The notes beneath the pieces were generated by a model. That model was not told the DNA's origin, made no database searches, and saw only the letters and a list, made by a program, of their open reading frames with translations. Shown here in pieces: positions 1 through 64,000 of a DNA stretch of 64,000 nucleotides (position 1 is its first letter; each line of letters opens with the position of its first letter). The stretch comes from a virus. The position numbers and the translations under genes were made by a program. The stretch spans positions 1-64,000 of IMG/VR virus record IMGVR_UViG_3300032316_000329; one strand, 5' to 3'.

Positions 1-12
1 AAAGGAATAGTT

Positions 13-309
13 ATGAAAAAGTTTGTGATTGCTTCTGTTATGTTCCTTGGACTAACGGCACCTTCCTTTGCTTGGAATGATACATATCCCGTTCGGCGTC
101 CTGCGCCAGTTCCTCGTGATCGTGTAATTCCCCTTGCTGGTCCGTATAGCCCCATGCCTATGACCGGTGGGTGTGGTGTCATACCTTGTGGTTATGGTGG
201 TGTTGCTGGTGGTGTTGTTGGACCTGGAGTCGGATATGGTGTTGGTATTCCTGCGCAAGTTTATGATTCGGGTATCGGAATGCCCAATCCTTATGCACCT
301 ATGTTTTAA
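13..309 (+). CDS. Small exported Gly/Pro-rich protein
   Basis: I do not recognise a family for this 98-residue protein. It opens with a clear Sec signal peptide (KK, a hydrophobic core, then SFA before WND), so the mature part of about 78 residues should be exported from the host cytoplasm. The mature part is rich in Gly, Pro and Val, with one CGVIPCG cysteine pair that could form a disulfide. AAAGGA lies just upstream of the ATG. It is the first of three consecutive genes for exported proteins. Function unknown; an envelope or periplasmic role is inferred only from the signal peptide. Confidence 0.6.
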   Translation: MKKFVIASVMFLGLTAPSFAWNDTYPVRRPAPVPRDRVIPLAGPYSPMPMTGGCGVIPCGYGGVAGGVVGPGVGYGVGIPAQVYDSGIGMPNPYAPMF

Positions 310-321
310 TAGGAGATTATT

Positions 322-672
322 ATGAATAAGTATATGCTAGGTATTCTTCTGGCTCTAGGTGTTTCATTTGCTTTCGCCAATACACCGACCAAAACCGAAC
401 CTAAAAAGGATGAAATTGTTTGTGTCGATAATACCGAACTAGATAAAACCATGGTTGAAAAGGGTTTTGATATTCTTTTTAATATGACAAACAATAATGG
501 TGTTGTTGAATCGGTTTGGTATGGTGGAAATTCAATCGTTATTACTGCGGCAGTCCCTAATGAAAAGAAAAGTTGTTTTCTTGCCGCAATGAGTAATGTA
601 ACATATAATCCTAAGGCTATTGAAGAGGTCTGGGAAACTTATAAGAAACAAACCAAACAAAAAGATATCTAA
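322..672 (+). CDS. Exported protein of unknown function
   Basis: A 116-residue protein with an N-terminal signal peptide (hydrophobic core, then AFA before NTP). The mature region contains two cysteines (in EIVCVDN and KKSCFLA) that could pair in the periplasm, and an alternating hydrophobic/polar pattern typical of a small alpha/beta domain. AGGAG lies nine bases before the ATG. It follows the previous exported-protein gene by 12 bases and is followed by a strong terminator, so the two genes probably form one transcription unit. No family recognised. Confidence 0.65.
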   Translation: MNKYMLGILLALGVSFAFANTPTKTEPKKDEIVCVDNTELDKTMVEKGFDILFNMTNNNGVVESVWYGGNSIVITAAVPNEKKSCFLAAMSNVTYNPKAIEEVWETYKKQTKQKDI

Positions 673-709
673 AGTAGATTTTTTATGAGAAGTTTACTAA
701 ATAAGTATT

Positions 710-742
710 CCAACTCGGCGGTCATATTACCGAGTTGGTTTT
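710..742 (+). terminator. Rho-independent terminator after the exported-protein pair
   Basis: A perfect 9-bp stem (CCAACTCGG at 710-718 with CCGAGTTGG at 730-738) encloses an 11-base loop and is followed by TTTT. It lies 38 bases after the stop codon at 672. A CTAAATA heptamer at 697-703 lies directly upstream. Confidence 0.85.
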
Positions 743-891
743 ACCGTCTGACTGCGAATGTACCAGCAGGCGGTATTTAACTCACGCAACTACGCAGCCG
801 ACCCGGCAACAATCTTCCCCACAATTTAACCCTTGAACTCATATTGTGGACTTTTGTGCGTTTTTTTGCGTCTAAACAGAAAGGTACTAAT
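743..891 (+). other. Intergenic leader with stem-loops
   Basis: No gene is seen here. The stretch holds two possible stem-loops: ACCGTCTG with CAGGCGGT (8 bp, one G-U pair) straight after the terminator, and CCACAAT (829-835) with ATTGTGG (843-849). It probably contains the promoter and 5' leader of the M15-like peptidase gene, but no convincing sigma70 or late promoter was found. Confidence 0.4.
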
Positions 892-1428
892 ATGAAGAAA
901 ATTATACTGGCAGCGATGGTTGCGGCTACTACATTTGCGATTAGTGGTGTAGCAGAAGCAAGATACCATCCAAGCAAGCATAATCGCTATTCATCAGACA
1001 ATTACGCAGTTGAGGATTCCGATCCACTTGCATCTGTTTTTGGTGGTGCGAATGAAGATTGGGGCGTCTCACCTCAACCACGTTTTAACAATAAGAGACA
1101 AGCCAAGGCGTTTCGTGAGGAGCAGGAAGACCATTGGGGTTTCGGTCATGCTTCAAACACCTTAGTCGCCCTCGGCTATGACTTACAGCGTAGAGGATTC
1201 CGTGTATCGGAACATCCGCATTTTGGTGGCGTGCATCATGTTCATGCCAACCATTCAGCACACTACGCTGGCCGTGCCATCGATATCAATGTGGGTCGTG
1301 GCGTGGTTGAAGCACGTTCTGGGTATGCAAATCGATTTGACCAACTTGCGGCCGAACTTAGGTCGGAGGGTTACACAGTTCTCTGGCGTGTAGCCGGTCA
1401 TTATAATCATATGCACGTTCAGCATTAA
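892..1428 (+). CDS. Exported M15-like peptidoglycan peptidase
   Basis: A 178-residue protein with a Sec signal peptide (cleavage near AEA|RY, residue 23) and a C-terminal domain carrying the zinc-ligand pattern of M15/VanY-type D,D- or L,D-peptidases: SAHYAGRAIDIN (His124, Asp131), then HYNHMHV (His173, His175). Such enzymes cut peptide cross-links in peptidoglycan. The signal peptide means it would act from the periplasm of the infected cell, unlike a typical cytoplasmic endolysin. The ATG at 892 is chosen because AAAGG lies 7 bases upstream and it gives a complete signal peptide; a TTG at 844 is in frame but has neither. A terminator follows directly. The exact bond cut cannot be told from sequence. 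Confidence 0.75.
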   Translation: MKKIILAAMVAATTFAISGVAEARYHPSKHNRYSSDNYAVEDSDPLASVFGGANEDWGVSPQPRFNNKRQAKAFREEQEDHWGFGHASNTLVALGYDLQRRGFRVSEHPHFGGVHHVHANHSAHYAGRAIDINVGRGVVEARSGYANRFDQLAAELRSEGYTVLWRVAGHYNHMHVQH

Positions 1429-1433
1429 GTAGT

Positions 1434-1464
1434 GGGGCGGGGAGAAATCTCCGCCCTTTGTTTT
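1434..1464 (+). terminator. Terminator after the M15-like peptidase
   Basis: A GC-rich hairpin (GGGCGG, one bulged G, GAG, pairing with CTCCGCCC) with a short AAAT loop is followed by TTTGTTTT. It begins 6 bases after the peptidase stop codon. Confidence 0.8.
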
Positions 1465-1476
1465 ATAAATACTGAT

Positions 1477-1680
1477 ATGAAATTAGAATTAGATACACTA
1501 TGGTCTAGAAGAAGAAAGATAGCAGATAAAAGACTTTCTATCTGTAAGACCTGTGAACATTATGAAGAAGATACCTCAAGATGTTTAGAATGTGGGTGTT
1601 ATATGCCCGCAAAAGCATTATGGCCGTATTCTAATTGCCCTATAGAAAAATGGAAATCGGAAGAGAACGAAAATGGATGA
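1477..1680 (+). CDS. Small zinc-binding protein (DUF6171-like)
   Basis: A 67-residue protein with a basic N-terminus and two cysteine pairs in the order CKTCEHY and CLECGCYMPAKA, followed by NCPIEKW. This layout matches a family of short phage and plasmid zinc-ribbon proteins annotated as DUF6171, whose function is not known. The ATG at 1477 fits the conserved N-terminus; an upstream in-frame alternative start at 1432 would lie inside the terminator hairpin. TATAAATA at 1464-1471 resembles a late promoter but leaves almost no leader. The stop overlaps the start of the Dps-like gene. Confidence 0.6.
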   Translation: MKLELDTLWSRRRKIADKRLSICKTCEHYEEDTSRCLECGCYMPAKALWPYSNCPIEKWKSEENENG

Positions 1681-2116
1681 AGTAGTAGAGAAAGCCAAGG
1701 TACTTTTAGGTAACATGTTTGTGTTTTATATGAAGGCACATTCATACCATTGGAACTATATTGGTCCAGAATTTCCTCAGTATCATGCCTTTTTTGGCGA
1801 TCTTTACGAGAGTGCCCACGATGAGATTGATGTGATTGCCGAGCATATCCGGCAAATGGATAGTTTTGCTCCAGGTTCTCTTGCTCGTTTAATTGAGTTA
1901 TCAGAGGTTAAAGAAGATCCACAAATTCCAAATACAAAGAAGATGTTTCAGAACCTATTAGATGCTAATGAAACTATATTGTCCTGCCTTGATGAATGTT
2001 ATAGATTATCCGGTGAACAGAAGGCATGGGGTTGGCAGAATTATGTTCAGGATCTTATTACTGCCCACCGTAAACACCGCTGGATGCTAAAAGCAACCCT
2101 CAACCAAAAAACTTGA
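1673..2116 (+). CDS. Dps/ferritin-like protein
   Basis: A 147-residue all-alpha protein resembling Dps-family miniferritins. It has the HWN motif (His26) of the first ferroxidase helix, a second His at about residue 38, and the D-x3-E pair in DVIAEHIR (Asp53, Glu57), in the order and approximate spacing of bacterial Dps. Dps proteins oxidise and store iron at subunit interfaces and protect DNA from peroxide. The start ATGGATGA overlaps the previous stop, so the genes are probably translationally coupled. The protein is slightly shorter than bacterial Dps and lacks the Lys-rich DNA-binding tail. Whether it is packaged in virions or acts in the cell cannot be judged. Confidence 0.75.
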   Translation: MDEVVEKAKVLLGNMFVFYMKAHSYHWNYIGPEFPQYHAFFGDLYESAHDEIDVIAEHIRQMDSFAPGSLARLIELSEVKEDPQIPNTKKMFQNLLDANETILSCLDECYRLSGEQKAWGWQNYVQDLITAHRKHRWMLKATLNQKT

Positions 2117-2141
2117 CTTCCTAACCTACCTTTGATATAAT
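2113..2141 (+). promoter_or_regulatory. Sigma70 early promoter for the deaminase gene
   Basis: TTGACT (2113-2118), a 17-base spacer and TATAAT (2136-2141). The -10 hexamer ends only five bases before the ATG at 2147, so the predicted transcript would begin at or near the start codon. Confidence 0.75.
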
Positions 2142-2146
2142 GTATT

Positions 2147-2560
2147 ATGAAAAATGTGAATGTAGGAATCCTCAATACACTCGCTAAGTTTGCCGAGGCA
2201 AATGACGAAAGCAATATCCGTTTTGCTGCGGCGGTCGTGTATCGGAATAAGATTGTCTCCGTAGGATTCAATCATAATAAATCCCATCCTTTTCAGGCAA
2301 AGTTTGCCAAGAATGAAATGGCAATATTCCTTCATGCGGAAGTCCATGCTATCAAGAACGCCTTGAAAGAATTGACCGTCGAGGAATTGGCCAAGTGTGA
2401 CCTCTATATCACCAGAGTAAAGAAACCCAAATCACATTCTAAACATTTTGTATGGGGTATTGCTAAACCTTGTTGTGGTTGCCATCGGGCCATATCAGAG
2501 TTTGGTATCCGCAGAACCATATATACAACAGACGAAACTGGTCATTATGAGGTGCTATAA
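2147..2560 (+). CDS. Cytidine/deoxycytidylate deaminase family protein
   Basis: A 137-residue zinc-dependent deaminase with the diagnostic motifs HAE (His63-Ala-Glu65, zinc ligand and proton shuttle) and PCCGC (PCxxC, residues 108-112, two zinc-ligand cysteines). The likely role is conversion of dCMP to dUMP for thymidylate synthesis, which fits the ThyX and RNR genes further on; a cytidine or guanine deaminase cannot be excluded. The promoter sits so close to the ATG that the mRNA may be leaderless. The stop overlaps the next start (TAATG). Confidence 0.75.
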   Translation: MKNVNVGILNTLAKFAEANDESNIRFAAAVVYRNKIVSVGFNHNKSHPFQAKFAKNEMAIFLHAEVHAIKNALKELTVEELAKCDLYITRVKKPKSHSKHFVWGIAKPCCGCHRAISEFGIRRTIYTTDETGHYEVL

Positions 2561-2850
2561 TGAGTAATAAAGAGATACGCAGGTATAAATTAGATGATAC
2601 AAGTGATTTGGGATACACATCATATTGTCGTGTAGACCTACCCAAAGGCGCTAAGATAATTGATATATCATATGGTGCTGGTAACATATATCTACATACT
2701 ATCGCTAATCATCACAATAAGAAGAAAGAACGATGGTTTGCTATCTTCACTGAAGGTAATCCAATGGAAGATTATGAAAAGAAAACTTGTGAGTATATCG
2801 GTATGACTAACTCTGTTCCTAATTATTATGTCTTTGAGGTACATGACTAA
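2560..2850 (+). CDS. Conserved phage protein (DUF7352-like)
   Basis: A 96-residue protein whose centre (VDLPKGAKIIDISYGAGNIY) looks like the small beta-rich phage family annotated DUF7352, of unknown function. It is coupled by overlap with the deaminase upstream and ends at the ATG of the Dam gene, so the three are probably cotranscribed. Confidence 0.5.
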   Translation: MSNKEIRRYKLDDTSDLGYTSYCRVDLPKGAKIIDISYGAGNIYLHTIANHHNKKKERWFAIFTEGNPMEDYEKKTCEYIGMTNSVPNYYVFEVHD

Positions 2851-3686
2851 TGAGTAGATTGAAAACACCTTTACGATATCCTGGCGGTAAGAGTAAGGCA
2901 ACCACTAAAATGGCACCTTACTTTCCTCTTAAGAACAATGTTAAACATTATAGAGAACCGTTCCTTGGGGGCGGTTCTGTTGCATTATGGATGAACCAGA
3001 ACTATGACCTTGAGAGTGTGTGGGTGAATGACCTTTACTGGCCTCTCTATAATTTCTGGATTCATTTAAGAGACCACGGTGAAACTCTTTCAAATGCTCT
3101 ATATGAAACCAAAAAGAACTATGATACAGTGGATAAATGTAGAGAACTATTTGAGGTTTCTAAAAAAGAACTGAGTGATAAAGATGCCACCAACATAGAA
3201 AAGGCAATAAACTTTTGGATCGTCAATAAGTGTTCCTTCTCTGGTCTCACCGAATCCTCTTCATTCTCGGCGGCCGCATCACAAGGTAACTTCACTCTTA
3301 AAGGTATCACAGACCTTAAAGAATATTCTAAACTTATTAAAAACTGGAAGATTACAAATGTATCCTATGAAAAACTCCTCGAAGAACAATCAGACGACAC
3401 CTTCATCTATCTCGACCCTCCTTATGAAATCAGTTCCAACCTATACGGCCGAAAAGGTGCTATGCATAAAGGTTTTGGCCACGATTTGTTTGCTCAACAT
3501 TGCCGGGATGCTTCTGTTATGGTCAATATGGCCATATCTTACAATGCCGACCAGTCAGTGAAAGATAGGTTTCCAGATTGGGAGCAGCATGAGTTTCCAC
3601 TAACATATACAATGCGGTCTAACTCGGCCAACTATCGTAAGAACCAACCGAAGCGACTGGAATTGCTGCTTACCAATTATGACTAA
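2850..3686 (+). CDS. dam: DNA adenine-N6 methyltransferase (D12/Dam class)
   Basis: A 278-residue SAM-dependent DNA methyltransferase. The N-terminus has RYPGGK (residues 9-14) and REPFLGGGSVALW, the SAM-binding motif I of D12-class enzymes; the catalytic DPPY tetrad is at about residue 190 (YLDPPYE). The enzyme transfers methyl groups to adenine N6. Dam targets GATC, but the target here cannot be read from the sequence. In phages such enzymes protect the genome against host restriction or alter repair and transcription. The length is normal for the family and the start overlaps the previous stop. Confidence 0.88.
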   Translation: MSRLKTPLRYPGGKSKATTKMAPYFPLKNNVKHYREPFLGGGSVALWMNQNYDLESVWVNDLYWPLYNFWIHLRDHGETLSNALYETKKNYDTVDKCRELFEVSKKELSDKDATNIEKAINFWIVNKCSFSGLTESSSFSAAASQGNFTLKGITDLKEYSKLIKNWKITNVSYEKLLEEQSDDTFIYLDPPYEISSNLYGRKGAMHKGFGHDLFAQHCRDASVMVNMAISYNADQSVKDRFPDWEQHEFPLTYTMRSNSANYRKNQPKRLELLLTNYD

Positions 3687-3689
3687 ATA
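3683..3689 (+). promoter_or_regulatory. Late-type promoter element CTAAATA
   Basis: CTAAATA overlaps the Dam stop codon and lies 24 bases before the next ATG, leaving room for a short leader with AGGACT as ribosome binding site. It matches the CTAAATA variant of the T4 late -10 element seen repeatedly in this window. Confidence 0.5.
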
Positions 3690-3713
3690 TGGAGTAAAAC
3701 TAATAGGACTGGT

Positions 3714-4835
3714 ATGGCAAAACAACCTGAAATAAAGTATCTTACAGGTGGTGAACAAACTACTGTAAATTCCACCATCACCGAACTATTTCCATGTCTC
3801 GCTTTTAATAGTGGTGCCAGACCAAAAAGTTGGCAAGAAATGGAATCGTTTATTAAAGGTGTAAATCTAAAAGGTAAAAGAACTGAAAAAACATTTGTGA
3901 ATAATAGCAATGCCAAGGCAGCAGAAACATTTATTAAAAAGTTGGATTTAATTCGACCTAAAATGAAGGAAGAAAAACTAAAAAATGCCTGTGCTATCAC
4001 CGATTATCTCTATGACTTGAATAAAAAAAGGGCAATATCCTATGTTGTATGGGGTTATAGAGAGAAACCAAAAGGTGTTCCTGCCGGCCATGCTGGTGAT
4101 ATATTTGTATTCTTCACAGACAAAGCAAGTCCTGCCATATTGGGCGTATCATTAAAGGCAGGTTCGGAATCATCAAAAGAACCTAAATTAAATAGTTATG
4201 TAAAAACAACTCTAATGAAGCCTATTTGGAAAAAAGCGGCGCCCAACGCTTTAGATGAATTAAAAAACGAATTATGGGTTAATGTTTATTCTAAAATACC
4301 TAAACTACCTAAGATGGTAAATAAAGATAATTATTATACAACCGTTGGAACAAAAGAAGCATTAAGGGTTCATCCCGCTTTGATTGAGGCTCTTATTGAG
4401 TTTTTTGAAAGCAACCCTAAAAAGTTTGATGAATTATATGGTGTTATGAACCGTTTATGCCGACAAAAAATGGCTAGTGTTATCAACAAAAACTTTGACA
4501 CCACAAAAAAATGGATTAGAGAAGAGTTTAGACTTGAAAGCGGTGATAGTAAGAAAGTAGAATGTCCTTTAGTCCTTGTAAAGGCAATAGGGCAGAAATA
4601 TGATATAAATGAAGATAAACTCGCCTCATTCATAAGATTGGCTACATCTGCCAAGGCATATCTGAAAGAGGATTCGGTACAAGAATGGTTTATTGATCTT
4701 ACCAATAATAAGAAAGAAAAGATTACATTATTAATGACTATTCGATCCGATTCAGAATTTCGTAGGTCAAAACCAAAAGGTAAGTTAGGAACATTTGTTG
4801 GTCTCAAACTTTTGTATAGAGGTGTTAAAAAGTAA
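3714..4835 (+). CDS. Unidentified protein with a possible PD-(D/E)xK nuclease core
   Basis: A 373-residue protein I cannot assign to a named family. Around residues 120-150 the segment GHAGDIFVFF...GVSLKAG has the shape of a PD-(D/E)xK nuclease core: an acidic residue at the start of a strand, then a strand ending in a hydrophobic-Ser-Leu-Lys motif. The catalytic acidic residue expected just before the Lys is replaced by Ser, so this is only a suggestion. The rest is Lys-rich and helical. It follows a late-type promoter and overlaps the start of the capsid-targeted ligase-like gene, suggesting coexpression with that block. Confidence 0.45.
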   Translation: MAKQPEIKYLTGGEQTTVNSTITELFPCLAFNSGARPKSWQEMESFIKGVNLKGKRTEKTFVNNSNAKAAETFIKKLDLIRPKMKEEKLKNACAITDYLYDLNKKRAISYVVWGYREKPKGVPAGHAGDIFVFFTDKASPAILGVSLKAGSESSKEPKLNSYVKTTLMKPIWKKAAPNALDELKNELWVNVYSKIPKLPKMVNKDNYYTTVGTKEALRVHPALIEALIEFFESNPKKFDELYGVMNRLCRQKMASVINKNFDTTKKWIREEFRLESGDSKKVECPLVLVKAIGQKYDINEDKLASFIRLATSAKAYLKEDSVQEWFIDLTNNKKEKITLLMTIRSDSEFRRSKPKGKLGTFVGLKLLYRGVKK

Positions 4836-6076
4836 TGCTTAAATTCAAACAACACCTAACCGAGTCTGCCGCAGAGAAAGATCGTCACCTCACACATATC
4901 GAGGATGCCGTTCTTGAAGGTGGTGTTGCTGGCACTCGCAATGCTATACAGTTTTTAATCTCGTTAAGAGATATGTTTGCCGATGATGGCAAAACACTAA
5001 AAGAGGCCCGTGGTGGTCTTATTCTTAGAACTAAGTTCGATGGTGCACCGGCACTCTATGCCGGTATCAATCCTGAAAACGGAAAGTTCTTCGTAGGTTC
5101 TAAATCAATATTTGCCAAGAATGCCAAACTTAACTACACCGTTGCTGATATTCGGAGTAATCATAGCGGTGGTTTGGCAGAAAAGTTAGAGACTGCGTTG
5201 AAATACCTACCAGAACTAGGTATTACTGATATCATTCATGGTGATTTTATGTATTCACGAAATGAACTAAAATCGGAAACCATAGATGGTAAAAAATATA
5301 TCACGTTTCGCCCTAACACGATCACGTATGCTGTTCCGGAAGGTACGACACTCTCTCGCCAGGTACTTTCTTCTCGAATGGGAATTGTTTTTCACACTAC
5401 TTATCACGGTTCCTCTATGTCTACTCTCCAAACTCATTTCGATGTTAACATAGGGAAATTAAGACCATCTAAGAATGTTTGGTATCGTGAGAACAAGTTT
5501 ATGGATGTTACTGGTCGTGCCACGTTAACAAAATCTGAGAACGATAGACTATCCAGTATTCTCACACAGGCCGGTGGTTTGTTTAGAACCATCCCTGCTT
5601 CTCTATTAAATCAACTCGCAACAAATGAAACATACCGTGTGCCTATTATGACCTATATGAACCAGAAGGTTCGTGCTGGTCAGCATATGGGACCAAACTT
5701 TGTTAATGAGGTTATGAATTTCATTGCGGATAAATACAACAAATCTATTAATGATGCCAAACGTCCTGATACCAAAGCCAATCGTAAAAGAGAAAAAGAT
5801 GCGATTATGCGTTGGTTTCATCAGAACAGGGTCGGACTAAAAAGCATTTTCGAGTTGCAGAACCTTTTCATTGATGCCAAAACTATGTTGATTCGTAAGT
5901 TTAATCAGGTTAACGATATTGGTACCTTTATTCATACACCTGAAGGTGGTTTTAGAGTAACTACACCAGAAGGATATGTTGCTGCTTGGAGTTCTGGTGG
6001 TGATGCTGTTAAATTGGTAGACCGTATGGAATTTTCAAGAACAAACTTCCTCGCCACAAAGAACTGGGGAAAATGA
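4835..6076 (+). CDS. Capsid-targeted ligase-like nucleotidyltransferase (DUF6267-like)
   Basis: A 413-residue protein related in motif pattern to covalent nucleotidyltransferases (DNA/RNA ligases). Motif I appears as TKFDGAPALYAG (Lys67-x-Asp69-Gly70), a motif III-like segment as DIIHGDFMYS (about 132-141), and a motif IV-like segment as GIVFHTTYHG (about 183-192). The N-terminus MLKFKQHLTE|S resembles the T4 capsid-targeting sequence and ends in the (L/I)xE prohead-protease signature. The inference is a nucleotidyltransferase packaged inside the head and delivered with the DNA. Nothing shows the substrate. The Lys pair of ligase motif V is not obvious. It overlaps both neighbours by a few bases, so the operon is tight. 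Confidence 0.6.
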   Translation: MLKFKQHLTESAAEKDRHLTHIEDAVLEGGVAGTRNAIQFLISLRDMFADDGKTLKEARGGLILRTKFDGAPALYAGINPENGKFFVGSKSIFAKNAKLNYTVADIRSNHSGGLAEKLETALKYLPELGITDIIHGDFMYSRNELKSETIDGKKYITFRPNTITYAVPEGTTLSRQVLSSRMGIVFHTTYHGSSMSTLQTHFDVNIGKLRPSKNVWYRENKFMDVTGRATLTKSENDRLSSILTQAGGLFRTIPASLLNQLATNETYRVPIMTYMNQKVRAGQHMGPNFVNEVMNFIADKYNKSINDAKRPDTKANRKREKDAIMRWFHQNRVGLKSIFELQNLFIDAKTMLIRKFNQVNDIGTFIHTPEGGFRVTTPEGYVAAWSSGGDAVKLVDRMEFSRTNFLATKNWGK

Positions 6077-6687
6077 AATCATTCTTAGAATATATAAATG
6101 AATCAAAAGCAAATATAACACTCAATATTTTTGATATTGATGATACCTTGTTTATGTCTACTGCTAGAACCGCCGTTGTAAAAGATGGTAAAGTTCTTCG
6201 TAAACTAGACACCAGAGAATTACTTCATTATAAATTAAAACCAGGTGAAAAGTTTGACTATGGTGAGTTCCGTTCTGGTAAACATTTCTATGATACTGCT
6301 ACACCTATTGAGAAGATGATTAGACGGGCACAGCAAACGGTTCATAATGAAACAAACTCTAAAACCATTATCATCACCGCTAGGTCCGATTTGAAAGACA
6401 AAGACCTGTTTCTAAAAAAGTTTAGAGAACATGGATTCCCTATCGACCAGGTACATGTCGAACGGGCAGGTAATGTAAAGAGTAAAGGCACCAACTCACC
6501 TCTTTCAAAAGGTGTAGTTATTCGTAAATATATCGCAAGCGGACTATATAAAAGAATAAGAATGTGGGATGACCATCCTGGCAATCTAAGTCTATTGCTT
6601 AAACTGGCCAAGTTACATCCAGAGATTTCGTTTGAAGCATATTTAGTAGATTCAGAAAAAGGCACATCAACGAGGTTTACGGGATGA
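6073..6687 (+). CDS. Capsid-targeted HAD-superfamily phosphatase
   Basis: A 204-residue HAD-fold phosphohydrolase. Motif I is NIFDIDDTLF (catalytic Asp21 and Asp23), motif II is IITARSD, and the C-terminal acidic motif is MWDDHPGNL. The arrangement resembles the 3'-phosphatase half of T4 polynucleotide kinase-phosphatase and related phage phosphatases. The N-terminus MKSFLEYINE|S is a strong match to the T4 capsid-targeting sequence of internal proteins, ending in INE. It lies between the ligase-like gene and a kinase-containing gene, overlapping the former by four bases. A nucleic-acid end-healing role is an inference from fold and neighbours; another phosphate ester could be the substrate. 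Confidence 0.7.
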   Translation: MKSFLEYINESKANITLNIFDIDDTLFMSTARTAVVKDGKVLRKLDTRELLHYKLKPGEKFDYGEFRSGKHFYDTATPIEKMIRRAQQTVHNETNSKTIIITARSDLKDKDLFLKKFREHGFPIDQVHVERAGNVKSKGTNSPLSKGVVIRKYIASGLYKRIRMWDDHPGNLSLLLKLAKLHPEISFEAYLVDSEKGTSTRFTG

Positions 6688-6806
6688 CAAAGATTAAAGA
6701 AGATTGCGGTTGCGAGACGGGTCATCCCGAAACAAAACCAATGCCTATCGTTAAGACAATTAAAAAGATTGTTAAAAAGGTAAGAGAAAAGAAAAAGTAT
6801 AAATAA
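6684..6806 (+). CDS. Small Cys-pair, Lys-rich protein
   Basis: A 40-residue protein starting at the ATGA overlap with the phosphatase stop. It has a CGCETGH segment near the N-terminus and a strongly basic, amphipathic C-terminal half rich in Lys, Ile and Val. The last codons overlap a TATAAATA late-promoter octamer. The basic tail suggests nucleic acid or capsid-interior binding. No family assigned. Confidence 0.5.
   Translation: MTKIKEDCGCETGHPETKPMPIVKTIKKIVKKVREKKKYK
6798..6805 (+). promoter_or_regulatory. T4-type late promoter TATAAATA
   Basis: An exact copy of the T4 late -10 octamer lies 27 bases before the ATG at 6833. A good ribosome binding site (AGAGGGA) lies between the predicted transcript start and the ATG. 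Confidence 0.65.
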
Positions 6807-6832
6807 CAATATAATCCTGTAGAGGGAAAGAT

Positions 6833-8833
6833 ATGAAAAAAATAGTATTCACATTCGGCCGATATAATCCGCCTACCACAGGCCACGCAGAATTAATTAC
6901 ATATGCGGTAAAACTGGCACAGAAAAAAGGTGCCGAGCATCGTATCTATACTTCCCAATCACACGATCCTTCCAAGAATCCATTGGCACCAAAACAGAAG
7001 ATGGCGTTTCTTCGCCAGATTTTCCCTGGTGTAAACTTTGTGGATGATCCATCTATGAAAACAGCATTTGCTATTGCCAAGAAACTAGCAGATCAAGGTT
7101 ATGAAGATGTTACATTTGTTGTTGGTGATGATCGTGTAAGAGAGTTTACTATACAACTTGGTAAATATGTAAAACCAAGAACAGACAAAGATTTTGATCC
7201 TAAGAAGCATTATCCATTTAAACATTTTCAGGTTGTTTCATCTGGTGCTCGTAAAAAAGGTATTTCAGGTACAGACCTGCGCGCCGCTGTCCGTAGAGGT
7301 GACTTCGCTACATTTGCCAAAGCATCTGCTGCCAGGGATAAATCACTAGTAAGACAGATTTTCTCCGCTACAAAGGCACAACTAAAAGAACAAGCACTAA
7401 ATGAAGATATGACACGCAAGGAATTTGATGGTCATCTAAAGTCATTCATGAAGTTTACCGCTGACAAACTTGGTTTTGATGAAATGCCAGAGGTCATCTA
7501 TAAAGAACCAGACGACCATGGTGACCAACCATCTTTTGGTGGTTATGCACCTGGTGAAAAGAAACTTGTTGTTATGACTAAAAACCGCCATCCGATGGAT
7601 ATCTTTAGAACCGTAGCACATGAGTTAGTTCACCATAAACAGAACCTTGACGGTCGTTTAGGAAAAGATATCGCACATGAAGGTTCAACTGGTTCCGATA
7701 TTGAGAACGAGGCCAACTCTGAAGCAGGTAAGGTAATGCGTTGGTTTGGTAAGTCCAACCCAGATATGTTTGGTAAGTCATTCGTTATTGAAGGCTATGC
7801 CATTCTATTGGGCGGTGTACCAGGTTCCGGTAAAGATAAGGTTCTCAAAGAGGCTATTTTACCACACGGTTTCAAGGAAGTATCACAAGAAAACTTTAAA
7901 CTTGATGAATGTACCGGTGAAAATCTCGTTGTAAACGGTACCATGTCAGGTTATGAACAAACCAGACAAATCAAAGATATTCTAGAATCCGCTGGTTATA
8001 AAACCATGATGGTCTTTGTTAATACATCAGACGAAGTTTCAAAACAGAGAAATGAATCCCGTGCCACTAAGGGTGGCCGAGTTATTGCTGAAAATGTCCG
8101 CTTCTCAAAGTGGCAGTCGGCACAAATCAATTTAGAAAAGTATGATAGACTATTTGAAAAAGTCATTGAGGTCAAGAATGATTTTGATGTAAATGACATT
8201 GCAGATACTTGGTCAAAACTTATGGAATCAGTATCAAAGGAAATTGTAGAGTTTACACTATCCGATGCCGACCGTAATTTTGAACAAATGCTAAACGAGG
8301 TCGGTGGTGCTGGTAATTGGGGCACACCTAAACTTACACACCGCTACCAGAAAGACACACCAGGTCAAACAATTGGGTTTAGACCTATGAAAGTATTGAG
8401 ATTTAAGAATAAGATGAAAAATGAACAGAAGAACCAAAGTAAAGGTCCTTCACCAAGTTTACAAATCAGTGCTGATAGAATAGGCCAAGAAATAGGATTC
8501 GCAAAGAGTCCAGGTTTCGGCACACCATTTGATGACTTTAGTGTGGGTATTAGTCCATCCGTTATTAACGATCCAATAGGTCGTTGGATGGTCAAAGAAG
8601 AAACTAAAAGAAGATTTAAAGAGAAATATGGAAAGTTGGCCGAACAAAAGATTAGGGAAACGGCCGAGAGATTAAAGAAAGCACAATATGAAAGTCTAGT
8701 GGATCCATATGCAGGTGGTGGTCAAGGCGCTACACCTAACTCCGGTAATGTAGAAGATATAAGACCGGATATAAATGCAGAAGATGAAAAAACTAGTCTA
8801 TTCAGAAAAAGAAAACATAAATATACTAAATAA
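6833..8833 (+). CDS. Multidomain nucleotidylyltransferase / HExxH / P-loop kinase protein
   Basis: A 666-residue fusion. Residues 1-175 form a cytidylyltransferase/NMNAT-type domain: FGRYNPPTTGH is the (H/T)xGH motif and ISGTDLR (144-150) the ISSTxxR-type motif. Residues 192-315 hold a metallopeptidase-like HELVHH (263-268). Residues about 318-465 form a P-loop kinase domain (GGVPGSGKDK, 327-336). The remaining 200 residues are basic and low-complexity. Putative prohead-protease sites (L/I)xE fall at the domain borders: ALNE|D (191) and MLNE|V (489). I infer a polyprotein matured in the capsid, but no canonical targeting peptide is present at its N-terminus. Substrates are unknown. Together with the neighbouring ligase-like and phosphatase proteins it completes a kinase/phosphatase/ligase-like set. 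Confidence 0.7.
   Translation: MKKIVFTFGRYNPPTTGHAELITYAVKLAQKKGAEHRIYTSQSHDPSKNPLAPKQKMAFLRQIFPGVNFVDDPSMKTAFAIAKKLADQGYEDVTFVVGDDRVREFTIQLGKYVKPRTDKDFDPKKHYPFKHFQVVSSGARKKGISGTDLRAAVRRGDFATFAKASAARDKSLVRQIFSATKAQLKEQALNEDMTRKEFDGHLKSFMKFTADKLGFDEMPEVIYKEPDDHGDQPSFGGYAPGEKKLVVMTKNRHPMDIFRTVAHELVHHKQNLDGRLGKDIAHEGSTGSDIENEANSEAGKVMRWFGKSNPDMFGKSFVIEGYAILLGGVPGSGKDKVLKEAILPHGFKEVSQENFKLDECTGENLVVNGTMSGYEQTRQIKDILESAGYKTMMVFVNTSDEVSKQRNESRATKGGRVIAENVRFSKWQSAQINLEKYDRLFEKVIEVKNDFDVNDIADTWSKLMESVSKEIVEFTLSDADRNFEQMLNEVGGAGNWGTPKLTHRYQKDTPGQTIGFRPMKVLRFKNKMKNEQKNQSKGPSPSLQISADRIGQEIGFAKSPGFGTPFDDFSVGISPSVINDPIGRWMVKEETKRRFKEKYGKLAEQKIRETAERLKKAQYESLVDPYAGGGQGATPNSGNVEDIRPDINAEDEKTSLFRKRKHKYTK
8826..8832 (+). 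promoter_or_regulatory. Late-type promoter element CTAAATA
   Basis: CTAAATA overlaps the preceding stop codon and lies 38 bases before the ATG at 8871. The intervening AT-rich leader ends in the ribosome binding site AAAAGGGA. Confidence 0.5.
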
Positions 8834-8870
8834 TAATATATAATTATCATTAATTTAAAAGGGAACCAAA

Positions 8871-9923
8871 ATGTTTAATAACAGATTTAATTCTACCCAT
8901 AAGGACCCGCTTGTAGAGGCGGTTAAACAAGCACAGCAGGACGGTGAAACTCGCCGTCAGGCCGAAGCATATGTAAATGAACAGTTTGGTGTTTATTCAC
9001 GCAATGCAGTTGTCCGTGAGGACCTTGCTGCTTATGATGCTGCCATTGAAGAGGCATATAAGTGCATGAAAGAAGGTAAACCACTCGATCCTGTCGGTCG
9101 TGAAGATAAAGACATCGATAACGATGGTGACCACGACAAGTCCGACAAGTACCTTCTAAACCGCCGCAAGGCAATCGGTAATGCCATGGGTAAAAGAATG
9201 GAAGAAGGTGCTATGGATTCCGATGTTGTCGGTGGTGGCGCTGTAACCAAAGACAACAAACCAGTTGTTTCTTCAACAGCACCAAAAGTAAACACATCAG
9301 GTCCATCTGCTTCTGATAAAGCAGGCCTTGCTGCTAAAATCGGTGCTATGAAAGAAGAAAAGTTGGATGAACTAAAAAAGACAACTCTAGGATCTTATGT
9401 TGGTAAGGCCGCCAACGCAAACTATGGCAAAGAAAAACTAGAGCGTGAAAAAGGCGTGAAACTTGCCATGGATAAAATCAAAGGTAGATATGGTGTTGTC
9501 AAGGCTACAGAAGAAACACAGATTGATGAAGTATCAAAGGGTAGAGCAATCTCCGCTTATAGACAAAAAGAAGGCGAGGAGCGTGATACATCTAAACTAC
9601 ACGGTCTAATCAAGAGAAAGTTTGGTAAAGAAACAGCCAAGCACGCCGAACGTGCAGGTGGCCGTGATACTGGTAATCTAATCCGTCGTGGCGAAGATCG
9701 TGGCAAAGAAGATTCCATTGCCCGTGACCAGAGATTAGGTTCTGCTGCTCGTAAGACAAAGAGTGGAAAAGTCCATAAGCAAGATACTACCACACTAAAA
9801 GGTAACATCAAGCGCCGTCTTGGTTCACATACAAAACCAAAGAATCTTCCAGAAGAGGTCATGAAGGAATCAATCAAGGCCAAACTTCTCGCAAAGTATA
9901 TGAAAGAAGATCAGTCTTTCTAG
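8871..9923 (+). CDS. Basic capsid-internal polyprotein candidate
   Basis: A 350-residue hydrophilic, highly charged, probably helical protein with no enzyme motif that I recognise. It contains repeated (I/L)xE segments in the style of T4 gp21 prohead-protease sites: EEKLDE|LKK and EETQIDE|VSKG. The first runs into TTLGSYVGKAA, a motif common in internal proteins of T4-like phages. Residues 70-90 form a DxDxDGDxD-like acidic loop (DKDIDNDGDHDKSD), which resembles an EF-hand or dockerin calcium site. The same QIDEVS motif recurs in the protein at 12018. I infer a scaffold or internal head protein cleaved during maturation. Confidence 0.55.
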   Translation: MFNNRFNSTHKDPLVEAVKQAQQDGETRRQAEAYVNEQFGVYSRNAVVREDLAAYDAAIEEAYKCMKEGKPLDPVGREDKDIDNDGDHDKSDKYLLNRRKAIGNAMGKRMEEGAMDSDVVGGGAVTKDNKPVVSSTAPKVNTSGPSASDKAGLAAKIGAMKEEKLDELKKTTLGSYVGKAANANYGKEKLEREKGVKLAMDKIKGRYGVVKATEETQIDEVSKGRAISAYRQKEGEERDTSKLHGLIKRKFGKETAKHAERAGGRDTGNLIRRGEDRGKEDSIARDQRLGSAARKTKSGKVHKQDTTTLKGNIKRRLGSHTKPKNLPEEVMKESIKAKLLAKYMKEDQSF

Positions 9924-9961
9924 ACGCACTGGAAACAGGTAAGTCGGTCTTTGAAGCTGCT

Positions 9962-11062
9962 ATGGCGGTAGATATGATTAATCCTCCTGCTATTCAAGGA
10001 CCTGCAAAAGCAGGCGTCCAAAAAGCGGCAGCAACCAGACCTTCTGTTGGTGCAAGATTTGCACCACTTAATAAAGTGGCGGCACAAACAACAGTCAATC
10101 CTGTTAAAATGATGCCAAAACCTCCTGTAAATATGTCTGCTATGAAAGGTCCAATGATGAATATGGGTAAGAGCGTGCCTGTTACTTCACCCGTTTCTGC
10201 GGCCGCATCTGCCGCACCTAAAAGTCTAGCAAGTAGAGTTGCTGGTATTGCTAGTAATCCTGTTGTTGGTGCTGCTACTGCTTCTTATAGTTTGGGCCAA
10301 TTAGCAACTGGTACTGAAACAGGCAGAGCAATAGGTAAATCTATTGGTGATAATTTTCCTGGACTAAAATCAGCAATGGCAAAAGTAAAAGATTACAGAG
10401 ATAATGTTGTTGCTCCAAAACTTGGTATGAAATCACTTTCAACTGCTGCTGATACACCATATATCTCAAAGGCTGTAAAATCTGTAATGCCTGGGGATTC
10501 TAAAGCAGAACCAACACCTACTTCAAAAGCAGAACCTTCTTCTTTCAAGCAGGCATTTGCCGCGGCAAGAAAAGAAGCAGGTAGTTCCCAAGGTCAATTT
10601 ACCTATAAAGGTAAAGAATATCAAACTAACTTAAACCCTGCCAAAGGTACTGAAAAGTATATTCCTGCTTCACAGCAAAAGGTAACAAGTGTTGGTAAGA
10701 CATCTACTACCGCACCATCTACCACATCTTCAACCAGCACAACACCTGGTTCAACGAGCATTAAAGCACAACCGGCACCACCATCTTCTGCTACGGCAGG
10801 AATGAGTTCTGCTGCTGAAAAGTCTGGTATTTCACAGACACCAACAACATCAGGTACAGAGTTTGGTGCCGGTAAAAATGTTTCATCTACACCAATGCCA
10901 ACAACATCAACACCTGCGGCACCTACCCCTAAGTCACCTGAACCAGAGGCCAAGGGTGCTGTAACAACTGCTCCTGAAAAGAAGCAGAGAGAATCTGGAA
11001 CAACATTACAAAATGTTGCTGAAAGCGTCCAAGTTGGTGATTATAAATATAGGATTGTATAA
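9962..11062 (+). CDS. Low-complexity Ala/Pro/Ser/Thr-rich protein
   Basis: A 366-residue protein dominated by Ala, Pro, Ser, Thr and Lys, with a small hydrophobic Ala/Gly segment around residues 88-118 and long Thr/Ser/Pro-rich stretches after residue 230. No enzymatic motif is seen; disorder is likely. The ATG at 9962 has only a weak ribosome binding site. The reading frame stays open upstream of it, through codons reading SVFLDALETGKSVFEAA, to the end of the previous gene, so the true start or a frameshift link is uncertain. Its position among capsid-internal candidates suggests a virion role; this is inference only. Confidence 0.5.
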   Translation: MAVDMINPPAIQGPAKAGVQKAAATRPSVGARFAPLNKVAAQTTVNPVKMMPKPPVNMSAMKGPMMNMGKSVPVTSPVSAAASAAPKSLASRVAGIASNPVVGAATASYSLGQLATGTETGRAIGKSIGDNFPGLKSAMAKVKDYRDNVVAPKLGMKSLSTAADTPYISKAVKSVMPGDSKAEPTPTSKAEPSSFKQAFAAARKEAGSSQGQFTYKGKEYQTNLNPAKGTEKYIPASQQKVTSVGKTSTTAPSTTSSTSTTPGSTSIKAQPAPPSSATAGMSSAAEKSGISQTPTTSGTEFGAGKNVSSTPMPTTSTPAAPTPKSPEPEAKGAVTTAPEKKQRESGTTLQNVAESVQVGDYKYRIV

Positions 11063-11352
11063 TGATTGATGAAGCACATATTCCCAAGAGACCTCCTATT
11101 GAAAAGAGGGCTCTTGGTGCCACAGAATACAGAAAAGGACATAGGGACGCAGACGCCATGCAAAATCAATACGGTGGTAAACGCTATAACCTTTCTGTTA
11201 CTAAAAAACTGGCCGAAGAAGATATGAAGAAGGCTATGAATAAAGTTTCGCAGAAGAAACTTAGAGTTGCTGGTACTATGACAGGTAAACCGGCAGATTT
11301 GGTTACACTAGAGCCTGAAAAGAATATTAATGGCCAAGGAATGCAAAACTAA
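11062..11352 (+). CDS. Small basic protein of unknown function
   Basis: A 96-residue Lys/Arg-rich protein without recognisable domains. It starts on the stop codon of the previous gene (TAATG overlap), so it is probably translated by coupling. Position suggests a structural or capsid-internal accessory role. Confidence 0.5.
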   Translation: MIDEAHIPKRPPIEKRALGATEYRKGHRDADAMQNQYGGKRYNLSVTKKLAEEDMKKAMNKVSQKKLRVAGTMTGKPADLVTLEPEKNINGQGMQN

Positions 11353-11383
11353 AATCTAACTTGTAGAAAGAAGGAATACTAAA

Positions 11384-12007
11384 ATGCCATTATGGGGTAA
11401 TAAAGATAACGCTGCCAATTCCGATATTGCAGCCGTTTCATACATCAACAGAACAACAACTGCTGCTAATCAGACAGCACTCTATGGTAATACAAGAATT
11501 GGACAGTTCGTTACCAATACATCAATCGGTCAGTTCGCCGTTGATACAAACGAAATGGCTGCTGCTAATACAGGTCGTGCTAAACCTGCTCACTCAGGTT
11601 GGGTCATTCGCCGTGAAGGCACAGGTCTCCGTGCTGGTCGTGTTACATACGAAGTCCTCGTTGCAACAGGTTCAATCTCAACCGATGGTTCGGATGATAC
11701 ACAGTTCCCAGATTACCGTATCACAATTACAACAAACCCATCAAGTGCAAATGGTGCTGGCAACGTCAATCTAACCGTTGCTGCTACATCAACACCATCA
11801 GGCGCTACACTGGCATATGCTTGGCAGCGTAACCCAGGTTCAGGTTGGGTTTCTGTTCCAAATACAGCCGGTGTATATTTCAATAATACATCACCAACAC
11901 TTGTTGCAAATGCAGCAGTTGCAAACGCCAATACCTTCCGTGTTCTCGTTTCCACTACAGGTGCCAACACCGTTACATCAGCCAATGCTGCCGTAACAAC
12001 ACCTTAA
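11384..12007 (+). CDS. Virion structural protein with Ig-like C-terminal domain
   Basis: A 207-residue protein. The N-terminus MPLWGNKDNAANSD is a typical start for small virion proteins of T4-like marine and rhizobial phages. The C-terminal half (about 115-207) reads as an immunoglobulin-like beta-sandwich rich in Thr, Asn and Ala, including TLAYAWQRNPGSGW as in Ig-like domains with a core Trp. Such domains decorate capsids or tails and may bind carbohydrates on the cell surface. AAGGA lies eight bases before the ATG. Confidence 0.65.
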   Translation: MPLWGNKDNAANSDIAAVSYINRTTTAANQTALYGNTRIGQFVTNTSIGQFAVDTNEMAAANTGRAKPAHSGWVIRREGTGLRAGRVTYEVLVATGSISTDGSDDTQFPDYRITITTNPSSANGAGNVNLTVAATSTPSGATLAYAWQRNPGSGWVSVPNTAGVYFNNTSPTLVANAAVANANTFRVLVSTTGANTVTSANAAVTTP

Positions 12008-12017
12008 GGGGATTTAA

Positions 12018-13610
12018 ATGAAAACTTTCCGTGATTATCTAAAAGAAGAAGTAAAAATCGGTGCCCTCGCAAGCGGGGGTATCGGCATTGAGCGTGATGC
12101 AGTAAGAGACGAAATTAACGGTATTCTCTCCGGCATTGGCTCACAACCATGTATTACACCTTATGGTTCACTAAACAGGATTCGTAAGGCCCTTGCCTAT
12201 TTCAGCATCTTCCTTCCAAAGAAAGTGTATATGGAAGGCCGTCATGGTATAGAGGTTTGGGAAATTCATCAGTTCGGTGATAAGATGGGTATGACCGACC
12301 AAGGTGAGTTTATCAAATCTGTTCCTGCCAAGTATTATCTTTTCTTACATTATCATTTGATTGGTTCAATGTATTATCTTGAATCTAAAATTGTTGATGA
12401 TAATGAACTTGAAGAAAGATTGAGTCGCGCCGAGCGTATGGTTGCGGAAGAGGCCGATGCATCTAACCGTCAGGGTATTGCTAAAGCAATGGCTCCTAAA
12501 GAACCAATGCATGATGAAGATGATGATGGCACCGTAAGCACAAAGAAGGCTGTTGAGGTTTCTATGCGCCGTAAGGACAAGAAACTATCTGCGGACTCTT
12601 TGGATGAAGCAATGACCCGTAAGCAGAAAGATATGGCGGTTCGCCGTTTCATGTCTCACGATCCAAAGGCTGGTGAAAGTATTCTTGCTATGGGTAAGAA
12701 AGAGCGTGAAGAGAAGAAATCATTTGCTTCTGGTAAGAAAGAGGTCAATCGTCTCAAAGAAGAAGAACAGATTGATGAGGTTTCTCTAGGCAAACTTGTT
12801 CGCTATAAAAATGAACGAGATAAAGATGTAAGAGTAACTGGTATTTCTGCTTCTCATTCAGAAGATATGGCAAAAGGCCATAAAGCAAGCGGTAATGAGA
12901 AAAAGAGTAAAGAGTTTTCTGATGAAGGAAAGTGGCTAAGAGGTAAGCAAGACAAAATGAAAGCAGGTATTAAACTTGCTGATAAGAAGATGAAAGGTAA
13001 AGCAAGAGTAAATGCTTCTATGCCTAAGCATCCTTACATGGAAGAAACCATGGAAGAAGGTCGTATGCCTCCTTCTGTTATCGCTCATAAACAAAAACTT
13101 GCTTCTATGTCCGACAAAGAGTTTGCTGAAAAGCACGGTCATAAGTCAGAAAAGCAATTGCGTGATATGGGTGCCCGTCATGGTTATGGATTTGATAAAG
13201 CAACCAAGACAGGTAGCGACCATTATGTAAAACGTGCCGCATCTAAACAGATTGATGAGAAGGCCCCTCCAGGTGCCAAGTATGAAAGAATGGTTAAGCA
13301 CATCAAGGCAGGTTATGCTAAAGATGGTCTAACTGCCAAGGAAAAAGGCATTGCCTTTGCTACGGCATGGAAGGCCAAGAAAAAAGAACAAATGGACGAG
13401 GCCATGGGTTCTGTAAAGAAGTCACATGCTTATAGAAAAATGAAAACTAAGGTAAATACAATTGTTAGAAAAGGCCTCGGTAAAAAAAGAGAAACCGGTA
13501 CCATTCTTGTAACAAATAAAGGTGATCCACATGCTGCCACAGGTGGTGGCGTTCGTCGTATTCCAAAAGATAAATATGATCCTTCAAAGCACAATATGGC
13601 ATCAGAATAA
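12018..13610 (+). CDS. Capsid-targeted internal polyprotein candidate
   Basis: A 530-residue hydrophilic protein beginning MKTFRDYLKE|EV, a close match to the T4 capsid-targeting sequence of internal protein III and ending in the LxE protease signature. Further (I/L/M)xE sites occur at SLDE|AMT (194-197), QIDE|VSLG (251-254), QIDE|KAPPG and QMDE|AMGS, and could release several basic fragments. The first 140 residues look globular (aromatic-rich, around KYYLFLHYHL); the rest is Lys/Glu-rich. No enzyme motif is recognised. I infer that it is packaged with the DNA and processed by the prohead protease; the gene for that protease is not in this window. Confidence 0.6.
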   Translation: MKTFRDYLKEEVKIGALASGGIGIERDAVRDEINGILSGIGSQPCITPYGSLNRIRKALAYFSIFLPKKVYMEGRHGIEVWEIHQFGDKMGMTDQGEFIKSVPAKYYLFLHYHLIGSMYYLESKIVDDNELEERLSRAERMVAEEADASNRQGIAKAMAPKEPMHDEDDDGTVSTKKAVEVSMRRKDKKLSADSLDEAMTRKQKDMAVRRFMSHDPKAGESILAMGKKEREEKKSFASGKKEVNRLKEEEQIDEVSLGKLVRYKNERDKDVRVTGISASHSEDMAKGHKASGNEKKSKEFSDEGKWLRGKQDKMKAGIKLADKKMKGKARVNASMPKHPYMEETMEEGRMPPSVIAHKQKLASMSDKEFAEKHGHKSEKQLRDMGARHGYGFDKATKTGSDHYVKRAASKQIDEKAPPGAKYERMVKHIKAGYAKDGLTAKEKGIAFATAWKAKKKEQMDEAMGSVKKSHAYRKMKTKVNTIVRKGLGKKRETGTILVTNKGDPHAATGGGVRRIPKDKYDPSKHNMASE

Positions 13611-13615
13611 ATGTA

Positions 13616-14005
13616 ATGTCTTTTGATTTAAATGATGATAATTTTTTGATATATGCCGCTAAAAATTATGATCGTCCTCATATACTCCATTCAGAGTTTG
13701 AGGACGATCTAAAGCGTATAAAGTATGTTAAAAGATTGTTAAGAAAATATAAACAAACTGGTGAGTTTAAAGAACGATTAGTTCTTAACCATGTTATTAT
13801 TCTTTCTAATGTCTTTGGTGTTCAACCAACAGTCAATATGCTTTTCTTTAAATGTGACCAAGAAGATTACTCACTTTTAAAAACTATTTTAATTTTCCTC
13901 AACTACTTACCTAAAAGTTTAACTGTAACGTTTAATAAATACCATATTAGACAAGAGGAAATCCCTGTGGATTTGTCCGTAGCGGATATATTAAGAAATA
14001 TCTAA
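13616..14005 (+). CDS. Conserved T4-like phage protein
   Basis: A 129-residue protein with an acidic N-terminus and an aromatic, helical middle (IKYVKRLLRKYKQTGEFKER, then LNHVIILSNVFG). I recall similar short proteins in T4-like cyanophages, without assigned function. It starts six bases after the capsid-internal polyprotein gene. The 95 bases after it contain short GC-rich hairpins (TTGC-TTC-GCAA and a CGCTTCGCTCG run) but no clear terminator. Confidence 0.5.
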   Translation: MSFDLNDDNFLIYAAKNYDRPHILHSEFEDDLKRIKYVKRLLRKYKQTGEFKERLVLNHVIILSNVFGVQPTVNMLFFKCDQEDYSLLKTILIFLNYLPKSLTVTFNKYHIRQEEIPVDLSVADILRNI

Positions 14006-14100
14006 AGGTTGCTTCGCAATGTCTCGCTTCGCTCGACGGGTTGCTTTTGGTTATTCCTTAAGATGGTTTCCGGAACCAATTATACAAAGACTTAAAAACT

Positions 14101-14550
14101 ATGGCAAGAGGTAAAATGAAAAATATTTCAGAAGAAGGCGCTCCAACCGTAAATGTAGGCGGTGGAGATATTGCTGGTGTAGGTATACCTAAAGCAGGCA
14201 AGGCCGCTAACTGGGGAGAACCTGGTGTGTCACCTAGACATCAACCAAAGAAGAACAAGACACCATCTACCAACTCGGTAGTTATGTCTTTGGTTCGTAG
14301 GGCACCACCAAATATGGTAGCAGAAGATTCATTCGCAGGTAATGTTGTATTTGAGGTATCATCAAATGTGTTTCATAACCTAAAGTTAGAGAAACGCAAA
14401 GGCCAACACTGGAAAACATATCTTGGGGAAGATGATGTGTTATCCGAAATTAGAGAATATGCTAATAAAAACCCACACAAACCCATTATAGTTCGTAATG
14501 TGACAACAAATGAAATGTGCTATGTAAGATATGGAAGAAAAGGACGATAG
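14101..14550 (+). CDS. Unknown protein, possibly virion-associated
   Basis: A 149-residue protein. The N-terminal half is low-complexity and basic (KAGKAANWGEPGVSPRHQPK), reminiscent of GGAGNWGTPK in the multidomain protein at 6833. The C-terminal half (about 80-149) looks like a small folded domain (VVFEVSSNVFHNL...YVRYGRKGR). The stop lies just before the endolysin start. No family assigned. Confidence 0.45.
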   Translation: MARGKMKNISEEGAPTVNVGGGDIAGVGIPKAGKAANWGEPGVSPRHQPKKNKTPSTNSVVMSLVRRAPPNMVAEDSFAGNVVFEVSSNVFHNLKLEKRKGQHWKTYLGEDDVLSEIREYANKNPHKPIIVRNVTTNEMCYVRYGRKGR

Positions 14551-14551
14551 T

Positions 14552-15217
14552 ATGTATAATATTACACCAGAAATCCTTAGAAAGATTGCTGGTGCTTCTG
14601 TAAGTAGAAATATTGTAGATGGATTAGTTGAACACTTGCCAGAGACACTAGAGAAGTATAATATAAACACCAGATTAAGAATAGCACACTTTCTCGCTCA
14701 ACTAGCACACGAAAGTGACCATTTTAGAACTTTTGAAGAATATGCGTCAGGTGCGGATTATGAAGGACGCAGAGATTTAGGAAATGTTGTAAGGGGTGAC
14801 GGCAGAAGATACAAAGGCAGAGGTCCTATTCAGATTACAGGGCGTTATAATTATCGCAAGTATGGTAAGATTTTAGGTGTTGATCTTGAAGATAACCCAC
14901 ACCTAGCAGCAACACCAAGACTTGGTACATTAATTGCTGGAGAGTATTGGCATCAAAATAATTTAAACGAGTGGGCTGATAGAGATAACGGTAAACAGAT
15001 AACCAGAAAAATTAATGGCGGTTATAACGGTTTGAATGATAGATTAGAGAAGATTGAACGGGCTAAAAAAGCATTAGCATCGGCCGAGATTATTAGAGAT
15101 TTACCATCAACATATGAAGAACCGGATAAAGTAGAAGTTGTTAATGAAAATCCAGAGAAAATAGAAAGTTTACCGACTTTCGTTCAACTCAATCTTCTGG
15201 AGAATAGCAATGACTAA
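14552..15217 (+). CDS. Endolysin, glycoside hydrolase family 19
   Basis: A 221-residue GH19 chitinase-like muramidase/chitinase domain. The signature is AHFLAQLAHESDHFRTFEE (likely catalytic Glu54 and Glu63), followed by GDGRRYKGRGPIQITGRYNYRKYG, the conserved substrate-cleft segment of this family. Phage GH19 enzymes degrade peptidoglycan glycan strands. There is no signal peptide, so release depends on the holin encoded next. The ATG at 14552 is chosen because AAAAGGA lies 9-15 bases upstream; an in-frame ATG at 14531 lacks one. The C-terminal 45 residues are acidic and probably unstructured. Confidence 0.88.
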   Translation: MYNITPEILRKIAGASVSRNIVDGLVEHLPETLEKYNINTRLRIAHFLAQLAHESDHFRTFEEYASGADYEGRRDLGNVVRGDGRRYKGRGPIQITGRYNYRKYGKILGVDLEDNPHLAATPRLGTLIAGEYWHQNNLNEWADRDNGKQITRKINGGYNGLNDRLEKIERAKKALASAEIIRDLPSTYEEPDKVEVVNENPEKIESLPTFVQLNLLENSND

Positions 15218-15632
15218 AAAGTATTTAGATAGAAAACCAATTCTTCCCAAGGTAACCATTGTAGATGAACCTTGGATTATGCGTTACTGGCGGCCAATGA
15301 TGGCGTGGCAGTATTTTCTAGTATGTTTATGTGATTTCATTATCTTCCCATCGACTGCAATGTATTATGCGTCAAAATATGGTGTAGCAGAACATTTTAA
15401 ATGGGACCCGATTACACTCTCATCAGGTGGTTTTTACCACATTGCAATGGGTGTAATCATTGGCGTTGCAGCCTATTCAAGGGGGCAGGAGAATCTATTA
15501 AGAACGAGAATGTTCGCCCAGGCTGAACTACCAGGTAAATCTTCATCGGAGGAGTGTGATGAAGATTTATACATAGATGAAGGATTGGAGCCCCCAGCCC
15601 ATCCTACAACTAGACCTAGAAGAGGGGGATAA
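15210..15632 (+). CDS. Holin (GTA-type 3TM family)
   Basis: A 140-residue membrane protein resembling the 3TM holins of gene transfer agents and alphaproteobacterial phages. It has PWIMRYWRPMMAWQYFLVC near the N-terminus, then hydrophobic segments at about 33-55 and 75-90, and a hydrophilic Pro/Arg-rich C-terminal tail. Holins permeabilise the inner membrane to release the endolysin. The start overlaps the endolysin stop, and a spanin-like gene follows, completing a lysis cassette. Confidence 0.75.
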   Translation: MTKKYLDRKPILPKVTIVDEPWIMRYWRPMMAWQYFLVCLCDFIIFPSTAMYYASKYGVAEHFKWDPITLSSGGFYHIAMGVIIGVAAYSRGQENLLRTRMFAQAELPGKSSSEECDEDLYIDEGLEPPAHPTTRPRRGG

Positions 15633-15653
15633 TAGAAAGGATTGTTAACTCTA

Positions 15654-15995
15654 ATGGCAGACAAAAACACCAACGACTTTGATAATGAAGTTGGTGGATT
15701 CGCTATCAATAAGGTTCCACATTTAATATCCGCCATCATTGCTGTTGGTGGACTTGTGGCCGCTTATTTTATGACCGTAGGTGAATTTAAAGTAAAAGAT
15801 ATGGAACTACAACAGAGAGTAATGTACCTAGAGCAAAAAGTTGACCATATAGAAGATAGTGTTGATTCTATCAAAAACAAACTTGATGCTCGTATTCCTG
15901 TTGTAGATGAGGACCGTCAAAGTTTAAGGAAAGAGATTGACGGTCTTAAAGAAGTTTTACAACAAATGAGACCATTCCTGAAAAAAAGCAATTGA
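15654..15995 (+). CDS. Spanin-like membrane protein with coiled coil
   Basis: A 113-residue protein with one transmembrane segment (about residues 22-42, LISAIIAVGGLVAAYFMTVG) and a long heptad-patterned helix (45-110). This is the topology of an inner-membrane spanin (Rz) or of a lysis accessory protein. No outer-membrane spanin lipoprotein gene is adjacent; a small lipoprotein gene at 37159 is a distant candidate. The ATG at 15654 is preferred, since the upstream TTG at 15642 is too close to AAAGGA. The stop overlaps the -35 of the next promoter. Confidence 0.6.
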   Translation: MADKNTNDFDNEVGGFAINKVPHLISAIIAVGGLVAAYFMTVGEFKVKDMELQQRVMYLEQKVDHIEDSVDSIKNKLDARIPVVDEDRQSLRKEIDGLKEVLQQMRPFLKKSN

Positions 15996-16018
15996 CATAG
16001 AGTCAATAATGTTATAAG
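15992..16018 (+). promoter_or_regulatory. Sigma70 promoter for the primase operon
   Basis: TTGACA at 15992-15997 overlaps the spanin stop codon. TATAAG (16013-16018) follows with 15-base spacing, or TAAGAT with 17. It marks the switch from the lysis/virion block to replication genes. Confidence 0.6.
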
Positions 16019-16049
16019 ATTGAAACCTTCGTTATGTATCAGGTGGAAT

Positions 16050-17054
16050 ATGTCCGTTTATGTTGATAAGAAGTATATCTCCCTCCTCTCGCCGAAACTT
16101 TCCCAGTTTAAGCAGAGGGGGGAATTTTTATGGAATTTTAGGTGTCCTGTATGTGGAGATTCCCATAAGGATAAACTAAAGGCCCGTGGATACATCTATA
16201 AACGGAAAGAACATTTTGGATTCATGTGCCACAATTGTGGTTCAACCATGGGTCTTTCCAAGTTTATTAAGTATGTTGACCCACATCTTTATACCGAATA
16301 CCAGTTGGAATCATTTGTTCAATCTAACACTACCAACACCAAGGTAGATGTTAACCAGTTTATAACAAAACCTGTATTCAAAACAAATACTTTAAGTAAT
16401 GATTTGGTGCCTTTAAAATCTCTTCCATCAAACTTTGCGGCTCGTAAGTATATTGAGGATCGTAAAGTTCCTCTTAAAGACCTTTACTATACTTCCGACT
16501 TTGCGGATTATATAAAGAACCAGTTTCCAGAGAACGACAAGGTGCTATATAAGGAACCAAGAATCGTCATTCCTTTTTATGATAAGGATGGAAATCTATT
16601 AGGTGTTCAAGGTCGTTCCATCGGCCAGTCTAAAATCAAATACATTACAATCAAATCATCCGAAGAGGCGCCCAAAATCTTCGGTTGGAATAATATTGAT
16701 ACTAGTAAAAGGGTATATGTGGTTGAAGGGCCAATTGATAGTCTATTCCTGGAAAATGGCGTTGCTACAATGGATGCTAATCTTACTCATATTGTTCCTA
16801 TTTTAGGTATTGACAAAGATTATACTTTCGTTTATGATAATGAACCTCGTAATAAAGATATCATAAGGTATATGAGAAAGTCCATTTCACTGGGTTATAA
16901 CATTTGTGTATGGCCGGAACATATCCGTCAGAAAGATATTAACGAAATGATATTAGCAGGTAAATCACCTGCTTCTATCCAGCACATTATAGATACCAAT
17001 ACTCACAACGGGATTATGGCCACAATGAAGATGAACCAGTGGAGCAAAGAATGA
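16050..17054 (+). CDS. 61: DNA primase, T4 gp61-like
   Basis: A 334-residue primase. An N-terminal zinc finger is formed by CPVC (Cys32, Cys35) and CHNC (Cys60, Cys63). The TOPRIM domain shows YVVEGPIDSLFLENG (catalytic Glu-Gly-Pro-x-Asp) and FVYDNEPRN (Asp cluster). It synthesises RNA primers on the lagging strand together with the replicative helicase. The ATG at 16050 follows AGGTGG; a TTG at 16020 is in frame but lies in the promoter region. The stop overlaps the next start. Confidence 0.88.
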   Translation: MSVYVDKKYISLLSPKLSQFKQRGEFLWNFRCPVCGDSHKDKLKARGYIYKRKEHFGFMCHNCGSTMGLSKFIKYVDPHLYTEYQLESFVQSNTTNTKVDVNQFITKPVFKTNTLSNDLVPLKSLPSNFAARKYIEDRKVPLKDLYYTSDFADYIKNQFPENDKVLYKEPRIVIPFYDKDGNLLGVQGRSIGQSKIKYITIKSSEEAPKIFGWNNIDTSKRVYVVEGPIDSLFLENGVATMDANLTHIVPILGIDKDYTFVYDNEPRNKDIIRYMRKSISLGYNICVWPEHIRQKDINEMILAGKSPASIQHIIDTNTHNGIMATMKMNQWSKE

Positions 17055-17257
17055 TGTTAAAATTTACTAATTCCTCAGAGGGCCGAAATGGTGATCCTCT
17101 TTATCTAAACAAGGACTGGATTGTATCCGTTTATGAAAATGCAAACGAAGGCGGATCATTACAGACTATAATTTTTGGTGGACCTGGTGCAGGTATACCA
17201 TTTCAAGTAGAAGAAAGTCTCGGTGAGGTTATTAAGATTATTGAAGGTGAAGAATGA
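17051..17257 (+). CDS. Small FlbD-like protein
   Basis: A 68-residue beta-rich protein. The pattern LKFT...GDPLYLNKDWIVSVYE...TIIFGGPGAGIPFQVEESLGEVI resembles the small FlbD family of bacteria, which is also found as short phage proteins of unknown role. The ATGATG overlaps the primase stop, with GGAG suitably spaced upstream. It sits between primase and ThyX in a tightly coupled operon. Confidence 0.45.
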   Translation: MMLKFTNSSEGRNGDPLYLNKDWIVSVYENANEGGSLQTIIFGGPGAGIPFQVEESLGEVIKIIEGEE

Positions 17258-17934
17258 ACGACGCCAAAATTATTGCTTTAACTAATCCTATTCTTTCTGC
17301 ATGGGAAACAGGAACAGAAAGTCCGATTGGCGCAGAGGCATTCATTGCTTATACCGCCAGAGTATCAAATCCAAGCAATCAGAGTAACACACTAACAGCA
17401 CCAAAACTCCTATCATATCTAATCAAACATAAACACTGGTCGCCATTTGAAATGGTTTCTGTCACAATGGAAATCAATACAACCCGTGATATCTCACATC
17501 AGATTATCCGTCATCGTTCTTTTTCGTTTCAAGAGTTTAGCCAGCGTTATGCTGACCCAACTAAAGACATGTCTTTTGTAACAAGAGAGGCAAGACTACA
17601 AGACGCCAAGAACCGTCAGAATAGTATTGCAACAAGTGATAAAGAGTTGGAGAATAAATGGTATGAACAGCAACGGTGGGCGATCATATTTGCTAAAGAA
17701 GAATATAATAAAGCAATCGATAATGGCATTGCCAAAGAACAGGCAAGAGCAATTCTACCAGAAGGTCTAACCGCAACTCGTCTATATATGTCAGGGACAC
17801 TTCGTTCTTGGATTCATTACATCGACGTTCGTGCGGAAGTAGGCACACAGAAAGAACACCGTCAGGTTGCTTTGGCGGCACAGAAAGAAATTTTACAGCA
17901 TTTTCCATCACTAAGGGACTATTGGCAAGAATAA
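17254..17934 (+). CDS. thyX: Flavin-dependent thymidylate synthase
   Basis: A 226-residue ThyX. The diagnostic RHRSFSFQEFSQR motif (residues 86-98, RHRx7S) binds FAD and dUMP. The enzyme methylates dUMP to dTMP using methylene-tetrahydrofolate and NADPH. It is directly followed by the class II ribonucleotide reductase gene, and a dCMP deaminase-like gene at 2147 could supply dUMP. Family-normal length; the start overlaps the previous stop. Confidence 0.95.
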   Translation: MNDAKIIALTNPILSAWETGTESPIGAEAFIAYTARVSNPSNQSNTLTAPKLLSYLIKHKHWSPFEMVSVTMEINTTRDISHQIIRHRSFSFQEFSQRYADPTKDMSFVTREARLQDAKNRQNSIATSDKELENKWYEQQRWAIIFAKEEYNKAIDNGIAKEQARAILPEGLTATRLYMSGTLRSWIHYIDVRAEVGTQKEHRQVALAAQKEILQHFPSLRDYWQE

Positions 17935-17946
17935 GAGGAAGTAAGA

Positions 17947-19842
17947 ATGGACAGTTTATATCAAGAGTTTATTTACAAAAGCAGATATTCACGTTATCTA
18001 CCTGAATTGAATAGAAGAGAAAATTGGGAGGAAACAGTTGAACGCTATCTTACCTTTATGCATAATCACCTCACCAGTAATTATAGCTATGATATGGGTC
18101 CTGTTCGTGAGAAGGTAAAGAAAGCAATTATTGACCTCAAGGTTATGCCATCTATGAGAGCATTGATGACCTCCGGTAAGGCATTAGAAAGAGACAACAC
18201 TTGTGGTTATAACTGTTCGTTTCTTCCTATTGATGACCCTAAGGCCTTTGATGAGGCTATGTTTATTTTATTATGTGGCACAGGTGTTGGGTTCTCCGTT
18301 GAACGGCAGTTTATCAATCAGTTGCCAGAGATTCCAGAAAAACTATTTGACTCTGAAACCGTAATCGTCGTAAGAGACAGTAAGGAAGGATGGGCAAAGG
18401 CTCTCCGTATGCTTATTGCGCTTCTCTATACGGGCGAAGTTCCAAAGTGGGACCTGGCCAAGGTTCGACCGGCAGGTGCTCCTCTAAAGACATTTGGTGG
18501 TCGTTCATCTGGACCAGGCCCACTTTCGGAACTATTTAAGTTTACTGTTAAGATGTTCCGCAATGCTCATGGTCGCCGTCTTACCTCACTTGAATGTCAT
18601 GATATCATGTGTAAGATTGGAGAGGTTGTGGTGGTCGGTGGTGTGCGTCGGTCTGCTATGATATCACTATCTAATCTATCAGATGACCGTATGCGTCACG
18701 CTAAGGCAGGTGCATGGTGGGAAGCAAACCCACAGAGAGCGTTATCAAACAACTCAGCCGTGTATAATGAGAAACCAGAAATCGGTTCATTCATGTCCGA
18801 GTGGGTATCACTATACGAGTCAAAATCAGGTGAGAGAGGATTATTCAGTCGTGAAGCATGTCAGAAAATTGCTAAACGAAATGGACGCCGAGACCACGAA
18901 CAAAATTTTGGAACAAACCCATGTTCTGAAATCATCCTTAGACCATACGGTTTCTGTAATCTTACAGAGGTCGTCATACGAGCAGCCGATACTATTGAGG
19001 ATGTTAAAGAAAAGATTGAGGTTGCTACTATACTCGGTACTTTCCAATCTACTTTAACAGACTTTCCTTATCTAAGAAAGATTTGGGTTAAGAACGCCGA
19101 AGAAGAAAGACTGCTTGGTGTTTCTTTTACAGGTATCTATGACTCCAAACTATTCAACAACCCACACGATAAAGAGATTAAGGCACGCCTTGCTTCTCTA
19201 CGTGATTATGCTATTGAGGTAAACAATGGACTCGCAACTACTCTTGGAATCAATCCCTCTGCTGCTATTACTTGCGTTAAACCTTCTGGTACTGTATCTC
19301 AACTATGCGATTCGGCCAGTGGTATCCACCCTCGCCATTCTAACTTCTATATTCGTCGTGTTCGGGCTGATAATAAAGATCCTCTCACACGGTTTATGAA
19401 AGACAAAGGTGTGCCTTGGGAACCAGATGTTATGAAGCCTGAGTCCACAACTGTATTCTCTTTCCCAATGAAAGCACCAAAGGGCGCAGTAGTAAGAGAC
19501 GATATTGACGCAATCAAGCACCTGGAGCTATGGGCAGTCTACCAAGAGGCATGGTGTGAGCATAAGCCATCCGTCACCATCAATGTTAAAGAAGATGATT
19601 GGATGGACGTGGGTGCGTGGGTGTATCGTCACTTTGATGAAATGTCCGGTGTGTCATTTTTGCCACACGATGGAGGCAGTTATCGCCAGGCACCTTATGA
19701 GGAAATCTCTAAGGACCTTTATGAAGCAATGCTGCCAACTATACCAACTCATTTGGATTGGGACACTCTACAAGAGTTTGAGGACAATGTGGAAGGTGTC
19801 CAAACTTTAGCATGTACCGCTGCTGGAGGATGTGAGATATGA
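17947..19842 (+). CDS. nrdJ: Adenosylcobalamin-dependent (class II) ribonucleotide reductase
   Basis: A 631-residue monomer-type class II reductase. NTCGYNCSF holds the first redox cysteine, NPCSEI (about residue 320) the thiyl-radical cysteine and flanking residues, and the C-terminal VQTLACTAAGGCEI the cysteine pair that re-reduces the active site. It reduces ribonucleotides with coenzyme B12 as radical source and needs no oxygen or separate radical subunit. The host must therefore make or import cobalamin. It follows thyX by 12 bases with AGAGGAAG as ribosome binding site. The glutaredoxin at 23224 could serve as reductant. Confidence 0.92.
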   Translation: MDSLYQEFIYKSRYSRYLPELNRRENWEETVERYLTFMHNHLTSNYSYDMGPVREKVKKAIIDLKVMPSMRALMTSGKALERDNTCGYNCSFLPIDDPKAFDEAMFILLCGTGVGFSVERQFINQLPEIPEKLFDSETVIVVRDSKEGWAKALRMLIALLYTGEVPKWDLAKVRPAGAPLKTFGGRSSGPGPLSELFKFTVKMFRNAHGRRLTSLECHDIMCKIGEVVVVGGVRRSAMISLSNLSDDRMRHAKAGAWWEANPQRALSNNSAVYNEKPEIGSFMSEWVSLYESKSGERGLFSREACQKIAKRNGRRDHEQNFGTNPCSEIILRPYGFCNLTEVVIRAADTIEDVKEKIEVATILGTFQSTLTDFPYLRKIWVKNAEEERLLGVSFTGIYDSKLFNNPHDKEIKARLASLRDYAIEVNNGLATTLGINPSAAITCVKPSGTVSQLCDSASGIHPRHSNFYIRRVRADNKDPLTRFMKDKGVPWEPDVMKPESTTVFSFPMKAPKGAVVRDDIDAIKHLELWAVYQEAWCEHKPSVTINVKEDDWMDVGAWVYRHFDEMSGVSFLPHDGGSYRQAPYEEISKDLYEAMLPTIPTHLDWDTLQEFEDNVEGVQTLACTAAGGCEI

Positions 19843-20264
19843 ATAGGATTCCAAAATTAATCTATTTGACTGTTATTGTCTTTGCATTTTTAACGTGTGG
19901 TTTAAAAGCGAAGGCAGAAACATATATTACCATCAGCAAATCACAGCAAATGATGCAGGTTGATAGTGATTATGGTTCTTATCAGTGGCCGGTTTCAACG
20001 GCACGTAGGGGTTATTATACCCCTACGGGAACATTTCATCCATATTCTCTTCAACCAATGCACTACTCAAGGAAGTATGATAATGCGCCAATGCCACACT
20101 CTATTTTCTTTTCTGGTGGATATGCTATCCACGCTACTCCTCATACAGGTAATTTGGGCCGTCCTGCTTCTCATGGTTGCGTTCGTCTACACCCAAGTCA
20201 TGCCTCTACTCTCTATAACATTGTAAAGCATGACCCTGACACGACTATTCGTATCGTGCCTTAA
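19839..20264 (+). CDS. Exported L,D-transpeptidase (YkuD domain)
   Basis: A 141-residue protein with a signal peptide (cleavage near KAKA|E, residue 26) followed by a compact YkuD domain. His98 in AIHAT and SHGCVRL (Ser111-His112-Gly113-Cys114, Arg116) form the catalytic signature. Such enzymes make 3-3 peptidoglycan cross-links or attach proteins to the wall from the periplasm. It overlaps the reductase stop by four bases. A phage making such an enzyme could remodel or stabilise host wall during infection, or exclude other phages; both ideas are inference. A candidate Pho box begins right after its stop. Confidence 0.88.
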   Translation: MNRIPKLIYLTVIVFAFLTCGLKAKAETYITISKSQQMMQVDSDYGSYQWPVSTARRGYYTPTGTFHPYSLQPMHYSRKYDNAPMPHSIFFSGGYAIHATPHTGNLGRPASHGCVRLHPSHASTLYNIVKHDPDTTIRIVP

Positions 20265-20301
20265 CTGTCATAAAACGGTTAATGTCGTTCCACTATAAAT
20301 A
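20265..20301 (+). promoter_or_regulatory. Candidate Pho box plus -10 element upstream of plcP-like gene
   Basis: CTGTCAT (20265-20271) is an exact PhoB half-site, followed by AAAA and a degenerate second half CGGTTAA (20276-20282). After 11 bases comes TATAAAT (20294-20300), a near-consensus -10. In PhoB-activated promoters the Pho box replaces the -35 and ends about 10-11 bases before the -10, as here. The octamer TATAAATA also matches a T4 late promoter, so the site could be used either way. The transcript would start near 20306, ahead of the ribosome binding site. Confidence 0.5.
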
Positions 20302-20328
20302 TTGGTGCCTTTAACCGAAGGAGCGGAG

Positions 20329-21066
20329 TTGAGTAGTAAGAAGAAAAAATATAGAGCAATCTTTATATCCGATGTTCACCTTGGCACCAAATACTCTAAT
20401 GCTGAAAAGTTATTAGAGTTCCTCAAAGAAACTGAAGCTGAAAGATATTATCTCGTAGGAGATATCATTGATGGATGGATGATGCGAAAAAAAGTCTATT
20501 GGCCTCAGGCACACAATAACGTTGTCCAGTTTTTTCTGAAACAATCAAAAAAGACCGTTGAGGTTATCTTTGTTACTGGTAACCACGACGAGTTCCTTCG
20601 TGAATACACTGGAACAGAAATGGGTAACATTAAACTAGTGAATGAAGCAATACATCATGGCGAAAATGGTAAAAAATACCTTGTTATACACGGCGACCAG
20701 TTTGACCTTGTTACGATGAACGCCAAGTGGCTTGCCTTAATTGGTGGATGGTTGTATGATAGAATGATTGACTTGAATAGATATATGCAGAATATATATC
20801 ATATACTAGGTATACGTGGTTTTTCTCTCTCATCATGGGCAAAATCCAACGTTAAGGAGGCAGTAAACTTTATCGGTGACTACGAAAAGGTAGTTTCAAA
20901 TGCAGCCAAAAGGAGATGCGTCGATGGGGTTATTTGCGGTCATATACATTCTGTTAATATATCTACTATTTCTGATATTGAGTATATAAACTGTGGTGAT
21001 TGGGTAGAATCCTGCACCGCTATTGTTGAACACCATAATGGAAAGTTTGAGATAATAAGACGATGA
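20329..21066 (+). CDS. plcP: PlcP-like metallophosphoesterase (phospholipid remodelling)
   Basis: A 245-residue calcineurin-like phosphoesterase of the LpxH/PlcP group. Metal-binding motifs run in order: DVHLG (Asp15, His17), GD (44-45), GNHDE (84-88), HGDQFD (121-126) and GHIH (about 204-207). The GDIIDGW segment and the YWPQAHNNVV segment with aromatic and His residues are, from memory, typical of alphaproteobacterial PlcP, a phospholipase C that releases diacylglycerol from membrane phospholipids under phosphate starvation. Pairing with a GT4 glycosyltransferase supports this over LpxH. The TTG start at 20329 is chosen because AAGGAGCGG precedes it; an in-frame TTG at 20302 lies in the promoter. 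Confidence 0.7.
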   Translation: MSSKKKKYRAIFISDVHLGTKYSNAEKLLEFLKETEAERYYLVGDIIDGWMMRKKVYWPQAHNNVVQFFLKQSKKTVEVIFVTGNHDEFLREYTGTEMGNIKLVNEAIHHGENGKKYLVIHGDQFDLVTMNAKWLALIGGWLYDRMIDLNRYMQNIYHILGIRGFSLSSWAKSNVKEAVNFIGDYEKVVSNAAKRRCVDGVICGHIHSVNISTISDIEYINCGDWVESCTAIVEHHNGKFEIIRR

Positions 21067-22055
21067 GTAACATTACTATTTTTACCGATGCATGGGAACC
21101 ACAAATTAATGGTGTGGTCACCACCTTAAAGACAACTATTAAACATCTTGAAAGTCGTGGATACGAGGTCAAGGTGGTTCATCCTGGTATGTTTAAACTA
21201 ACCGTACCACTACAACCCTCAACTGGCATCTATATGCCGCTTTTGCCTATGGGACTTGCTGATGAATATGTCAAGAATGCCGAACATATACACATAGCAA
21301 CAGAAGGAAGCATAGGCCTTGCCGCAAGACATTATTGCAAAAAGTATAAAAGACGTTACACAACATCCTTTCATACTAGATATCCAGAGTACCTATATGA
21401 ACACGCTTATATTCCACCAAGAGTTACTAGCAGGTATTTTCGTTGGTTCCATAGAAACAGCGATTGTGTTATGGTACCTACCCCCGCCATGGTTGATTAC
21501 TGCACTAAAATGGGTATCAAACGAGTAAAGATATGGTCCCGTGGTGTTGATACAGACCTATTCAAACCATCGGATTGGACTAACGTAGGAACTATCCGAG
21601 CCGTTTATGTCGGTAGAGTATCGGCAGAAAAGAACCTAATTGAATACCTTGAGATAAGTAATCCAAATATTAGTAAATATGTTATTGGTGACGGGCCGCA
21701 ACTGGATGAATATAAAGCAAGATATACAGATGCTTATTTTCTCGGTCGTAAAACACAACAAGAAATTGCTGACCTTTTACCAGCATATGATGTGTTTGCC
21801 TGGCCTTCTCTAACTGATACATTTGGATTGGTTGTGTTAGAGGCCATGGCCTGTGGATTGCCTGTTGCTGGATTAGACAACGAGGTAAATAGATATATCA
21901 TTGAAGATGGTAAGTCAGGTATTCTATCAGATAGTTATCATTTTATGGAAGCAATTGTAAAGGCATCTAAACTTAAAAGAGAAGATGCTGTAGCAAGGGC
22001 GAAACAATTTTCATGGGAGGCGGCCACTGACCAGTTCATATCTAATTTAGTTTAA
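21063..22055 (+). CDS. agt: Agt-like GT4 glycosyltransferase
   Basis: A 330-residue GT-B fold family 4 glycosyltransferase. The N-terminal FTDAWEPQINGVVTTL is the acceptor-side motif seen in glycolipid and mannosyl transferases; the C-terminal GRVSAEKNL, IGDGP and DTFGLVVLEAMACGLPV (E-x7-E region) bind the nucleotide sugar. It overlaps the plcP-like stop by four bases. In alphaproteobacteria an adjacent plcP-agt pair swaps phospholipids for glycolipids when phosphate is scarce: PlcP makes diacylglycerol and Agt glycosylates it. The same role here is an inference from order and motifs. LPS or DNA glycosylation is an alternative. Confidence 0.7.
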   Translation: MSNITIFTDAWEPQINGVVTTLKTTIKHLESRGYEVKVVHPGMFKLTVPLQPSTGIYMPLLPMGLADEYVKNAEHIHIATEGSIGLAARHYCKKYKRRYTTSFHTRYPEYLYEHAYIPPRVTSRYFRWFHRNSDCVMVPTPAMVDYCTKMGIKRVKIWSRGVDTDLFKPSDWTNVGTIRAVYVGRVSAEKNLIEYLEISNPNISKYVIGDGPQLDEYKARYTDAYFLGRKTQQEIADLLPAYDVFAWPSLTDTFGLVVLEAMACGLPVAGLDNEVNRYIIEDGKSGILSDSYHFMEAIVKASKLKREDAVARAKQFSWEAATDQFISNLV

Positions 22056-22056
22056 C

Positions 22057-22416
22057 ATGACCGAATTGGATAAAATCCTATTAGAACAACTTCATATTGC
22101 CCGACATTTGGCAAAGAAAATGAGAAAGGCAAGGAGAGTTATGGGACTTGATTCCGCCCTCCTTACTCTTCAGGAAATGAATGGAAAGAGAATACAATAC
22201 TTAGAGTATATGATAGAGGATAAAACTTTACTACATAAGAAGATAAGGAAGAAAAGACAAAAAGATAATGACATATTGGCCAGGAGTACCTCATATGAGT
22301 GGTATAGAAACATCATGATAGTATCCAATATTGGTTATAAAATGATGGTAGAGTCCTTTCAGACCTATATGTCCTTCTTTAATAATAAGAAAGGTAAGAA
22401 TGATGGCATTCAGTAA
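22057..22416 (+). CDS. Helical basic protein of unknown function
   Basis: A 119-residue Lys/Arg-rich protein, apparently all-helical with a coiled-coil-like first half (KMRKARRVMGLDSALLTLQE). It starts two bases after the agt stop and overlaps the next gene. No domain recognised. Confidence 0.5.
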   Translation: MTELDKILLEQLHIARHLAKKMRKARRVMGLDSALLTLQEMNGKRIQYLEYMIEDKTLLHKKIRKKRQKDNDILARSTSYEWYRNIMIVSNIGYKMMVESFQTYMSFFNNKKGKNDGIQ

Positions 22417-22630
22417 CGGTTCCCAAATACTAGACCAGATAATTGAAAATCTGGTAGATAGCGATGTTTCATATGATGATAGAAAGATTGTCTATGAAAT
22501 CTTGCTAGAGGTCTTTGAGGACTTTGATGCTAAAAATCTTGAAGAATGTTTAGATATGGATAAGGCCTGGGATGAGGTATGGAACGAGAAATATCCACCC
22601 GAGGTAGAAGATTATGAGGATGAAGAATGA
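22400..22630 (+). CDS. Small acidic protein
   Basis: A 76-residue, strongly acidic protein (ends PPEVEDYEDEE) with helical character. It begins ATGATG within the end of the previous gene, with AAAGG upstream; either ATG may be used. The very low predicted charge is common for phage inhibitors or DNA mimics, but nothing more supports such a role. Confidence 0.5.
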   Translation: MMAFSNGSQILDQIIENLVDSDVSYDDRKIVYEILLEVFEDFDAKNLEECLDMDKAWDEVWNEKYPPEVEDYEDEE

Positions 22631-22767
22631 CTGATTCGAAGAGTTACATTATAGGTTTTGGTATTGTTATTACTTTCATCTGTGCTGTTGTTACATATAT
22701 CCCACCTGGTATTCGTTGTTCTATGGTAGATAACGAAATAAAATGTGTGTCCATCCGCCTGTTCTAA
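22627..22767 (+). CDS. Single-pass membrane peptide
   Basis: A 46-residue protein starting at the ATGA overlap with the previous stop. Residues 8-26 form one transmembrane helix (IIGFGIVITFICAVVTYIP), followed by a short tail with two cysteines. The stop codon overlaps a CTAAATA element. Function unknown. Confidence 0.55.
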   Translation: MTDSKSYIIGFGIVITFICAVVTYIPPGIRCSMVDNEIKCVSIRLF

Positions 22768-22776
22768 ATAGGTGCT

Positions 22777-23175
22777 ATGACATGGATACACAATAGAGAA
22801 CCCCTCACAGAAATTCCTGAAAATGCCATTGGTTTTGTTTACCTCATAACAAACCAAGCCAATGGTATGAAATACATCGGCAAGAAGAACTTTTACTTTT
22901 CTAAGACCAAGCAAGTCAAAGGTAAGAAGAAAAGAATAAAGGTCGAGTCTGATTGGAAAGAATATTATGGTTCCAATAAAACTCTTGTCGAACATGTCTC
23001 ACTATTCGGTGAGAATAAGTTCATTCGTGAAATAATCCACCTTTGCTATACTAAGGGGGAAATGACATATTACGAAACAAAGGCAATCTTTGCCGATGAT
23101 GCGGTTATTTCCGAAAAGTATTATAATGATTGGGTAATGTGCCGAGTAAGGAAAAATCATATAAAAAAGACTTGA
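22777..23175 (+). CDS. GIY-YIG-like nuclease domain protein
   Basis: A 132-residue protein with GFVYLITNQANGMKYIGKK, which corresponds to the GIY-YIG motif, and DWKEYYGSNKTL downstream. Similar standalone proteins are conserved across T4-like phages, sometimes annotated as putative endonucleases, with unproven activity. CTAAATA (22764-22770) lies directly upstream but leaves almost no leader. Unlike homing endonucleases it shows no extra DNA-binding domain. Confidence 0.65.
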   Translation: MTWIHNREPLTEIPENAIGFVYLITNQANGMKYIGKKNFYFSKTKQVKGKKKRIKVESDWKEYYGSNKTLVEHVSLFGENKFIREIIHLCYTKGEMTYYETKAIFADDAVISEKYYNDWVMCRVRKNHIKKT

Positions 23176-23200
23176 CATTCCGTTCTTGAAGTGATAATAT
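23172..23200 (+). promoter_or_regulatory. Sigma70 early promoter for the glutaredoxin operon
   Basis: TTGACA (23172-23177), 17 bases, TAATAT (23195-23200), 24 bases before the glutaredoxin ATG. It lies at the end of the GIY-YIG gene. Confidence 0.75.
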
Positions 23201-23223
23201 GTAACATCATGAAAGGAAGCACT

Positions 23224-23463
23224 ATGAAAGTTGTTGTATATTCCAAAGATTCCTGTCCTTATTGCGTCAAGGCAATAAACCTCCTAGAAACCACCGACCT
23301 TGAGTTTGAGGTAATGAAACTTGAAGAACACTTTTCCCGTGAAGAACTCTTGGAATGGTATCCTTCTGCAAAAACTTTTCCTGTAATAACACTTGACAAC
23401 ATGTGGATAGGAGGATATAATGAGTTGGTAGAAGTTGTTGATGAATGGAAAAAGGAAGACTAA
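23224..23463 (+). CDS. Glutaredoxin
   Basis: A 79-residue glutaredoxin with the classic CPYC active site (Cys11, Cys14), the cis-Pro segment TFPVITLD and GGYNELVE for glutathione binding. It reduces disulfides, with the phage ribonucleotide reductase as the obvious client. The ATG at 23224 is chosen for AAAGGA just upstream and because it lies after the promoter -10. Confidence 0.92.
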   Translation: MKVVVYSKDSCPYCVKAINLLETTDLEFEVMKLEEHFSREELLEWYPSAKTFPVITLDNMWIGGYNELVEVVDEWKKED

Positions 23464-23464
23464 A

Positions 23465-23719
23465 ATGAGTTTGTTTGATAAATATGCCTTGAAGGAAGAC
23501 TTGAAGAACGGCATTCATACGGTTGTCTTTGAAAAAACCGATGGTACAATCCGTGAAATGCGTTGTACCTTACAACCTGATATGTTGCCGCAGTTTTTGT
23601 CGGAAGTATCGGACCGAGTAAGGAATGAACCTGAAGGCACAGTTGCCGTTTGGGATGTTGATAATCAAGGATGGAGGTCATTTCGTGTTGATTCCGTCCA
23701 AACTGTATTGAAGGAATAG
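23465..23719 (+). CDS. WYL_2-like Sm-fold protein
   Basis: An 84-residue beta-rich protein. The pattern VVFEKTDGTIREMRCTL...VWDVDNQGWRSFRVDSV matches a small SH3/Sm-barrel family common in phages (annotated WYL_2 or DUF2693) whose role is unknown but may be nucleic acid binding. It starts two bases after the glutaredoxin stop. Confidence 0.6.
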   Translation: MSLFDKYALKEDLKNGIHTVVFEKTDGTIREMRCTLQPDMLPQFLSEVSDRVRNEPEGTVAVWDVDNQGWRSFRVDSVQTVLKE

Positions 23720-23722
23720 ATA

Positions 23723-23815
23723 ATGCCGCATCCGCATAAAAATAGACCTCGCAAAGGTCGCCGAAAGATTGGTTCTGTTAAACGCAAAGCCCGTAACAAC
23801 CGTAAGAGGAAGTAA
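23723..23815 (+). CDS. 30-residue Arg/Lys-rich peptide
   Basis: A tiny ORF encoding a peptide with about half basic residues (KNRPRKGRRKIGSVKRKARN). It starts four bases after the previous stop and its stop overlaps the next ATG (TAATG), which supports translation in the operon. Such peptides may bind RNA or DNA. No homology recognised. Confidence 0.5.
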   Translation: MPHPHKNRPRKGRRKIGSVKRKARNNRKRK

Positions 23816-24108
23816 TGTCACAAGATAATGGAATCTATGTGCTAGTTACAGAAAGTGATAATGGGCCTGAGTATCGTGTAAAGACGGCCTCGGCCATTGG
23901 TAACATTTATGGTGAATGGAATGATGAAAACGGAAAATATGATGGTAATCTAGACGCTATTAAAAATGTGTTCGCCGAGGCACCAGTGTTCTATACTCTA
24001 AACGAGGCACTGGACTATGCTGAACAAGAGGAATATGACGTAGGTACCACGGAAGATGGTATCTGTGTTATCAACGAGTTTAAGGACTATGGATACATCT
24101 TCGGATAA
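23815..24108 (+). CDS. Acidic protein of unknown function
   Basis: A 97-residue acidic protein with alternating beta-like segments (GIYVLVTESDNGPEYRVKTA) and a helical segment (LNEALDYAEQEEYDVGTT). Coupled to the basic peptide gene upstream. Not assigned to a family. Confidence 0.5.
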   Translation: MSQDNGIYVLVTESDNGPEYRVKTASAIGNIYGEWNDENGKYDGNLDAIKNVFAEAPVFYTLNEALDYAEQEEYDVGTTEDGICVINEFKDYGYIFG

Positions 24109-24118
24109 GGAGACAGAA

Positions 24119-25225
24119 GTGAATAAATCAGCCGTTAAACGCCCTAAGTTTGCGGATGAAAAGTATATGGGTTCTGAGCCAACCGTAACCGCACTATCGT
24201 CGGAAACGGATATGACTCGGGCCTATAACTGGTTTAACTACTTTTATACCAGTGAAGATGCTAAGAAATTTACCATAACATACCTAAAGAGTATCAAGTA
24301 TGATGCAAAAATTATACGAAAACTTGAACTGGTCAAATGCGTTGAACTGCACTCCATCGGATGGAACTGCCGGTTACTCCAAAACGGATCTACTCTTCCA
24401 GAAGATGTATGGGAATCTATCGAAACCCGTATCAAAGAACTTGCCTCACAAGTCGTGGAAACATCGGAGACTGAGGAAGACCAACCGACGACCAAAGTCG
24501 TCTCGATTCAGGATCGTATAAACCACCGTGCTTCCGATTTGATTGGAGAACTGGAGGAGCAGTTAGATGTGTTCTTTAAAGAAGGAGTAATCCAGTTTGA
24601 CATTAAGAAGTGGTCCCTTGAGAAGGGAATTAAACCGCAAGTTGCGACGAGGATTGCAGAACACTTCCGTCCTCAATACGAAGAAATCACCGAGGCCCTT
24701 GAAGGTAAAGACCCAGACTTGGTGGAAGCGTATGCTGGCTGGCGTGCCCCTGTTCTCAAGGTTATGGCCGTTTTCATAAAGCGGATTATAGACTATCTTA
24801 ACAGCACTGCCGAAGCAGGCAAGGCTCTACGCAAACCTCGTAAGAAAAAGGTTAAACCACCGTCAGTATTGGTGGTAAAGATGAAATATCGTCCTGATTG
24901 GGCCGATCTAAATATTAACAGTATAGACCCGAAAGGAATCATCGGTGCTTCGCAACTTTGGGTTATCAATTCCAAAACTCGTAATCTTTCTGTTTACCAT
25001 TCCGTGGATCCTGATGGCCTTTCGGTCCGAGGGTCAACGATTACAGGATATGATGAGGTATCTTCTATCACTAAGAAAGTCCGTAAACCACGAGACATTG
25101 TTCCACAAGTTCTAAACGAAGGTAAGGTTGGTCTGCGTGGTATTATGAAGAGTTTAACAACCGCTGAAACACAGGCCAATGGTCGTATTAATACAGATAC
25201 AATCCTTTTGAGAGTGCTTAAATGA
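24119..25225 (+). CDS. Conserved phage protein of unknown function
   Basis: A 368-residue protein conserved, to my recollection, among T4-like phages of non-enteric hosts, without assigned function. It opens KRPKFADEKYMGSEP, has a helical N-terminal half (YNWFNYFYTSEDAKKF), a basic linker (LRKPRKKKVKPPS) near residue 245 and a beta-rich C-terminal part. The GTG at 24119 is preferred because AAGGAG lies six bases upstream; in-frame ATGs at 24056 and 24089 lie in the previous gene and lack such a site. Confidence 0.55.
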   Translation: MNKSAVKRPKFADEKYMGSEPTVTALSSETDMTRAYNWFNYFYTSEDAKKFTITYLKSIKYDAKIIRKLELVKCVELHSIGWNCRLLQNGSTLPEDVWESIETRIKELASQVVETSETEEDQPTTKVVSIQDRINHRASDLIGELEEQLDVFFKEGVIQFDIKKWSLEKGIKPQVATRIAEHFRPQYEEITEALEGKDPDLVEAYAGWRAPVLKVMAVFIKRIIDYLNSTAEAGKALRKPRKKKVKPPSVLVVKMKYRPDWADLNINSIDPKGIIGASQLWVINSKTRNLSVYHSVDPDGLSVRGSTITGYDEVSSITKKVRKPRDIVPQVLNEGKVGLRGIMKSLTTAETQANGRINTDTILLRVLK

Positions 25226-25329
25226 ATGTAGAAGCAATGGTATGGACTTGGATTTACACGGGTATGGCAGTAGGAGTAATATCAATCTTAATACTGCTAT
25301 GGGCAATATTTTTCGAAAACAAGGAATAA
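25222..25329 (+). CDS. Small membrane peptide
   Basis: A 35-residue peptide that is mostly one transmembrane helix (GMAVGVISILILLWAIFF). It starts at the ATGA overlap with the previous stop. Function unknown. Confidence 0.5.
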   Translation: MNVEAMVWTWIYTGMAVGVISILILLWAIFFENKE

Positions 25330-25332
25330 CAA

Positions 25333-25734
25333 ATGACCGACAAGGTAATCGAGTTTCCAAAACATAAAGTTGTTCGTGACATTCCTGGTGAGGTATTCGA
25401 AGAGAGAAATCGTAAAGCAGACCAAAAAATGGCAGATGCTTTGGTTGATGACATGGCAGGATTAATTGCAACAGAGTTGGATAACTTTGACCTTGATGTT
25501 CAAAGTAAGAGCTTTGCCAAAGACTTTATCGTGGTTGTTGATGCTTTGAAATCCGTCATCTACCGCCAATTTGGACTCAAACATCATTTCCATGACTTTG
25601 CCGATAAGAACATTTCCATTATAGATGCCGATTTCGGAACTCTTTCAAAGGAAGAAATCCAGGATAAGATTGATGAGGTAATGGCAGACCTGGTTGCCAC
25701 AAAAGAAAAACTTGACAGCGAAGCAGAAGATTGA
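25333..25734 (+). CDS. Conserved helical protein
   Basis: A 133-residue acidic helical protein (VIEFPKHKVVRDIPGEVFEE at the start, DKIDEVMADLVATKEKL near the end). It starts three bases after the membrane peptide stop. It lies directly ahead of the RNase H gene, whose promoter is embedded in its 3' end. No domain recognised. Confidence 0.5.
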   Translation: MTDKVIEFPKHKVVRDIPGEVFEERNRKADQKMADALVDDMAGLIATELDNFDLDVQSKSFAKDFIVVVDALKSVIYRQFGLKHHFHDFADKNISIIDADFGTLSKEEIQDKIDEVMADLVATKEKLDSEAED

Positions 25735-25740
25735 TATAAT
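25712..25740 (+). promoter_or_regulatory. Sigma70 early promoter for RNase H
   Basis: A consensus promoter inside the 3' end of the preceding gene: TTGACA (25712-25717), 17 bases, TATAAT (25735-25740). The ATG at 25766 lies 25 bases downstream with GAAGGAA as ribosome binding site. Confidence 0.85.
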
Positions 25741-25765
25741 ACTATATCATCGTGAAGGAAACATT

Positions 25766-26626
25766 ATGTCTTATATGTTGATTGACCTCAACCAGGTGCT
25801 TATTAGTAACCTAATGCAGCACCTAAAAATGATTACCAAACAGCATGAAATGTCCGAAGACCTAATTCGGCATATGTGTATCAATACAATCCGTTCCAAT
25901 GTTAAGCAGTTTAAAAATAAGTATCCAAATGTAATTCTTTGCTGTGACAATAAGAAGTATTGGCGAAAAGAATTTTTCTCCTTCTATAAATCACAGCGTA
26001 AGGTAGATCGTGAGGCCTCAGGCCTTGACTGGTCTATGATTTTTGACACGCTGAACCGACTACGGGATGAAATGAAAGTATATTTTCCCTACAAGGTTCT
26101 TGATGTTGATGGTGCCGAGGCTGATGATGTGATTGCGGTCCTAACGGCACGACTGGCACCATCCTCCAATATTCTTATTTTATCATCTGACAAGGACTTT
26201 GGCCAGTTACAAAAGTATCCTAATGTAACCCAGTATTCTCCTATCCTTAAAAAGTTTATCAAGATTGATGACCCTAAGACATTCATCCGTGAACATGTTC
26301 TAAAAGGTGATCGTGGTGATGGTATTCCAAACTTTCTATCTCCTGATGACACATTTGCCAGAGGAGAACGTCAAAAGATACTAAATAGTAAGAAACTCCA
26401 GGAATGGGTGTCACAAGATGCGGAAACTTTCTGCACTACCGATATTATGCTTCGTGGTTTTAAGCGCAATCAAACTTTGGTTGATTTTGACTATATACCT
26501 GATGACATCCGAACCAGAATCGTGGAAGCCTTTGAAGAAACGAAACCTGCGAACAAAGAGAAGATGTTAAATTATTTCATCGACAAAGGTCTAAAAGTAA
26601 TGATCGAGTCGATTAGCGATTTCTGA
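25766..26626 (+). CDS. rnh: T4-type RNase H (5'-3' exonuclease)
   Basis: A 286-residue FEN/PIN-fold nuclease similar to T4 RNase H. It starts MLIDLNQV (first metal-binding Asp), then has KYWRKEFFSFYKSQRK, VDGAEADDVIAVL (acidic cluster), LSSDKDFGQLQKY and a DRGDGIPNFL helix-hairpin region. It removes RNA primers and flaps during lagging-strand synthesis. The ATG at 25766 fits the promoter and ribosome binding site. It belongs with primase, gp59 and gp32 in the replication set. Confidence 0.88.
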   Translation: MSYMLIDLNQVLISNLMQHLKMITKQHEMSEDLIRHMCINTIRSNVKQFKNKYPNVILCCDNKKYWRKEFFSFYKSQRKVDREASGLDWSMIFDTLNRLRDEMKVYFPYKVLDVDGAEADDVIAVLTARLAPSSNILILSSDKDFGQLQKYPNVTQYSPILKKFIKIDDPKTFIREHVLKGDRGDGIPNFLSPDDTFARGERQKILNSKKLQEWVSQDAETFCTTDIMLRGFKRNQTLVDFDYIPDDIRTRIVEAFEETKPANKEKMLNYFIDKGLKVMIESISDF

Positions 26627-26633
26627 GGATAAA

Positions 26634-27068
26634 ATGGCAAATAAGAATATATATGAAATTTTTGACGACTTCAAGAAGGTTAAGAATAAAACGGACCGTA
26701 TTGAGGTTCTACATAAGAACGATTGTAAAGCACTCCGAGACGTATTGATCGGAGCATTCCATCCCTCTATTCAATTCACCGTTGATAAAATTCCAGATTT
26801 TAAGCGTGTTGCTATGCCTCCAGGTATGTCTTATGACCATATGTCTGGTGCCATGTCTCGTATCTACCTCTTTATGGCAAATAATCCAAGAGTTCCAGAA
26901 GGACTAACTGAAAAGCGTAAAATGGAAATTCTTATACAGATTTTAGAGTCCCTGGAAGAACAAGAGGCTGATGTGTTTATTAGTGTCTTGAAAAAAGATT
27001 TGAAAGTTCCATACCTAACGGCAGCATTAGTCAATGAAGCGTTCTCCGACCTACTACCACAATCGTAG
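26634..27068 (+). CDS. DUF6433-like conserved phage protein
   Basis: A 144-residue helical protein that resembles a family widespread in T4-like phages (annotated DUF6433), usually found near replication genes. Typical segments are LRDVLIGAFHPSIQF, PPGMSYDHMSG and ILIQILESLEEQEADVF. Function unknown. It follows RNase H by seven bases, and its 3' end overlaps the SprT-like gene by 35 bases. Confidence 0.65.
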   Translation: MANKNIYEIFDDFKKVKNKTDRIEVLHKNDCKALRDVLIGAFHPSIQFTVDKIPDFKRVAMPPGMSYDHMSGAMSRIYLFMANNPRVPEGLTEKRKMEILIQILESLEEQEADVFISVLKKDLKVPYLTAALVNEAFSDLLPQS

Positions 27069-27438
27069 ATTATTAAAAGAACTTGCCAGTGAAAACACCG
27101 AGTTCCGTCCAAAGAAAAAAGATGTTGAAGAATGGTTTGACATTCTCAACGAACAAATCTTTGGAAATAAACTCGAACCTTTTCCTGAGATAAGAGTTAA
27201 GAAATCCACATGGTATCATGCCATGTTTTACTACTGGACTGAAAAAGAAGAACAAGATCCTGAATTGGAAATCCATAACTGTTTCAAAAACAAAAAACTA
27301 TTTGTAGAGATATTAGCACACGAAATGGTACACTATTTTCAGCATACATATAATGAACCAGTTGGCCATGGACCATCGTTCATGGCTTGGAGTGATAACT
27401 TTAAACTTAGAGGACTAATACTTTATAAGGTGGCATGA
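27034..27438 (+). CDS. SprT-like zinc metallopeptidase
   Basis: A 134-residue SprT/Spartan-type domain. AHEMVHYFQH is the HExxH zinc site, with a third ligand in GHGPSF; the N-terminal FDILNEQIFGNKL segment is typical. The eukaryotic relative Spartan digests DNA-protein cross-links. In T4-like phages the role is unproven but a DNA-repair function is plausible, given the replication context. Confidence 0.8.
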   Translation: MKRSPTYYHNRRLLKELASENTEFRPKKKDVEEWFDILNEQIFGNKLEPFPEIRVKKSTWYHAMFYYWTEKEEQDPELEIHNCFKNKKLFVEILAHEMVHYFQHTYNEPVGHGPSFMAWSDNFKLRGLILYKVA

Positions 27439-27439
27439 C

Positions 27440-27637
27440 ATGAAAGCAGTAAAGTCAAATCTCAATGCAAACAATAATAATAAACTAATGTGGGAAGATG
27501 AAGAACTGGTAGACTACCGTGATCCTCGTTTGAATGGTAAGAAGATTGAACGCAAACGACCGGTTCAAAACTGGAAGAAGGCTTGGTCCGAACATTTAGA
27601 GGACTTTGACGAAGTGGATGATTTCTTCGGAAAGTAA
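27440..27637 (+). CDS. Small charged protein
   Basis: A 65-residue charged protein (basic middle KKIERKRPVQNWKKAW, acidic C-terminus LEDFDEVDDFFGK). It begins one base after the SprT-like stop. Function unknown. Confidence 0.45.
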   Translation: MKAVKSNLNANNNNKLMWEDEELVDYRDPRLNGKKIERKRPVQNWKKAWSEHLEDFDEVDDFFGK

Positions 27638-27655
27638 TTGTAAACAAAATAATGC

Positions 27656-27683
27656 TTGACATTCCTTTTCCCGAGTGTATAAT
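27656..27683 (+). promoter_or_regulatory. Sigma70 promoter for the restriction/methylation-like pair
   Basis: TTGACA (27656-27661), 16 bases and a perfect TATAAT (27678-27683). The ATG at 27719 follows after a 35-base leader with AAAAGGAA. Confidence 0.85.
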
Positions 27684-27718
27684 GGTTGATACTGAAACCT
27701 TGGGAAAAGGAATAGATC

Positions 27719-28372
27719 ATGTCCTATTTAAGGAATGACAAGGCCTATTTAAAATACTCTCCAATACATACTTTAGATATGGATGAATTGGAGAAAGTTT
27801 TAATCAATTCTTATAAAGAATGGAAAAAGGCATATAAATCCCGACATAAGTATGATCCTGCTAATTTTATTCCTATGCGTAATCTTTCGGGTGGTATTGG
27901 TGAAGCATTTGCGGAAATGCTGGCAGATGTAACCGATGGATTAAGGATAAATCCTCATCCTGATGGATATCCCGATGTTCTCCCTAATACTAAAGAAGCA
28001 AAAAACTGGATTGATACACCTACCTTAGAGAATTTCAAACAAGGTGGATTTGATATCAAGGCCAAGTATATTGGTGAGGGTAGTAAAATTGATGTGAATG
28101 CCTCGGCACATCACACACAAACAACTTCCGTTTTAAATGTTATATGGAAGTGGAAAAACAGTGTTCCTTTCATTATTGGTATTGCTTATACCGATAAATT
28201 GACTGAACAAGACTGGCCAAATCCTTCAAAAGGTAAAGCAGGTTCTAAAACCACACCATCATGTTCTATCAACAAAACAGGTAAAATAAAGTTAAGAAAA
28301 AACTGGTTGTTTATAGACGAGGAATCCGTTAATATACATGGTCTAAATAATCCTAAGGATTGGAATATATGA
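27719..28372 (+). CDS. Restriction endonuclease-like PD-(D/E)xK protein
   Basis: A 217-residue protein with features of type II restriction enzymes. GGIGEAFAEMLADVT is a helix with an acidic residue, NPHPDGYPDVLP is followed by GGFDIKAKY, giving a P-D...(D/E)-x-K core in which Asp and the Ile-Lys pair are the candidate catalytic residues. The pattern reminds me of the ScaI-type family but I cannot confirm it. It overlaps a small adenine methyltransferase-like gene by four bases and has its own strong promoter, an arrangement typical of a restriction-modification pair. It could also be a host-DNA-degrading nuclease. Confidence 0.6.
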   Translation: MSYLRNDKAYLKYSPIHTLDMDELEKVLINSYKEWKKAYKSRHKYDPANFIPMRNLSGGIGEAFAEMLADVTDGLRINPHPDGYPDVLPNTKEAKNWIDTPTLENFKQGGFDIKAKYIGEGSKIDVNASAHHTQTTSVLNVIWKWKNSVPFIIGIAYTDKLTEQDWPNPSKGKAGSKTTPSCSINKTGKIKLRKNWLFIDEESVNIHGLNNPKDWNI

Positions 28373-28914
28373 GATTTAGAGAACGAGCTGAAAGAGATTT
28401 CTATAGAACACCTGTTCCTGCCGTTAAACTGGCGCAGGACTTAATGGACCTAAATTTGCGTTGGTGGGAGCCTTGTGCGGGTGATGGTGCCATTAGTAAC
28501 AATCTATCAGGTATTACTTATGCTTCTGACATATATCCTATGATAAATGATATTGATACTCTTGATATGTTAACCTGTGATAAGCCTTCCAATATTGATG
28601 CTGTTGTTACAAATCCACCTTTCTTTGCTCAATATGAGTTGTTGAATCGGTGCTTAAATGAGTGGAAAATACCAGCATTATTATTGATTAGAATTGAACC
28701 ACTATCCACCCAGAAACGAAACGCATATACCAAACATCTACAAAAACTTCATATTGTTAGTAGTCTAATCAAATTTGAAACTGAAGATGGTAGAATTGTT
28801 AATGGCAATGGCACAATAAGATGTGGTTGGTGTCTCTTTACACCAGAAAAAGTTCAATATACGGAAACTAGATGGGTGACATTTCAAAAGAATGTAAACA
28901 CCCTGCCAATGTAA
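28369..28914 (+). CDS. DNA methyltransferase-like protein
   Basis: A 181-residue Rossmann-type methyltransferase. WEPCAGDGAI is the SAM-binding motif I and VVTNPPFF the NPPF catalytic motif of N6-adenine methyltransferases. It is short compared with stand-alone modification enzymes and lacks an evident target-recognition domain. It overlaps the nuclease-like gene at ATGA, so the two are made together. The end of the gene abuts a repeated stem-loop/promoter cassette. Confidence 0.7.
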   Translation: MRFRERAERDFYRTPVPAVKLAQDLMDLNLRWWEPCAGDGAISNNLSGITYASDIYPMINDIDTLDMLTCDKPSNIDAVVTNPPFFAQYELLNRCLNEWKIPALLLIRIEPLSTQKRNAYTKHLQKLHIVSSLIKFETEDGRIVNGNGTIRCGWCLFTPEKVQYTETRWVTFQKNVNTLPM

Positions 28915-29003
28915 ACAACTGATCTTGGGTGCGACATCCTGTCACACCCTTTCGCTGCCAGTTTACATTGACAATGCCGTTTCTTTATGCTATTCTTAGG
29001 CAT
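28909..29003 (+). repeat. PeSL-like stem-loop/promoter cassette, copy A
   Basis: This begins with AATGTAAACAACTGATC at the preceding gene's stop. A hairpin follows (28927-28936 with 28940-28949, one mismatch, TCC loop), then TTGACA (28968-28973), 17 bases and TATTCT (28991-28996). Related copies occur at 29189, 30834 and 31357. The layout matches the early-promoter stem-loop cassettes described in T4-type phages. Confidence 0.75.
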
Positions 29004-29023
29004 AATTAGAAAGGTATGTAAAC

Positions 29024-29203
29024 ATGAACTTGCTTATTCTCAAAGATGAAAATAAAATTGTAAAAATCCTTGCCGCTTCTACTGATATTAATGATATCCA
29101 CGAAGCCTTCCATTATGCACAAAACACCATCCTTGCCGATAACATGGATTATATAACAGCAATTGATCTCCTTAAATGCTATAAATCTAATGTAAACAAC
29201 TGA
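29024..29203 (+). CDS. Small protein expressed from PeSL copy A
   Basis: A 59-residue mixed-charge protein, begun after AAAGG in the copy A leader. Residues 1-18 are strand-like (MNLLILKDENKIVKILAA), the rest helical. The last codons (AATGTAAACAACTGA) are contributed by the next repeat cassette, so the native C-terminus may have been replaced. Function unknown. Confidence 0.55.
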   Translation: MNLLILKDENKIVKILAASTDINDIHEAFHYAQNTILADNMDYITAIDLLKCYKSNVNN

Positions 29204-29277
29204 TCCTTGGTGCGACAATCTGTCGCATCTGTTGACAAACGATTTCTCTTGCCTCTACCGTTTCCTTGTGTTAGGAT
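29189..29277 (+). repeat. PeSL-like stem-loop/promoter cassette, copy B
   Basis: AATGTAAACAACTGATC again overlaps a stop codon. The hairpin is TGCGACA (29211-29217), ATC loop, TGTCGCA (29221-29227). An upstream TTGACAAACGATTT box and then TTGCCT (29249-29254), 17 bases and TAGGAT (29272-29277) form the promoter. The ATG of the GIY-YIG gene lies only six bases after the -10. Confidence 0.75.
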
Positions 29278-29283
29278 TACCGT

Positions 29284-29610
29284 ATGATAAAAACTCAAAA
29301 ACGGAAATCTCGCTCTGATCGTAAACATCTTATATACTCTTTGTCTGTAAACGGTCAAGAATATATCGGCATAACCTATGTTGAAAGGTCGGCCGTTAAT
29401 AAGTCCTTAACAAGAAGGTGGCAGAAACATGTCCGACGGGCCCTCAAAGAAAACAAAGACTGGAACCTATGCGTTGCTATACGCAAATATGGTCCTGACG
29501 CCTTTGACATTAGCGTATTGGATGTGGTTCGCGGAAAGTCCGCTGCTCACATTATTGAACGGGAATTAATTCGTAATCGTAAACCTAAACTTAATACGGA
29601 TGTAAGATAA
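29284..29610 (+). CDS. GIY-YIG endonuclease-like protein
   Basis: A 108-residue protein with HLIYSLSVNGQEYIGIT (the GIY-YIG strands), SLTRRWQKHVRRA (conserved Arg helix) and a Glu in IIERELI. It is a stand-alone nuclease domain, possibly a mobile (homing-type) or repair enzyme. It sits between repeat cassettes in a region of apparent gene shuffling. The transcript may have almost no leader. Confidence 0.7.
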   Translation: MIKTQKRKSRSDRKHLIYSLSVNGQEYIGITYVERSAVNKSLTRRWQKHVRRALKENKDWNLCVAIRKYGPDAFDISVLDVVRGKSAAHIIERELIRNRKPKLNTDVR

Positions 29611-29828
29611 TGAACCATCGTTTTGCTAAGAAGAACCTTGAACTCCGCATTGACACGGTTGATGCCTTGCTTTCATACTTTGAAAATGGCGGTGCTATCA
29701 CCGTTTGCAAGGCAGGTCGCCGTAGCAAGGCGAATACCTCGTTTCCTAAAGTGGTAGGTAGCGTTGCTCATAAGGGTGCTAAATCAAATAGTCTTAAAAA
29801 TGCTGGTTTTGCGAAAGGACGTGGATAA
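29610..29828 (+). CDS. Small basic protein
   Basis: A 72-residue basic protein (C-terminal half rich in Lys, Gly, Ser and Ala). It starts on the previous stop (TAATG) and its own stop overlaps the next ATG. Function unknown. Confidence 0.5.
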   Translation: MNHRFAKKNLELRIDTVDALLSYFENGGAITVCKAGRRSKANTSFPKVVGSVAHKGAKSNSLKNAGFAKGRG

Positions 29829-29911
29829 TGGTTGAACTAATCGTTTTTATTGTATCACTCGCCGTTCCTATCTCTCTGGCGATTATCGCAATAACATCAA
29901 GTGAGGATTAA
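29828..29911 (+). CDS. 27-residue membrane peptide
   Basis: Almost entirely one hydrophobic helix (LIVFIVSLAVPISLAIIAI) ending SSED. It starts in a TAATG overlap and ends in the sequence GAGGATTAATATG, which supplies both its stop and the next gene's ribosome binding site. Confidence 0.45.
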   Translation: MVELIVFIVSLAVPISLAIIAITSSED

Positions 29912-29912
29912 T

Positions 29913-30113
29913 ATGTTTGCTTTAGTTTATTCAGAAGGATTTGGTGGTGATAATATTGTTATGGAAACAAGTCGCTCTTGGAATAAATTATATAAAGAAC
30001 TTGAACGACTTATAAACAAGGAAGATTATCCTTGTTGGGCCATGCAGATTGTCAATTTAGATGAAATGGAAATCGACTATGATAATTATTCTTGGAAAGG
30101 ACTGAAATTCTAA
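29913..30113 (+). CDS. Small acidic protein
   Basis: A 66-residue protein (ALVYSEGFGGDN at the start, MEIDYDNYSWKGL at the end) preceded by GAGGATTAAT. It overlaps the next start (TAATG). Function unknown. Confidence 0.5.
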   Translation: MFALVYSEGFGGDNIVMETSRSWNKLYKELERLINKEDYPCWAMQIVNLDEMEIDYDNYSWKGLKF

Positions 30114-30214
30114 TGTATAAAGATGATGAACAGATGGTACAATGCTTTGCGTTGTTTATGACCTTTGTTGGTCTGGCATTTGGTGTAGGTCTAATCGCTT
30201 ATTTTGGAGGTTAA
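30113..30214 (+). CDS. 33-residue membrane peptide
   Basis: A short acidic N-terminus followed by one transmembrane helix (ALFMTFVGLAFGVGLIAYF). The stop is embedded in GGAGGTTAATATGG, the ribosome binding site and start of the next ORF. Confidence 0.45.
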   Translation: MYKDDEQMVQCFALFMTFVGLAFGVGLIAYFGG

Positions 30215-30215
30215 T

Positions 30216-30326
30216 ATGGAAAAAGCAGAATATCACATTAAGAAGGCTCGCAATATACTGGATGTATATCTAGTTCTTTCTGGCGTCCTCTTAGGTCTTA
30301 CTTTGTATCCTTTTATTCGAGGTTAA
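30216..30326 (+). CDS. 36-residue membrane peptide
   Basis: A basic amphipathic start (EKAEYHIKKARNILDV) followed by a hydrophobic helix (YLVLSGVLLGLTLYPF). It is preceded by GGAGGTTAAT and ends in the same kind of sequence. Function unknown. Confidence 0.45.
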   Translation: MEKAEYHIKKARNILDVYLVLSGVLLGLTLYPFIRG

Positions 30327-30327
30327 T

Positions 30328-30456
30328 ATGGTTGTCTTTTATTCAGAAACGTCAATTTATGGTGAACGTCGAATTGATGCTATTACCTGGTTATACAATA
30401 CTATTCTACCAGTTGATATCTCATATTGGGCTGTTCCTGGAACTCTGGAGGATTAA
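30328..30456 (+). CDS. 42-residue micro-protein
   Basis: An aromatic-rich short protein (VVFYSETSIYGERR..TWLYNTILP) in the chain of tiny ORFs joined by GAGG(A/T)TTAATATG. Function unknown. Confidence 0.4.
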   Translation: MVVFYSETSIYGERRIDAITWLYNTILPVDISYWAVPGTLED

Positions 30457-30457
30457 T

Positions 30458-30592
30458 ATGAAGCAAGTAATCGTATCGGGTTCTTTCCGTTATGTCGCAA
30501 AACGTATTGAGGAACTTGATGCTCAAGGTTATAAAATTGTCCGATATAAACAATGGTCCGATGGTAAGTGGACTTATGTGATGGAGAAATAA
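30458..30592 (+). CDS. 44-residue micro-protein
   Basis: A compact sequence (KQVIVSGSFRYVAKRIEELD..GYKIVRYKQWSDGKWTYVMEK) that reads like a small beta-alpha-beta-beta fold. It is preceded by GGAGGATTAAT. The regular strand pattern makes a real protein likely. Function unknown. Confidence 0.5.
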   Translation: MKQVIVSGSFRYVAKRIEELDAQGYKIVRYKQWSDGKWTYVMEK

Positions 30593-30593
30593 A

Positions 30594-30743
30594 ATGGCTA
30601 AGGTGAAAATTTTTAATCTGTCAATTTGGTTCAAGACCCATGATATTACATTCCGTGGTATTTCACGAACTGCGGCCTGTAGGTATATTGACCTTTATTC
30701 TAAGAAAGAAAATTATATGTCTTGGAGTATGGAGGAAAGATGA
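30594..30743 (+). CDS. 49-residue basic micro-protein
   Basis: A basic protein (AKVKIFNLSIWFKTHDITFR at the start). It begins one base after the previous stop and ends in an ATGA overlap with the next ORF. Function unknown. Confidence 0.45.
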   Translation: MAKVKIFNLSIWFKTHDITFRGISRTAACRYIDLYSKKENYMSWSMEER

Positions 30744-30871
30744 AACGAAAGGTAAATCCTATTGCTAAGGCACTCCGCAATCCTATTTGTAAACAGCAGA
30801 TTGTCAACAGCAAGAAAGTTTACAAACGGAAACTGCGACATCCTGTCGCACTTGTTGACATACGATTATGA
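30740..30871 (+). CDS. DUF7230-like basic protein with a repeat-derived tail
   Basis: A 43-residue protein. Residues 1-31 (VNPIAKALRNPICKQQIVNS then KKVYKRK) match the pattern of a very short phage protein family (annotated DUF7230) that normally ends after a KKxxYxRK-type tail. Here the frame continues through the stem-loop of repeat copy C, adding LRHPVALVDIRL. This suggests that cassette insertion removed the original stop codon. Function of the family is unknown. Confidence 0.55.
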   Translation: MKRKVNPIAKALRNPICKQQIVNSKKVYKRKLRHPVALVDIRL

Positions 30872-30900
30872 TTGCCTTTACCTTTGTGTTGTGTTATCCT
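30834..30900 (+). repeat. PeSL-like stem-loop/promoter cassette, copy C
   Basis: A perfect hairpin (TGCGACA 30834-30840, TCC loop, TGTCGCA 30844-30850), a TTGACATACGATTATG box, then TTGCCT (30872-30877), 17 bases and TATCCT (30895-30900). The leader after it (CATAATCAGAAAGG) resembles that of copy A. Confidence 0.75.
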
Positions 30901-30929
30901 TAGACATAATCAGAAAGGATAGTAAACAG

Positions 30930-31163
30930 ATGAAACTTGTACCTCTTGCTTCAAACCAAACCGAGTTGGAATTGAATGATGGCACCGTTGTCTTTTTCTC
31001 ATACAAGACTCCAGTTGCCGCATTTATTCCCGGTCTTGGTTATTACCGCACCGAGCACAAATGGTCAGTAACGACCTCGAAACATATTAACAAATGGATT
31101 CGCGGTCAAAATTGTAATACCATCAGCCAAGATTATCTTAATAACCTCGTAGGAGTAGCATAA
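30930..31163 (+). CDS. Conserved small phage protein (DUF8033-like)
   Basis: A 77-residue protein. LASNQTELELNDGTVVFFSY followed by KTPVAAFIPGLGYYRTE and TTSKHINKW is a pattern I recall from a small beta-barrel-like phage family of unknown function. It is the first gene after repeat copy C, with AAAGGA upstream. The stop overlaps the next start. Confidence 0.6.
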   Translation: MKLVPLASNQTELELNDGTVVFFSYKTPVAAFIPGLGYYRTEHKWSVTTSKHINKWIRGQNCNTISQDYLNNLVGVA

Positions 31164-31360
31164 TGTCCAGAATGTCCGATCTTGCTCTTGAAGTAGATGA
31201 GTTGGTGGTTCAGGCTATCGAGTCTGGCGCCCAGACGGAACGCCAAGTCCAAACGTATGTAAACGACCGTCTGGCGTTGACAATTGATATAGGTCAAATC
31301 AATCGCATCATAGGAGATTTCTATAGAGACGATTATTATAGTCAACACCATAACCAGTAG
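31163..31360 (+). CDS. Small helical protein
   Basis: A 65-residue acidic helical protein (LALEVDELVVQAIESGAQTE). It starts in a TAATG overlap; its TAG stop lies at the edge of repeat copy D. Function unknown. Confidence 0.5.
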   Translation: MSRMSDLALEVDELVVQAIESGAQTERQVQTYVNDRLALTIDIGQINRIIGDFYRDDYYSQHHNQ

Positions 31361-31427
31361 GTGCGACAACGTGTCGCATCTGTTTACAAACGATTTCGCT
31401 TGCCTTATCCGTCCTTTGTGTTATAAT
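31357..31427 (+). repeat. PeSL-like stem-loop/promoter cassette, copy D
   Basis: The hairpin is TGCGACA (31362-31368), ACG loop, TGTCGCA (31372-31378), followed by TTTACAAACGATTT. The promoter is TTGCCT (31400-31405), 16 bases and a perfect TATAAT (31422-31427), the strongest -10 of the four copies. Confidence 0.8.
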
Positions 31428-31459
31428 ATCCGTATTAAATGATGAAAAAGGAGTTAAAT

Positions 31460-32026
31460 ATGCCTAGAGTGTCCGCTTCCAATGGTGTCCGTCCTGAGAT
31501 CCGCGCCCTTGCGGTTCTTGTAATGGGTAAGACTGTTACGCCTGCCGAAATTAATGCCCATGTCGGTACTGGTGACTATGCTGCCAAGTATGTCTCGTTC
31601 CTTAATACTCGGTATGGTTTCACTATTACTGCCAACAAAGATGGCCGCAAGGTTGTCTCCTATACTATGATTGCTGAGCCTGCTAATGCTGCCGACCTTC
31701 GTGGTGCTACTCCTAAGGCACCTAAGGCCAAGGCTGTTAAGGCGCCTAAGGTTAAGACAAACATTGCTCAACCTACTTTTGTTCCTAAGGTTGCTGCCTC
31801 AACGGCAGAGATTGCCGATATCAAGGCAAAGAACCTTGAGACAATGAAAAAGGTTGCTGCTAAGTTTAAACCTACTAAGGCAACTAAGAAGGTTAGTAAG
31901 AAAAAGACCCGTGAGTTTGATGATGTTACTGAACAGTTCGGTACATCTGGTGAGGTTGGTACCTCATTCTCGGTTGAACGTGACTGGGATTCCATCGATG
32001 GTCTGGATCTTCAGAAATTGCTCTAA
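31460..32026 (+). CDS. Unknown early protein, possible DNA-binding N-terminus
   Basis: A 188-residue protein. Residues 1-70 read like a winged-helix fold (RPEIRALAVLVMGKTVTPAE then VGTGDYAAKYVSFLNTRYG), followed by an Ala/Lys/Pro-rich linker and an acidic C-terminus. The ATG at 31460 is chosen because AAGGAG lies directly upstream; two in-frame ATGs at 31439 and 31442 precede that site. It is the first gene behind the strongest PeSL-like promoter, so probably a highly expressed early gene. A transcriptional role is a guess. Confidence 0.55.
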   Translation: MPRVSASNGVRPEIRALAVLVMGKTVTPAEINAHVGTGDYAAKYVSFLNTRYGFTITANKDGRKVVSYTMIAEPANAADLRGATPKAPKAKAVKAPKVKTNIAQPTFVPKVAASTAEIADIKAKNLETMKKVAAKFKPTKATKKVSKKKTREFDDVTEQFGTSGEVGTSFSVERDWDSIDGLDLQKLL

Positions 32027-32042
32027 TATCAGGAGTGCTAAC

Positions 32043-32390
32043 ATGGCCTATATGAAGTTCCGTTATAAGACTACACGTAATCCCAGTAACTCTGGTGTTT
32101 ATCCGTGTCCGTCAGAGGCAGAATATATTGGCCATGTTTTACGTTTTTCATGGTTGTCCGAGAATGAATTTGGTTTAACTACAGGTGATATAGATGCTCC
32201 AGTCCGCATACTTGATAAACGAAACATTATTAAAGCATGGATCGACCGGTCAAATCGTGGCGATAATGTTAAAATCGTTGATAAAAAATATGTTGTAACT
32301 GCTGGTCAATTCAATCGTTATTCGTGTACCTGTACCGCATATAAATGGCGTAAGAAATGTTCTCATACTGATGAGGTGAAACATGCCTGA
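32043..32390 (+). CDS. SWIM zinc-finger-like protein
   Basis: A 115-residue protein ending in YSCTCTAYKWRKKCSHTDEV, a C-x-C...C-x-H arrangement like the SWIM zinc finger. The upstream part is beta-rich with VRILDKRNIIKAWIDR. The ATG at 32043 follows CAGGAG. SWIM domains bind DNA or proteins in recombination and ubiquitin systems; the role here is unknown. Confidence 0.6.
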   Translation: MAYMKFRYKTTRNPSNSGVYPCPSEAEYIGHVLRFSWLSENEFGLTTGDIDAPVRILDKRNIIKAWIDRSNRGDNVKIVDKKYVVTAGQFNRYSCTCTAYKWRKKCSHTDEVKHA

Positions 32391-32568
32391 GTTTCTGTCT
32401 AAAGATCCTGCGAAGGCATTAGTTGAGGTTAAAGAAAAGTTGTATGAACGGATTGATATACTCCGTTCTTGTATTAGTCCTGATGGTCCTATTGATCGTC
32501 TAGACCACCACTTTAATAATGAGGTAGAGTTTCTTACCGATATATTGGACTTAATCGAGAGGTCATAA
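32383..32568 (+). CDS. Small acidic helical protein
   Basis: A 61-residue helical protein (KDPAKALVEVKEKLYERIDI). It overlaps the SWIM-like gene by eight bases, and its stop overlaps the next start (TAATG). Function unknown. Confidence 0.5.
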   Translation: MPEFLSKDPAKALVEVKEKLYERIDILRSCISPDGPIDRLDHHFNNEVEFLTDILDLIERS

Positions 32569-32894
32569 TGGGTCCCAATCAGGCAGCAAGATTACTTATT
32601 ATGTCGGCCTATTTGTATTATCGATGTGATACAAATGTTATTGATGATGGTGAATATGATAAACTATCTTTATATGTTGCTAAGAACTGGGATAAACTGG
32701 ATAGCCAATTACAATGGCAGTTGGTGGACGCCGATGCTATTCGTGCTACTGGTAGTGGTATACTTATTACACAGATGGGCGTAGGTGCTGCCCTTGCCTG
32801 GTATAAAAAGAAGAAGAACAAAAACCTTAAAGGGTATAAAATGGATTGGATAGGTCCTCATCCTGAATTTAACTGTTTATATGCGGTGATATAA
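32568..32894 (+). CDS. Unknown small protein
   Basis: A 108-residue helical protein (N-terminal PNQAARLLIMSAYLYYRCDT; DDGEYDKLSLYVAKNWDKL) with a Lys-rich segment near residue 82. Coupled to its neighbour by overlap. The pattern VIDDGEYDKL also occurs in DNA ligase adenylation Ia-type segments, but no other ligase motif is present. Confidence 0.45.
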   Translation: MGPNQAARLLIMSAYLYYRCDTNVIDDGEYDKLSLYVAKNWDKLDSQLQWQLVDADAIRATGSGILITQMGVGAALAWYKKKKNKNLKGYKMDWIGPHPEFNCLYAVI

Positions 32895-32895
32895 T

Positions 32896-33438
32896 ATGAA
32901 TATGTTTTATCTTTCTACTCGTCCTCATGAATGTGCGGAATGGTCCGTCAATTCTCATTGTGTTAAGATGATCCTTGAGAGTGCCCAACTACTATCAACC
33001 GCACATCGGTTGCTCGACGGTGTAGAGTATACCGACAAGACAAAGACAGGTCGCAATATAAAGCGTTGGCGCCTGGAAGACTGGCGTGAGAATAAACTTT
33101 ATTCTGCTACGCATATTAATCATCCTTGTGCTGTGTGGTGCCGTGAGAACTCTGCTAACTATCGCTGGTTACATGACCTTACAATAGAGTATTGCCGCGA
33201 ATATACCTATCGTTATGGCAAAACGCATAAGATTGAAGAGACAGGTCTATTATCGGACCTATCGATGTCGCCACATAATATAAAAAGATCCACTTTAACA
33301 ACACCTCCAAGTGCCATGGATCCTAAATATATCATATCAAAAGATCCGATAATCAACTATCGGAACTATTACAAGGTCGGTAAGACGCACCTACATAAGT
33401 GGAAGAACCGTCAGCCGCCAGCATGGATTATGGAGTGA
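32896..33438 (+). CDS. Conserved phage protein with Cys/His-rich core
   Basis: A 180-residue protein. MFYLSTRPHECAEWSVNSHC then VKMILESAQLLSTAHRLL is the start of a family common in large phages that I cannot name with confidence; ATHINHPCAVWCRENSANYR is a second conserved block. The His and Cys residues suggest metal binding or an active site. Starts two bases after the previous stop. Confidence 0.55.
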   Translation: MNMFYLSTRPHECAEWSVNSHCVKMILESAQLLSTAHRLLDGVEYTDKTKTGRNIKRWRLEDWRENKLYSATHINHPCAVWCRENSANYRWLHDLTIEYCREYTYRYGKTHKIEETGLLSDLSMSPHNIKRSTLTTPPSAMDPKYIISKDPIINYRNYYKVGKTHLHKWKNRQPPAWIME

Positions 33439-33441
33439 TAA

Positions 33442-33636
33442 ATGCCAACATATTCGTTTCGTGATAAGAATACAGGTAATGAGTTTGATGCTTTCGTTTC
33501 TATTGCTGAAATAGAAAGATTTTTAGAGGACAATCCTCACCTTGAAAAATTAATTTCAGCACCATGCTTTCTAGGTGCTAATATGAATGGCGGTATTGGT
33601 AATAATAAACCATATGACCCAAAAGGTAAATCGTGA
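33442..33636 (+). CDS. Small FmdB-like protein, paralog 1
   Basis: A 64-residue protein whose start (PTYSFRDKNTGNEFDAFVSI) resembles small T4-like phage proteins annotated as FmdB-like, but without the zinc-ribbon cysteines. The next gene encodes a paralog with the same frame of conserved residues (Y-x-F-x-D-K-N-T, PHLE, then N-x-G). Confidence 0.55.
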   Translation: MPTYSFRDKNTGNEFDAFVSIAEIERFLEDNPHLEKLISAPCFLGANMNGGIGNNKPYDPKGKS

Positions 33637-33899
33637 TGGCTAATTATACATTTAAAGATAAGAATACCAGTGAAGAGACAACCGTTTGGTTGTCTTTCTC
33701 CGAACATGACACATACCTTAATGACAAACCACATCTAGAACAAGTTATTAAATCTGCTACCGTTGTCGATCCCGTTAATATCGGTGTCACACAACCACCA
33801 ACTGATTTCCAAAAGCACGTATTGGGCCGTATTAAGTCGGCAGTACCACAGGCAGATGCCGTTGGTAGTAAGCGATGGCATATTCCTAAGGAGATTTAA
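33636..33899 (+). CDS. Small FmdB-like protein, paralog 2
   Basis: An 87-residue paralog of the preceding protein: ANYTFKDKNTSEETTVWLSF matches PTYSFRDKNTGNEFDAFVSI of its neighbour. It has an added C-terminal tail of about 40 residues (FQKHVLGRIKSAVPQADA) of the kind seen in the T4-like family near the head. The ATG at 33636 overlaps the previous stop. A terminator follows. Confidence 0.55.
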   Translation: MANYTFKDKNTSEETTVWLSFSEHDTYLNDKPHLEQVIKSATVVDPVNIGVTQPPTDFQKHVLGRIKSAVPQADAVGSKRWHIPKEI

Positions 33900-33932
33900 A
33901 CGCTGTCTACCGACACACCTAGAAAAAAGTTT

Positions 33933-33970
33933 AGAGGTCGCTCCCGTAAAAAGGAGTCGACCTCTTTTTG
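33933..33970 (+). terminator. Terminator before phoH
   Basis: AGAGGTCG (33933-33940) pairs with CGACCTCT (33958-33965), with an inner CTCC/GGAG extension, followed by TTTTG. It ends the long early operon started by the PeSL-like cassettes. Confidence 0.85.
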
Positions 33971-34010
33971 TTATGACGATGCGAATAACAATAAAAATAA
34001 AGGTAAGTAT

Positions 34011-34727
34011 ATGTCAAGAAAGAGTAGAAGAAATAATAACCAATCGCATGAGAACCAAAATCACGCTGAAAAAAATCATTTTGAATTGCGTCATATTAAA
34101 CCACTTACAGTAAACCAAGAGAGAGTGTTTGACGCTTATTATGCTGGCCAAAATCTCATGCTACATGGTTATGCCGGTACCGGTAAAACTTTTCTATCAT
34201 CATATCTAGCAATAAAGGACGTTTTAACACAGGACATATATAAGAAGGTCGTTATCATCCGCTCCGTAGTTCCATCCAGAGACATGGGTTTTCTACCAGG
34301 AACCGAGAAACAAAAAGCGGAAGTATATGAACAACCTTACCAGGAAATTTGTGATGATTTATTTGGTCGTGGTGATGGATATAAAATATTGAAGTTAAAG
34401 GGCCTCGTTGAGTTTACTACCACTTCCTTCTTGCGTGGTACTACATTTAACGATAGTATTATCATTGTTGACGAGTGCAATAATATGTCATTCCAAGAGA
34501 TTGATACAGTTATGACCAGAATTGGCACTAACTCCCGTATCATCTTTTGTGGTGATTATCGCCAGTCTGATTTGGTTAAACCACATGATAAGACAGGTAT
34601 TAGAGAGTTGATGGCCGTTACTCGCCGTATGCCATCATTTGACCATGTTGAATTTAATATTGAGGACATCGTTAGAAGCGGTGTTGTGAAAGAATACATT
34701 ATTCAAAAAACCGAAATGGGACTATAA
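34011..34727 (+). CDS. phoH: PhoH-like ATPase
   Basis: A 238-residue P-loop ATPase. Walker A is GYAGTGKT, Walker B is IIIVDECNN, and sensor-like CGDYRQSDL follows; RSVVPSRDMGFLPG is a conserved PhoH block. The first 35 residues are a basic Asn/His-rich extension. phoH is one of the commonest auxiliary genes in marine and freshwater phages. Its role is unsettled; a link to phosphate stress has been proposed and would suit the plcP/agt pair here. Isolated between a terminator and a late-type promoter. Confidence 0.88.
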   Translation: MSRKSRRNNNQSHENQNHAEKNHFELRHIKPLTVNQERVFDAYYAGQNLMLHGYAGTGKTFLSSYLAIKDVLTQDIYKKVVIIRSVVPSRDMGFLPGTEKQKAEVYEQPYQEICDDLFGRGDGYKILKLKGLVEFTTTSFLRGTTFNDSIIIVDECNNMSFQEIDTVMTRIGTNSRIIFCGDYRQSDLVKPHDKTGIRELMAVTRRMPSFDHVEFNIEDIVRSGVVKEYIIQKTEMGL

Positions 34728-34741
34728 CAGTTTACATGTTT

Positions 34742-34749
34742 CATAAATA
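34742..34749 (+). promoter_or_regulatory. Late-type promoter CATAAATA
   Basis: CATAAATA differs from the T4 late octamer at one base and lies 24 bases before the ATG of the virion protein gene, which has a strong CGGAGG ribosome binding site. Confidence 0.55.
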
Positions 34750-34773
34750 GAATATAAACCCATCGGAGGTCCA

Positions 34774-36411
34774 ATGTCAGTAGATTACATAGTCAACGAA
34801 CACCAAATTTTACCGGAGGGTAATGTTAGGGGTTCAGCAGTATTCGATGTTACAATGGTGGCCACCTCCGATGGGCAACTCGTTACAAATACTAATCCTC
34901 TACCCGTTACCCTCGGCAACTCAGCTATTCAAATTACCTCTAATAATGTCAATGTTACTGTTCCAAATACTATTACGGTAAACTCATCAACTAATGATCC
35001 AATTCACGTTCATATTACTGAAGTCGGGGCAAGCGGTAATCTACAGTTTTCTTACATGCCTATTGGTGGTAACGTCAGTATCTTCCAAAGCACAGGTGCT
35101 GCTATCAATACAGCAAATCCTCTACCGGTCACCGCTGCTATTACAGGCACAGTAACCTCCACTCCAGTAGCAGGCGCATCTGATGCTTTTGGTAGGTTGA
35201 GAACCTCAGATGGATTTACTCTTGGTGACTATAAACACACATATGGTATTGATCCAAACTTCATTGATGAATTTGGTCCTGGTGCTAATGTCATTCACAT
35301 ATCTAATCAAGCAGCAGCCAGATTATCAACAAACAATAGCCCAAGCAGTTATGCTATTCACCAGACGAAACAATATCACAACTATATGCCTGGTAAAAGT
35401 CAGCTAATCAAATCAACAATCAATTTCTATAATGCTACTGCTAACGTAACAAAGAGAACCGGTTACTTTGATGCTAACAATGGTATCTACTTTGAGCAAG
35501 CAGGCAATAGCACATTAAGTCTGGTTATTAGATCGGATACAAGTGGCACAATCACAGAACGCAGAGTACCACAAGCACAATGGAATATGGATACTTGTAA
35601 TACATCCATCACTGGTACTGTAACAGGTAACGTTGGTAGTTTTAATCTTGATATCAGCAATACACAAATCTTCTGGACCGATTTTCAATGGCTCGGTGTT
35701 GGTCGTGTAAGAACAGGTTTCGTACATAATGGTAATCTAATTGTAGCACATGAGTTCTATAACAGCAATTTCTTACCAACCGTTTATATGAGTAATCCTA
35801 ATCTACCAGTTCGTTGTGAGATTAGAAACACTGGTGCCACCACTGGTGCTTACTTTGACCAAATTTGTGCCACTGTTATTTCAGAAGGTGGATATGTTGA
35901 GAGTGGTATTGACTGGGCTATTACAACAGGTAGTGCGGCACAATCAGTAACAACAGCAAGCGGTAACTATCCTCTTATAGCAATTCGTCTAAAGAATAAC
36001 TTTAGAACATATCCAAACAGAGTTACCGTTCGTATGGGCAATATAAATGTGTATGCTGAAAACTATCCAGCATATTGGAAACTTATTAAGTTAGCCAATA
36101 CTGCCGGTATAACGCTTGCTAACACAACATGGATTAGTGCTGATACCGACTCAGCAGTTGAGTATAATCTAACAGGAACTGCTATGGTGGGTGGTGATGA
36201 GATGGATAATGGTATTGTTGGCACAAGCAGTCCTGGTGGTTCCGCTAAAGGTACAGGAACATCACCTGTCAATAATCCAAGTAGTGCCAAGAAAAACTTT
36301 ATTGCTCAAAACATCGCATCATCCAACTCTGAAATATATGTAGTTGCTATTCAAGCGATTGGCGGAACATCCGATGTATGGGCAGGCATTCAATGGAGAG
36401 AGATTTACTAA
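34774..36411 (+). CDS. Virion structural protein (fibre/decoration-like)
   Basis: A 545-residue beta-rich protein with Asn, Thr, Ser and Gly dominance and no charge clusters, typical of phage surface fibres or capsid decorations. The N-terminal 125 residues contain repeats of the form TNTNPLPVTLG / NTANPLPVTAAI. The remainder resembles a large beta-sandwich domain conserved in structural proteins of T4-like phages. The late-type promoter upstream supports expression with virion genes. The precise location on the particle is unknown. Confidence 0.6.
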   Translation: MSVDYIVNEHQILPEGNVRGSAVFDVTMVATSDGQLVTNTNPLPVTLGNSAIQITSNNVNVTVPNTITVNSSTNDPIHVHITEVGASGNLQFSYMPIGGNVSIFQSTGAAINTANPLPVTAAITGTVTSTPVAGASDAFGRLRTSDGFTLGDYKHTYGIDPNFIDEFGPGANVIHISNQAAARLSTNNSPSSYAIHQTKQYHNYMPGKSQLIKSTINFYNATANVTKRTGYFDANNGIYFEQAGNSTLSLVIRSDTSGTITERRVPQAQWNMDTCNTSITGTVTGNVGSFNLDISNTQIFWTDFQWLGVGRVRTGFVHNGNLIVAHEFYNSNFLPTVYMSNPNLPVRCEIRNTGATTGAYFDQICATVISEGGYVESGIDWAITTGSAAQSVTTASGNYPLIAIRLKNNFRTYPNRVTVRMGNINVYAENYPAYWKLIKLANTAGITLANTTWISADTDSAVEYNLTGTAMVGGDEMDNGIVGTSSPGGSAKGTGTSPVNNPSSAKKNFIAQNIASSNSEIYVVAIQAIGGTSDVWAGIQWREIY

Positions 36412-36413
36412 GG

Positions 36414-36442
36414 TTGACAACTATATATTTGGAGTATATAAT
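36414..36442 (+). promoter_or_regulatory. Sigma70 early promoter for the nuclease gene
   Basis: TTGACA (36414-36419), 17 bases and TATAAT (36437-36442), a consensus promoter starting two bases after the virion-protein stop codon. Confidence 0.85.
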
Positions 36443-36481
36443 GGACGAAACAGTTGAGGAAGACTTTGATGTTGGATGTTA

Positions 36482-37162
36482 ATGAAAACTTTTAATCATG
36501 TAAACACCCAAAAATCTTTATGTGAACTGAATAGAGAAGAATATAATGGAAAACGATACTATGTCTCTCCAAACGGCATCAAATTACCATCCGTCACAAC
36601 TTTTTTATCGCATTTCAAAGGCGACTCCATCCTCAAATGGAGGAAAAAAGTGGGGGAAGAAGAAGCGAATAAAATATCAGCAAGAGCAAGTAGAAGAGGT
36701 ACAAAATTTCATTCGCTTATGGAATCTTATATCTCTAATCAGGAAAGGGATAGTTTTCTGAATGAAAACGTGATGCCTGATATGGTTCAGGCCTTTAATC
36801 AGTTTATTCCTATTCTTGACAGGGTTGATAATGTTCACTATTTGGAAACTATGCTCTATTCTGAAACACTCGGTCTTGCTGGCCAAGTGGACTGTATTGC
36901 CGAGTTTGATGGTATTCCTTCTATCATTGACTTTAAAACTTCTCTAAAACCTAAGAAAGAGGAATGGATTCTCAATTACTTTGAGCAATGTACCTGTTAT
37001 TCTTTGATGTATGAAGAAATGACTGGTGTGCAGGCCAAACAGATTGTGGTTCTTATATCAGTAGACCATGAAGAACCGCAGGTGTTTGTTAAGAGTCGTA
37101 GAGAATACATTCCTGAACTGGCCAATAAGGTCAAACAGTTTAAATCGGAGCATAATTTATGA
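36482..37162 (+). CDS. Cas4/RecB-like PD-(D/E)xK exonuclease
   Basis: A 226-residue nuclease of the RecB/Cas4-like type. Segment RASRRGTKFHSLMESY holds the conserved Gly-x-x-x-H motif, GQVDCIAEFDG the catalytic Asp and IIDFKTS the (D/E)xK; YFEQCTCYSLMYEE is the QxxxY helix. Phage members act in recombination or DNA end processing. The start is uncertain: the ATG at 36482 has GGA at suitable distance, while the in-frame ATG at 36476 does not. The stop overlaps the lipoprotein start. Confidence 0.8.
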   Translation: MKTFNHVNTQKSLCELNREEYNGKRYYVSPNGIKLPSVTTFLSHFKGDSILKWRKKVGEEEANKISARASRRGTKFHSLMESYISNQERDSFLNENVMPDMVQAFNQFIPILDRVDNVHYLETMLYSETLGLAGQVDCIAEFDGIPSIIDFKTSLKPKKEEWILNYFEQCTCYSLMYEEMTGVQAKQIVVLISVDHEEPQVFVKSRREYIPELANKVKQFKSEHNL

Positions 37163-37275
37163 AATACTTCCTACTAATAATGGTGTTTCTTTGTCTTGGC
37201 TTGTCTGGTTGCCATGAAGCCCTCGTCATCGGTGATTGCGCTATACGGGGTTCAACTAAAAATCCATGCAAATAA
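37159..37275 (+). CDS. Small lipoprotein
   Basis: A 38-residue protein with a lipoprotein signal peptide: MKYFLLIMVFLCLGLSGC ends in the lipobox LSGC (Cys18). The mature part has only 21 residues with two further cysteines. Size and topology suit an outer-membrane spanin (Rz1-type), but these usually lie next to the inner-membrane spanin, here 21 kb away. Superinfection exclusion is another option. It starts in an ATGA overlap with the nuclease stop. Confidence 0.5.
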   Translation: MKYFLLIMVFLCLGLSGCHEALVIGDCAIRGSTKNPCK

Positions 37276-37342
37276 TGGTTCAACAGACCATCGTGGTGTT
37301 GCTGCACCACAAATGGAAGAGTTTGAGAACCAAGTAGAATAA
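37214..37342 (+). CDS. Possible nested small ORF
   Basis: A 42-residue ORF starting inside the lipoprotein gene in another frame. Its C-terminal half (NNGSTDHRGVAAPQMEEFEN) reads like a real protein, but the N-terminal half may be incidental and there is no ribosome binding site. It may be the remnant of an older gene, or be joined by a frameshift. Confidence 0.25.
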   Translation: MKPSSSVIALYGVQLKIHANNGSTDHRGVAAPQMEEFENQVE

Positions 37343-37367
37343 ACTTGCCAAAAATTTCAATATATGT

Positions 37368-37375
37368 TATAAATA
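37368..37375 (+). promoter_or_regulatory. TATAAATA promoter element before the tmRNA
   Basis: An exact late-type octamer whose predicted transcript start (about 37382) coincides with the beginning of the tmRNA precursor. It could also serve as a sigma70 -10, but no good -35 is seen. Confidence 0.5.
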
Positions 37376-37380
37376 TATCT

Positions 37381-37625
37381 GCTTAGGTCGTTGAGAGACG
37401 TAGAATAAGCGGAAGAGACCTCGGGGCGGTACCGAGCGGGTCCACCATAAGCACATTAAGGTATGTTTAATTGGGCCCGAAATAGGATTGATCTACGTGG
37501 TAAAGGCGTAAGGAGACCGAAAGCAAACGTTAGGTGCCAACGATAACATTGCACCATTTGATATTGCTCTAGCAGCATAATCATTGGGCTGGTGACTTGC
37601 CTAGAAACAGAAAAGTCACACCTTT
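37381..37625 (+). ncRNA. ssrA: Circularly permuted (two-piece) tmRNA
   Basis: The acceptor piece comes first: CGGGTCC at 37437-37443, A, then encoded CCA (37445-37447). After a 25-base spacer the coding piece starts GGGCCCG (37473-37479), which pairs with CGGGTCC to make a 7-bp acceptor stem whose third pair is G-U, the alanyl-tRNA synthetase identity element. A D-arm-like AGGATTGAT follows. TCTACGT (37492-37498) pairs with ACGTAGA (37398-37404) as helix P2. The resume codon GCC (37536) opens a tag of 14 codons, ANDNIAPFDIALAA, ending in TAA (37578-37580). This order is that of alphaproteobacterial tmRNA, which rescues stalled ribosomes and tags proteins for proteolysis. The T-arm (CTCGG, 7-base loop, CCGAG) lacks the usual TTC loop. 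End positions are approximate; a 7-bp hairpin at 37592-37619 closes the 3' side. Confidence 0.9.
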
Positions 37626-37670
37626 TCCATCACTGTGTTTTACCGCACATGCAAAATTGACTCTTCCATA

Positions 37671-37677
37671 CTAAATA
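37671..37677 (+). promoter_or_regulatory. Late-type promoter element CTAAATA
   Basis: CTAAATA lies 25 bases before the next ATG, with CAGGAGAGAG as ribosome binding site between them. Confidence 0.5.
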
Positions 37678-37702
37678 ATTTTGTAAGAAACAGGAGAGAG
37701 TT

Positions 37703-37804
37703 ATGATTACCTTACTAAAAACCACCTTGACAGTTCTAGTAGTTTCTGCTATAATCTTTCCTGTAATGACACTTGCCGCACACGCACAAGTCATTTTCTG
37801 CTAA
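37703..37804 (+). CDS. Signal-peptide-like mini-protein
   Basis: A 33-residue peptide that is almost entirely a Sec signal peptide (Lys, a hydrophobic core, then AHA before QVIFC). Cleavage would leave five residues. It has a strong ribosome binding site and its own late-type promoter. It may act as a membrane peptide. Function unknown. Confidence 0.5.
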   Translation: MITLLKTTLTVLVVSAIIFPVMTLAAHAQVIFC

Positions 37805-37820
37805 TACATAGGACTATATT

Positions 37821-38045
37821 ATGACAACTGATGAAATCAATAACTTTTCCATGGCCATAGAGGAACTTGTCTATATGAAGGACGTTCCTTATATTGATGC
37901 AATTGTTATGTATTGTGAAGAAACAGGATTTGAAGTTGAAATGGCCGCCAAACTGGTCTCTGGTGTTCTAAAATCCAAAATTAGAATTGAAGCGGAAGAC
38001 CTTCACTATATCGCAAAGTCAAACACCTCAAAACTACCAATCTAA
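37821..38045 (+). CDS. 33: Late transcription co-activator, gp33-like
   Basis: A 74-residue helical protein similar to the gp33 proteins of T4-like cyanophages: VPYIDAIVMYCEETGFEVEM, AAKLVSGVLKSKIRIEAEDL, ending TSKLPI. In T4, gp33 bridges RNA polymerase and the sliding clamp so that gp55-containing polymerase recognises TATAAATA late promoters. Presence of this gene supports the late-promoter calls in this window. It precedes gp59 and gp32 as in related phages. Confidence 0.78.
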   Translation: MTTDEINNFSMAIEELVYMKDVPYIDAIVMYCEETGFEVEMAAKLVSGVLKSKIRIEAEDLHYIAKSNTSKLPI

Positions 38046-38048
38046 ACT

Positions 38049-38660
38049 ATGAAACATTTCACCGGATATGGTGCTTATCTATTGTTCTTGGCATTAAGAA
38101 CCCATTTCACTAATGCCAAGTATGATTTCTTTCAAATGCATGGTAAACTCCGTGCAACAAAGGAGTCTTATATAAAACGCAATGATAAGTCCTTCTTTGA
38201 CAAACTGGCCAGAGATTATTCCTGTGAGAATTTGAGAGACTTTTATGTTGCCAACTTTCTTGAAGATAAACACTATGTAACGGAGTTATTAGATGATACC
38301 GCCGAACGAAACTACCGAGAATATCAGAGAAGAAGGCAGTCCCTCACATATATCTTTACCAGCGAATTGGAGGAGTTATTTGATAGTGGTATTACAAGGC
38401 CTTTTAAATTTAACGATGGCGAGTATCCTGATATTGTCAATCTGTATCTTAGGCATGTCCTCTCTCCCGAAACTCTGGTAATCATAAACGATTTTATACC
38501 CTTTGAGGATAAGTTTAATAAATACCTTAGTGATGATATATTATGGTCTAAGGTATCGTTGAAACTTAGAAAATATAAACCATTCGTTCATTATGATAGG
38601 AATAAGGTGAAATCTATCCTCAAGGAGAAATTACATGATACTAGAGGGAGAAGCATCTGA
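38049..38660 (+). CDS. 59: Helicase loader, gp59-like
   Basis: A 203-residue protein with the gp59 signature: FTGYGAYLLFLALRTHFTNA, then YDFFQMHGKLRATKES and YIKRNDKSFFDKLARDY. In T4, gp59 loads the gp41 helicase onto forks coated with gp32. It follows gp33 by three bases and is close to gp32. The 3' end overlaps a small ORF. Confidence 0.85.
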   Translation: MKHFTGYGAYLLFLALRTHFTNAKYDFFQMHGKLRATKESYIKRNDKSFFDKLARDYSCENLRDFYVANFLEDKHYVTELLDDTAERNYREYQRRRQSLTYIFTSELEELFDSGITRPFKFNDGEYPDIVNLYLRHVLSPETLVIINDFIPFEDKFNKYLSDDILWSKVSLKLRKYKPFVHYDRNKVKSILKEKLHDTRGRSI

Positions 38661-38817
38661 TATTTTACATGATTGGGTTAAAAAGCGATATAATATTTTT
38701 TATAAGTATGACGGTCAAAAGGTATTCATGATTGAAATATATGAACCAGCGACAAAACGAACTTACCTACCAAATGAAGAAACAAAATATTTTCTAGAGA
38801 TTATTTTTTCATACTAA
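38635..38817 (+). CDS. Small protein between gp59 and gp32
   Basis: A 60-residue protein with a strong ribosome binding site (AAGGAG) inside the end of gp59. It is aromatic-rich (WVKKRYNIFYKYDGQKVFMI then EIYEPATKRTY). The stop is contained in a CTAAATA element. Function unknown. Confidence 0.55.
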   Translation: MILEGEASDILHDWVKKRYNIFYKYDGQKVFMIEIYEPATKRTYLPNEETKYFLEIIFSY

Positions 38818-38853
38818 ATAACACTTGACAGGGGCCCTGGCCCCTGTTATAAT
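38814..38853 (+). promoter_or_regulatory. Dual gp32 promoter with palindromic spacer
   Basis: A CTAAATA late-type element (38814-38820) is followed by TTGACA (38825-38830), 17 bases and TATAAT (38848-38853), a consensus sigma70 promoter. The spacer is an inverted repeat with 9-bp arms, ACAGGGGCC (38828-38836) and GGCCCCTGT (38839-38847), separated by CT. Located between -35 and -10, it is an apt operator position. Confidence 0.8.
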
Positions 38854-38870
38854 ATATCATATTGTTATGG

Positions 38871-38910
38871 AAACGTGGACAATATAAAACATACAACATA
38901 TACAACGTTT
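38871..38910 (+). promoter_or_regulatory. Structured gp32 mRNA leader
   Basis: AAACGT (38871-38876) can pair with ACGTTT (38905-38910) around an A-rich, mostly unstructured loop, just ahead of the AAGGAG site. T4 gp32 represses its own translation by binding an unstructured leader; a similar role is possible here. Confidence 0.35.
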
Positions 38911-38926
38911 ATACAAGGAGCATACT

Positions 38927-39874
38927 ATGAATTTTGCTAATCTCAAAAAGCAGTCCAAAGACTTTGGTAACCTACTAAAAGAAGTGGACAAACTCGCTAA
39001 TCCCACCTACGAAAAGGACGAAACTGCCGACCTTTATTGGAAGCCAACACCAGATAAGACTGGTAATGCCTTGGCGGTTATTCGTTTCCTACCTGGTGCT
39101 GCCGTTGATGGTGATGATGCCCTTCCTTGGTGTCAGTATTGGGATCATGGATTCCAGAACAAGACAACAGGTAAGTGGTATATTGAGAAGTCACTAACGA
39201 CCCTCAACCAGAAAGATCCAGTTTCGGAACTAAACTCACAACTCTGGAACTCCTCGCAGGATGATAATGGTCCTGAGCGCAAGCAGGCCCGTGACCAGAA
39301 GCGTCGTCTACATTATGTGGCCAATGTTCTTGTTATCAACGACCCGCAGAACAAGGGTGCCGAGGGTAAGGTGTTTCTCTATAAGTTTGGTAAGAAAATC
39401 TTTGACAAGATTACCAAGATGATGAACCCAGACCTAGAGTCCGAACAGGCAGTAAATCCATTTGACCTTTGGAAAGGTGCCAATTTTAAGTTAAAGGTTA
39501 CCCGTCAGAATGTCAATATGGGTGGTCGTAATGTATCATTCCCTAACTATGATGAATCGGTGTTCCTAACACCAGGTCCATTAAGTGAAGATGATGCCGA
39601 ACTAGAGCAAATCTGGAAGGCAGAACATTCTCTAAAAGAGATTGTTGATCCTAAGCAATTCAAGACCTATGAGGAATTGAAGAGGCGCCTTGAAGATGTT
39701 ATGGGTTATGGTGCAACTTCTGCACCAGCACCAAAGGCCGCTCCAGTTGAAGAGGAAGCACCTTGGGTAGAAACACCTAAGCCAGTTGCTACCAAGCAGA
39801 AGGCACCTGCGCCTGTTGTTGAGGAAGAAGAGGACGAGGATCTCGCTATGTTTCGTAAGTTGGCTGAGGACTGA
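38927..39874 (+). CDS. 32: Single-stranded DNA-binding protein gp32
   Basis: A 315-residue gp32. The N-terminal cooperativity region (FANLKKQSKDFGNLLKEVDK) precedes an OB core (AVIRFLPG, EKSLTTLNQKDPVSELNSQL, KRRLHYVANVLVINDPQN, FLYKFGKKIFDKI). An Ala/Pro-rich linker and a very acidic C-terminus (VEEEEDEDLAMFRKLAED) recruit replication partners. It coats single-stranded DNA in replication and recombination. Unlike coliphage T4, there is no cysteine/histidine zinc cluster, as in cyanophage gp32. Confidence 0.93.
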   Translation: MNFANLKKQSKDFGNLLKEVDKLANPTYEKDETADLYWKPTPDKTGNALAVIRFLPGAAVDGDDALPWCQYWDHGFQNKTTGKWYIEKSLTTLNQKDPVSELNSQLWNSSQDDNGPERKQARDQKRRLHYVANVLVINDPQNKGAEGKVFLYKFGKKIFDKITKMMNPDLESEQAVNPFDLWKGANFKLKVTRQNVNMGGRNVSFPNYDESVFLTPGPLSEDDAELEQIWKAEHSLKEIVDPKQFKTYEELKRRLEDVMGYGATSAPAPKAAPVEEEAPWVETPKPVATKQKAPAPVVEEEEDEDLAMFRKLAED

Positions 39875-39900
39875 GACCTTACAGGATAACTATTGAAGGA

Positions 39901-39927
39901 GAGGAGCAGAAATGCTCCTCTTTTTTT
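39901..39927 (+). terminator. Terminator after gp32
   Basis: GAGGAGCA (39901-39908), GAAA loop, TGCTCCTC (39913-39920), then seven T residues. The T-run overlaps the stop codon of the convergent minus-strand gene. Confidence 0.92.
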
Positions 39928-42900
39928 ATAACCCGTTTGTTCCCTGTCCATAATGTCCGTGTAATTCATCTGTTTCGGATTGTGCTGTCGCTCGTTTCAT
40001 GGCACGATACATAGATGGATTCTGGAAGGTTTGTGTATTCTGTTGTAATAAACTGTTAATAAAATTAGGCGAAACTTCTCTATCTTGTGAAACAGTTCTT
40101 TGCTGTGATGCCTCTGCTGGTTTTCCGATATTAGCAAAAGCAGAACCAATCTCTTGTCTCAATTCATTTAATGCACCAGTAAAGTTAGGTGCTTGTTGAG
40201 GTGCACCAATTTCACCACCAATCTTATTAGTTGGAATAACAGTTGCCCTATTATTTTCACCATTAGGTGCCACAATTTCGGTTTGAGGATTAAATGTAAA
40301 TAAAGGTTTCTCTGTCTTGGTATCAACAGCAATAGTGTTATCATGTCCCATATCATTGATAGGATATGCAGCAATTTCACCAGGGGCCTTTACATCTCCA
40401 CCTAATGCTCTTGCCGGTATAGGTTCAACTTTACCAATGCCTTGTGATTTTAGAAAGTTTTGTTGTGAAGATTCATCTGGTTTTCCTTGCTCTCGCGCCT
40501 GTGTTACTGGTGAGATTTCTATTGGCCTCTGTGGAGGTGTTGGTGGTTCTGCTGCCTTAGGAGTCTTTGGAAACTCCGGTTGAGGTTTAGGTGCCTCATG
40601 TGTTGGAGTGCTAGGTTTTGTTTCTGCCGATGCGGTACCATAACCTAATGCGCTTTTTGCCTTCTCAATATAAGATGGTTCAGGTGCTGTGGTAGGTGTT
40701 GGGGTTGGTGTAGGTGTTGGTATAGGCGGTGCAGATGGTGTAGCGGCAGCAACTTGTGTTTGTTGTCTTTCTACCATCATTTTATCATATTCGGGACCAT
40801 GTTTATTGATAATGTTCTGGACATATTGATCGCCAGTCATACCTTTATTAGCAGCCATGGCCTTTGCTGACATTTTACCTGCCGCATTGCCGGTAAAATG
40901 AACCTTTAATACAGTACCAAGATCACCATGTTTCTTATAAAGATCGGTAAGATAGTTTGTCATTACCGCATCTTGTACCTGTCTAGGTGCGTCTCTTGCT
41001 GTTTTATATTCGGTACCAATACCATATTTGTTAGTAACACCTCTCCATGTTTTATCAAGGAACTGATAAGCACCCGATGCACTACTAGTTTTTGATTTGG
41101 CATTATACTTACCTTCAAAAGTATAACTTTCCTGGCGGCGAATGATTGCCATTGTTCTTTCAAGGTCAAAGTTGCCTGTTTTCTGGCGTTCAATTGCCGA
41201 ACGAATTTCTGGAGTCATTTCACCAGCATGTGCAGTACCTACTCCAAACTCTCTTTGTAGTTTTTCACCAACGGATGCGGTTTGTTGCTTGGTTTCTGCT
41301 TCTGCTCTTTTTCCGGTCGAAGGTGTAAGAATATTACTTGTATCCATATCACCAAAAGACTTTAATAACATATCAGGATTTTTAGAAGTTATTTTTCCCG
41401 TTGTAGGATCATAAGTAGTTCCGGTATCTTTCATTATCTTTTTGGTACGGGCATCAGCAAAGAAACCATTTAAAATGGTATCATCAGGTACAGCACTGGC
41501 AAAAATACCAGCTTGACTTTTAAAGTCATCGGTTTGTCTAATAGAACCGATTAACGCCGAACGATTAAGGTCAAACGATTGTGGACCTTCAGATTTCTTT
41601 TCAGGTTTTTCTACGGCAGCTGTTTCACCAGTAGATTCTTTTTTAGTTGGTGCAACGGTTTCCGGTTTATCACTTGCATTTTTTTCACGGTTTGTCACTA
41701 TTTCATCATATGATAAAGGACTTTTTTCTCCTTGATTAAATTCTGTTTGTAATTTTTGAGAAACCGGATTATCAAATTTTGGTTTTTCATTATTAACAAT
41801 AGATTCTTTCTGCTTCTCTACAGCGGCATCTGCGGTCAAAATACCGTCTTTACCTTCAAAAGAAGGTTTACTTGTAATAGATATATGTCCGTCCGGAAAT
41901 ACATTAATATATGCACTTCCATTTTTTTGTCTAAACTGTTCTAGTCTATTCTGAAATTCAGGAAATTCGTCAGGTGGTATAGCAAGACAACCGTGACTGT
42001 ATAATTTTTGAGGATCATTAGTTCTACCCATATGAATAACCATACCATCCCTTTGTCTATTAACTTTAGGGTCATATCCCTGTAAAGATGGTAAATCATA
42101 TCCAACGCCGCCAGGAACATTATGTGGGTGTAATGATGTTACTTCAGAACTGCCAAAAGGCATAGAAGGATAATTAGGATCAGAAGGTGATCCTGATCCA
42201 TAATGAAAAGATGCTGATTCATCACCCTCGAAGGTTATTCTTCCTTGTCTAACCTGTGTTCTTTTTTGTTGTTCTTCTTGTGTAAATCCACTAACTGTTG
42301 CTGTAGAATCTTCAGAAGATTTACTTTTAACAAAATCACTATAGGAAGTAGCAGTCTCGGCTCGTTCAAATGCTTTTGTATCCGTTTGAGCGGGTTTTTC
42401 AAATTGTCTGGTAAATCCCATACTTGCCGCTTTTTCATCACCAAATTTGGTCGACATATATTGTTTCATTTCACCTTCGGTCATAGCAAAATCAATTTGC
42501 TTTTTCCAGTTGGTTTGCCAATCTTCACCAACAAAAGATTTCATGGCAGAAAAACGACTAGCATGATGTTGGAAAAGTCCGCCCGATGTTCCTCCATCTC
42601 CTAAAACACCTGAATTAAAATTTGATTCGTGTCTTATGTTGTTAATAATACCTATGGCATGAGCATGATCCATTCCCGGTTTACTCATAAGATAACTATA
42701 CATTTCTTTAACCATGACCGGATTACTTACTTTTTCACCCATCTTCTCAAGCCAACCACCTTTACGGCGACCGGTTTCTCTATCAATACCTAACTGATCC
42801 GCAACTGCTTGTGATAGTCTCTCTTGCTGTTGTTGAGTTGACCTAGAAACTGCTGCCCGAAAACCACCAACATCTGGTAATGCTTTTTGATAATATTTCG

Positions 42901-43030
42901 GAAACATCAAAGCAAAATCTGTAGGCGTTAATAAAGAAAGCATTGCCTCACCAGCAGGACTGTTAGCAACCTTTAGGCGATTATTTATTGATAGTTTTTT
43001 TAATGCATTAAAAGATGTTTTATCAGCCAT
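39926..43030 (-). CDS. Baseplate-associated protein with three peptidoglycan-active domains
   Basis: A 1034-residue protein. Residues about 100-205 are a phage tail lysozyme domain (INNIRHESNFNSGVLGDGGT, Glu135; GLFQHH). Residues 265-380 are a YkuD-like domain with VIHMG (His333) and YSHGCLAIP (Ser345, His346, Cys348). Residues 618-755 are a lytic transglycosylase-like SLT domain (IIRRQESYTFEG, Glu634; SASGAYQFLDKTWRG). Pro/Thr repeats (769-783) and a low-complexity region follow. It is the last gene of the minus-strand hub operon, so it is probably a virion enzyme that opens the wall during injection. It may replace the lysozyme domain of T4 gp5, which is absent from the hub proteins at 48437 and 50695. 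Unusually large and multi-enzymatic. Confidence 0.8.
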   Translation of the reverse strand: MADKTSFNALKKLSINNRLKVANSPAGEAMLSLLTPTDFALMFPKYYQKALPDVGGFRAAVSRSTQQQQERLSQAVADQLGIDRETGRRKGGWLEKMGEKVSNPVMVKEMYSYLMSKPGMDHAHAIGIINNIRHESNFNSGVLGDGGTSGGLFQHHASRFSAMKSFVGEDWQTNWKKQIDFAMTEGEMKQYMSTKFGDEKAASMGFTRQFEKPAQTDTKAFERAETATSYSDFVKSKSSEDSTATVSGFTQEEQQKRTQVRQGRITFEGDESASFHYGSGSPSDPNYPSMPFGSSEVTSLHPHNVPGGVGYDLPSLQGYDPKVNRQRDGMVIHMGRTNDPQKLYSHGCLAIPPDEFPEFQNRLEQFRQKNGSAYINVFPDGHISITSKPSFEGKDGILTADAAVEKQKESIVNNEKPKFDNPVSQKLQTEFNQGEKSPLSYDEIVTNREKNASDKPETVAPTKKESTGETAAVEKPEKKSEGPQSFDLNRSALIGSIRQTDDFKSQAGIFASAVPDDTILNGFFADARTKKIMKDTGTTYDPTTGKITSKNPDMLLKSFGDMDTSNILTPSTGKRAEAETKQQTASVGEKLQREFGVGTAHAGEMTPEIRSAIERQKTGNFDLERTMAIIRRQESYTFEGKYNAKSKTSSASGAYQFLDKTWRGVTNKYGIGTEYKTARDAPRQVQDAVMTNYLTDLYKKHGDLGTVLKVHFTGNAAGKMSAKAMAANKGMTGDQYVQNIINKHGPEYDKMMVERQQTQVAAATPSAPPIPTPTPTPTPTTAPEPSYIEKAKSALGYGTASAETKPSTPTHEAPKPQPEFPKTPKAAEPPTPPQRPIEISPVTQAREQGKPDESSQQNFLKSQGIGKVEPIPARALGGDVKAPGEIAAYPINDMGHDNTIAVDTKTEKPLFTFNPQTEIVAPNGENNRATVIPTNKIGGEIGAPQQAPNFTGALNELRQEIGSAFANIGKPAEASQQRTVSQDREVSPNFINSLLQQNTQTFQNPSMYRAMKRATAQSETDELHGHYGQGTNGL

Positions 43031-43248
43031 TATAGCCTTCTTCTGTTTGCGGTACCCATTTGTGCTTTCATTTCTGCTTCACGGTCTTTCATTTGCTGTT
43101 CTTGCTCTCTTAAGTAATCTTGTAATAGGTCTATGTAAATATATCTTTCCCATGGCATCATATTTTCCATTTCACTTAAACTCCACTTATGATGTTGCAT
43201 TAAACCAAAGTTAGTCTTAAAGTGATTAGCAAGATTATCGTGGCCCAT
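43030..43248 (-). CDS. Small baseplate assembly protein
   Basis: A 72-residue protein: LMQHHKWSLSEMENMMPWER then YIYIDLLQDYLREQEQQ. The S-x-x-E-x-E-x-MMPWER-x-IY pattern is typical of small T4-like hub assembly proteins and tail assembly chaperones, some annotated gp51-like. The gene lies between gp26-like and the wall-degrading protein. Start and stop overlap or abut the neighbours. Confidence 0.55.
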   Translation of the reverse strand: MGHDNLANHFKTNFGLMQHHKWSLSEMENMMPWERYIYIDLLQDYLREQEQQMKDREAEMKAQMGTANRRRL

Positions 43249-43250
43249 TA

Positions 43251-43973
43251 TTAGAAAAAAAAATCATAAAAGTCTGTATACCTCACTCTATGGTGAAATC
43301 CACACTTATTACAGTCTTTCTCTAATACTACGGCAAATGTTGGCATATTATCAACAAACTCTTCCAACTTCCTGAAATTGGCCTCGGTTAGTCCTTCAAC
43401 AAACTCTTTCAATTCATCTTTATTGTAATCTTTAGATGAGTAAACTCCATTCTTATCATAGATGTAATCAATAGAGTTAATAATGGTGTTAATTTTGGCA
43501 TCAATCTCGTTACCAAACTCTATGCGTTTCATAGTGGCATAGTTTGGATATTTCATCTTTACGCCGTTTACACCACCTAATTTAATATCATCAACAATCT
43601 TTTCATCTTTAATAAGGTCAACCTTACCGATATCCATTTCGGCTGGAAAGATATTACCACATTTTTCACCATTTACTTCATTATTACATGTTAAATTTAC
43701 CTCTACGGTTTCTCCAACAGATTTGGCCCTTAAAAAGATAAAAATGTAATCCATATCAAAGAAAGATATTTTATTAATATCCACTTCTCCATCAATAATA
43801 CAATTGTTAATTACTTGCTTTACTGTTGCAATAATATCATCCGCATTTTTGGATTCCAATGCAATCATCAAAAGTTTTTCTTCTTTGACGGTAAAGGGTC
43901 TGACTTTTAATATTCTTTCGTCGGAAGGAACTTTTAATTCGTAAGTAGGCAAATCAATTTTCGGTAAACTCAT
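43251..43973 (-). CDS. 26: Baseplate hub subunit, gp26-like
   Basis: A 240-residue protein of the T4 baseplate gp26 type: KVRPFTVKEEKLLMIALESK near residue 25 and FFDMDYIFIFLRAKSVGE around residue 70 are diagnostic. It has CNNEVNGEKCG and a terminal CNKCGFHH, which together may bind zinc. In T4, gp26 takes part in hub assembly. Its place in a cluster with gp48-like and tube-initiator-like genes agrees. Confidence 0.75.
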   Translation of the reverse strand: MSLPKIDLPTYELKVPSDERILKVRPFTVKEEKLLMIALESKNADDIIATVKQVINNCIIDGEVDINKISFFDMDYIFIFLRAKSVGETVEVNLTCNNEVNGEKCGNIFPAEMDIGKVDLIKDEKIVDDIKLGGVNGVKMKYPNYATMKRIEFGNEIDAKINTIINSIDYIYDKNGVYSSKDYNKDELKEFVEGLTEANFRKLEEFVDNMPTFAVVLEKDCNKCGFHHRVRYTDFYDFFF

Positions 43974-43991
43974 TATCTAAACTCCATATTA

Positions 43992-44579
43992 TTATTTAAA
44001 ATCTTCTCTGTCCCAATACTTATATGTGAATGTTACTTGTAATCTTAAAATGTCGTTATCGGCCCAAGTGACTTGTTGTGGCACGACAAGAATAGGATAG
44101 GCCTTTCTTAAAGTCCAACCGTAAATAACATCACCTGAAGTTACTGCACCTTGTGTCTGTGAATTTTTAGAACTATAATTAGCCAACTGATAAATTTTTA
44201 CAGTGCTATAATAGTTAGCAGCATATTCAAAATTAAAACTTGTTGGTGGATTAATAATATCCATCCAATCATCAAAGAATTTTCTTTCTACACTCCGTTG
44301 ACGACAGATAAAAGAAAAGTTTGCCTGTTGATACATTGAGTTATTAGGAAATACCTGCGAAGGACCGTAGTATCTAACCTCTGTTACATCAAATCCTCTA
44401 CCAGGAAACTCTACAGAATCACAAACATAAATTAAATCATTTGCTGGTAAGTTTCTACTAACCGGACTAAACTGAACGGCAAAACGACAACTCTGAGCCA
44501 CATTCCCTAGTTCATTTAACCTGGAAATAAAATGGTTTAAATTTAAATTACTGGGTGAATTAATCTGTTTAATAGCCAT
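43992..44579 (-). CDS. Tail tube initiator-like protein (gp54-like)
   Basis: A 195-residue protein with features of the tail-tube fold: FAVQFSPVSRNLPANDLIYV, CDSVEFPGRGFDVTEVRYYG, then FICRQRSVERKFFDDWMDII. These blocks are common to gp19-type tube proteins and the gp54 initiator. Next to gp48, the tube initiator gp54 is the likeliest role. It is shorter than T4 gp54 (about 320 residues), so a gp19-like copy is an alternative. Confidence 0.6.
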   Translation of the reverse strand: MAIKQINSPSNLNLNHFISRLNELGNVAQSCRFAVQFSPVSRNLPANDLIYVCDSVEFPGRGFDVTEVRYYGPSQVFPNNSMYQQANFSFICRQRSVERKFFDDWMDIINPPTSFNFEYAANYYSTVKIYQLANYSSKNSQTQGAVTSGDVIYGWTLRKAYPILVVPQQVTWADNDILRLQVTFTYKYWDREDFK

Positions 44580-44582
44580 TTA

Positions 44583-45353
44583 TTAGTATCCGTTTCGAAC
44601 AATATTTTCTTTGCCAATAATTCTCATTTCTTTAAGAATAAATGTTAGCATGGCAGAAACAGGATGTCCGTTAGAGAAGGTACTGAATTGTCCTTGTGGT
44701 GCATAATTTACATCAATAGATTCTATAACACCTCTAGCAATCTTAGGTATTGCGTCATTTATTCTTGCTTGACCGTTAGTAATGTTGTAAAAATCTATTT
44801 TAAATTCCGAAGGTGATTTCAGAAAGTTTCCGGTTGTTAAATAATTTATCTGATTTCCGATACCTATGTAACTTTGATTTGGATCATTTGAACCGATAAT
44901 TTCTGGCTCGGCATGATACCTTAATAGTTTAATAATCTGCTGCATATCTAATGATTCTTCATATGAAGAAGGAGCAAACAAAAATGTAAATTGAAATGTT
45001 CTCAATTGAACGTTTCTGAAAAGTATTTCAACTTTTGGATTAATAGAACGACCAGCCATTTGCATACCGGTGTTAATAGCAGATGTAATACCTCCGATGC
45101 CAAGAGTGCCTGCAATTGCTTTAGTCATTAAAACTTCAGCATAATCATACTTTTGTTCCCATACAAGAGGACTATTTTGGCCGCCGCCAGGAATGAATAA
45201 TGTTATAACACTACTAACAGATGTGTCGCCGGATTCATAACATTTGATATTCATCCAATGGCCTTGACCTTGTGATTCATCTTGTAAATCACTTGGAAAA
45301 ACTAATCTCGTCAAACCTTCTTGAAATGTGGATAAATTACCCGGTAATGCCAT
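44583..45353 (-). CDS. 48: Baseplate tail-tube cap, gp48-like
   Basis: A 256-residue protein. RLVFPSDLQDE...GHWMNIKCYE at the N-terminus and the tube-fold block ILFRNVQLRTFQFTFLFAPS, then EESLDMQQIIKLLRYH, match gp48 of T4-like phages. In T4 it sits on the hub and templates the tail tube. First gene of the minus-strand operon, with GGAGG before the ATG. Confidence 0.75.
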   Translation of the reverse strand: MALPGNLSTFQEGLTRLVFPSDLQDESQGQGHWMNIKCYESGDTSVSSVITLFIPGGGQNSPLVWEQKYDYAEVLMTKAIAGTLGIGGITSAINTGMQMAGRSINPKVEILFRNVQLRTFQFTFLFAPSSYEESLDMQQIIKLLRYHAEPEIIGSNDPNQSYIGIGNQINYLTTGNFLKSPSEFKIDFYNITNGQARINDAIPKIARGVIESIDVNYAPQGQFSTFSNGHPVSAMLTFILKEMRIIGKENIVRNGY

Positions 45354-45378
45354 TTATTCCTCCGGCGATGCTACATAC

Positions 45379-45385
45379 TATTTAG
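45379..45385 (-). promoter_or_regulatory. Late-type promoter CTAAATA for the minus-strand hub operon
   Basis: On the minus strand CTAAATA lies 25 bases before the gp48-like ATG, within a 45-base divergent intergenic region shared with gp4. Confidence 0.55.
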
Positions 45386-45398
45386 TGAGGTTTTATAA

Positions 45399-45851
45399 AT
45401 GGCGAATTATAAACAAGGTTTCTTTAAACCAAAAAATCCTAAAAAATATATTGGTGATCCTACAAACATTGTTTACCGTTCAGGATGGGAAAAGAGAGTT
45501 ATGGACTCCTTGGACGATAACATTAATGTTGTCCGTTGGGCATCGGAAGAGATTGCTATTCCTTATGTTTCGCCCATTGACAATAGAGTCCACCGATACT
45601 TTGTAGACTTCTATGTGGAGGCGGTTGGGAGAGACGGAGAGACGAAGGTAATGCTTTTAGAGGTCAAACCAGCAGCACAGACACAACCGCCTAAATCCGC
45701 TAAAAGGAAGACCAAAAGATTTATAACGGAAGTTATGACATACGGAGTTAATCAGGCGAAATGGGATGCTGCCAGTAAATTCTGTAACCATAAAGGATGG
45801 GAATTTAAACTGATAACGGAACAAGAACTGTTCGGAAAGAAATCTAAATAA
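45399..45851 (+). CDS. 4: Head completion protein gp4 (TnsA-like nuclease fold)
   Basis: A 150-residue protein. YRSGWEKRVMDSLDDN, RYFVDFYVEAV and MLLEVKPA form the D...E-x-K nuclease-like core of T4 gp4 (also called gp50/65). It acts in the final step of head maturation before tail joining. Order gp4 then gp53 is as in T4. GAGG lies nine bases before the ATG. Confidence 0.85.
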   Translation: MANYKQGFFKPKNPKKYIGDPTNIVYRSGWEKRVMDSLDDNINVVRWASEEIAIPYVSPIDNRVHRYFVDFYVEAVGRDGETKVMLLEVKPAAQTQPPKSAKRKTKRFITEVMTYGVNQAKWDAASKFCNHKGWEFKLITEQELFGKKSK

Positions 45852-45855
45852 CTAT

Positions 45856-46365
45856 ATGGCAGAAAAATATACCTCGGACGAATTGGCACAATGGTTGATA
45901 GAAAAGGCTCAAAATGCGTCGTCAGCAGGTGCCAGAAAGTTAATAGCAGCAAACGATCAAAGAGGTCGTGATACTGCTATGGTAGGTCGGTTATACTTTT
46001 TTAAGTATGATCCAAAGTGGAAAACAAAACTGGTAAAGTATGATAAATTTCCTATGGTGTTTCCTATTGAAAGATATGGAAATGGTTTTCTGGGATTAAA
46101 TCTACATTACCTAGGTGCCAGTGAACGGCAGGTCCTTGTTAATAGATTATTGGAGTATAGTAACAACAAATATATGGATGAAAGAACAATGTTGCGATTG
46201 AGTTATGATCTGATTGAATCAACCAAGAAGCTTTATTCTTTGTCTAGACCGTGTATTCATAGATATTTGTTTAACAATTGTAGATCACAGTTTATTGAGA
46301 TATACCCAAATGAGTATGATAAGGCAATTCAACTACCCGTAGAAGATTGGGTATTTAAAAGGTAA
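45856..46365 (+). CDS. Conserved structural protein between gp4 and gp53
   Basis: A 169-residue protein conserved in this position in many T4-like phages. Typical blocks are RLYFFKYDPKWKTKLVKYDK then FPMVFPIERYGNGFLGLNLH. I cannot give it a T4 gene number. A virion or assembly role is inferred from the neighbours. CTAAATA overlaps the preceding stop codon but leaves little leader. Confidence 0.6.
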   Translation: MAEKYTSDELAQWLIEKAQNASSAGARKLIAANDQRGRDTAMVGRLYFFKYDPKWKTKLVKYDKFPMVFPIERYGNGFLGLNLHYLGASERQVLVNRLLEYSNNKYMDERTMLRLSYDLIESTKKLYSLSRPCIHRYLFNNCRSQFIEIYPNEYDKAIQLPVEDWVFKR

Positions 46366-46369
46366 AAAA

Positions 46370-47203
46370 ATGGCTATCATAAATTCAGTATTTTTTGATC
46401 AGTTTCCTAAACTAAAATATGATATCAATCACGGTCAGTATCCTACTTATGATACCGTGACAGATATATTTTTCCGTATTGGTATGATCAAGACCGCATT
46501 AAATAATATTAGTTCTTATTATGTTTATGAAGTTCAAGATGGAGAAACTCCTGATATTCTTGCTGCTAAAATTTATGAGGACTCTAGTGCCGGTTGGATG
46601 ATTATCTATGCTAACGAGATTTTTGATCCACAATGGGATTGGCCATTAGATTATAAAAGTTTTAATAAGTATATCACAAAAAAATATGGATCAATTGAGG
46701 CTTCTAAAACCGGTATTCATCATTATGATAAGGTGATTACAAGAACCGTAGGTGATTATACAACTACAACCAGGTTTGAAATTGACAAAGAGAAAAAAAC
46801 TTTAAACTCAATGGATGTTCCTTATAATTATTTTATACCGTATGCTGAATCATTAGGTAGTGAAGTTGATTCTACTACTATTACCATTGATACAACTTTA
46901 TATACTGTTGATATTGATTTTGATTATAGTTATAGATCAGGATCTATTCCCATTACACAAGATGTCAGGACTTATAATATTGACGGAACTACAGTAACAG
47001 AGGTTATTAAAGGTGAACCTATATCTTTTTATGATTATGAAAATGATTTAAATGAAAAGAAAAGACTAATCAAAGTGATTAAGAAAGATTACTATATTGC
47101 TGTTATGAGAGACTTTTTCACATTCACATATGATGCTGCATCAAGCCAACTCGATCCAGGATCATTTTTAACAGCAACAAATTATCTTCGTAGGTTAAAT
47201 TAA
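46370..47203 (+). CDS. 53: Baseplate wedge protein gp53
   Basis: A 277-residue protein with the gp53 N-terminus (FFDQFPKLKYDINHGQYPTY..VTDIFFRIGMIK) and a LysM-like segment (YEVQDGETPDILAAKIYEDS then AGWMIIYANEI). gp53 closes the T4 wedge and joins wedges around the hub. It overlaps the next gene (TAATGG). Confidence 0.85.
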   Translation: MAIINSVFFDQFPKLKYDINHGQYPTYDTVTDIFFRIGMIKTALNNISSYYVYEVQDGETPDILAAKIYEDSSAGWMIIYANEIFDPQWDWPLDYKSFNKYITKKYGSIEASKTGIHHYDKVITRTVGDYTTTTRFEIDKEKKTLNSMDVPYNYFIPYAESLGSEVDSTTITIDTTLYTVDIDFDYSYRSGSIPITQDVRTYNIDGTTVTEVIKGEPISFYDYENDLNEKKRLIKVIKKDYYIAVMRDFFTFTYDAASSQLDPGSFLTATNYLRRLN

Positions 47204-48435
47204 TGGCTAATAGTCCTATAGATTCCTCTAAACTAAGTAATAAAGATGACAAACTAGTAATTGCTGATGTCAGTATTGGTAATTTTCAGTTTAGAGATAT
47301 GACGGTTAAAGAAATTAATCTTGGCGAAAGTTTATTAACTCCTGCATTACAGACTCTAGTTCGTCTGCAATCTTATGTTTACAGTAATCCAACCAAAATC
47401 TTTGAACAATTTAAAAATCAAAGAATCAATATTAACATGAGAACAAAAGATGGTGCAAAAAATGTCACGATAGGTCAGACGGTTTATAGATTAGATAATA
47501 GAGAAATGATGCCTTTGAATATCGGTCAAACCGAAGAGTTTTCCGTTCATGCTTGTGATCAAACATTGCTGGAAGATGCCAAGCATTTAATGAGCCGTTC
47601 TTTTAAATGTAAAACTCCTAAACAGGTTGTCAGTGAAGCATTGCAATGTTGTATGTCATCTAATAATGATAATTCAGAAGATACGGGGCCGGCCAGAGAT
47701 TATATTGCCGAGAATATTCATCCATTTCAGGTAATAACGCAACAAGCAAATGCTGCTGTTAATGGAAATGATCCTTCATTTACTCATTTTATGAATTATA
47801 ATTTTGGTGGTGGACCGGGTCAGCATAAGTTCAGATCGTTAAAAAGTCTGTCTAGTGCTAGTCCAAAAGCAACCTTTAGACATTATGAAACTGGTGTTAT
47901 GTCCACCGGTAAAGATTATAATAGTGCCAATGAAAATGCGGCAATTGCTTTTAGTTTTCCTTGCGACTTTGATCTATTGACTGATCTACTGAATGGATTA
48001 GATGAAAATGGTAAAGACCTAAACACAGGTGGATTTTTTAATCCTTCTAGCGGCGACTTTTCTAAATTCGGCCAGGATGCTGGTGGTTGTGGCCTTGGTG
48101 GTACCAACTATAAAGTCTCTATGTCTAATAAAGGCACCGCACAACAGCATAATGCTTGTGAGTCTAATGTCGAGCAATACTTACTTAAAAGACAAGGTAG
48201 AATGTCTCTACTAGATAAGGATAAGGTTGCTTTAAGACTGTTAACAAAGTGGCGTCCTGATATCCATGCAGGAGATGTTATTAGATTTGAATGGTGGAAT
48301 AAAAAGACAAATGACCTACTATATGGTTCAGGTGATTATCTTGTTTCATCATTAATTCATAATATTCAATTAGGTGGTTTTTCCACAACAACATTTGATT
48401 GCGTATCAACCACAGTTGGAAGAGGTGTAGTATAA
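47203..48435 (+). CDS. 27: Baseplate hub protein, gp27-like
   Basis: A 410-residue protein at the hub position. IADVSIGNFQFRDMTVKEIN, LRLLTKWRPDIHAGDVIRFE and DYLVSSLIHNIQLGGFSTTT resemble the tube-like and late-control-D-type domains of gp27 in T4-like phages. Trimeric gp27 forms the cylinder that holds the gp5 spike. Assignment rests on gene order plus partial motifs. Confidence 0.6.
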   Translation: MANSPIDSSKLSNKDDKLVIADVSIGNFQFRDMTVKEINLGESLLTPALQTLVRLQSYVYSNPTKIFEQFKNQRININMRTKDGAKNVTIGQTVYRLDNREMMPLNIGQTEEFSVHACDQTLLEDAKHLMSRSFKCKTPKQVVSEALQCCMSSNNDNSEDTGPARDYIAENIHPFQVITQQANAAVNGNDPSFTHFMNYNFGGGPGQHKFRSLKSLSSASPKATFRHYETGVMSTGKDYNSANENAAIAFSFPCDFDLLTDLLNGLDENGKDLNTGGFFNPSSGDFSKFGQDAGGCGLGGTNYKVSMSNKGTAQQHNACESNVEQYLLKRQGRMSLLDKDKVALRLLTKWRPDIHAGDVIRFEWWNKKTNDLLYGSGDYLVSSLIHNIQLGGFSTTTFDCVSTTVGRGVV

Positions 48436-48436
48436 A

Positions 48437-50683
48437 ATGGCAGGCGGTTATAATAATTTAGGACCTGGTTCAGGTGGCATTAAAGTTGGTGTAGTTGGTG
48501 GTGGCCACGATGGTGACCCAGCAGAAGATCAATCCAGTAATCAAAAGATTTTAAACCCTCTATTACATGGTTCTGGTGTTAATAAAGACCATTTAATGAT
48601 GTCTGGTCTTAGTTTAAGTCCAAGTCAATTCGGTCAGCAATCGTTCCCAGGTGCTCTGGATCCAGGCACGGTAATTTATTATCTTGCCCAAGAAGGTATG
48701 AATGGTGGTATCATTCTTGGTATGGCCAACATGCTCAAAGACGGCGGGCAAGGTGGTGGTATTGGCGGATCAGCATTAGGCGGCCAAAACCTACAACAAC
48801 TTCGTCAAACCAAACTTAATATTAATACACCACCAAAAGTCCAAGAAACAACGGAACGCGGTGCCAAGGTAAAGAAGGCACAAGAAACAGGCGAACAGCA
48901 TAGTATTAGTTTATTAGATGGACTACCTATTCACGGTGCATTGTTTCAGATGGCAGGATTTAGACTGCCTGAAATGCCAAACATTCCGACTGCTAAACAA
49001 AAAGGCAGTCAGATGATGAATAAAGATATCTTGGAGAAGATGGGCGGCCAATTACAGTCTATGGGTGGAATGTTTCAAGGCCTTATGGGTAAAGGCGGTG
49101 GTAGTGCCAAGTCAAGTAACTTTGGTAACTTTGCTGGTAATAACGGTATAGGTGCTAATAATAAAACCTCAGGTTATATCGATGCCGGTGGTAATACAGT
49201 ATTCTTCAATGCTGATGGTAAATCTCTTAATGTAAAAATGAGTAAAGCAAATACCAGTAATGGTCCTGGCACAGTTGGTTGGGGTAATACTGGCAATAAT
49301 AGAATGGAAGCAATTTATAAGAAAGTTCCTCCTCATATTAAAAAGGCATTAAGAAGTTTAACCATACTCACACAGGGCGCGGTCGGCACCGGCCCGCTAG
49401 AGTTTATTCCAGGTAACATCGTTCATCCAAATACTTATATGAGAAATGCTGAAACTCTATTATCTCAGGTGGAGAACCTTGATGATCTTATGTCTACTTT
49501 ACAGAGATTGGAATATGATACATCTTTATTCGGTCAAGATAAATTAACACCAGTAGAAGTTACAATTGATACAGCATGGGGTGCTGCCAAAAGACAATAC
49601 TACTCAAATGGATTAGTAACGGTCACCTATTCTAAGACAGCACAGAATAACATTAATGCTTTTTCTAATTTAATGTCAAATACCGCATCTGCACCCGGAT
49701 TTACAAGTCTGCCTGCTGGTACAGTTGTAACTAATAGAACAATAACACTTCTAAAAATGGAAGAAACTGGTAATAATGTTAATACAGCAAACCTAAAAAT
49801 AGCAGTTTTTGATAGTCAAAATGCTAATGCCTTTTCTCGTTCAACTATTTCTTTTTATCAGTTGCCAACTATTTCAAGTTATTTCCAGGAAGTAATTATT
49901 CATAAGACAAATGGAAATCCTGATACATTCGTTCCTACAATGGATGAAACGATTACCGCTAATGGTAAGGTTGATAAGTTCGGAACCAAAATCAATTACA
50001 TTGTTGGTTCGGAAAAAATAACTGTTGGTACAACTGTCTTAGACAAAACAAAATACACCGCGATAGACGGTAAGACTTTCACTCTCAAAGAATTGCCAAA
50101 GAGAAATACTAAGATAAACTTTAAGGCAACTAAGAATGATTCGGTAACATATACTCTTAAGAATCCTTATGAACTATTCTCACTTGAAGTTTATTCTGGT
50201 AAAGGTGACATACCGAATTATACCAGATACTCGTTAGGACCAACACCTAAGGGTGCTGGTGACGATATTGTGTTAAATCTAGGTGTTGATTACATTGCCC
50301 CAGATCAAAACACTATTACAATCATTTCCGCTAATACATTCTATAAAAATACCGTATTTACAATCGTTGGCCAAAAGAAGAATGTTATATCAACCAGTGC
50401 CGGCACCGGTACAGGTGGTGGTTCTGGTGGTGGTTCTGGTGGTGGTTCTGGTGGTGGTTCTGGTGGCGGTGGTGGAATGGGTCAGAACATTATGGGCCAA
50501 ATGTTCGGCAAGAGTTCTGGTGTTATGAAAGAACTAATGCAAAGATTACCACAACAAGGTGAGAAAGAAAGTCAAAAGATGACACAAAAATTAAATCAAG
50601 GTATGGACGCACAGAAACTTATGGAAGTTGCAAAGAAAACGATTAATGGCGGCGATCCATTATCAAAAAACCTATTCTCTTAA
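48437..50683 (+). CDS. 5: Baseplate hub spike body, gp5-like without lysozyme domain
   Basis: A 748-residue protein that starts with a Gly-rich segment and an OB-fold-like region (LDPGTVIYYLAQEGMNGGII), as in the N-terminus of gp5-type hubs. I see no lysozyme catalytic motif. The middle region (about 270-640) is beta-rich. Residues 655-680 consist of tandem Gly3-Ser repeats, a flexible linker, followed by a helical C-terminus (VMKELMQRLPQQGEKESQKM). The spike needle is encoded separately in the next gene. Confidence 0.6.
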   Translation: MAGGYNNLGPGSGGIKVGVVGGGHDGDPAEDQSSNQKILNPLLHGSGVNKDHLMMSGLSLSPSQFGQQSFPGALDPGTVIYYLAQEGMNGGIILGMANMLKDGGQGGGIGGSALGGQNLQQLRQTKLNINTPPKVQETTERGAKVKKAQETGEQHSISLLDGLPIHGALFQMAGFRLPEMPNIPTAKQKGSQMMNKDILEKMGGQLQSMGGMFQGLMGKGGGSAKSSNFGNFAGNNGIGANNKTSGYIDAGGNTVFFNADGKSLNVKMSKANTSNGPGTVGWGNTGNNRMEAIYKKVPPHIKKALRSLTILTQGAVGTGPLEFIPGNIVHPNTYMRNAETLLSQVENLDDLMSTLQRLEYDTSLFGQDKLTPVEVTIDTAWGAAKRQYYSNGLVTVTYSKTAQNNINAFSNLMSNTASAPGFTSLPAGTVVTNRTITLLKMEETGNNVNTANLKIAVFDSQNANAFSRSTISFYQLPTISSYFQEVIIHKTNGNPDTFVPTMDETITANGKVDKFGTKINYIVGSEKITVGTTVLDKTKYTAIDGKTFTLKELPKRNTKINFKATKNDSVTYTLKNPYELFSLEVYSGKGDIPNYTRYSLGPTPKGAGDDIVLNLGVDYIAPDQNTITIISANTFYKNTVFTIVGQKKNVISTSAGTGTGGGSGGGSGGGSGGGSGGGGGMGQNIMGQMFGKSSGVMKELMQRLPQQGEKESQKMTQKLNQGMDAQKLMEVAKKTINGGDPLSKNLFS
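50414..50475 (+). repeat. 12-base tandem repeat encoding Gly-Gly-Gly-Ser
   Basis: Four nearly identical GGTGGTGGTTCT units in a row followed by a degenerate Gly run. They encode a natural (G3S) linker in the gp5-like protein. Confidence 0.9.
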
Positions 50684-50694
50684 GGATGTAAGTT

Positions 50695-51705
50695 ATGGCA
50701 ATAAAGAATAAAAATCCAGGTAAACAAACACCAGATAAACATACGGTTGGAAAAGATTGGAGAGGTGAAGAAGGATCCGGAAAGTATCCTAACCAAATGG
50801 TTTATAAGTCACGATCTGGTCATTCAATGACCTTTGATGACTCACAGGGACATGAAACAGTAACAATTCAGCATCGTACCGGTTCGGCAATTCAGATGCG
50901 ACCGGATGGATCGGTTCATTTAACAGCACACAACTCCATGTATACCGTAGTGTTTGGTGAAAATCGTATGGTTGTTTCTGGTGCCCATGATATTACTGTT
51001 AAAGGTGATGCATCATTAAGAGTATATGGTGATCTAAACGAAACAGTGCATGGTAATTATAATCTAACAGTTATGGGTGATTATAATATGACTGCTAAGA
51101 ACCATAATAGACATATTCGTGGAAACATTGACACACAGGCCAAGAATGAAACCAAGAAACTAGAAGGATCATCAGCAAAACTTTGTCAGGGAGGTGTAGC
51201 TTGTGTTGCTAAAGGTCCTGTTTCTATGATATCTCAAAAAGGTGCAGCGAGTTTTGGTGGTGCTGAAGGTCTGAATCTGGCCGTTACAAAAAAAGGTAAA
51301 TTGACTCTTAGAAATGAAAGTGGTGAAATTACTGCATCTGCTAAACAAGGCGGTATACAAGTCCGTGGAGATGAATCTGTCATAGTTAGTTCATTAAATG
51401 GTAGTATTAATGCTAATGCTAAACAAAATATAGGTCTTAAAGCACAACAATCAGCTAAGTTAGAAGGACAAACTGCCGGACTTGTAGGTCAATCTGCTGC
51501 ACATGTTACAGCTGCTACAGTTCATGTTAAAGGCCAGGCTGCTACAAATGTTGATGGATCAAAAGTTAACCTTGCTGGCGGCTTGGCAATGCCTATGCCT
51601 GCTTTGGAAATAGCACAGGCTATCTTTGAGAGAATTGCTGGTGCCAAGGCAGATATGCCTCAGGAAGAACCTGATTTGACTAATGAAATTACGAAATATG
51701 CCTAG
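50695..51705 (+). CDS. Baseplate spike needle, gp5 C-terminal/VgrG-like beta-helix
   Basis: A 336-residue protein. TFDDSQGHETVTIQHRTGSA precedes repeated short strands such as ITVKGDASLRVYGDLNETVH and NYNLTVMGDYNMT, the pattern of the triple-stranded beta-helix in gp5 and VgrG spikes. In T4 this part is fused to gp5; here it is a separate gene 11 bases downstream. C-terminal quarter is Ala-rich. It should form the membrane-piercing needle. Confidence 0.75.
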   Translation: MAIKNKNPGKQTPDKHTVGKDWRGEEGSGKYPNQMVYKSRSGHSMTFDDSQGHETVTIQHRTGSAIQMRPDGSVHLTAHNSMYTVVFGENRMVVSGAHDITVKGDASLRVYGDLNETVHGNYNLTVMGDYNMTAKNHNRHIRGNIDTQAKNETKKLEGSSAKLCQGGVACVAKGPVSMISQKGAASFGGAEGLNLAVTKKGKLTLRNESGEITASAKQGGIQVRGDESVIVSSLNGSINANAKQNIGLKAQQSAKLEGQTAGLVGQSAAHVTAATVHVKGQAATNVDGSKVNLAGGLAMPMPALEIAQAIFERIAGAKADMPQEEPDLTNEITKYA

Positions 51706-51706
51706 A

Positions 51707-51713
51707 CTAAATA
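51707..51713 (+). promoter_or_regulatory. Late-type promoter element CTAAATA
   Basis: CTAAATA lies one base after the spike-needle stop codon and 25 bases before the gp25 ATG. Confidence 0.55.
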
Positions 51714-51738
51714 AAGGAAGTAATTTACAGGATCTAAA

Positions 51739-52143
51739 ATGGCAGACCCATACGTTAATCGTCAACCAGATTATAAAGACCTTGATCTAGATTTCTTCAA
51801 GCATCCAACAACTAAAGATGTTGTTAAGAAAGTTGGCGCCGATGCCATCAAAAGGTCGGTTCGTAATCTTGTTATGACTAACTTTTATGAAAGACCTTTT
51901 AATCCTATGTTGGGTTCTAATGTCCGAGGTTTATTATTTGAATTAACAACACCACTAACATCAGTCTATATTAAAGATTCTATTATTGATTTATTGGTGA
52001 ACCACGAACCAAGAATTAGATTACAAGATGTCAAAGTAAGAGATGATTCGGAAAATAATGGGTATAATATAACTTTAGAATATATTATTCTGAATAGAGA
52101 ATTGCCAGTTGTTACAACACTATTTTTAGAGAGGATTAGATAA
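51739..52143 (+). CDS. 25: Baseplate wedge protein gp25
   Basis: A 134-residue protein with the conserved gp25/W family blocks VVKKVGADAIKRSVRNLVMT, FYERPFNPMLGSNVRGLLFE and LLVNHEPRIRL. gp25 starts sheath assembly and sits in the wedge core with gp6 and gp53. T4 gp25 is about the same length. Confidence 0.92.
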   Translation: MADPYVNRQPDYKDLDLDFFKHPTTKDVVKKVGADAIKRSVRNLVMTNFYERPFNPMLGSNVRGLLFELTTPLTSVYIKDSIIDLLVNHEPRIRLQDVKVRDDSENNGYNITLEYIILNRELPVVTTLFLERIR

Positions 52144-52146
52144 TAG

Positions 52147-54222
52147 ATGGCCTCCTCAAATACGGCTCTACAAGTTACAGGAATTGACTTTACCACAATT
52201 AAAAACAACCTAAAAACCTTTCTAAAATCACAGTCTGAATTTACTGATTATGATTTTGATGGTTCAGGTATGTCTGTATTGCTAGACCTATTAGCATATA
52301 ACACATACTACAATGGTTTCTATCTCAATATGGCAGCTAATGAGTCATTCCTTGATACTGCACAGGTCAGAAAGAATATTCTTTCCCTTGCAAAGACAAT
52401 TAATTATGTTCCGATGAGCGCCCAGGGATCTCTCTCAAAAGTTAATATTGTTGTAACACCAGGTGTATTAGACTCAAATACAACCGCAATCACCGTTAAT
52501 AAATATAGCACTCTGCTCGGTCGTGATAAAGATGGAATTAATTATCCTTTTGTTACAATAAATGCCAACACCGCATATCTTGCCAATGGTACATTCGTTC
52601 TACCTAATGTTTTTATTAAACAAGGTGAGGTCATTACACGCCAGTATATTATGACACCAGAAAATACCTCAAGGCGTTTTGAGATTCCGTCAGCAAATGT
52701 TGATGTGACTACTCTTGTTGTCACTGTTCAGGAATCCGCATCTAATACAAAAACGACTGAATATTTTCTTGCAGAAGATTTAACAGAGGTAAAAGCCAAC
52801 TCTAAAGTCTACTTCTTAGAAGAAAATGATAGACTCAATTATACAATTCAGTTTGGTGACAATGTTCTAGGTCAAAAACCTTCTAATGATAGTATTGTTA
52901 TTGCAACCTACCTTGATACGGTTGGTTCTATTGCTAATAATATTTCTCAATTTAATTTTACAGATAGTATTAGAGGAATTTCATCAGGTACTATTATTGT
53001 CAATACAGTTCAGACATCTTATGGTGGTACTGATAAAGAAACCTTGGAACAGATTAGATTCCGTGCGCCATATGCTTATACTGCACAGAATCGCGCCGTA
53101 ACCAAAAACGATTATGAATCACTGGTGGTTAGAGATTATAACAATATTGAGGCCGTTTCTGTTTGGGGTGGTGAAGAAAATGATCCTGTAGTTTATGGCA
53201 AAGTCTTTATGTCAATTAAGACAAAGGGATATTATGCTTTAACACAAATTGAACAGGATCAGATTAAAAATGATCTTATCAAGTCAAGAAATGTTATTAC
53301 TGTTATTCCTGAAATCGTAGAACCGGATTATGTTTATGTTCTACTCAGAGGCCGAATAACCTATAATGTCAATATCTCTACAAAAACAGAAGATCAACTG
53401 TTACAGATCATTAGACAAGCTATTATTAGTTACTCTGAAAATGAATTAAACACCTTTAAGTCAACATTCAGAATGTCACGATTACAGTATTATATTGATA
53501 GTGCCGATCCTTCCATTACAGGATCCGACATTACTGCATTCCTACAAAAGCAAGTTGATATCTTTCCTAACGAAACTCTAAATTATGATATTAAATTTAA
53601 TGCGCCGCTAACAAAAGGTGGATTAAGGGACAAACTATATTCATTCCCTGAAATGACTGTTCTCGATAGTAATGAAATTCAGCGCAAAGTTCTTATAGAA
53701 GAAACTCCACAGTCATTTAGTGGTATTGCTGCAATTGAAATAACCAATGCCGGTTCTGATTATACAGCAACACCAATAGTAACAATTACAGGCGATGGCC
53801 AAGGCGCCACAGCAGTTGCCAAAGTTGTTAATGGTAGAGTTATCGGTGCTGAAATAACCAATAGAGGTTATGAATATACTCAAGCTACAGTTGCTATTAC
53901 TGGCGGCGGTGGTTCTGGTGCTTCTGCCACAGCAACCGTTGATACAAGTTTTGGTAATTTAAGAACTTATTATTATAAAGATTCAGGCGAGAAAGTCATC
54001 GTTAATGGTAACATCGGAATGATTGACTATATAAATGGTAAGATTTACCTTGAGTCATTCTCAGCAATTAATGTTATTCCTAATACAACTTATGCTAACA
54101 ATGTCGTAACAATTAATGCTGTTCCAGAGGATGAAATTATTACACCATTAAGAAACCGTATTCTTACTATCGATCCTAACGACGCCAAGAGCATCATCAT
54201 AGAACTAGTTAAAGAAACATAA
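52147..54222 (+). CDS. 6: Baseplate wedge protein gp6
   Basis: A 691-residue protein of the gp6/J family. FDGSGMSVLLDLLAYNTYYN and MAANESFLDTAQVRKNILSL near the N-terminus, and RFRAPYAYTAQNRAVTKNDY near residue 300, are the strongest blocks. gp6 forms the iris-like ring joining wedges. The C-terminal part (about 525-600) contains a GSDYTATPIVTITGDGQGA module also present in the gp7-like and gp8-like proteins. The stop overlaps the next ATG. Confidence 0.88.
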   Translation: MASSNTALQVTGIDFTTIKNNLKTFLKSQSEFTDYDFDGSGMSVLLDLLAYNTYYNGFYLNMAANESFLDTAQVRKNILSLAKTINYVPMSAQGSLSKVNIVVTPGVLDSNTTAITVNKYSTLLGRDKDGINYPFVTINANTAYLANGTFVLPNVFIKQGEVITRQYIMTPENTSRRFEIPSANVDVTTLVVTVQESASNTKTTEYFLAEDLTEVKANSKVYFLEENDRLNYTIQFGDNVLGQKPSNDSIVIATYLDTVGSIANNISQFNFTDSIRGISSGTIIVNTVQTSYGGTDKETLEQIRFRAPYAYTAQNRAVTKNDYESLVVRDYNNIEAVSVWGGEENDPVVYGKVFMSIKTKGYYALTQIEQDQIKNDLIKSRNVITVIPEIVEPDYVYVLLRGRITYNVNISTKTEDQLLQIIRQAIISYSENELNTFKSTFRMSRLQYYIDSADPSITGSDITAFLQKQVDIFPNETLNYDIKFNAPLTKGGLRDKLYSFPEMTVLDSNEIQRKVLIEETPQSFSGIAAIEITNAGSDYTATPIVTITGDGQGATAVAKVVNGRVIGAEITNRGYEYTQATVAITGGGGSGASATATVDTSFGNLRTYYYKDSGEKVIVNGNIGMIDYINGKIYLESFSAINVIPNTTYANNVVTINAVPEDEIITPLRNRILTIDPNDAKSIIIELVKET

Positions 54223-57200
54223 TGATTTCAAATAATAGAACCTCATTACTTGTATCTTCGCAACTTCCAGAGTTTGTAAGAAACGATCATCCTCAATTTG
54301 TTACATTTCTGGAAAAATATTATGAGTTTATGGAGCAAGAAACAGGCGCTACAAATCAGGCGAAGATTTTTAATGATAATCTTAACATTGATTTAGCCAA
54401 TGCTCAGTTTGAGAAAAAGTTATACGACAACTATCTAAAACTAATTCCTAAAGACATTATTGCCGATAAAAAGATTATTCTTAAGGCAGTAAAAGACTTT
54501 TATCGTTCTAGAGGGTCCGAAAAGTCTTTACGTTTTCTTCTTAATATTATTACACCTAAGATTTTCATTCCAACCTCTCAGAATACTAATATTATCAGAG
54601 TTAAAGGTGTTTATTATAATAATGTTGCTAATAGTTTGGCATTATCAACTTATGTTGGTAAGACTATTAGGGGTATTGATTCAGAAGCATCTGCTAACGT
54701 TCAATCTGTAAAATCTTACTTTGATAATGGTGTAAAGGTCAATGAGTTAATTGTTGTATCAGTTAATGGACGATTTGATCCTGGTGAGAATGTTGTTGCT
54801 TTCTATAGAGAAAATGGGTCTTATCAAAGAATTGAGTCAACATTATTTACCGGTGAAGTTGAGTCCATTGTTGTTAATGAAAGATTTCGTGGATCAGGTT
54901 ATAGAGTTAATACCTTTGTAAATATACAGAGTCCTTCTGGATCAAATGCTAATGCCTACATCAGTAAAGTCACGGTAGGTAATGTCAATAACATTGTTGT
55001 AACATTCTCTGGTGCTGGTTTTAAGACTGGTGATTTTCTATCATTTACAAGTGGTAGTGGATTGGGTGCTAATGCGTATGTTTTTATGGTTAGTGCTGAT
55101 AATAAGTATCATCCAAATTCTTATATGATGATTTCTTCGCGTATTAATGAAGAAGCAAATACCAGAATATCCAATACTAAGTATTCCAATCTTTCATCAA
55201 CAATTACCGATCCGGCCAATACAGCATTAATTAATGTTGCTAAGACATTTGCTTACTCTAATGTCGGCCCGGTGGAAATCGTTTATGTTGCTAATGGTGG
55301 TTCCCAATATGTTGAGTTACCAACCGTAGATATTTCATCTAATACGATTGCTAGAGCATTAGGTATTGCTGCCAGAATGGAAATCATTGATGGTGGTCTT
55401 AACTATGCGGTTGGCGATATCGTTCGCTTTATCAATGTTCTAGGTGGTTATGGATTTACTGCTAATGCCAATGTAACCTCGACTGCTGCTAATGGTATGA
55501 TCACAGAGGTTAAGTTTGTTCCTGTTGCTGGTGAGCATACGGGTGGTGCTGGTTGGGCCACAGGTTATTATCCAACATTGTCAGTTGATTCTTCAACAGG
55601 TAATGGTGCCAACATTATTCTAAGAACAACTCTCGCCGATGGTGAAGTTCTACAAATTTCCAATACTCTAATTGGTGCTATTGAGCAATTTACTATTGTT
55701 AATCCTGGTGAAAATTATCTAACAGTACCAACAATTGATCTAACAAATCAGGGTGATGGAACAGCCGAAGCAATTGCTACAGTTAGAAGTGGTGTTATTC
55801 AATGGCCAAGTCGTTTCGTTGCTAATGCCGGATTCTTTACTGCTGAAAGAGACGCCGAGGTTTATTATCCTAAGAATGATGTTCTTCGTGCCTCTGATGG
55901 TAAATGGTATGTTGAGAAAACTCTTAGAATTAAAAATACACAAATTAGTAATTCCTCAAACTCTCTTTATGAGGCTTTAGAAAAGTTTAAGAACACACTT
56001 GTTCGTGGTAGAACATCAAATGCCACTGCGGTCATTGAAAAAGTAAATCGTTTCTATGAAAGCACCACACTAGTTGATGAATTGGTTATTTCGTCTAAGA
56101 AAGGTGACTTTAGAAATGGCGAACAGATTTTCACATTCTTTACTGAAGAAGGTCAATCAAAATACATTTCTGCCGAATTATTTAATGGTGCCCTTAATAC
56201 GGTAAGAATTACTAATTCAGGTTCTCGTTATAACATTGGCGACATTGTTACTGTTACTAGTAATACCGGTGCCAATGCCAATGTTGTTATTAGTAAAGTT
56301 TCTGCTGGTAACATCAAATCAGTTGTTGTTATCTATAGTGGTGCTGGTTTCCAAGTAAATGATTACATTACATTTGCTTCATCTACAGGATCAAATGCTA
56401 ATGCTAAAGTTATTGCTGTTCTATCAAATGGAACAGTTCATCCTAATACTTATAATGTAGTCGGTACCACAATTGACTTTGAGGCCAATACAGTAATTGG
56501 TAACTCTAGATATGCCAACCTTTCTTCAAGCATTGGTGATCCTGCTAATGTGGCGATTAAGAACCTTATGTCGTTCTTTGCTTACTCTAATACAGGACCA
56601 GCACTCAGCATTTATGTTGTAGAACCTGGTCGTGATTATCTACCGCCAATTTCACCAAACATCAAAGCAAACACCAGAATTAATAACCTAGGAACTATTG
56701 GTAGAATAGAAGTTATTGATGGTGGTGAACTTTATCAAGCAAATGATAAGATTGTCTTTAAGAATGTTCCTGGTGGATATGGATATGGCGGCCGGGCCAA
56801 TGTAACTAATGTTGATATAACAGGTGCTATTACACAAGTAAGATTTGAGTATTACGGTTCTTCCGAGAAACCAGGTGGTGAAGGTTGGGAGATGGATTAT
56901 CTCCCAGTAGCAGATATTAATACCACTTATGGATTTGGTGCTAATGTAGTTATTAAGTGTATTCTAGGTGACGGTGAAGAATTACTTGTTTCTAATTCAT
57001 CTATTGGTGCTATTGAGGAACTATCAATTCTTAATAGAGGTGATGGTTATGTTACAGCACCTACACTAGACCTATCAAACATTGGTGATGGAACAGCACA
57101 GGCATCCGCCACAATTATTGAAGGTGCTTATTCTTATCCTGGTAGATACCTTAATGATGATGGACAGGTCAGTTCATCTAATTATCTACAAAATAAAGAC

Positions 57201-58346
57201 TACTATCAAAACTTCTCTTATGTTGTTAAATCAAAAGAATCAATTGATAATTACATCAAGCAGGTTAATGATACGGTTCATCCTTCTGGTACTAAAATAT
57301 TTGGTGAATACCTTTATGAAGATAGTGGAGAGATTGAGAGTTCCGATACAACTGTTTATGATGCTTCTATTATTACTTATTCACAGGCCGTTGGTGTTCT
57401 TGATAACATCTATGTAACAACTGCTGGTGCCTTATATAAGATTGGTGATCCTGCTGTTATCGTGAGTAATACTGGTGCTAATGGCATTGCCATAGTCTCA
57501 CAGGTTATTTCTGGAAATGTTAATAACATTACTGTAACATTCTCCGGTGCTGGATTCCAGGTTAATGATTATATTACATTTGCTAATACAGATGCTATTG
57601 CCAGAGTATCACAGGTTAATAGAACGGGATCTTACCATCCTAATTCTTATCCAATGTATTTCACAACAATTAATGTTGAGGCAAATACGCCAATTAATAA
57701 TACAACTTATGCTAATGCCAATTCAGCAGTATCCGATCCAGCTAATACGGCATTCCGGAATGTTATACCAACAACAACTTATTCTAATACTGGCCCGGCA
57801 ACCGTTATCGCCGTTCTATCGGCAGGCAATACAACAAATCTAATTCCTTCACTAGACATCAATTCTAATACATATGTTAGATCACTTGGTATCTTTGGTA
57901 GATTAGAAATTGATGCCGCCGGTCGCGGTTATGCTAATGGTGATGTTATTACACTAACAAATAAAGTTGGTAGTTATGGTTATGGCACCAATGCTTATAT
58001 TTCTAGTGTTAATGCCAATGGTGCTATTATTGCCGTTTATTTTGGAAATACTGCTGGAGAACATAGAGGTGGTGCTGGTTGGGATCAGAACAATCTACCA
58101 ACAGCAACTATTACCTCAGCAAATGGTACAGGTGCTATAATTACTCCTCGTGCTACACTTGGCGACGGTGAAATCTTGGCAATCTCCAATTCTAGTATCG
58201 GCGGTATTCAGAAAATTACTATCCTTAATAGAGGTGATGGTTACATTACAGCACCATCAATTGATTTAACTGGCAGCGGTAATGGCCTCGCCAATGCTTA
58301 TGCTACAATTATTACGAATATTGAAGAAATAGAAGATGTTGTATAA
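54222..58346 (+). CDS. 7: Baseplate wedge protein, gp7-like, with three internal repeats
   Basis: A 1374-residue protein between gp6 and gp8, so in the gp7 position. The N-terminus LVSSQLPEFVRNDHPQFVTF, FLEKYYEFMEQETGA and KDFYRSRGSEKSLRFLLNII is conserved in T4-like phages. After residue 250 come three homologous units of about 265 residues, each holding SGAGF, YANLSS/DPAN, GY-GYG and GDGYxTAP blocks. T4 gp7 is about 1030 residues, so this protein is longer by roughly one repeat. In T4, gp7 organises the wedge. It overlaps gp6 by one base. Confidence 0.75.
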   Translation: MISNNRTSLLVSSQLPEFVRNDHPQFVTFLEKYYEFMEQETGATNQAKIFNDNLNIDLANAQFEKKLYDNYLKLIPKDIIADKKIILKAVKDFYRSRGSEKSLRFLLNIITPKIFIPTSQNTNIIRVKGVYYNNVANSLALSTYVGKTIRGIDSEASANVQSVKSYFDNGVKVNELIVVSVNGRFDPGENVVAFYRENGSYQRIESTLFTGEVESIVVNERFRGSGYRVNTFVNIQSPSGSNANAYISKVTVGNVNNIVVTFSGAGFKTGDFLSFTSGSGLGANAYVFMVSADNKYHPNSYMMISSRINEEANTRISNTKYSNLSSTITDPANTALINVAKTFAYSNVGPVEIVYVANGGSQYVELPTVDISSNTIARALGIAARMEIIDGGLNYAVGDIVRFINVLGGYGFTANANVTSTAANGMITEVKFVPVAGEHTGGAGWATGYYPTLSVDSSTGNGANIILRTTLADGEVLQISNTLIGAIEQFTIVNPGENYLTVPTIDLTNQGDGTAEAIATVRSGVIQWPSRFVANAGFFTAERDAEVYYPKNDVLRASDGKWYVEKTLRIKNTQISNSSNSLYEALEKFKNTLVRGRTSNATAVIEKVNRFYESTTLVDELVISSKKGDFRNGEQIFTFFTEEGQSKYISAELFNGALNTVRITNSGSRYNIGDIVTVTSNTGANANVVISKVSAGNIKSVVVIYSGAGFQVNDYITFASSTGSNANAKVIAVLSNGTVHPNTYNVVGTTIDFEANTVIGNSRYANLSSSIGDPANVAIKNLMSFFAYSNTGPALSIYVVEPGRDYLPPISPNIKANTRINNLGTIGRIEVIDGGELYQANDKIVFKNVPGGYGYGGRANVTNVDITGAITQVRFEYYGSSEKPGGEGWEMDYLPVADINTTYGFGANVVIKCILGDGEELLVSNSSIGAIEELSILNRGDGYVTAPTLDLSNIGDGTAQASATIIEGAYSYPGRYLNDDGQVSSSNYLQNKDYYQNFSYVVKSKESIDNYIKQVNDTVHPSGTKIFGEYLYEDSGEIESSDTTVYDASIITYSQAVGVLDNIYVTTAGALYKIGDPAVIVSNTGANGIAIVSQVISGNVNNITVTFSGAGFQVNDYITFANTDAIARVSQVNRTGSYHPNSYPMYFTTINVEANTPINNTTYANANSAVSDPANTAFRNVIPTTTYSNTGPATVIAVLSAGNTTNLIPSLDINSNTYVRSLGIFGRLEIDAAGRGYANGDVITLTNKVGSYGYGTNAYISSVNANGAIIAVYFGNTAGEHRGGAGWDQNNLPTATITSANGTGAIITPRATLGDGEILAISNSSIGGIQKITILNRGDGYITAPSIDLTGSGNGLANAYATIITNIEEIEDVV
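54981..55784 (+). repeat. gp7-like internal repeat 1
   Basis: First of three homologous coding units of about 800 bases. It starts at NNIVVTFSGAGF and ends at the DGTAEAIATV segment. Boundaries were judged by eye from the protein. Confidence 0.7.
56310..57116 (+). repeat. gp7-like internal repeat 2
   Basis: Second unit, from NIKSVVVIYSGAGF to DGTAQASATI. It shares with unit 3 the segment SGAGFQVNDYITFA. Confidence 0.7.
57516..58310 (+). repeat. gp7-like internal repeat 3
   Basis: Third unit, from NVNNITVTFSGAGF to NGLANAYATI. It resembles unit 1 at its start (VNNI and VTFSGAGF) and in the segment AGEHRGGAGW, which in unit 1 reads AGEHTGGAGW. Confidence 0.7.
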
Positions 58347-58352
58347 AATTGT

Positions 58353-58360
58353 TATAAATA
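58353..58360 (+). promoter_or_regulatory. T4-type late promoter TATAAATA before gp8
   Basis: Exact octamer 25 bases before the gp8 ATG, in a 39-base intergenic region, with AAAGGG as ribosome binding site. Confidence 0.7.
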
Positions 58361-58385
58361 CCATAAATTATTATAAAGGGTAAAA

Positions 58386-59714
58386 ATGTATTCTACTAGC
58401 ACCATTGATCTGAAAATCCTTTCAGCAGAACAATTTAGAGAGTCCGTTTCTGAACCGGCACCAAATACTAAGATTTACTTTGCTTTTGGTAAGAATGATG
58501 CTTGGCGAAATGAACCAACACCAGATGTTGCTAATGGTTCTGTTTCCACAATTTATTCTTTTTGGAAAGGAATGATTGGTGCTAAGAAATTAACCGATCT
58601 CGACATAAGACATGTTATTGAGAGACATAACTGGTCCGCTAATACAGTCTATACCCAATATGATCAGGTAGATCAAAATCTGTATAATCTTGGTATTAAG
58701 TATTATATTATTAATTCTGAGTATAATGTCTATAAGTGTATCAGTAATAACAATGGTGCTAATTCGGTTTTTGAGCCTCTAACAGTCTCAACTAATAATA
58801 CTATTCAGACCGCAGACGGATACATTTGGAAATATATGTATACCGTAAGCGAGTTTGAGAAGCAGAGATTTACAACATCATCTTTTATTCCTGTTAAAAC
58901 TCTAACCGAGGATAATGGATCAAGACAATGGGATGTCCAACGGGCTGCCGTAGACGGTGCTATTCATAAGATTGTTGTTACCAATGGCGGCGCCGGATAT
59001 AAGAATGTATCTAATCTAGTTGTAACCGTTACAGGTGATGGTGTAGGTGCTGCTGCTATTGCTACGATCAATACACAGTCAAATACCGTAAATTCAATTG
59101 TTATGACGAGTATTGGTTCTGGTTATAGAGAAGCAACAGTAACAATTACAGGCGGCGCCGGATCAAATGCTACCGCAAGATCAATTATTTCACCAAAGGG
59201 CGGACATGGTTCTAATCCACTATATGAACTAGGCGGCCATTATCTTTTACTAAATCCTAGATTTCAGAACATTGAGAGTGGTTTTTTCCCTGTTGGTAAT
59301 GAGTTTAGACAGGTTGCTTTAATTTCTGATCCATATGTTTATAATAGTAATACAAATGTTTCCGCTAACCTGATTATTACACAGACGACAGACCTAACAC
59401 TTGTAGGCACCAGTGGCGAGTTTGTTAAAGATGAATGGATTTATCAAGGTAGAAGTCTGGCAGAAGCAACTTTTAAAGGAAAAGTTGTTGAGTGGAATAA
59501 AAATACTGGCATAATTAAACTAAACAATACATTTGGTAGTCCAGCAATTGAAGGTATTGTTGGTGCTAATAGTATTGCTACTCGTTTCGTTTCTTCCATT
59601 AATTATCCGGATTTAGAACCTTATTCAGGTAGATTACTATATATCAATAACATCACTCCAATCATAAGAAGTCGGGCACAAACTGAGGACTTCAAAATCA
59701 TTATTAAGTTTTAA
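58386..59714 (+). CDS. 8: Baseplate wedge protein gp8
   Basis: A 442-residue gp8. IYFAFGKNDAWRNEPTPDVA and FWKGMIGAKKLTDLDIRHVI near the N-terminus and SGRLLYINNITPIIRSRAQT then EDFKIIIKF at the C-terminus correspond to the ends of T4 gp8. It is about 110 residues longer than T4 gp8 (334). The extra material (about 195-270) is the GxGY...TVTGDGVGAAA module shared with gp6 and gp7. Confidence 0.85.
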   Translation: MYSTSTIDLKILSAEQFRESVSEPAPNTKIYFAFGKNDAWRNEPTPDVANGSVSTIYSFWKGMIGAKKLTDLDIRHVIERHNWSANTVYTQYDQVDQNLYNLGIKYYIINSEYNVYKCISNNNGANSVFEPLTVSTNNTIQTADGYIWKYMYTVSEFEKQRFTTSSFIPVKTLTEDNGSRQWDVQRAAVDGAIHKIVVTNGGAGYKNVSNLVVTVTGDGVGAAAIATINTQSNTVNSIVMTSIGSGYREATVTITGGAGSNATARSIISPKGGHGSNPLYELGGHYLLLNPRFQNIESGFFPVGNEFRQVALISDPYVYNSNTNVSANLIITQTTDLTLVGTSGEFVKDEWIYQGRSLAEATFKGKVVEWNKNTGIIKLNNTFGSPAIEGIVGANSIATRFVSSINYPDLEPYSGRLLYINNITPIIRSRAQTEDFKIIIKF

Positions 59715-59725
59715 AGGAAAAATTA

Positions 59726-62700
59726 ATGGCAAGTGCTAATGTCGTAAACACACTAATCGTACCAGCAGCATCTAAAGTTGCTCCATATTATGATGATTTC
59801 GACGAATCCAAAAACTTTTATCGTGTTTTATTTCGTCCAGGTTATGCGGTACAGGCCCGTGAATTAACTCAGTTACAGACTATTTTACAAAACCAGATTG
59901 AAAGATTTGGTCGTCATGTGTTTGTTAATGGATCATCTGTTATTGGTGGAAAACTTGATATTTCTGACATCACTACATTAAATGTTGATATTCAATATGC
60001 CAATTCTGATGTTGATATTGCATCCTTTAAAGATAAAACAATTACCTATTCTTCAGGAAATACAGATATTCAAGCTAGAGTCATTCAGACCTCACCATCC
60101 GTTAATGGTTCACCAGCTTGCCTTCATGTTAAGTATATTACAGGTTCAGAGTTTAGTAACGGCGCCACTATTATAACAACAACCGGCGGCCATTATGCTA
60201 ATCTATCATCCAATGCCAATATGTCGTCAAATGGTTCCATTGCGTTCATTTACGATTCCATTTATTTTATGCAAGGATTTTTTATTAAAGTTCCTAAACA
60301 ATCTGTTGTTGTTTCTAAACACAATCGTTTAGCTAATTCTAAAGTAGGTCTTGAAGTTGTTGATGACATTCTAACAGAATATAATGATGCATCACTACTT
60401 GATCCTGCACAGGAATCATCCAACTATCAGGCACCAGGTGCCACTCGTTACCAGGTTAGTCTAAATCTTGCTAATAGAAGTTTAGACAGTGTTGATGATG
60501 AAAAGTGGATTGAGGTTGCACGCCTTAATAACGGTATCATCACTAAACTACAATCAACTCCAATGTATTCAGAGATTGAGGAAGTTCTTGCTCGTAGAAC
60601 TTATGATGAATCTGGCAACTATATTGTTCGTCCATTTAAAACTCGTATTGACTCAGGAATTACCGATCCTGCAAACAATTTTACACTTGTTGTTTCACCT
60701 GGTAAAGCATATGTTTATGGTTTTGAATGTGAAAACCAGGCAGCAACTTTACTTAATCTACCAAGAGCAAGAAGCACCAGAAGTAGGTCGGATTATAATA
60801 TCCGTGTAAATTACGGTAATTATGTTATTGTGGATCATCTACAAGGGACCTTTGATACTGCCGGCCAAGGTATTGTTGATCTACATTGTGTTGATACTGC
60901 TAATGTTGTTACATCATCAAACGCAGGATATTATTCAACTAAAATTGGTACCGCTAGACTCAGAGACCTTAATTTCTATGGTGGATCATCCAACACGACC
61001 ACTAGACAATATGAACTTTATTTCTATGATAATAAGTTTAATGTTATTACAGATAATGCCGCATCAACAGCAAATAGTACCTCTGAGATTGTTCTAGGTA
61101 CCGCTAATTCATCACTAGCTAATGACGCATACACAGGAGCTTATATTAAGGTTACTGCCGGTCCTGCGTCTGGTGATCTAAGACTTATTACCGATTATGA
61201 CGGAGCAAACAAGAGAGCAAATGTTGCTCTACCATTCTCTGCTACAACAACATCGGCATCCCGTTATGAATTAAGATTTGATATTACAGATGTTGATGGT
61301 TTCGTTCAATGGACTACATTTACCGGTGGAGCATCTTCTAATGCTGCTGCCACTATTGATATGCTTAATAAGGATGATGGTACATTAAACGGTAACACAT
61401 TCATTTCAGAAGCCACATTTGGTGATAGTTTCTATCAGTTACCATCATCATATATTGCGGGTGTTTCAAATACATCATACATTTATCGTAGAGTTTATAA
61501 TTCTGTTACATTCTCTTCTGGTAATGCTACTATCACATCCGCCAGTAACGAACAGTTTGAAGGTGAAACAACCACCTCAAATACATCATCAACAATTATG
61601 GATAATTTCCTTGTTATTGTTACCAACCCAACAGGATCAGCAAGAACAGTCGGCGACCAGGTTAAAATTACTGCTACTGTTAATACAACCACACCAGAAA
61701 CATCCGTTCTTCGTACCGGCAATACATCTGAATCATTTACTGCCACAGTTTATTCAAAGATGTATATTAATAATCCATCACCTAGAACAAAGACACTTGT
61801 TTCTTCTAATACTTTTGTATTTTCTTCTTCGTCACCTTCAGCACAAATTAATGGTCCTACAGGGTCAAATACAAAAGTATATCTTGCATCTGCTCAGGTT
61901 GTTATTAAGAATCCTTCTAAAAGTAATGAAAGTTTATATATTTCCGATGTGCAGGCGGTTAAGAAGGTTTATTATTCTCCATCTGAACCTTCTGTCGGTC
62001 AAACCCTGACCGGCCTTGAAGATGTTACAAATAAATTTACTGTTGATAGAGGACACCGTGCTGAATGGTACGATCACGCCTCTGTTAAAGTTAAAGCAGG
62101 ATTCAATCTTCCTCAAGGTCATTATATTGTCTGCTGCCGTTATTATTCACATTCTGCCGATTCAGGATTCTTTGCGGTAAATTCTTATCAAAACTTGAAT
62201 ACAATTATCTTAGAAGATAACATTCCAATTGATACAGGATATGCAAACATTCCTGTTGTTAATGGCACTAGAATGTCGGATATAATTGATTTTAGACCGT
62301 CAAGACCAAGTGCCTCAGGTACATCTAATTGGAACTTCTCTTTTGCTAGAGTTCCAATTGCAACCACAAACTTTAACTGCGATTTCTCTTATTATCGTGA
62401 AAGAAGAGATATTGTTGTTATGACTGTTAATGATGAACTTAAACTTATTCAAGGTGATTCAACGGGTAATTTTTTCCCAGAAACGCCAGCTAGAAGTTTA
62501 TTGCTTCATAAGATTAGAGTATTACCATATACAATTTCCAGGAACGATGTTTTTGTTGAATCTCTGGATCATCGTCGTTATACGATGGCAGATATCGGTG
62601 CTATTGATCGCCGTCTAAAGTCCATGGAGTATAATGTTGCTCTAAACTTCCTAGAAAAGAACGCACAAGGATTGGTTATTAAAGATGTTAATGGCCTTGA

Positions 62701-64000
62701 TAGATCAAAGTATGGTATTCTTGCCGAGGACTTTTCTAGCCATCTACTAGGGGATACCAACAATCCTGATTATTCGTGTGCTGTTGATGTTAATGGAACA
62801 TATTCACCAACTGGTGGTATTATGATGCCGCGAGTTATCAGCAATCTTGTTAAGCTAGATGCTAATAACGAATCAGCAGTTGGATTGAGCGTATCAGATG
62901 ATAAAGTAATGCTTGCTTATAAAACAACACCTGCTATCGTCCAAGATAAGGCAACAAAATCTGTCCCTGTTGCTGATTATCTATTTGGTGATTTCAGAGG
63001 CCAGATCATTACAACTCCAGAACAAGATATCTGGAAAGATATTACAACCCTACCACCAGAGGTTGCTTCTATTCCAAAACCTGTAATGCAGTTTGATATC
63101 ACTATGACTGAAATTACAAATATCACTAATAATCAGACTAACACAACAAATATTAAAAAAGAGATCACTAATGTTCATCCATCAAATACAATAACTATTA
63201 TTGAAAGATCAGATCCGCCACCTCCACCACCAACAACAACAACTTATGATAAGTTACTATTAACATTTACCAATGGATTTGCTAAACTAGGTCAGTTGAA
63301 GTGGAGGTATTTTGGTAAGGATCTACATCAAACATTTGGAGATCCTACAAGAGATTACTTTATTACAACTGTTTTAACACCACATCAAATTTGGGAGACA
63401 GGTGAATTTTATGGTGATTATGGTGCTTCCGATGTAGATGGTTCCGGTCGTGTTAATACTACTGCATTAAATACTTTACAACTTTATGCTTTGACTAGAA
63501 AAGGAATTGATGCAGTCGGATTTCCTATCGGTTCAGGTGCTCTATCCGTTTCGGACCAGAGAATTGAATTTATTTTTGATGTTTATAGTGCCATTCTTAA
63601 CAGACCTCCGGATTTCCCTGGCCTCTGTTTCTGGTGCATAAAAAGCGCACATTTTAAATGGTCGGAACAGCAAACAAGAGAAGCAATGAATACAGCGGCT
63701 ATTCAGAATAATGAGTTAGGTTCCGGTATGGATCCTAATTTAACAGCTGTATTAACGCCTATTTATATTATAGGTGATGATTTAAATGCGGCTCTTGTAG
63801 GTAGTCAATCTGTAAGAGGAACTGGCGATGTTCTAAATTATGAGACAATGAAAACACCAGATGGTAGAACAGCGGTTGCAGCGAGAACACCGGAAAGTAT
63901 GATTAGGTCTTTCTATGAAACATATCTGGGAAGAGACGCGGAAGAAGGCGGATTGGGATTCTGGATGGGACAGTATAATGATTGGGTTAAGCAATATGGT
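59726..64000 (+). CDS. Tail/baseplate structural protein with DUF4815 and DUF4214 domains (partial)
   Basis: Open to the window end: at least 1425 residues, C-terminus missing. The N-terminus (VAPYYDDFDESKNFYRVLFR, then PGYAVQARELTQLQTILQNQ) is that of DUF4815 structural proteins, typical of T4-like phages after gp8. The middle is beta-rich with Pro-rich (PPPPPPTTTT) and Asn-rich parts. Near the end, FIFDVYSAILNRPPDFPGLC and SFYETYLGRDAEEGGLGFW are two DUF4214-like units, a domain known from surface-layer, RTX and adhesin proteins. It probably forms part of the peripheral baseplate or tail fibre that contacts the host. Start at 59726 follows AAAGGA. Confidence 0.75.
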   Translation, partial: MASANVVNTLIVPAASKVAPYYDDFDESKNFYRVLFRPGYAVQARELTQLQTILQNQIERFGRHVFVNGSSVIGGKLDISDITTLNVDIQYANSDVDIASFKDKTITYSSGNTDIQARVIQTSPSVNGSPACLHVKYITGSEFSNGATIITTTGGHYANLSSNANMSSNGSIAFIYDSIYFMQGFFIKVPKQSVVVSKHNRLANSKVGLEVVDDILTEYNDASLLDPAQESSNYQAPGATRYQVSLNLANRSLDSVDDEKWIEVARLNNGIITKLQSTPMYSEIEEVLARRTYDESGNYIVRPFKTRIDSGITDPANNFTLVVSPGKAYVYGFECENQAATLLNLPRARSTRSRSDYNIRVNYGNYVIVDHLQGTFDTAGQGIVDLHCVDTANVVTSSNAGYYSTKIGTARLRDLNFYGGSSNTTTRQYELYFYDNKFNVITDNAASTANSTSEIVLGTANSSLANDAYTGAYIKVTAGPASGDLRLITDYDGANKRANVALPFSATTTSASRYELRFDITDVDGFVQWTTFTGGASSNAAATIDMLNKDDGTLNGNTFISEATFGDSFYQLPSSYIAGVSNTSYIYRRVYNSVTFSSGNATITSASNEQFEGETTTSNTSSTIMDNFLVIVTNPTGSARTVGDQVKITATVNTTTPETSVLRTGNTSESFTATVYSKMYINNPSPRTKTLVSSNTFVFSSSSPSAQINGPTGSNTKVYLASAQVVIKNPSKSNESLYISDVQAVKKVYYSPSEPSVGQTLTGLEDVTNKFTVDRGHRAEWYDHASVKVKAGFNLPQGHYIVCCRYYSHSADSGFFAVNSYQNLNTIILEDNIPIDTGYANIPVVNGTRMSDIIDFRPSRPSASGTSNWNFSFARVPIATTNFNCDFSYYRERRDIVVMTVNDELKLIQGDSTGNFFPETPARSLLLHKIRVLPYTISRNDVFVESLDHRRYTMADIGAIDRRLKSMEYNVALNFLEKNAQGLVIKDVNGLDRSKYGILAEDFSSHLLGDTNNPDYSCAVDVNGTYSPTGGIMMPRVISNLVKLDANNESAVGLSVSDDKVMLAYKTTPAIVQDKATKSVPVADYLFGDFRGQIITTPEQDIWKDITTLPPEVASIPKPVMQFDITMTEITNITNNQTNTTNIKKEITNVHPSNTITIIERSDPPPPPPTTTTYDKLLLTFTNGFAKLGQLKWRYFGKDLHQTFGDPTRDYFITTVLTPHQIWETGEFYGDYGASDVDGSGRVNTTALNTLQLYALTRKGIDAVGFPIGSGALSVSDQRIEFIFDVYSAILNRPPDFPGLCFWCIKSAHFKWSEQQTREAMNTAAIQNNELGSGMDPNLTAVLTPIYIIGDDLNAALVGSQSVRGTGDVLNYETMKTPDGRTAVAARTPESMIRSFYETYLGRDAEEGGLGFWMGQYNDWVKQYG

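Follow-up and report, generated by a model that had tools for sequence, protein, structure and literature searches.

A permuted, alphaproteobacterial-type tmRNA gene ahead of gp33 in a T4-like phage, with a putative composite promoter

What does the DNA just upstream of gp33 encode in a T4-like phage, and is the product likely to work? The phage is represented by an IMG/VR virus record of 165,114 bases, of which we analyzed a 64-kb stretch (64,000 bases, hereafter the window). Phage-encoded two-piece tmRNAs are known, though viewed as rare oddities with no established use. The initial annotation had proposed such a gene here, of alphaproteobacterial type and with its own tag, and had named the Rfam alpha_tmRNA model as a way to check it. 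A cmscan search of the whole window against all Rfam families returned two matches above the gathering score: alpha_tmRNA (RF01849; 37341-37622, 103.3 bits against a cut-off of 50, E 4e-27) and tmRNA_permuted (RF04321; 37386-37580, 90.6 bits against a cut-off of 47). The gene spans positions 37386-37622 on the plus strand, which also carries gp33 and the two promoter motifs just upstream of the gene. Its alpha_tmRNA score is lower than those of bacterial alpha tmRNAs (about 195-313 bits for the ones listed). ARAGORN, run on the window, missed the gene; it called a permuted tmRNA in most gp33-linked relatives and also missed those of L010, L014, L016 and L027, meaning that surveys based on ARAGORN alone overlook some copies, the window's included. 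The covariance models, together with the covariation described below, back the proposed identity with its ANDN...ALAA tag, and we consider it very likely that this is a working permuted alpha-type ssrA of a T4-like phage, with a composite promoter and a role in tagging.

The permuted order can be read straight from the sequence as an acceptor 3' strand with CCA, a spacer, the acceptor 5' strand and the tag. The acceptor 3' strand (CGGGUCC, 37437-37443) and 5' strand (GGGCCCG, 37473-37479) form 7/7 pairs with a G-U at the third (G3-U70), and the 3' strand continues into ACCA (37444-37447), the discriminator A plus an encoded CCA; the initial annotation had described each of these elements correctly. 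It had also placed the 25-nt spacer between the CCA and the acceptor 5' strand at exactly the right coordinates (37448-37472); this spacer would be removed by processing. A D-arm-like segment (AAAUAGGAUUGA, 37480-37491) fits the RF01849 consensus, the T arm (37420-37436) consists of a 5-bp stem and the loop GGCGGUA, and the 3' terminal hairpin (37592-37619) pairs GUGACUU with AAGUCAC around the loop GCCUAGAAACAGAA. The gene resembles bacterial alphaproteobacterial ssrA (Caulobacter type, RF01849) in its permuted order, G3-U70 pair, T loop and ANDN tag, and in a 3' hairpin loop that ends in ACAGAA.

We aligned 23 distinct gp33-linked copies, spacer excluded, and counted changes against the family structure. 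Its 35 pairs are formed in 92.5% of cells compared with 76.7% after shuffling, 22/35 pairs have changed on both sides, and compensatory cells number 125 against 38.9 in shuffles; when partners are slid by 1-3 columns, pairing falls below 50%. All seven acceptor pairs form in all 23 relatives despite a varying 3' strand (CGGGUCC, CUGCUCC, CGCCUCC, CACCUCC or CCGGUCC), and the U-G at pair 3 is invariant (23/23). The T stems vary among relatives too, with the T arm paired in 100% of cells and compensatory changes in four of its five pairs. The 3' hairpin is paired in 25/25 sequences, HTVC008M among them, with wholly different stems and a near-constant loop (CCU.G.AACAGAA). Such strong compensatory change across 23 distinct copies points to an old, selected phage gene.

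The relatives also define helix P2. Its 3' strand (GGUC, ACGU, GCG and AGA, within 37386-37416) and 5' strand (UCU, CGU, GCGU and GACC, within 37492-37518) pair as 37386-89 with 37515-18, 37398-401 with 37506-09, and 37409-11 plus 37414-16 with 37492-98; across the 23 relatives, 81-100% of cells are paired in each helix, with compensatory changes. The 7-bp P2 of the initial annotation (ACGUAGA/UCUACGU) is paired in 39.8% of cells in the same relatives, no better than shuffles, and has to be abandoned for the family P2. That error arose because single-sequence folding, by which the window gene is only mildly stable (z -1.6), prefers the 7-bp helix.

The spacer is hypervariable, ranging from 23 to 242 nt among relatives. 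Among the spacers we examined (L004, L014, L010 and L031), T-arm-like hairpins occur in those of several phages, for example GGTGG-TTCGATT-CCACC and TGAGG-TTCGATT-CCTCA in L004 and GACGG-TTCAATT-CCGTC in L031, which look like fragments of tRNAs brought in by recombination. The spacers of L020 (within 5521-5931) and L241, which is phage Melnitz (about 1580-1720), hold an open frame after a Shine-Dalgarno-like sequence, and a small gene may thus lie in the spacer that these two phages discard. Between the window and L027, identity is 99.3% across the stretch that runs from P2 over the spacer and back into P2, but 69% in the tag region and 74% in gp33, and L010 and L014 have spacer and tag in common while their T arms differ; parts of the tmRNA gene appear to recombine between phages. 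As for tRNA genes, the near-full-length relatives G002 and G003 have 25-26, and the window's phage (G000) has about 5.

The conserved downstream neighbor is gp33, the late transcription coactivator (37821-38045; phrog_254, E 2e-19). With gp33 as query we retrieved 63 IMG/VR loci and scanned the 33 close ones (68-100% identity): a permuted tmRNA lies upstream of gp33 in 32/33, and the contig of the remaining locus, L007, begins at the expected site of the gene. Among distant gp33 loci, L053 and L054 carry an alpha-type gene, L062 a beta-type gene and L064 a partial one, and scans of L039, L041, L042, L044, L047, L052 and L058 found no permuted tmRNA. Three of the latter, L039, L041 and L047, have a glutamine riboswitch at the gp33 locus, in agreement with the published rarity of riboswitch and tmRNA together in such phages. 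The position of gp33 as the next gene invites the idea of a regulatory link with the tmRNA. About 65 bases ahead of gp33, however, lies an extended site that perfectly resembles a sigma-70 promoter (TTGACA-17-TATAAT, 12/12; 37727-37755), and since gp33 has this site of its own, adjacency alone does not prove such a link. The site falls inside a 33-codon signal-peptide-like frame (37704-37804).

The initial annotation had called a permuted two-piece tmRNA unusual in a T4-like phage, which does not hold. At least 120 IMG/VR viral contigs match one narrow tmRNA pattern, a 2022 survey listed 53 two-piece tmRNA genes in phage genomes (PMC9004378), and the tmRNA database holds 79 bacteriophage tmRNAs of all forms (PMC11915505). 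T4-like phages with an alpha-type two-piece tmRNA ahead of gp33 are already in the literature: Melnitz, a T4-like phage of Methylophilales OM43 (MZ577095; PMC9004378), has one annotated at 44732-45184. It differs from the window's gene in its long spacer and in having about 75 nt rather than 56 between acceptor and resume codon. A glutamine riboswitch linked to the Melnitz ssrA has been reported (PMC9004378), and our search for a similar one in window positions 36000-39000 found none. The Pelagibacter phage HTVC008M (NC_020484) carries a permuted tmRNA, unannotated in its record, at 145161-145370 upstream of gp33; as in the window, both Rfam models match, and the order PhoH, exonuclease, tmRNA, gp33, gp59, gp32 is similar, whereas its tag, ANFNEYALAA, is short. 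About 15 viral contigs carry this tag as well. Viral contig L062 (2376-2778, RF01850) shares the position upstream of gp33 but has a tmRNA of the betaproteobacterial subtype, so related phages can have tmRNAs of different subtype at comparable positions. Querying 50,697 phage genomes with the tmRNA at the nucleotide level gave nothing useful, and Caulobacter phage Cr30, checked as a likely relative, has no permuted tmRNA. The alphaproteobacterial host to which the gene had been taken to point is weakly founded: Melnitz has the alpha type and a host that is not an alphaproteobacterium (PMC9004378), so the tmRNA subtype is no proof of host.

Just upstream of the gene we identified a putative composite promoter. 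A sigma-70-like promoter (TTGCCA-17 nt-TATAAA, 37345-37373) has the same arrangement and place in 13/26 gp33-linked relatives (pattern TTG[AC]CN, 16-17 nt, TATAA[AT]); a consensus promoter scanner run on the window did not list it, as that scanner demands T as the last base. Its -10 box is overlapped by a candidate T4-type late promoter, TATAAATA (37368-37375), whose spacing is conserved in relatives. Promoters of this class in T4 have ATAAATA as their core. They measure 8 bp, lack a -35 box and are used by gp55 together with gp33 and the sliding clamp (PMC2988020). A single occurrence means nothing by itself, as TATAAATA is found seven times in the window against 7.3 expected. Across copies, however, ATAAATA stands at a fixed upstream distance in 20/20 gp33-linked permuted tmRNAs (those with enough upstream sequence) and 43/57 other viral ones, compared with 0/35 bacterial ones. 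Counted by independent upstream clusters, the figures are 12/12 gp33-linked and 34/39 other viral, with chance at about 0.3-0.4% per sequence. In L005, a copy with a short flank, the motif is degenerate. Sigma-70 box and ATAAATA overlap in about half of the viral copies. A composite promoter, TTGACA-17-TATAAATA, is readable upstream of the Melnitz gene as well, for which the Melnitz paper describes an early promoter alone (PMC9004378); upstream of the HTVC008M gene, ATAAATA was not found. From these motifs we infer that the phage may make its tmRNA both early and late.

The tag frame (37536-37580) opens with the resume codon GCC at 37536 and reads ANDNIAPFDIALAA up to position 37577, followed by the stop TAA (37578-37580), as had been proposed. 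Position -4 relative to the resume codon (37532) is an adenine, the counterpart of E. coli A86, which is essential there (PMC2481249); all parsed copies have it: 23/23 gp33-linked, 60/60 other viral and 35/35 bacterial. The gp33-linked relatives have 14-residue tags ending in LAA, and resume codon, tag frame, A at -4 and LAA ending are retained in every one of them. In the comparison with host tags that had been suggested, the ends (AND..., LAA) prove host-like, whereas length and middle do not: sampled host tags are shorter (9-13 residues, mostly 10-12) and differ in the middle. The viral contigs matched by the narrow tmRNA pattern carry many different tags, and in L087, L092, L106 and L168 the frame reads as an unusually long 29-residue tag (ANDNALSNVTFVDFSAPVTAVNEDFALAA).

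The region before the tag is compact. From acceptor to resume codon there are 55-57 nt in gp33-linked copies (56 in the window), compared with 75-84 nt in 35 alphaproteobacterial host genes, which also differ in their higher Rfam scores and in having no late promoter; other viral copies range from 40 to 107 nt, with clusters near 40, 50 and 73-81. The gp33-linked group lacks about 20 nt at the usual site of pseudoknot 1, and with only 17 nt from P2 to the resume codon in the window, a host-type pseudoknot 1 does not fit. Given these missing nucleotides and the lower bit score, activity may be reduced. A hairpin (GGUGC/GCACC, 37533-37555) encloses the resume codon and holds its first bases; within the gp33-linked group it scores 16/18 against a shuffled mean of 9.1 and maximum of 14. 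A second stem (37528-37531/37539-37542) scores 15 against a shuffled mean of 12.6 and maximum of 15, and is not distinguishable from shuffles; that the two might together make an H-type pseudoknot is no more than a suggestion. The late or composite promoter and the shortened pre-tag region seem new, being undescribed in the open-licence literature as far as we searched.

Established knowledge of tmRNAs suggests how the gene would act. Transcription would start from the composite sigma-70/T4-late promoter, and the spacer would be cut out by the tRNA-processing enzymes of the host, leaving two RNA pieces joined through the acceptor stem and P2. The host's alanyl-tRNA synthetase would recognize G3-U70 and charge the RNA with alanine, and the host's SmpB would bring the charged RNA to stalled ribosomes; a search of five phage records, the window's phage among them, found no SmpB gene, while the same search was positive in 10/14 control genomes. 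ANDNIAPFDIALAA would then be added to stalled proteins, its LAA end fitting ClpXP-type proteolysis. The likely benefit would be continued recycling of ribosomes and amino acids during mRNA cleavage and the failure of host transcription, also in the late phase of infection. The initial annotation had offered sustained rescue or a redirection of tagged proteins as possible functions.

Three other readings have to be set against a working phage tmRNA. The locus could be a fragment of host ssrA, captured for example by imprecise prophage excision and now drifting without function; ssrA fragments in prophages are known (PMC9004378), and the phage gene does score below host genes. Yet both gene ends are complete, the acceptor stem is intact and compensatory change strong in all relatives, the gene keeps its locus across divergent phages, and a phage-type promoter motif stands upstream. 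Nor does a donor emerge from 84,980 species genomes: the window's exact acceptor/D-arm pattern has no match there, a looser pattern has six, and Rfam scans of three of these loci (L188, L192 and L193) identified genuine host tmRNAs at the two from alphaproteobacteria. We regard capture without function as extremely improbable.

The remaining two readings grant the RNA a function other than ordinary tagging. It might act as a decoy or inhibitor that draws SmpB or AlaRS away from the host tmRNA instead of rescuing ribosomes, much as phage DS6A encodes a tag-less tmRNA that inhibits the endogenous one (PMC11915505); the absent space for pseudoknot 1 would fit such a role, as would the sharing of host SmpB implied by our failure to find a phage SmpB in the records searched. 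A decoy, however, needs none of the features that all gp33-linked copies keep, namely tag frame, resume codon, A at -4 and LAA, and the DS6A tmRNA, unlike the window's, has no tag at all. Alternatively, the altered tag might give stalled proteins another fate, stabilizing them or routing them to a phage partner rather than to ordinary proteolysis, as its 14 residues and divergent middle could suggest; against this, the ends that matter for known recognition are host-like. Since every gp33-linked copy keeps a host-like tag frame, we consider both the decoy and a redirected fate very unlikely, and favor a working, tagging tmRNA.

More broadly, the permuted tmRNAs of T4-like aquatic phages may form a distinct phage-adapted class, expressed late by gp55 and gp33 through a composite promoter beside gp33, with the gp33-linked group working in the absence of a conventional pseudoknot 1 and keeping the resume codon in a covarying hairpin; we see the case for this wider proposal as evenly balanced. 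Expression timing can be tested directly in cultured Melnitz/OM43, with HTVC008M, which lacks the upstream motif, as a contrast. A conserved position, compensatory changes and a late promoter motif missing from bacterial copies indicate that many aquatic T4-like phages keep and control a ribosome-rescue RNA of their own.
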